Shown: positions 1 to 17,327 of the stretch, one piece after another
Layout: every line of letters begins with the position of its first letter
How positions within the stretch are numbered: position 1 is the first letter of the stretch
Program-made: the position numbers and the translations under genes
Notes under the pieces: generated by a model
The model's database searches: none
What the model saw: the letters and a program-made list of their open reading frames with translations, nothing else
Told to the model about the DNA's origin: nothing
Assembly (NCBI GenBank): GCA_903821255.1
Contig: CAIJKT010000473.1
Coordinates: 1 to 17,327, forward strand
Length of the DNA: 17,327 nt
Direction: 5' to 3'
Origin: an uncultured Lentisphaeria bacterium
GTDB lineage: Bacteria; Verrucomicrobiota; Lentisphaeria; Victivallales; Victivallaceae

Positions 1-300
1 GACATTCCATATTTCCCGAACGTCACAATGGGATGGGATTCCAGTCCGCGCACCATACAAAGCGAAATATGGGAACCCGTCGGCTACCCATATTCAAATA
101 TGATCAGTGATAATACTCCTGAAAACTTCCGACTTGCCCTAGATGAGACCCGTCAGCGCCTCGCCGGACTGGATATTCCGCAGATACTCAACATTAACTG
201 CTGGAACGAGTGGACTGAGGGCAGTTATCTTGAACCGGACAATGTTCATGGAACTGCCTATCTGGATGCAGTGAAATCGGTATTTCTCAGCGAAAATTGA
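1..300 (+). CDS. GH99-like / WbsX-family protein, C-terminal fragment
   Basis: The reading frame is open from base 1 to the TGA at 298-300, so only the last 99 residues are visible and the true start lies left of the window. The segment NCWNEWTEGSYLEPD followed by a HGTAYLDAV-type helix is typical of the C-terminal end of the WbsX / GH99-like domain (PF14307). This TIM-barrel domain occurs in polysaccharide-associated proteins and is related to endo-alpha-mannosidases. The reaction cannot be told from this piece: such proteins may be glycosidases acting on alpha-mannoside-type glycans, or enzymes of surface polysaccharide synthesis. Given the other glycosidases in the window, a degradative role is the better guess. 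The N-terminal part, any signal peptide and the neighbour upstream are not visible. No terminator is evident just after the stop; the next bases run into an antisense gene remnant. Confidence 0.8.
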   Translation, partial: DIPYFPNVTMGWDSSPRTIQSEIWEPVGYPYSNMISDNTPENFRLALDETRQRLAGLDIPQILNINCWNEWTEGSYLEPDNVHGTAYLDAVKSVFLSEN

Positions 301-582
301 AACCCAGGAATTAATTTTTCTATCGTGGTCTATCAAGAATGCCGCTAAGTTAAATAAAATCGGAGTAAGCGTCCAGTCAGCCACATCAAATTGGCCGTGC
401 GCATAATAATCCTGCTTGGCATGTAATGCGATACCTAAGTTTTTAGCCGCTGAGCCAGGATCATCTCCAGGATTTCCTAAATGGGTGAAATCCCCAAATG
501 ACGGTTTAGAAAGTTTGTCACTGCATGCATCCTTTGCGGCATCGGCAAGAACTTGCTTTTTTAGCATATTTTCGTTTTTCAT
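301..582 (-). pseudogene. remnant of an HxxxDxxxH metal-site protein (Zn phospholipase C / Het-C / RHS-tail-like)
   Basis: An antisense frame reads from an ATG at 582 and stays open to 139, so its last ~50 codons lie inside the GH99-like gene on the other strand and are unlikely to be genuine. The first ~90 residues look protein-like. They include THLGNPGDDPGSAAKNLGIALHAKQ and then H-A-K-Q-D-Y-Y-A-H (His54, Asp58, His62), the helix motif of zinc-dependent phospholipase C, Het-C-like proteins and some RHS-associated C-terminal domains. (The quoted stretch is residues 33-57 with the motif following.) The same frame is open upstream of the ATG for 13 codons, up to a TAA at 622-624. There is no convincing ribosome binding site, and base composition is more AT-rich than in the neighbours. 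I read it as the decayed middle of a larger gene that lost both ends. A small real gene is possible but less likely. Confidence 0.4.
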
Positions 583-796
583 CCATTTTTGATGAATAAT
601 CCAGGTTAATGTCTGAAAGTATTAAAACGATAGGAATGCTATCGGAGAATAGATAAAAAAAGAACTTTTTGTTGAACAACTGATTTGTACCATGTGATTT
701 ATGACATTATTTTTATGATAGGTTTTTTAGAGAAAATCCAGTATGCGGTTATTGCTATTATAGAAATTTCATATATTTGAGCAGGAGGGAGAAAAA
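583..796. other. AT-rich spacer upstream of the giant repeat protein, no gene
   Basis: No coding sequence is convincing here. A short hairpin (CGATAG, loop GAATG, CTATCG) lies at 628-644. A strong Shine-Dalgarno sequence, AGGAGGGAG, lies at 783-791, just before the ATG at 797, and it fixes the start of the large gene. No -10/-35 pair with good spacing was found. A TATTAT at 756-761 could be a -10 but lacks a matching -35. Confidence 0.5.
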
Positions 797-3700
797 ATGG
801 CGTTTACTGCAATCGTTTCGACAACCGTTACTGGCGAAATCGTTGTCGGGGGAGGAGTACAGAGTATTGTTAATGGCGGCATTGCGAATTCCACCACCGT
901 TAACTTCGGCGGTGAACAGTATGTTTCCTCCGGCGGCGTGGCGAATTCCACCACCGTCAACTCCCAAGGGTTACAAACTGTTTTAATTGGCGGTACTGTT
1001 AACAATACGCTCCTTTCCGGAGGTCCGCGGTGGGATGGTTGTTGCTATAATGCATATCAATGTGTATATGGAATTGCTGATTCCACCATTATCACCCACC
1101 TCGGATGCCAGACTGTTTATTCTGGTGGAACAGCAAATTATACGACCATCGACTCCGGGTATGATAATTATGATAACAATCAGTATGTATCTTCTGGCGG
1201 TACGGCTAATTACACCACCGTCAATGCCGGTTATCAGCATGTCTCCTCCGGCGGAGTGGCAAACTCCGCCACGATCAATTCCGGCGGCGCGCAGCTTGTA
1301 TCTTCCGGCGGTACGGCTAATTACACCACCGTCAATGGCGGTTATCAGAATATCTCCTCAGGAGGGGTGGCAAATTATACTGCCGTAAACTCTGGCGGTT
1401 ATCAGTATGTTTCCTCCGGCGGTGTGGCGAATTTCACCACCGTCAACTCCGGCGGCTCAATGACAGTCTATGGCGGGGGGAGTGCTATTAGTGTAAATGT
1501 CGCCTCTGGCGGTCTTTTAGGATGGGATTTCAATACTGTCATCAGCGGGACCAGCAATGGAATAGCTTTTAACAATAGCAACGGAAAAAATAGTTATAAC
1601 TTTTCGTTCTTATACGGAGAGCAAAAAGTATCATCCGGTTATGTCGCTAATTTCACTACTTTTAAAGGCACCGGCTATGACAACTGTATTCAGACGGTCT
1701 GTAATGGCGGAGTGGCGAATAGCACAATTTTAAATGACTATTGCAGGCAGTATGTTTCCTCCGGCGGGATTGCGAATTCCACAGTCATTAATGGAATTGG
1801 CTGGTTTTACGGTAGTTTTCAAGAAGTCATGGATGGCGGAGTGGCGAATAACACAATCATTAATGATGCCTGGCAGAAAGTTGAAGGTGTGACGAATTCC
1901 ACCGCCATCAACGGCGGCATTCAATATGTTGAACTCGGCGGCGCTGCGAATTCCACCACTATCAACAACGGTAGTCAGTATGTTTCCTCCGGGGGGATTG
2001 CGAATTCCACAATCATTAATGATGCCAGTCAGCAGGTTTATTATGGAGGAGTGGCGAATTCCACCACTATCAACAACGGCTGGCAGTATGTTGAAGGTGT
2101 GGCGAATTCCACAATCGTTAATGGCGGCGGTCAGTATGGCGGCAGTCAGTATGTCTCATCCGGCGGAGTGGCGAATTCCACAACTATCAACTCCGGCGGC
2201 ACTCAATATGTCGCTTCCGGCGGAACCGTGACGGGGAACTTGACCGAGGCGGGAGGTCACACTATTCTTGAGTCGGCCGATGCGATGCAAGCCGACAGCG
2301 TGGCGTTCCAATGGTTGTCGTCCTACAGCGAAGCCGCCGCTATTTCAATTGATTCCGGTTCGCTGTCCGGCTCCGGCTGTCTGTGGGAACTGGATCTCGA
2401 CAACATCTCCTCCGGCCTGTATGCACTGGTTTCCGGCCCCGACCTGTCCGCATTGAACAACGCAAGCTTTACCGTCAACTATCAAGGACAATCCTGCTCC
2501 GGTCTTGCCGAGGGGACTAATTATACGTTCGCCGACGGGTCCCGCATCACATGGTCCGTCCTTGATTCCGGGCGGGATGACACCATGTTCGCTTCATTCT
2601 CCCATGTGGCGGATGTGGTTCCCGCAGTGGTTTCGGTTGTTGCCACCGACAATTTTGCCTCCGAGTCAGGTGACACCGCGGTTTTCCGCGTCAGCCGCAC
2701 CGGCGACACCAGCGCCGCGCTGAAGGTCTATTTCACCACCTCCGGCATGTCAATCCAAAATCTGGACTACACGCTTTCCGCCGGAACCGAACTCCTGGAC
2801 CATTCGGTAACCATAGCCGCCGGGCAATCGTATGTTGATGTCACGCTGAGCGCCGTCAACGATGCCATGGTCGAATCATCAAGACTGGCCGTACTGGCGT
2901 TGACCGGCAATTCCACCTACGACTTAAATACTTTCTCCAGCCGTTCCGCCGAGGTTACCGTCGCCAGCGACGATGCCGTGCCGGTCTATCAGTTCACGGA
3001 CGGAGTGCCGCTGATCAAATTCCATACCTGGGACCAGGACCGCGGTTACAACAAATATTGCCCGGTCGACCAGGACACCGGGAAACGTGCGTTGACCGGT
3101 TGCGGTCCCACCGCGCTGGGCCAGCTCCTGTATTACTGGCATTACAGCATTGCCGTATCCCCCGATCTGCAATACGTCCTGCCCTATGAGCCGGAAACCT
3201 GTATCGTAGGCGACGACCAGTCGGCTAAAACATGTGGCTTTCTGTCACTTTCCCAGCTCAACACCAAATTGGCCAACCTGAAATTCGACGGGTCGCTCGA
3301 TGAAGCCGCCGCCATGTCGTTCGCCGTCGGAATCGAGATGGAGGCCGCCTTTACCTCCATCTCTACTTCCACATTTTTCGAACAAGCGCTGACGACCGGA
3401 TTCCACTCATGGAACCTGACCGGCGGCAACTACCAGAGTATCATCGATGAACTGCGGGACGGCCGGCCGCTTGTAGCCATTTTGGATTCGGAAGCCGGTG
3501 GGCATGCCGCCCTGATCGACGGCTATCGGCAAGCGGACGACAAATACCATTTCAACCTGGGCTGGGGCGGCAATAACGACGGCTGGTATTCCATGTCGAA
3601 CATCCCCACCTCTATTGGAACTTTCTGCGTCAGCAATTGTATCTCGCTGTATCCGTCGGACCAGGAGCGTGATCTTACCGTCAACAGCAATATCGATTTT

Positions 3701-5914
3701 TCCGTAAGCAATCTGAAGATGCTGGACGGCAATAATAATGTTGTGACCACCTGCAGCGCCGGCGACGTCCCTGCTTCTATTTCCATTGACTGCGGCAGCG
3801 GCGACAGCAGCAACAGTTACGATAGCAAGTTCGCGAAGGTGGAAGTTTTCCTGTCCCGAGATCGCACCATTACCGCAGATGACATCAAGCTTGGCTTCCT
3901 CGCGGGCGATCTCGCTGGCACTCTTAACCTGAGCAACTGCGACTACTTGACTTATAAACTCGTCGTTCCTGAGACCATCGCCGCCGGAAACTATTACCTC
4001 GGCGCGCACCTGGTCACCGCCGGAGATCCGGACGACACCAACAACTGGACGGTTGGCGATGTCATCATCGTTGAAGGCGCACCCGACAAGGTCGCCCCCA
4101 CTGTTCCCGCCAAACTTGCCGCGTCCGTCAACGGGAACGCCGTTACATTCAGTTGGAAGGCATCCACGGATGCGCTCAGCGGAATCAGCCAGTACGAATA
4201 CCAGATTGATGATAATAACGATTTTTCCAGCCTGGCCAAATCCGGAACGGCCGCCGGAACCTCCGTCGACACCTCCGATTTGGCCGCCGGGGCCGCCTAT
4301 TTCTGGCGGGTTCGCGCCCGGGACAATGCCGGCAACTACAGCGCCTGGAGTAAATCAGCTTCATTTTTTGTTGCGCCGGAGGATAACGCGGGGAATACCC
4401 CATTGAATGCGAATGACATTGGCGAACTCCCCGGCGGGGTTGTTGTCGAATGCAATGACTGGGCTGGTTTCGGCGACCCGGCGGACTGCTATAAACTGAA
4501 CATGACTGGCGCCGGAACCCTTGCCTTGAATCTGACCGGGCTCACCGGCGATGCCAACCTTTCGCTGCTGGACGCCAAAAGCAAGGTTCTGAAGACTTCC
4601 GCTAACAAAAAAAATGCAGGAGAAGCAATCTCCATGGCGTTGCCGGCCGGTTATTATTTCGTTAAAGTGACGCCTGCCGACGGGGGCAAGAGCTCAGTCA
4701 ACAACACCACTTACACGTTGAGCAATAAAGTTGATTATTTCCCTGGAGATAACGCCGGCAATGCTCTGGACAAGGCGAATGTCATTGGCGGACTCGCCGA
4801 CGGGGTTGCCGCCGAATGCAGCGACTGGACGGGTTTCGGCGATCCGGCGGACTACTATCAACTGACGCTGACCAATGCCGGGACTTTGAGACTGAATCTG
4901 AATCTGACCGACTTGACCGGGGACGCCAATCTGACGCTGCTGGATAACAAAGGCAAGGTATTGAAGGCTTCTTCCGCAAAAGGGCATATCGATGAAGCGA
5001 TCGTCATGCCTTTGCTTGCCGGTGATTATTTCGTCAAGGTCGCCCCCGCCGACGGCGGCAAAGGCATCATTAACAACACCTGCTATAATCTGAGCAGCAC
5101 GGTTGATTATTTCCCTGAAGATAAAGTCGGCAATACTGCATCCGGGGCTGCCGTCATCGGGGAACTTGCCGACAAGGTTGTTGTCGAACTGCCGGGCTGG
5201 GCTGGTTTCGGCGATCCGGCGGACTACTATCAACTGACGCTGACCACCGCCGGAGCGTTAAGCCTGAACCTGACCGGCTTGAGCGGCGACGCGAACCTTA
5301 CGCTGCTGGATAACAAAGGCAAGGTGCTGAAGACATCCGCTAACAAAAAAAGCGCCGATGAACTAATCGCCACGGCTTTGGCCGCCGGTGATTATCTCGT
5401 AAAAGTCGCTCCCGCCGACGGCGGCAAAAGCACCGTCAACAACACCTACTATAATCTGAGCAGTTATTTCCAAGAGGAAACCGCCGGCAGTTCCTTTGCC
5501 ACCGCCGTCGAACTCGCTTCCGATGGAACGGTTCACGGCTGGGTGGGGTCAGGCAACAAGGAAGACTATTACAAATTTGAAGTGCTGTCGGACGGCTCGA
5601 CTTCAAGCGGCGGGCTGAGCGGATTTGATTCAAATGTCAATCTCTATGTATATAATTCCAAACATAAACTGGTGGCGTCTTCGACCAAATCCGGACTGAC
5701 TCCCGAGTCAATAAACAGCGGTGACGGGAATGCGGACGCGGGTATCTATTATGTAAAGGTAATGCTGGCTGGAACCGGTGCGACTGAATATGATTTGAAT
5801 TTCAATCTTACCCAGCCCGGCGGACTGAGACTGTCCGGCCCGTTGACCGGCAGCGCGGATACCGCGCTGCCCGGCGATCCGCTGAAGAAAAGCAGCGGAC
5901 TGCTGGCAAGTTAA
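797..5914 (+). CDS. giant modular surface/secreted protein: AIDA-type repeats, Calx-beta, C10 cysteine peptidase, CARDB-like, FN3, four PPC domains
   Basis: 1705 residues, with start fixed by AGGAGGGAG 6 bases upstream; the frame closes at a TAG (761-763), so no longer N-terminus exists. Residues ~22-485 hold about 20 strand-loop-strand (AIDA/O_hepto_targRPT-type) repeats of ~19 residues on the theme GGVANSTTVNSGGxQYVSS. Residues ~486-605 are unassigned. Residues ~608-725 form a Calx-beta domain. Residues ~730-950 are a C10 (streptopain) peptidase: TGCGPTALGQLLYYW carries the likely nucleophile Cys769, GHAALIDGY carries His903, and FNLGWGG gives Asn920 and Trp923. Residues ~953-1092 resemble CARDB. 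Residues ~1095-1192 are FN3. PPC domains start near 1196, 1318, 1441 and 1559. No signal peptide, anchor or beta-barrel is seen. Likely an extracellular adhesin-protease, but its export route is unknown. It converges on the AraC gene with 8 bp between stops. Confidence 0.9.
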   Translation: MAFTAIVSTTVTGEIVVGGGVQSIVNGGIANSTTVNFGGEQYVSSGGVANSTTVNSQGLQTVLIGGTVNNTLLSGGPRWDGCCYNAYQCVYGIADSTIITHLGCQTVYSGGTANYTTIDSGYDNYDNNQYVSSGGTANYTTVNAGYQHVSSGGVANSATINSGGAQLVSSGGTANYTTVNGGYQNISSGGVANYTAVNSGGYQYVSSGGVANFTTVNSGGSMTVYGGGSAISVNVASGGLLGWDFNTVISGTSNGIAFNNSNGKNSYNFSFLYGEQKVSSGYVANFTTFKGTGYDNCIQTVCNGGVANSTILNDYCRQYVSSGGIANSTVINGIGWFYGSFQEVMDGGVANNTIINDAWQKVEGVTNSTAINGGIQYVELGGAANSTTINNGSQYVSSGGIANSTIINDASQQVYYGGVANSTTINNGWQYVEGVANSTIVNGGGQYGGSQYVSSGGVANSTTINSGGTQYVASGGTVTGNLTEAGGHTILESADAMQADSVAFQWLSSYSEAAAISIDSGSLSGSGCLWELDLDNISSGLYALVSGPDLSALNNASFTVNYQGQSCSGLAEGTNYTFADGSRITWSVLDSGRDDTMFASFSHVADVVPAVVSVVATDNFASESGDTAVFRVSRTGDTSAALKVYFTTSGMSIQNLDYTLSAGTELLDHSVTIAAGQSYVDVTLSAVNDAMVESSRLAVLALTGNSTYDLNTFSSRSAEVTVASDDAVPVYQFTDGVPLIKFHTWDQDRGYNKYCPVDQDTGKRALTGCGPTALGQLLYYWHYSIAVSPDLQYVLPYEPETCIVGDDQSAKTCGFLSLSQLNTKLANLKFDGSLDEAAAMSFAVGIEMEAAFTSISTSTFFEQALTTGFHSWNLTGGNYQSIIDELRDGRPLVAILDSEAGGHAALIDGYRQADDKYHFNLGWGGNNDGWYSMSNIPTSIGTFCVSNCISLYPSDQERDLTVNSNIDFSVSNLKMLDGNNNVVTTCSAGDVPASISIDCGSGDSSNSYDSKFAKVEVFLSRDRTITADDIKLGFLAGDLAGTLNLSNCDYLTYKLVVPETIAAGNYYLGAHLVTAGDPDDTNNWTVGDVIIVEGAPDKVAPTVPAKLAASVNGNAVTFSWKASTDALSGISQYEYQIDDNNDFSSLAKSGTAAGTSVDTSDLAAGAAYFWRVRARDNAGNYSAWSKSASFFVAPEDNAGNTPLNANDIGELPGGVVVECNDWAGFGDPADCYKLNMTGAGTLALNLTGLTGDANLSLLDAKSKVLKTSANKKNAGEAISMALPAGYYFVKVTPADGGKSSVNNTTYTLSNKVDYFPGDNAGNALDKANVIGGLADGVAAECSDWTGFGDPADYYQLTLTNAGTLRLNLNLTDLTGDANLTLLDNKGKVLKASSAKGHIDEAIVMPLLAGDYFVKVAPADGGKGIINNTCYNLSSTVDYFPEDKVGNTASGAAVIGELADKVVVELPGWAGFGDPADYYQLTLTTAGALSLNLTGLSGDANLTLLDNKGKVLKTSANKKSADELIATALAAGDYLVKVAPADGGKSTVNNTYYNLSSYFQEETAGSSFATAVELASDGTVHGWVGSGNKEDYYKFEVLSDGSTSSGGLSGFDSNVNLYVYNSKHKLVASSTKSGLTPESINSGDGNADAGIYYVKVMLAGTGATEYDLNFNLTQPGGLRLSGPLTGSADTALPGDPLKKSSGLLAS
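860..2250 (+). repeat. array of ~57-bp AIDA-type coding repeats
   Basis: About 20 imperfect units encode the 19-residue strand-loop-strand motif. The DNA core GCGAATTCCACC recurs in many units (for example near 885, 942, 1768, 1947, 1998, 2055, 2101 and 2170), so several units carry an EcoRI GAATTC word at the same codons. Unit length varies (VEGVANST variants are shorter). Two interruptions break the array: a cysteine-rich insert at about 1018-1110 and a non-repeat stretch at about 1495-1640. Such arrays are expected to change copy number by recombination or replication slippage. Confidence 0.85.
4382..5800 (+). repeat. tandem PPC-domain coding repeats (four units, units 2 and 3 recently duplicated)
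   Basis: Four consecutive bacterial pre-peptidase C-terminal (PPC) units start near 4382, 4748, 5117 and 5471. Units 1-3 share GFGDPADxY, LTGDANLxLLD, KGKVLK and VKVAPADGGK-like blocks; the fourth is more diverged. A 43-base stretch is identical between 4832-4874 and 5204-5246, offset by exactly 372 bases (124 codons), which points to recent duplication or gene conversion between units 2 and 3. PPC domains usually sit C-terminal of secreted peptidases and assist secretion or substrate binding. Confidence 0.85.
5849..5871. other. perfect GC-rich hairpin at the 3' end of the giant ORF
   Basis: GGCAGCGCGG, loop ATA, CCGCGCTGCC: 10-bp perfect arms with a 3-base loop, inside the last ~22 codons of the large gene and about 40 bases before its stop. 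No T-run follows, so it is not a classical intrinsic terminator. It could slow polymerase or protect the 3' end of the message, or act on transcripts arriving from the convergent AraC gene. Confidence 0.5.
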
Positions 5915-5922
5915 CCCGGACA

Positions 5923-6792
5923 TTACGACATGGAAGAGAATTCGCGGCGGTAGCGGGCAGGGGGAATGCCGATGACTTTTTTAAATCTGCGGATAAAGTG
6001 GTATTGATCAACATAGCCGAGATTGGCGGCGACTTCGGAGATTTTATTTTTTGAACCGCACAGTAACTCGACGCCGCGCCGCATTTTGACGGTTTCAATA
6101 TAATTTTTCGGAGACATCCCGGTGGTGTCGTGGAATATCCGGCGCAGTTGATTTTCGCTGATATTACAGTATGCGGCCATTTCGCTTACCGTCCACCATT
6201 TGCTGATGTTGTGCTTCAGTTCCCGGATCAGCAACTGTATCCGCGATTCCGTGGCGGGCATCCGCTCCCGCCTGCGGTTTTCATGGTACAACTCGAAAAT
6301 CAGGTTCAGCAGCAGCGAATTGGCTTCCAGTTGCGACGCCAGGGTGGCGCCTTTAAGTTTTTCGATAATCGGGAGCAGGCGGCGGGCGGTTCCGATCTGG
6401 ATCAGGCCGTCCCGCAGCACACCCGCGTTGTACAGCGCGTCGGCCGACGGCCCCATGAACGCAATCGAGTCTTCATAAAAATAGTCTTTATAGCCGGAAT
6501 AACTGTTGGTTTTTCCCGGGGTGGCGATAATGCCCGCGCCCGGAGAAATAATTTCCGGTTTTTCGTGTTCAGGCGTCCAGTAAAAGCCTTTGCCGCCGAT
6601 CAGGTGGGTCAGCACGTAGAAGTTGAATTTTCGCGGTATCGGCGAATCCTTGATGGGACTTTTCACCTTCGAATAGAACGAACAGATCCAGAGTCCTGAG
6701 CGGCACATCTGGTCGCGGATATTCCTTGGAATCGGTTCCACATTTATTTCCGATGTGTTGAATTTGTCATTCATTATGATTGAAAAGTCCAT
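5923..6792 (-). CDS. AraC-family transcriptional regulator
   Basis: 289 residues, the normal AraC/XylS size. The N-terminal ~160 residues look like an AraC-type cupin ligand pocket (FYVLTHLIGGKGFYW, GAGIIATPGKTNSYSG), suggesting a sugar effector. The last ~95 residues hold the two helix-turn-helix units: WTVSEMAAYCNISENQLRRIF first, then ISEVAANLGYVDQYHFIRRFKKVIG with the usual family end IPPARYRREF. The start is uncertain: the ATG at 6792 has no clear Shine-Dalgarno, and an internal ATG at 6774 is also possible. The gene is divergent from the GH20 gene across 83 bp rich in dyads, so the most likely role is sugar-dependent activation of GH20, possibly with autoregulation. Effector and target are inferred from position only. 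Confidence 0.9.
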   Translation of the reverse strand: MDFSIIMNDKFNTSEINVEPIPRNIRDQMCRSGLWICSFYSKVKSPIKDSPIPRKFNFYVLTHLIGGKGFYWTPEHEKPEIISPGAGIIATPGKTNSYSGYKDYFYEDSIAFMGPSADALYNAGVLRDGLIQIGTARRLLPIIEKLKGATLASQLEANSLLLNLIFELYHENRRRERMPATESRIQLLIRELKHNISKWWTVSEMAAYCNISENQLRRIFHDTTGMSPKNYIETVKMRRGVELLCGSKNKISEVAANLGYVDQYHFIRRFKKVIGIPPARYRREFSSMS

Positions 6793-6875
6793 TTGTTTTA
6801 TAAATACTCAAGTATATTAATATATGTATCATACTGGAAATTACTATAATACTTTAAACACGGAGATGTTGAAAA
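6793..6875. promoter_or_regulatory. divergent AraC/GH20 control region with dyads and a TATAAT box
   Basis: TATAAT at 6845-6850 is a perfect -10 for the GH20 gene, but the hexamer 17 bp upstream (ATATGT, 6822-6827) is a poor -35, as expected of an activator-dependent promoter. Just upstream are ATACT-CA-AGTAT (6804-6815), the palindrome TATATTAATATA (6813-6824) and GTAT-C-ATAC (6826-6834). GGAG at 6862-6865 is the GH20 Shine-Dalgarno. The dyads are candidate regulator sites, though AT-rich DNA makes chance palindromes common. Confidence 0.5.
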
Positions 6876-8714
6876 ATGAATATTATACCAATGCCGGCAA
6901 AAATAAAGATAAAAAACGGGACTTGTGCGCTGAATGAGAAAACGTCAATCATTCTTGATCAGGACAAGCCGCTGATTCCGCTGGAAGGTCCGCTGCTGCT
7001 GACAGACACTCTCGCCCAGGCCCTCTGCCGCCGTCCGGTTCTGACGCGTTCGAATAATCCCGGCGGGAATGCGATCTTCCTGACCGTCGCCGGCGCCGGC
7101 GACGCCCAGAGCTATAAAATGACGGTAGAGAAAGACGGCGTGACAATAACCGGCGACGGCCTGCCCGGGCTGTTTTACGGTATCCAGACCCTGCGCCAGA
7201 TGATCGCGGAATATGGCGCTGAACTGCCCTGCTGCACCATCACGGACACCCCGGATTTTCCCGTCCGCGGCTTTTATCATGATACCACCCGCGGCAAAGT
7301 GCCGAAGCTGGAAACGCTGTTTGAGCTGGCGGACAAGATGGCATATTACAAACTTAACCATCTGGAACTGTACGTTGAACATACTTTCGCCTTTGCGGAG
7401 ATGTCCGACGTCTGGGCCGGCAGCGACCCGCTGACCGCCGAGGAGATTCTGCGTCTGGACGAATATTGCAAAAAACGCTGCATTGATCTGGTGCCGTCCT
7501 TAAGCACGTTCGGCCATTGCTATCATTTACTTTGCAGCAAACGCCGGGAGCATTTGAACGAACTGGATATCAAGGCTTCCGAATTGCCTTTCTATTTTTA
7601 CGACCGGATGGCCCACTACACGCTGAACTGTTCCGACGCCGGTTCGTTCAAGCTGGTCGAAGGGATGATCGCGAAATTTTCTCCACTCTTCAGTTCCAAA
7701 TATTTTAATATCTGCTGCGATGAGACATTCGATCTGGGGACCGGCAGGAATGCCGCGAAAGCTAAAAAACACGGCAAAGTGCGCCTTTATCTGGACTTTC
7801 TGGAAAAGATTGTCGGCGCCGTCAGGAAACAGGATAAGATCCCGATGCTGTGGGGCGACGTCGTATTGCATGAACCCGGCCTGATTCCAGAATTCCCGAA
7901 AGGGACCATTGCGCTGAACTGGGATTATTCCGCGAAATGCCAATATCGCCCGTGCGAACCTTTCGCTGAAAATAAAATCCCGTTTTATGTCTGCCCCGGC
8001 GTTCACGGCTGGAATAATTTCTTTAACGACATCAATGCGGCATGTGAAAATATCTGGAATTACGCCGCCGCGGGCAGGAAGAACGGGGCGGCCGGCTTTC
8101 TCAATACAGACTGGGGCGATTACGGTCATGTCAATTTGTTCTTCAATTCCATGCACGGCATGATTTACGGCGCGGCGGTTTCCTGGAACGTTGATGCGGC
8201 GAAAGATACTGCCGCCTTTGATGAAGCGTTCAGTTCGCTGGAGCTGGGAGCTGATTCCGCCGCCGCAGTTGAAATCGCCAGAGCGATTTCGGCGGCAAAT
8301 TCGGTCAACTGGGGCCATGTGGTGCGCTGGTATGAATCCGTCCGCCGCGGCAATCCCGAGGCGGAGGCAATCAAGCAGATCACTGACTGTGCAGACCTGG
8401 GCAAGTTGTCCGCCAGCATCAAAAAAATGGAAAAACTAATTCCGGCGCTTACTTTGAAACTGAATTCCGCTAAAACCGCGCCATTGAATGTGCGGGAACT
8501 TGTTACCGGCGCCAGGGGGGCGCTGCTGATGCACCGGATCGCTCAGAGCGTTTGCCGCAGGGATAAGACTTCGGCGTGGAAAACCGCCGATGAAATAAGG
8601 TTCTTTGAAAAAGATTTGTCCGAAGTCTGGCATTGCCGCAATAAACCGTCCGAGTATTACCGCGTCAAAGAGACGCTATCGGGCATGGCAGTAATTCTGG
8701 ACAGCATTCGCTGA
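6876..8714 (+). CDS. GH20 beta-N-acetylhexosaminidase
   Basis: 612 residues, start supported by GGAG 10 bases upstream. Such enzymes remove terminal beta-linked GlcNAc or GalNAc from glycans by substrate-assisted catalysis. Residues ~1-115 form the GH20 N-terminal zincin-like (GH20b) domain, with GDGLPGLFYGIQTLRQM at its end. The TIM barrel starts at PDFPVRGFYHDTTRGKVP, and FNICCDETFDLG supplies the expected Asp282-Glu283 pair (Glu as acid/base, Asp orienting the acetamido group). GAAGFLNTDWGDYGH and SWN close the barrel near residue 440; a ~170-residue helical C-terminus follows. No signal peptide is present, so it probably acts in the cytoplasm on imported oligosaccharides. The exact substrate is not evident. 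It is controlled most likely by the divergent AraC gene and ends at a strong hairpin. Confidence 0.9.
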   Translation: MNIIPMPAKIKIKNGTCALNEKTSIILDQDKPLIPLEGPLLLTDTLAQALCRRPVLTRSNNPGGNAIFLTVAGAGDAQSYKMTVEKDGVTITGDGLPGLFYGIQTLRQMIAEYGAELPCCTITDTPDFPVRGFYHDTTRGKVPKLETLFELADKMAYYKLNHLELYVEHTFAFAEMSDVWAGSDPLTAEEILRLDEYCKKRCIDLVPSLSTFGHCYHLLCSKRREHLNELDIKASELPFYFYDRMAHYTLNCSDAGSFKLVEGMIAKFSPLFSSKYFNICCDETFDLGTGRNAAKAKKHGKVRLYLDFLEKIVGAVRKQDKIPMLWGDVVLHEPGLIPEFPKGTIALNWDYSAKCQYRPCEPFAENKIPFYVCPGVHGWNNFFNDINAACENIWNYAAAGRKNGAAGFLNTDWGDYGHVNLFFNSMHGMIYGAAVSWNVDAAKDTAAFDEAFSSLELGADSAAAVEIARAISAANSVNWGHVVRWYESVRRGNPEAEAIKQITDCADLGKLSASIKKMEKLIPALTLKLNSAKTAPLNVRELVTGARGALLMHRIAQSVCRRDKTSAWKTADEIRFFEKDLSEVWHCRNKPSEYYRVKETLSGMAVILDSIR

Positions 8715-8720
8715 ACTTTG

Positions 8721-8755
8721 AATCAAAACCACCAGTTGAACTGGTGGTTTTGATT
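8721..8755. terminator. bidirectional intrinsic terminator, perfect 17-bp arms
   Basis: AATCAAAACCACCAGTT and its exact reverse complement flank a single G, giving a 17-bp perfect inverted repeat. The core ACCACCAGTT/AACTGGTGGT is flanked by A-rich and T-rich ends, so both strands present a stem followed by TTTTGATT. It lies between the stops of two convergent genes (GH20 at 8714, SIMPL at 8768), where a shared terminator is expected. Confidence 0.8.
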
Positions 8756-8767
8756 TCGGGAAAGTGA

Positions 8768-9508
8768 TTAATCTTCGAGGATGAAGGATCCGGTAATCGA
8801 TACTGTAATTTTTACTTTGTCGGGTTCAATGGCGGTGTATTTTAAATTGGTATTCGGCATTGTATTGGGATAAAATACTTGTTGCGCCGGGGCTCCGGAA
8901 ATTGAAATTGAAGTCATTTTGCCAACTTTTTTACCGGCAATCGCGGCGAGTTCTTCCGCATTTTTCTTCATGTCGGCCAATGCCAGATCCTTGAGTTCCT
9001 TTTCAAGTTTCGCATACTCTTTCAGTCCGTAAATAACGGCACTGTTAATCTGCCCGCCATAATAGACCTGCGAATCTGCCGAAAGTGTCGCTCCGTTACG
9101 GATGGCGGTATCAATTATTTCGTATACGATTTTGCTATCCGCGGGAAGGGTGATCATGATCTGTTTGCGGATTTCCGGCTGCGGCTTGGCCTGATTATCC
9201 GGATTATAATTATTGGTGCGCTTTTGACCGAGACCAACAACTTTCTGTTCGATTTCTAAATCTTTATATTTCTCTTTAAGGGCATTTTCCAGTTTGGCAT
9301 ATTTCTCCTGGTAGGCCTTTTCCGCATCCACCATCAGGATGCCATCAGCGTTAAGGTAAATAATTATTTTGGCAACATCCGCTTTAACTTCCTTTTCAGC
9401 CTTGCCGGACGCAGAGATTTTGAAGACATCACTTTCCGCCGCGGAAATCATCATTCCGGAACAGAATAACACGGCCAGCAATAACGTCATGGTACTTTTT
9501 CTCAACAT
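8768..9508 (-). CDS. SIMPL (DUF541) domain exported protein
   Basis: 246 residues with a Sec signal peptide (MLRKSTMTLLLAVLFCSGMM, cleavage after about residue 23 at ISA-AES). The start is supported by AGGAGGAG 6 bases upstream. The mature part fits the SIMPL/DUF541 family: an opening FKISASGKAEKEVKADVAKI strand, a helical LENALKEKYKDLEIEQ region, TLPADSKIVYEIIDTAIRNGA, then GLKEYAKLEKELKDLALADMKKNAEELAAIAG and a closing KVKITVSITGSF strand. Homologues are periplasmic or surface proteins linked to oxidative stress or with no known role; the biochemical function is not established. It appears to be a single-gene unit with its own candidate promoter, ending at the shared terminator. Nothing around it indicates a specific partner. 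Confidence 0.9.
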   Translation of the reverse strand: MLRKSTMTLLLAVLFCSGMMISAAESDVFKISASGKAEKEVKADVAKIIIYLNADGILMVDAEKAYQEKYAKLENALKEKYKDLEIEQKVVGLGQKRTNNYNPDNQAKPQPEIRKQIMITLPADSKIVYEIIDTAIRNGATLSADSQVYYGGQINSAVIYGLKEYAKLEKELKDLALADMKKNAEELAAIAGKKVGKMTSISISGAPAQQVFYPNTMPNTNLKYTAIEPDKVKITVSITGSFILED

Positions 9509-9543
9509 GATTCTCCTCCTTGTTCTGTTTAATTACGCAGTGG

Positions 9544-9562
9544 ATTCACTATTGCAGTGAAT
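9544..9562. promoter_or_regulatory. perfect inverted repeat in the SIMPL leader
   Basis: ATTCACT-ATTGC-AGTGAAT: 7-bp perfect arms, 5-base loop, 36 bases upstream of the SIMPL start. If the promoter at 9573-9600 is real, the repeat lies at the very 5' end of the message and could form a leader stem-loop or be a repressor site. Confidence 0.35.
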
Positions 9563-9572
9563 AGTTATAGAT

Positions 9573-9600
9573 AAAATAACTTGAAAAATACAGCTTTCAA
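9573..9600 (-). promoter_or_regulatory. candidate promoter of the SIMPL gene
   Basis: On the minus strand TTGAAA (9600-9595) and TATTTT (9578-9573) are spaced by 16 bases, a fair sigma-70-like match. The -35 overlaps an inverted repeat CTTGAAA-N8-TTTCAAG (9580-9601) followed on the minus strand by TTATTTT. That could instead be a weak terminator of the esterase operon ending at 9662; the sequence does not decide between the two. Confidence 0.35.
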
Positions 9601-9661
9601 GAAGTAAAACCGAAAGAATCCCGGAGATGTTATTCCGCCCGGTTCCCGATGTAACTTGCAT

Positions 9662-10780
9662 TTATTCAGCAAGCAGGAGATAACCTATGTCGAAGCTGTG
9701 GCCGCTGCTGTCCGGGTGGCGTTCTGACAGCATCCGCACCCGCAGGATATGGCTGCCGTCCGCCAGGTCATTGGCAAGTACGGTCAGCACGGTGTGTCCG
9801 CCGGCCCAGGCATTGTTCGGCAGCTTTTGAAAATAACCTTCGAGCATGACCGGCGGACGGTCGTCAATTGTCGCCAGCGCCCGTCCGAAATCTCCTGCAT
9901 ACTGCTGGCAGCCGATGGCGATGTAACGGCCGCTGAAGCGCACTTCAAGCAGAGCTGCGGGATCATTTGTCTGCCAGCCGGAGTAACCGCCTTTGTGCGG
10001 GCCGGTCTGCCATCCGGTGCAGGTCAATACTTCCATGGAGCCGGCATCGGCAATGCGGACGTGTGCGTATTTGGCGGCGGCAGGGTCGAGGTAAGCCGGC
10101 AGCGGAACCGGATCCGCCGCGGGTGCAGTTTCAAGTTCCTGCATCAGCATGACGAGCATGTCTTTAATCAGAGTATGCCCCTGGTTGTCGGGATGGACGG
10201 TATCCGGCGAAATGTCGCTCCATGCGATCCGTCCGGCGGATACTTCCGGATATACGGCGTCACGATAAGATATCATCGGCAGTTGATAATGGCTGCCGGC
10301 GGGAATGTGCAGATGCTGTTTATTTTCGCCCAGATAGTTCATGGTGGAGATCAGGATTACAGCAGTATCGGGGGATAGTTCCAGGCATTTGCGGAGCAGC
10401 GCTTCGTAAGACGCGGCGGTATCCGGGTTGGTCGTATCGTTGACGGCGTATTCGACGGTAATTAGGTCAGGTGAATAACGCAGGAGATCTTTATCAACGC
10501 GAAAAGCGCCGAACAGACTGTTGGATGCGCCGATTCCGGCATTCACCACTTCGATGCCGGGATTGCGGTAATGCACGCGCAGCCAGGCGGCAAACTGTTC
10601 GACATAGCGGAGTTCCTTGCAGGAGGCCCCGGCGCCTTCAGTGATCGAGCCGCCGATAGCGCCGTAGACGATTCTCCGTCCCTGCCGGATTTTTTCAATA
10701 AATTCTAGGATTCTTGCCGGATTGCCCAGTGAGATTTTGCCACGCTGAAAAATGGCATTGGTAAGTGTAAGAAGGTTCAT
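9662..10780 (-). CDS. SGNH-superfamily esterase (GGSIT type) with C-terminal beta domain
   Basis: 372 residues; AAGGA 7 bases before the ATG supports the start. Residues ~35-225 form an SGNH hydrolase: block I IVYGAIGGSITEGAG with Ser45, block II NAGIGAS with Gly82/Gly84, block III VEYAVNDTT with Asn114, and block V SPDTVHPDNQGH with Asp193 and His196. All four catalytic blocks are intact. Residues ~235-372 form a beta-rich domain (GYSGWQTNDPAALLEVRFSG, GGHTVLTVLANDLADGSHILRVRML), which probably shapes substrate binding. No signal peptide is seen, so it is probably cytoplasmic. It is expected to cleave an ester, likely an acetyl group on a sugar; this is inferred from the family and from the glycosidases nearby. 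It is the last gene of a four-gene minus-strand operon, 29 bp after the FAD oxidoreductase gene. Confidence 0.85.
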   Translation of the reverse strand: MNLLTLTNAIFQRGKISLGNPARILEFIEKIRQGRRIVYGAIGGSITEGAGASCKELRYVEQFAAWLRVHYRNPGIEVVNAGIGASNSLFGAFRVDKDLLRYSPDLITVEYAVNDTTNPDTAASYEALLRKCLELSPDTAVILISTMNYLGENKQHLHIPAGSHYQLPMISYRDAVYPEVSAGRIAWSDISPDTVHPDNQGHTLIKDMLVMLMQELETAPAADPVPLPAYLDPAAAKYAHVRIADAGSMEVLTCTGWQTGPHKGGYSGWQTNDPAALLEVRFSGRYIAIGCQQYAGDFGRALATIDDRPPVMLEGYFQKLPNNAWAGGHTVLTVLANDLADGSHILRVRMLSERHPDSSGHSFDIGYLLLAE

Positions 10781-10809
10781 TTATTATCCTTATGGTCCAT
10801 TGAGATATT

Positions 10810-12105
10810 TTACAGCCGGACGCCGTTTTTCTCCAGGATTGACCGCACAAGTCTGCCGTCCAGGGCGCGCGGTGTACAGCCTTGCCTGACGCTCTCAGCC
10901 GCCGCGGTGCCTGCCGCTTCGCCCGTCGCCACGCAGTTGCCTGTCACGCGGTAGGATGCATGCGCTTCGTGTGAACCGGAGATGCAGCGTCCCGCGACCA
11001 GTAGCTGGTCCGCCTTCAGCGGAACAAGACAGCGGTAGGGAATATGGTAAGGCTTAACCTGATGACTGCAAAACTGTTCTTTGGAATCAGGGGAATGGAT
11101 GTCCACGCAGAATGTCGCCCGGCAGATTCCGTCTTCGAATGTCGCGCCCCGGATGAGGTCGTCGGTTTCCATGTGATACTCGCCCAGGATGCGCCGGGTC
11201 TCCCGCACGCCGATCTGCTGCGCGGTCTCGACCAGGCTTGCGCCGCCAAATACATCTTTCACGTTCCGCAGCAGTTTCATTGCCGTCTGCACCTGCCTGC
11301 GGCCTTCGATGACAGACTTGGTGAGGTCGTCCGCGTTCGTCCCGTCGGTGCCGCGGATGTGTGTCCACATGACTACTGCCGTTGCAGGTTCGCCCGGCAC
11401 CGGGATGAGCCACGGACGGTTGTATGGAATCGCATCGACTGCCGCCTGTTCATTGTGTTTCAGCAGGAGATTGTATAAGGCTTCAGCATCAGGCTGGGTG
11501 TAATCCGCGCCGCTGATTTTGAACATGACAGACATGGGCTGGGGCAGATTGTCGCTCATCCTGCCGAATTCATACTCGCACCCGGCATGCCAGGCCACGT
11601 CGCCGTCGCCGGTGCAGTCGATGACGACCCTGGCAAGGACGGCGCCGCGTCCGGATTTGTTTTCAATGATGACTCCGCGAACGGAGCTGCCGTCCATCAG
11701 CGTTCCCGCTGCAAGCGTGTAGAAAAGAACGTTCACTCCCGCATCCCGGGTCATTACATCAAGCAGATATTTCATCGCTTCCAGATTGAATGATATGTTC
11801 CACAAACCGCCCCAGTCGCCCTGCGCCTCCAGGCGGGAGATGATTTCACTGACAATCCCGCCTTTGTCTCTGCCGTCGAAAAGCGGGTTGAGCAGCCCCG
11901 CTGTCCAGAGACCGCCGAGACAGCCGAATTTCTCCACAACCAGGGTCTTCATTCCGGCGCGTGCCGCCGCCAGCGCCGCCCCGATGCCGGCGGGACCTCC
12001 GCCGACTACGACGACATCATACTCGCCGTAAACGGGAACCGTCCGCTCGGGCTCGATAATCGCGGTTGCCGCAGTCTGGCGGCTGATGTTTACAGAATAT
12101 TTCAT
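10810..12105 (-). CDS. FAD-dependent oxidoreductase (PF12831-like)
   Basis: 431 residues. An N-terminal Rossmann fold, YDVVVVGGGPAGIGAALAAA (GGGPAG at residues 35-40) ending in LVVEK, binds FAD. FGCLGGLWTAG follows it, as in the FAD_oxidored family. VIDCTGDGDVAWHAGCEYEFG (around 161-181) is the second FAD motif. LLVAGRCISGSHEAHASYRVTGNC, then an ATGEAAGTAAA helix near the C-terminus, complete the binding site. There is no signal peptide. The substrate is unknown; members near glycosidase genes are often assumed to act on sugars or sugar acids, but that is only context. The gene starts 8 bp after the flavin-reductase-like gene, whose last codons contain AAGGAAA as a distant Shine-Dalgarno. Co-transcription with a flavin-reductase fold and two SGNH-type hydrolases suggests a coupled redox and deacylation pathway. 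Confidence 0.88.
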   Translation of the reverse strand: MKYSVNISRQTAATAIIEPERTVPVYGEYDVVVVGGGPAGIGAALAAARAGMKTLVVEKFGCLGGLWTAGLLNPLFDGRDKGGIVSEIISRLEAQGDWGGLWNISFNLEAMKYLLDVMTRDAGVNVLFYTLAAGTLMDGSSVRGVIIENKSGRGAVLARVVIDCTGDGDVAWHAGCEYEFGRMSDNLPQPMSVMFKISGADYTQPDAEALYNLLLKHNEQAAVDAIPYNRPWLIPVPGEPATAVVMWTHIRGTDGTNADDLTKSVIEGRRQVQTAMKLLRNVKDVFGGASLVETAQQIGVRETRRILGEYHMETDDLIRGATFEDGICRATFCVDIHSPDSKEQFCSHQVKPYHIPYRCLVPLKADQLLVAGRCISGSHEAHASYRVTGNCVATGEAAGTAAAESVRQGCTPRALDGRLVRSILEKNGVRL

Positions 12106-12113
12106 TTATCGCT

Positions 12114-12698
12114 TCATTTCCTTTGCCAGACGGCGACGATTTCGCCGAAAAATAGTTTGTGCCCCTTCGGCGGATCGTTTTTAGTGGTCATGGTCGAGAA
12201 ACCTTTCTTGCAGACGATGATGAGCTTTGCCTCGGCATAGGCGATCCCCGGCGCAGTTGAGATGCCGGTGAGGCCGGCCTCTTTCGTCTTATCCATGTCG
12301 CGCCCTGATTTCGTGCCGAAAAGCTTCAGCGCGGGACGGTATTTATCGTCGAAAAAGGACAGGGTGAAATAGTCTTCTTTCTCAAGAAACTTGTAGGTGT
12401 TGCGGTCCGTGTGAACCAGGATGAAAGCCACCGGCTTGCCCCAGTTGCCGATGCCGCCCCAGCTTGCAGTCATGCCGTTGAATTTCTGTTCGCTGCCGGC
12501 CGTGATGAGCATCCAGTCGGAATTGATCATCTTGATGATGTTGCCCTGTATTTCGTCCGGGGATATTTTGTTGAAACTGGCTTTCAGGTCATAGGGTGGC
12601 GTTTTCGTTTCCACCGCGCTGTCGGCAAAGCAGTTAAGAGTCGAACCTAATACAACTGCAGCGGCCAGAAAAGCTGAAACATTCTTTCCGTAATTCAT
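12114..12698 (-). CDS. exported flavin reductase-like (FMN-binding split barrel) protein
   Basis: 194 residues; AAGGTG 6 bases upstream supports the start. Residues ~38-190 match the flavin reductase-like split barrel: MINSDWMLITAG, then FNGMTASWGGIGNWGKPVAF, then RNTYKFLEKEDYFTLSFFDD and LFGTKSGRDMDKT. These contain the NxMTASWG and GTxSGRD blocks expected to contact FMN. Unusually for the family, a Sec-type signal peptide precedes the domain (MNYGKNVSAFLAAAVVLGST, cleavage near CFA-DS), with no lipobox. This implies a periplasmic protein that would have to bind FMN after export, or one that has lost the cofactor and works differently. It sits between an exported DUF4886 protein (11 bp) and a cytoplasmic FAD oxidoreductase (8 bp) in one operon. 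Confidence 0.85.
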   Translation of the reverse strand: MNYGKNVSAFLAAAVVLGSTLNCFADSAVETKTPPYDLKASFNKISPDEIQGNIIKMINSDWMLITAGSEQKFNGMTASWGGIGNWGKPVAFILVHTDRNTYKFLEKEDYFTLSFFDDKYRPALKLFGTKSGRDMDKTKEAGLTGISTAPGIAYAEAKLIIVCKKGFSTMTTKNDPPKGHKLFFGEIVAVWQRK

Positions 12699-12709
12699 AT
12701 TTACACCTT

Positions 12710-13681
12710 TTATTTAGTTAAAGAACTCATATCCGGATGGAGTTTTTCGGCAACTGTTTCATGGGCGATGCGGCGGATGACGACGGCATCATCCAGGCTG
12801 ACTTCCGGCGGACAGAATTTGTTTTCGCGGGAATCGGCACCGAGGAGTGTTTCACGCCAGACCAGAGCGGCAAGCAGGCATCCGGCCTGGTTGGCATGAT
12901 GGTCATAAATCAGTTTCTGTTCGCCGGTATTTGTGTCTTTCCGCCACATCCAGCCGATACAGAGGGTGTGTTTCTGGTCAGGCAGATCGGGACAGGTCAT
13001 TTTCTTCGGATCAAAATCGGGATCCGGCTGGAACTTCCAGATCTGGCGGAGATTTTGAAAGGCATCGCCGACGGGAATTATCCTGAGATTGCCGAGTTCG
13101 GAGGCGATTTCGCGGTTGGCGGCATCAAGGTCCCGGTACATTTCCAACTGGTTTTTCCCTTTGGGTTTAAGCCGGGCATTGTCGACACGGTCGGCCCATA
13201 CTTCATGAACGACAATTTCAGCTTCCGGGCAATATTTTCTGATGTAGTCGCAGAGATCTTTAGCATGGGGGCGGTAGCTCGTAATGTCGTCGCTGAGGTG
13301 GCTTACCTGCTGTATCGTCACCACGTCCCATGCCTGGGCGGTCAGCATGTCTTTCAGGCTGGCTTTCTGCTTATTGTATATGTATGGTTTACCGGCCGGG
13401 TCGGCGGGATTCTGTTCATGGAGCCGGGCTAGTTTGATGTGTTTTTCAAAAGAGCAGCCGCCAATCTCGGCCTGGGCGACGATCAGTTTGTGGAGAGGAT
13501 CGCCTGTGTTGAGCTTTTCGCGGCAGGCATTGGCATTGCCGGAGAAGCTGTTGCCAATGGCCAGTACTTTCAGTTCTGATTTAGGCTCATGATTTTGGGC
13601 GACAGCCTGAAAGGATACCGCAGTGAACGCGAGAATAAATATTCCGCATCCGATGCTCATCAGATTTGCAGAGTTAAACAT
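12710..13681 (-). CDS. exported DUF4886 / SGNH-like protein
   Basis: 323 residues; AAGGA 6 bases upstream supports the start. A signal peptide spans about residues 1-29 (hydrophobic GCGIFILAFTAVSFQ, cleavage near AVA-QN). The body fits DUF4886, an SGNH-like fold: KVLAIGNSFSGNA has the block I Ser45, WDVVTIQQVSH is the block III region, EIVVHEVWADR follows, and YDHHANQAGCLLAALVWRE near residue 265 supplies the candidate His of block V. The family is considered a hydrolase, possibly an esterase on carbohydrate, but activity has not been shown to my knowledge. It is the first gene of a four-gene operon and the only member preceded by a recognisable promoter region. Its export complements the cytoplasmic esterase at the operon's other end. 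Confidence 0.8.
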   Translation of the reverse strand: MFNSANLMSIGCGIFILAFTAVSFQAVAQNHEPKSELKVLAIGNSFSGNANACREKLNTGDPLHKLIVAQAEIGGCSFEKHIKLARLHEQNPADPAGKPYIYNKQKASLKDMLTAQAWDVVTIQQVSHLSDDITSYRPHAKDLCDYIRKYCPEAEIVVHEVWADRVDNARLKPKGKNQLEMYRDLDAANREIASELGNLRIIPVGDAFQNLRQIWKFQPDPDFDPKKMTCPDLPDQKHTLCIGWMWRKDTNTGEQKLIYDHHANQAGCLLAALVWRETLLGADSRENKFCPPEVSLDDAVVIRRIAHETVAEKLHPDMSSLTK

Positions 13682-13697
13682 CGTAATTCCTTCTGAG

Positions 13698-13762
13698 ATT
13701 ATATTTTAGTAACAGTTCAGTTTAATAAAGTAAATTACTTTGAGTCTTTTGCAAAGTAATTT
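13698..13762 (-). promoter_or_regulatory. operon promoter with a three-half-site palindrome cluster
   Basis: On the minus strand TATAAT lies at 13703-13698, with ATTAAA 17 bases upstream as a poor -35; an overlapping TAAAAT (13708-13703) is an alternative -10. Immediately upstream is the palindrome AAAGTAA-A-TTACTTT (13727-13741). A second dyad, AAATTACTTTG-N9-CAAAGTAATTT (13732-13762), shares its left arm. Three copies of one 7-base half-site next to a weak -35 look like activator or repressor binding. The dyad could also form the terminator of the glycosidase gene ending at 13804, as only 122 bp separate the two genes. Confidence 0.5.
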
Positions 13763-13803
13763 GTGGTTTCTGTCGATAACTTTATGTTTTAAATTATGTT
13801 CTG

Positions 13804-16584
13804 CTATTGCGCGGCGGCCATACTGAAGCCTTTGATCTCAAACCAGCCGTCCTGCTGCCAGCAGAACAGCGACACGGACAACTTGCGGACATCGTTCGGG
13901 ATCACGACTACCGCCTCGTAGTGTTTCCATTCACTGCCAAGTACCGCCCTGGAAAGGAAATCTTTACGTCCGGTTTTCGGCATATTCAACATTCCATTGA
14001 ATTGTTTAACATTGCCGCGAGCCTCAAACGAAATCTGATAGGCGGCTCCGGGTGTGACTTCAACCTCGCGAGTGGCGATGGCGGAGGCGGTTTTGGGAGC
14101 AAAGCCGGAGCAGATGACTTTGACACTGTCCTTGCCTGATTCAAGTTTGGCGGCACCCCAGAAACCGCGTAAATCGCCCTGTTTGAACAATATCTGTTTG
14201 CCGATATCCACCGTCAGCGTACCGTACTGTGCCGGATCTTTGGCATTGCCGATGCCGGAGGCCCATTCCAGATACCCGGCGCGGCTGCCGCCGTCATTAT
14301 TGTTGATCAGCAGCGAGAAGCGCACCGGCTGGCCGGAAATATAGCTGAACGGATAAAGGTCGTCGCGGTCGACATGAATTTTATAACATAATCCTGTCGC
14401 GGTTTTTTCAACCGCGATTTTTCCGTACTGGAGTGGTTTTCTGGCGAAAGTAATCCGTGACGGCAGGTCGCCGCCGAGCGGAGGCATTGCCTCCTTCCAC
14501 AGCAGCGGTCCTTTCGTAGTCAGTGCCGCGCTGATTTCCAGGCGGTCTTCAGCCAGGCCTTTGCCCGCGGCATCGAGCGCAAACTGGACGCTGTCACCCT
14601 GATAGATATTGCCGTCGGTCCAGATTTGATGATGGATGCGGTCATTCACTTCAACCAGCAAATCCATGCCGCTGCTGTCGAGAGCTGCGGCAAAACGGGC
14701 GGCTAATCCTTCCTGCGGTTTTTCCTGATTCATGGCGACATATTTATCTGCCGGCAGCCATGGCAGGCTGACAGTATCGGTTACATTCATCTGCGCGTCA
14801 AAAATCCTGCCGGCGCGGTAGCGTCCGTTAACCGTGCGGTCTAGTTCCGGCTCCTTCTGTATCTGCGTCAGCACCTGTCCGCGATTACTGGTCCATTGGG
14901 CGATGGTTTTTTCATCCGGATTTTTCAGGAAATATACAACGGCAGGCTGTATTTCCAGACCGGCGACATTGCATGTCCTGCCTTCCCAGTCGGTCAGCCG
15001 TGGATTGGCCCCGGCAGCGGCTGCCGCCAGTTCCGCGACCGGTTTCAGCGGTTTGTCGGTGTTGGACCAGAAGAACAGCACCTTGCCGCTGTCGCTTTGC
15101 ATCAACGCCGCGCGCTGTTTTCCGCCGTCGAAATAATAGCCGTCAATGTAGCGGATTCTACCGGCGAAGCAGTCGGTGAAATTGCGCCATACCACTGCCA
15201 GCCGCCGCGGCTCGATATACGGAGTGGCGCGGAACAGTCCGAAAGTCTGGAAGAACTGTTTATTCTTACGGAAATAATCCATCATTTCATGTTCGCGGGC
15301 ATGCTGAATATTGGTCATGGTAAAGAATGTGACCATTTCCGCCCCCTGGCGGATATGATTCATGAAGTCAACCAGCATCCTGTTGGAAAGCGCTTCTTCG
15401 GCGGGTGTAACCGCTTCATCGCCGCTTGCCAGCATGGCGTGCCATTCGGAACTGACCCAGGGTTTCGGCTCCACTCCGCAACTCCGGTCGATGCGCTGGA
15501 ACGGAGCGGGCGAGACCCAGGAGCCGTGCAGCACAAGGCGGTCGAAGTATCTGCCGGCGCCGAGTTTCATGATTTCTTCGTAAAACGGCAGATAGCGCAT
15601 GCCCATGCCGCCGATCCAGACTGTCGTATCCGGCTGCTCCTGCTTGACGGTGTCATATCCGGCTTTGAGCAGTTCGACGAATTTTTCCGGTGAATCTCTC
15701 CAGAACACCGACTGTCCCGGCAGATGCGGTTCGTTCCACAGTTCCCAGGTCCTGATGAACGGGTAGCGGTTGACCAGCACTTTCAGGAAATCGGTCCAGT
15801 AGGAGATTTTGACCGGGGAGTAGGCGGCATATTCCCAGACGCAAATATCCAGGTTGATCAGCTCCGGATGTGTCGACGCCCATTTCGGGGTGCCGACCGG
15901 ATCGCCGATGAATTCGCTGAAGCCTCTCTTCCGCGCTTCCGCGATAAACAGGTCAATGGCGTTCCAGTCGTATTTGCCCTGTTCCGTTTCGATCCGGTCC
16001 CAGGGGATCGTATGGATGCGGATGGCATGAAAGCCGATCATGGCGGCCAGCTTGAGATTATCATTGGCCCATTGAATGTTTTTGGGTTTGCTGTCGTAGG
16101 CCAGCCCGAGCGACACCGCCAGTTGCGGCGGAATTTGCTCCGGCGGCCGGGCGGGGCTGGGGAGTACCGCGATATTGTGGCATTGCCGGACGAAATTATT
16201 TTCCAGTTGCAGATGCGGTTTGCCTTTGACCCATTCGTAAATTTTACAATTGATGGTTTCCTGCGCGGGAGTCAGCGCATCGGCGGCATCGCGGTACTGG
16301 AACTTCACTTCGTAAAATCCCGGCTGCTCCGGTTTCCACTGCCAGCCGGCGGCGGCGAAATCCGTCGCGGAAACGGTTCTTTCACTAACCTTTTTCCCGG
16401 ATGAATCATAGATTTCCCCGATGACATTCTTTATGTTTTCCGGCAGTCTGCCATCCGGTTTGAACCCGACGGTCTCTCCCAGAACCCACCAGTTGGCAAA
16501 TTTTTCACCCCTGATTTTTACTTCGGCTTGTGCACTGAACGCGGCAATCAAACAGATTGAGCACAATTGCAATAAAAAACGCAT
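13804..16584 (-). CDS. secreted multidomain clan GH-A glycoside hydrolase with CBM9-like module
   Basis: 926 residues; AAGGA 7 bases before ATG. A signal peptide (MRFLLQLCSICLIAAFSAQA) directs export. Residues ~21-130 form a beta-sandwich. Residues ~150-480 form a (beta/alpha)8 barrel of the GH5/GH39/GH42-like type: IGFHAIRIHTIPWDRIE, KYDWNAIDLFIAEARKRGF, RTWELWNEPHLPG with Glu285 as likely acid/base, and WVSSEWHAM with Glu380 as likely nucleophile. Both sit at the strand positions typical of clan A. Residues ~590-800 resemble a CBM9/DOMON-like module (GNIYQGDSVQFALDAAGKG, LLINNNDGGSRAGYLEWASG). Residues ~805-926 are a second carbohydrate-binding-type beta-sandwich (TREVEVTPGAAYQISFEARG). The exact GH family and substrate are not certain from inspection. 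It follows the pseudopilin gene by 52 bp and is probably co-transcribed with it. Confidence 0.85.
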   Translation of the reverse strand: MRFLLQLCSICLIAAFSAQAEVKIRGEKFANWWVLGETVGFKPDGRLPENIKNVIGEIYDSSGKKVSERTVSATDFAAAGWQWKPEQPGFYEVKFQYRDAADALTPAQETINCKIYEWVKGKPHLQLENNFVRQCHNIAVLPSPARPPEQIPPQLAVSLGLAYDSKPKNIQWANDNLKLAAMIGFHAIRIHTIPWDRIETEQGKYDWNAIDLFIAEARKRGFSEFIGDPVGTPKWASTHPELINLDICVWEYAAYSPVKISYWTDFLKVLVNRYPFIRTWELWNEPHLPGQSVFWRDSPEKFVELLKAGYDTVKQEQPDTTVWIGGMGMRYLPFYEEIMKLGAGRYFDRLVLHGSWVSPAPFQRIDRSCGVEPKPWVSSEWHAMLASGDEAVTPAEEALSNRMLVDFMNHIRQGAEMVTFFTMTNIQHAREHEMMDYFRKNKQFFQTFGLFRATPYIEPRRLAVVWRNFTDCFAGRIRYIDGYYFDGGKQRAALMQSDSGKVLFFWSNTDKPLKPVAELAAAAAGANPRLTDWEGRTCNVAGLEIQPAVVYFLKNPDEKTIAQWTSNRGQVLTQIQKEPELDRTVNGRYRAGRIFDAQMNVTDTVSLPWLPADKYVAMNQEKPQEGLAARFAAALDSSGMDLLVEVNDRIHHQIWTDGNIYQGDSVQFALDAAGKGLAEDRLEISAALTTKGPLLWKEAMPPLGGDLPSRITFARKPLQYGKIAVEKTATGLCYKIHVDRDDLYPFSYISGQPVRFSLLINNNDGGSRAGYLEWASGIGNAKDPAQYGTLTVDIGKQILFKQGDLRGFWGAAKLESGKDSVKVICSGFAPKTASAIATREVEVTPGAAYQISFEARGNVKQFNGMLNMPKTGRKDFLSRAVLGSEWKHYEAVVVIPNDVRKLSVSLFCWQQDGWFEIKGFSMAAAQ

Positions 16585-16636
16585 ACATATCCTTAATGTC
16601 TGTTAAAAAATCTTTATATACAGCCAGGAATCCTAA

Positions 16637-17327
16637 TCAATATGTCATCCAGTGCAGATTGTTTACATCGTTGAGATTGCTTCCTGACACCCACCTGAAC
16701 GGCGCATCGGAGAACGGGTAGTTTATATTTTTTACCAATACATTGCCGGTGTGCCCGTCCAGCCAAAGCATATTGCATTTCTGGTTATGACGGCCCGCCG
16801 GGCGGGCCCAGTTTGTGTTCTGAAACATAGTGGCGCCGCCGCTAAAGGAAATTCGCATGCCTACTGCGTCAAAGTTGGTCCCGCCGGTGGCCAGATTGAG
16901 ATAGTTATCCAATATGTAAATCTTGACGGAAGGACGGCGTTGTGACGCCAGCTTGTAGGAACCGAAATCCGCCACGGCTCCGGAGTAAATATCGTTGTTA
17001 ATGGCGTAGTCAACATTCCAGCCGAAACTGAACCCTTTAACTTGTTCAGGACAATGGAATTGTTTTTGAGTGGCATATTTATTTTCCTTGCCTTTCGGCC
17101 CGACCATGAAATAAGGCCAGGGATTGGCATATCCGGGATAGAATACCGGCATCAGATAACCGCCGTTGTCATCGGTGTAATTTATTACGCCGATGCCGAG
17201 CTGTTTCAGGTTGTTGTTGCACGAGGCCTGCCTGGCTGTAACCCTGGCTTTATTGAGCGCCGGGAGCAGCATTGCCGCGAGGATCGCGATGATGGCGATC
17301 ACCACGAGGAGTTCGATGAGTGTGAAA
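16637..17327 (-). CDS. type II secretion-like pseudopilin (H-X9-DG type), N-terminus outside the window
   Basis: The frame is open at the right edge and begins with [20 protein letters not shown] then LPALNKAR, the hydrophobic N-terminal helix of prepilin-peptidase substrates, with the conserved Glu at position 5 of the mature protein. The cleavage Gly and leader lie just beyond base 17327; the internal GTG at 17305 is not the real start. At least 229 residues of mature protein are visible. The helix is followed by the usual [29 protein letters not shown] segment (from residue ~26), a Trp/Tyr-rich globular head, and [14 protein letters not shown], an exact H-X9-DG motif near the C-terminus. 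Many copies of such proteins occur in Lentisphaerota and Planctomycetes genomes. Its role is unknown; placement just before a secreted glycosidase suggests a part in exporting, displaying or binding for glycan degradation. Confidence 0.92.

What the first reader, a model, noticed from the sequence alone, without database searches (positions are those of the whole stretch)
797..5914. 1705-residue AIDA-repeat / C10-protease / PPC protein with no visible export signal
The domains are all extracellular types, yet the first residues (MAFTAIVSTTVTGEIVVGGG) are not a signal peptide. An in-frame stop at 761-763 excludes a longer start, and the strong Shine-Dalgarno fixes the ATG. There is also no C-terminal autotransporter barrel, LPXTG, PEP-CTERM or RTX-type tail. 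Either the protein leaves by a route that uses an unrecognised signal (type I-like C-terminal or an N-terminal repeat signal), or the barrel is supplied in trans. The short C-terminal tail after the fourth PPC (last ~25 residues) is a candidate signal.
Basis: partly seen in the sequence, partly recalled or inferred. Interest (0 to 1): 0.75.

Follow-up and report, generated by a model that had tools for sequence, protein, structure and literature searches.

The report
Type-I-exported, AIDA-repeat cysteine protease with C-tail
A giant surface-type protein that looks like half of a classic bacterial autotransporter, but with neither its entry signal nor its exit barrel, most likely leaves the cell through a one-step hemolysin-type pump that recognises a short tail at its end, as its relatives in this poorly studied group of bacteria appear to do.

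Summary
In detail: a 1705-residue ORF with a fixed start, AIDA repeats, an intact-looking C10 protease domain, a fibronectin-type domain, four PPC domains, no signal peptide and no barrel. Relatives suggest why. The final residues (...DPLKKSSGLLAS) form a near-invariant tail: 30 of 33 Victivallaceae-type homologues end G[LMIV]LA[SG] whatever their N-terminal architecture, and none of 32 scanned looks Sec-targeted. In two related genomes a tail-bearing AIDA protein, and in a third the end of a cut-off tail protein, lies directly upstream of a HlyB/HlyD-type exporter; in a separate locus an AIDA protein ending SGLLAG follows HlyD. None of 78 family genomes has the PF03797 autotransporter barrel, 63 have the type I adaptor, and 42 have the autotransporter O-heptosyltransferase, twice encoded right after HlyD. 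The exporter's C39 domain lacks its catalytic cysteine, as in HlyB, so an uncleaved C-terminal signal fits. Best reading: a type-I-secreted, probably O-heptosylated AIDA/C10 protein whose last ~30 residues carry the signal. No secretion was measured, and the window's own genome was not available. New variant of a known kind.

The parts
761..763 (+). in-frame TAG upstream of the start
783..788 (+). Shine-Dalgarno AGGAGG, 8 bases before the ATG
   Evidence: reading of the sequence
797..5914 (+). CDS of the 1705-aa AIDA / C10 / fn3-Ig / PPC x4 protein, no signal peptide
797..2260 (+). AIDA / O_hepto_targRPT strand-loop-strand repeats (about residues 1-488)
   Evidence: PF16168 8 stretches, TIGR04415 11 stretches; limits approximate
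2627..2980 (+). probable Calx-beta-like domain (about residues 611-728)
   Evidence: inference: several homologues carry PF03160; P0001 itself has no significant hit there
3029..3589 (+). Peptidase_C10 domain (residues 745-931); Cys769 in TGCGPTA and His903 in GGHAALIDG
   Evidence: E 1.7e-24; residues located; their catalytic role is from recalled knowledge of the family
4109..4372 (+). fibronectin-III / Rha78A-type Ig domain (residues 1105-1192)
4382..5815 (+). four PPC domains (starting about residues 1196, 1318, 1442, 1555)
   Evidence: PF04151 4 stretches; limits from motifs located
5816..5911 (+). C-terminal tail, residues 1674-1705, ending DPLKKSSGLLAS: proposed uncleaved type I secretion signal
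   Evidence: conserved end in 30 of 33 Victivallaceae-type homologues and, in looser form, in 24 of 25 PPC-bearing ORFs from loci of three genomes; unstructured in the model of homologue P0014

Best explanation
The protein is a Sec-independent substrate of a HlyB/HlyD/TolC-type (type I) exporter. Its N-terminal AIDA repeats form a beta-solenoid from near the first residue and are probably O-heptosylated before export by a TibC/Aah-type heptosyltransferase encoded elsewhere. The exporter then recognises an uncleaved C-terminal signal in the last ~30 residues, closed by the conserved G-[LMI]-L-A-[SG] end, and moves the chain in one step through both membranes. Outside, it acts as an adhesive, protease-bearing surface or secreted protein (C10 cysteine protease on an AIDA stalk, with PPC domains). 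Shown: the anatomy, the conserved tail, gene linkage in relatives, absence of the PF03797 barrel in the family's held genomes. Inferred: export route, signal role of the tail, heptosylation, protease activity.
For: (1) Tail: 30 of 33 Victivallaceae-type hits end G[LMIV]LA[SG] (of the other 3, two appear cut off and one runs 6 residues on); of 27 PPC-bearing ORFs in 28 loci of three relatives, 2 were cut at the 3' end and 24 of the other 25 end [GN]xL[AV][SG]; the 5-mer G[LMIV]LA[SG] occurs internally once in 70,713 residues. (2) No Sec-like N-terminus in 32 family proteins (hydropathy at most 1.8 against 2.56-2.77 for four window Sec proteins) or in 18 AIDA ORFs of other family genomes (at most 1.83). 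(3) Linkage: AIDA-tail protein, ~97-aa ORF, ABC, HlyD in G001 and G002; the same order in G003, where only the last 290 residues of the tail protein are on the contig; AIDA/CARDB protein ending SGLLAG 88 bases after HlyD in G032. (4) Heptosyltransferase TIGR04414 directly after HlyD in G062 (gap -3) and G030 (39) and, as a below-cut-off fragment at a contig end, before the AIDA gene of the G001 exporter locus. (5) PF03797 in 0 of 78 genomes; over cut-off: TIGR01843 in 63, TIGR04414 in 42, AIDA in 44. (6) Exporter closest to HlyB among solved structures; C39 Cys site is S/T in 53 of 53. (7) Published C-terminal [FLI][VAI] bias of RTX-type substrates (PMC8861453): 7 of 18 AIDA ORFs against 24 of 632 others. 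(8) TolC-type OEP in 8 of 8 genomes tested.
Against: No secretion data. The window's genome is not held, so its own exporter and heptosyltransferase are unseen. I found a neighbour with a tail of this kind at only 5 of 69 HlyD loci (many loci are cut by contig ends), three of them one orthologous locus. Only 2 of 62 TIGR04414 hits over cut-off lie right after HlyD, and in 20 heptosyltransferase regions my AIDA model marked an AIDA ORF in 4. P0001 has 22 cysteines and no RTX repeats, while a review ties exporters with C39-like domains to RTX cargo (PMC8277102, passages). P0001's own end (..LAS) does not fit [FLI][VAI] at the last two positions. Exporter scores 630.6 on TIGR01846, below its cut-off 725.55. 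One PPC-bearing ORF (L118) lacks the tail. The heptosyltransferase-HlyD co-occurrence (39/3/24/12, Fisher one-sided p 0.004) ignores kinship and genome incompleteness. The bare end is not enriched genome-wide (29 hits against 50 for the control).
Confidence: 0.78

Rival explanations
1. Type I export, but the signal lies elsewhere (for instance in the PPC domains or an N-terminal leader), and the conserved tail serves surface retention, stability or a chaperone.
For: In G001 the 9 pattern hits that close a long or open frame are all ends of the PPC family, so there the tail was seen only behind such domains; type I signals can extend further than 30 residues (recalled).
Against: Tail-like ends occur on exporter-adjacent proteins in which Pfam finds no PPC (L274 AIDA/CARDB, L221); N-termini differ between members; the exporter's C39 domain lacks the Cys needed for leader cleavage.
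Confidence: 0.12
2. Two-partner or barrel-in-trans (type V-like) export.
For: AIDA repeats and the O-heptosyltransferase belong to type V systems in E. coli (PMC4358343, abstract start in a listing and passages).
Against: PF03797 in 0 of 78 genomes with two controls ringing; no Sec signal to reach the periplasm. PF03865 in 0 of 8 genomes, but its controls were silent, so this is inconclusive.
Confidence: 0.03
3. Type IX secretion: precomputed Pfam labels many homologues with PF18962 (T9SS tail).
For: PF18962 on many homologues; TIGR04183 at 27.8 bits, over its cut-off of 23, in the AIDA protein of the G001 exporter locus.
Against: That match lies at 527-578 of 855 residues, not at the C-terminus, and no single stretch passed on its own; it is probably PPC-like sequence (inference). 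P0001 itself has no such hit. T9SS cargo needs a Sec signal (recalled). SprA over cut-off in 0 of 78 genomes, though no control rang.
Confidence: 0.02
4. The protein is not exported and works in the cytoplasm, or is a decaying gene.
For: No recognised signal by the scan used.
Against: All recognised domains are extracellular types (recalled); many relatives in several genomes; frame open over 5118 bases with an intact-looking active site; linkage of relatives to exporter genes.
Confidence: 0.05

Closest known systems
AIDA-I / TibA / Ag43 self-associating autotransporters (type Va) with Aah/TibC heptosyltransferases
   Same: Same strand-loop-strand repeats (TIGR04415 225.5 bits); relatives encode the same heptosyltransferase family (TIGR04414 600.6 and 578.7 bits), directly upstream of an AIDA gene in G002, G003 and G015.
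   Different: No Sec signal, no C-terminal barrel, and no PF03797 barrel in any of 78 family genomes; in two genomes the heptosyltransferase follows HlyD instead.
HlyA-HlyB-HlyD-TolC type I secretion
   Same: Relatives have an HlyB-like ABC with a cysteine-less C39 domain, an HlyD adaptor and a TolC-type protein; substrates without signal peptide and with a conserved C-terminal end.
   Different: Substrates carry AIDA and PPC modules and P0001 has no RTX repeats; the ABC has two tandem C39-like domains (hhalign E 8.4e-11); HlyB model score below cut-off.
Peptidase C10 (streptopain/interpain) family
   Same: PF01640 87.6 bits with Cys769 and His903 in motifs of the expected kind.
   Different: Known members are Sec-exported with a propeptide (recalled); here the domain sits between an AIDA stalk and PPC domains with no Sec signal.

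Membership tests
Type I secretion substrate | No N-terminal Sec signal | tested here: met
   (hydropathy scan; SignalP not available); N-terminus folds from near the first residue in the model of homologue P0014
Type I secretion substrate | Uncleaved C-terminal signal | tested here: inconclusive
   conserved C-terminal tail, unstructured in a homologue's model; function not tested
Type I secretion substrate | Encoded with, or in a genome with, ABC + HlyD + TolC | tested here: inconclusive
   met in relatives G001-G003; the window's genome is not held and the window has no exporter gene
Type I secretion substrate | RTX nonapeptide repeats (typical, not universal) | tested here: not met
   no GGxGxD, no Pfam RTX hit
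Classical (type Va) autotransporter | Sec signal peptide | tested here: not met
Classical (type Va) autotransporter | C-terminal PF03797 barrel | tested here: not met
   0 of 78 family genomes
O-heptosylated AIDA-repeat proteins | TIGR04415 repeats | tested here: met
   225.5 bits, cut-off 30
O-heptosylated AIDA-repeat proteins | Cognate Aah/TibC heptosyltransferase | not testable with these tools
   none seen in the window; in 42 of 78 family genomes over cut-off
HlyB subfamily (exporter of relatives) | TIGR01846 over curated cut-off | tested here: not met
   630.6 and 640.6 bits against 725.55
HlyB subfamily (exporter of relatives) | C39-like domain without catalytic Cys | tested here: met
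   S/T at the site in 53 of 53 aligned; the site was assigned from the start points of the alignments with recalled numbering of HlyB and PCAT1
Peptidase C10 | PF01640 domain with Cys/His dyad | tested here: met
   (dyad by motif, recalled); activity not tested
Type IX cargo | C-terminal sorting domain at the very end and T9SS machinery | tested here: inconclusive
   no T9SS domain hit in P0001; SprA 0 of 78 over cut-off but controls silent

The most novel reading that the evidence does not exclude
A whole branch of bacteria (Victivallaceae and kin) has moved the AIDA adhesin repertoire, together with its O-heptosyltransferase, from type V to type I secretion, served by exporters with two tandem C39-like domains that read a short C-terminal G-x-L-A-[SG] signal shared by many otherwise different giant cargos. 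That would mean a glycosylated beta-solenoid protein is threaded through a type I channel.
Probability: 0.5. Interest if true: 0.8.

Novelty: new variant of a known kind. Interest (0 to 1): 0.62.

Why it matters
It gives an export route to a large set of surface proteins in a little-studied group that signal-peptide predictors would be expected to miss, loosens the assumed tie between AIDA repeats/heptosyltransferases and type V secretion, and supplies a short, testable C-terminal signal. It also poses a clear problem: TibC-type enzymes are reported to bind a TibA beta-helix (PMC4358343, passages), while type I export is thought to need unfolded cargo (recalled).

Tried and rejected
Signal peptide lost by frameshift: not supported; none of the 32 family proteins scanned has a Sec-like N-terminus (P0027 was left out because it starts mid-protein, and a few predicted starts, such as P0022 and P0032, may not be the true ones). 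P0006 has an earlier in-frame ATG, also without a signal.

Searching the G001 genome for the bare C-terminal motif as a DNA pattern: 29 hits against 50 for the reversed control, so the 5-residue end alone is not enriched; 9 of the 29 close a long or contig-open frame, and those 9 are tail proteins (the pattern also let TGG through). The end means something only in the setting of these proteins.

RTX repeats in other AIDA proteins: two short stretches seen by eye (L330, L349); Pfam gave no RTX hit for either and a regex found two matches in one ORF (L317). Not used.

The 54-protein set was partly picked by the motif, so its 42 of 54 is not used as evidence; searches are. The 17 of 18 against 41 of 632 class was defined after seeing the ends; only the published pattern (7 of 18 against 24 of 632) is weighed, the AIDA proteins are related to each other, and AIDA ORFs dropped by an overlap filter were not counted. 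The ORF sets contain spurious ORFs, 22 of 1480 ORFs ended G-x-[LMIF]-[AV]-[SGA]?, two of these by chance as far as I can see (the L210 ABC gene and a spurious ORF in L264).

PMC4452313 (passages) describes another HlyD-rich gene module in PVC bacteria, with SecA_DEAD and M50 proteins; not this one. PMC2887384, listed with both Victivallis and type I secretion, was not opened; its listing concerns small peptide precursors.

Structure prediction of P0001 itself was not tried (over the length limit); homologue P0014 was used with 12 rows (mean pLDDT 73, pTM 0.35).

Full report
WHAT IS THERE. The frame 797-5914 (+) encodes 1705 residues. The start is fixed by an in-frame TAG at 761-763 and by AGGAGG at 783-788, eight bases before the ATG. 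Pfam finds AIDA repeats (8 stretches), a Peptidase_C10 domain at 745-931 (E 1.7e-24), an fn3/Rha78A-Ig domain at 1105-1192 and four PPC stretches. NCBIfam calls the repeats O_hepto_targRPT, a strand-loop-strand repeat, at 225.5 bits. The C10 motifs hold Cys769 and His903. After the last PPC, 32 residues remain: PGGLRLSGPLTGSADTALPGDPLKKSSGLLAS.

NO SEC SIGNAL. The best 10-residue hydropathy in the first 35 residues is 1.64. Four proteins of the same window whose N-termini look like classical signals score 2.56-2.77, so the organism uses Sec signals elsewhere. The 32 family proteins scanned (P0001 included) score at most 1.8. In the AlphaFold2 model of homologue P0014 (993 aa, 12-row alignment), the ten-residue blocks from 1 to 110 have mean pLDDT 82-94 and are beta strands from about residue 6; residues 959-993, the tail, are under 50 (block means about 30) with no structure. 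The model is of middling quality (mean pLDDT 73, pTM 0.35), and low pLDDT with a shallow alignment is weak evidence of disorder.

THE TAIL IS THE SHARED ELEMENT. A search with residues 1460-1705 gave 43 proteins. I count 33 as Victivallaceae-type (P0001-P0030, P0032, P0034, P0036, by sequence; only some bear that name). They start in at least three different ways: MAFTxIVSSQTVTGE before AIDA repeats, MNLKNLQLNGMELLDP, and MANNILK or MLKKKNIIS. Yet 30 of 33 end G[LMIV]LA[SG]; of the other three, P0020 and P0036 appear cut off and P0026 runs six residues beyond. The 10 other hits of the 43 do not have it. The query itself contained the tail, which may favour such hits. Independently, I took 28 loci of three held relatives (G001-G003): they hold 27 different PPC-bearing ORFs, 2 are cut at the 3' end, and 24 of the other 25 end [GN]xL[AV][SG]; the exception is L118. 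Two classes of last domain (one leading to ...DPLKKxxGLLAS, one to ...KLDFSKKDxxxGMLAS) share little but this end and often a KK before it. The 5-mer occurs inside the 54 proteins once in 70,713 residues. As a bare DNA pattern it is not enriched in the G001 genome (29 hits against 50 for the control).

LINK TO A TYPE I EXPORTER. The closest held genome, G001 (record CAIPAT01, uncultured Lentisphaeria; L001 matches query residues 1-984, 79% identity in the best segment), has two HlyD genes over the family cut-off. At C336 the order on one strand is AIDA/PPC protein (855 aa, ending DDPLKKSPNMLAS), a 97-aa ORF, an HlyB-like ABC of 855 aa, then HlyD. The fragment of a heptosyltransferase lies just upstream at the contig end (110.5 bits, below cut-off). 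G002 has the same order, its AIDA protein ending GMLVS; in G003 the contig begins inside the tail protein, of which the last 290 residues (PPC, ending SGMLAS) are seen before the small ORF, ABC and HlyD. These three look orthologous and count as one case. Two further loci look separate: in G032 a 906-residue AIDA/CARDB protein 88 bases after HlyD ends KVNSGLLAG, and in G033 a 2035-residue protein before the ABC ends KKSNGTLA. I fetched up to 9.2 kb on each side of all 69 HlyD hits over cut-off, from 63 genomes, many cut short by contig ends. I found a neighbour of this sort at 5 of 69; at the others I found none, so most substrates would be encoded away from the exporter, as in the window.

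THE HEPTOSYLTRANSFERASE COMES ALONG. TIGR04414 is over cut-off in 42 of 78 family genomes and in 0 of 14 controls (E. coli rings below it). It lies directly upstream of AIDA proteins in G002, G003 and G015 and directly after HlyD in G062 (gap -3) and G030 (39 bases); that is 2 of 62 hits over cut-off. In 20 heptosyltransferase regions of other genomes my AIDA model marked an AIDA ORF in 4. Presence of TIGR04414 and of HlyD go together (39 both, 3 only the enzyme, 24 only HlyD, 12 neither; Fisher one-sided p 0.004, not corrected for kinship). AIDA repeats are over cut-off in 44 of 78. The autotransporter barrel PF03797 is in 0 of 78, with E. coli and Caulobacter ringing as controls. So the family keeps the passenger repeats and their modifying enzyme but, as far as PF03797 shows, not the type V barrel. 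That such heptosylation happens in the cytoplasm is recalled, not taken from a call.

THE EXPORTER. The ABC matches HlyB best among solved structures (residues 148-850, E about 1e-144). Its score on the HlyB model, 630.6, is below the curated cut-off of 725.55, so I do not file it as HlyB. Its C39-like domain has Ser or Thr at the catalytic Cys position in 53 of 53 aligned sequences. A review (PMC8277102, passages) says that exporters with such domains carry large cargos with a C-terminal signal that is not cleaved; it also ties them to RTX cargos, which P0001 is not. In front lies a second domain of about 140 residues, present in 52 of the 53, which a profile comparison relates to the first (hhalign E 8.4e-11, probability 97): a tandem C39-like arrangement. 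A protein search with residues 1-290 found 17 proteins at E up to 1e-5. TolC-type OEP proteins occur in G001 and in 7 of 7 further genomes tested; in G032 one lies directly after a HlyD gene.

AIDA PROTEINS ELSEWHERE IN THE FAMILY. In 20 regions chosen from other family genomes by AIDA hits, 19 ORFs have at least three repeats by my model; the 18 with a 5' end score at most 1.83 in hydropathy, taking the first possible start. Of the 15 with a 3' end most finish in a short hydrophobic stretch (FSALA, FDIIA, SGKLAG, IATVS and the like; L340 does not). T1SEstacker reports [FLI][VAI] at the last two positions of RTX proteins (PMC8861453, abstract and section 17). Of 18 AIDA ORFs with a 3' end counted, 7 fit this, against 24 of 632 other ORFs (Fisher p 6e-6; related proteins, and the others include spurious ORFs). 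P0001's own last two residues, AS, do not fit it.

HOW IT MOST LIKELY WORKS. Shown: anatomy, no Sec-like N-terminus and no barrel, a conserved terminal tail, and in relatives gene linkage of such proteins and of the heptosyltransferase to a HlyB/HlyD-type exporter. Inferred: that the tail is the signal, that the exporter of the window's own species carries this protein, that the repeats are heptosylated before export, and that the C10 domain is active outside. The chief counter-points are the 22 cysteines of P0001, the absence of RTX repeats, the small number of linked loci, and that nothing was measured.

KNOWN OR NEW. Type I secretion, AIDA repeats, BAHT heptosyltransferases and C10 proteases are all known. 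I found no paper joining AIDA/heptosylated proteins to type I secretion, or describing it in this group, in the searches (open-licence full texts only; apart from the four papers named in this report, the hits were seen as listings, and one search listed 8 of 67). The BAHT paper (PMC4358343) mentions neither Lentisphaerae nor Victivallis nor type I secretion in its main text (term search). I rate it a new variant of a known kind.

On rechecking I corrected the G003 locus (only the end of the tail protein is seen), the counts (19 and 18, not 18 and 17), the wording of the 79% identity, and added the cut-off of TIGR04183, the 2 of 62 and 4 of 20 counts and the RTX remark of the review.

Noticed in passing
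L044:13010-15577 (-) and 51 other family ABC genes: In 52 of 53 aligned type I ABC exporters a second C39-like domain of about 140 residues precedes the usual one. The catalytic site was counted for the usual (second) domain only.
   Followed up: partly
L044:15602-15895 (-); L212:6217-6510; L219:13111-13461 and 8 more loci: A conserved small protein of about 82-129 residues (core like ELIMTPQGFLRAFxAMExLVxQLxxAGVV, consensus by eye) in 11 of the loci fetched around HlyD; the L044 copy matches no Pfam or NCBIfam family.
   Followed up: partly
L226, L227, L228, L232, L262, L266, L221: Large proteins starting like MKxLEFFKLEDRVLFEAAAAxE a few genes after HlyD, with other ends such as LLEELVQA; perhaps another class of type I cargo.
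   Followed up: no
L001:211-5718 and 5858-9232: Two tail-bearing AIDA proteins in tandem in a relative, neither with a visible signal peptide.
   Followed up: no
L118:3073-6231 (-): The one PPC-bearing ORF without the tail; it ends SLNNLLGANGVAYNIS.
   Followed up: no
window 139-582 (-): A 147-aa minus-strand ORF overlapping the end of the partial gene at 1-300, with a stretch GNPGDDPGSAAKNLGIALHAKQDYYAHGQF that looks like a protein domain remnant.
   Followed up: no
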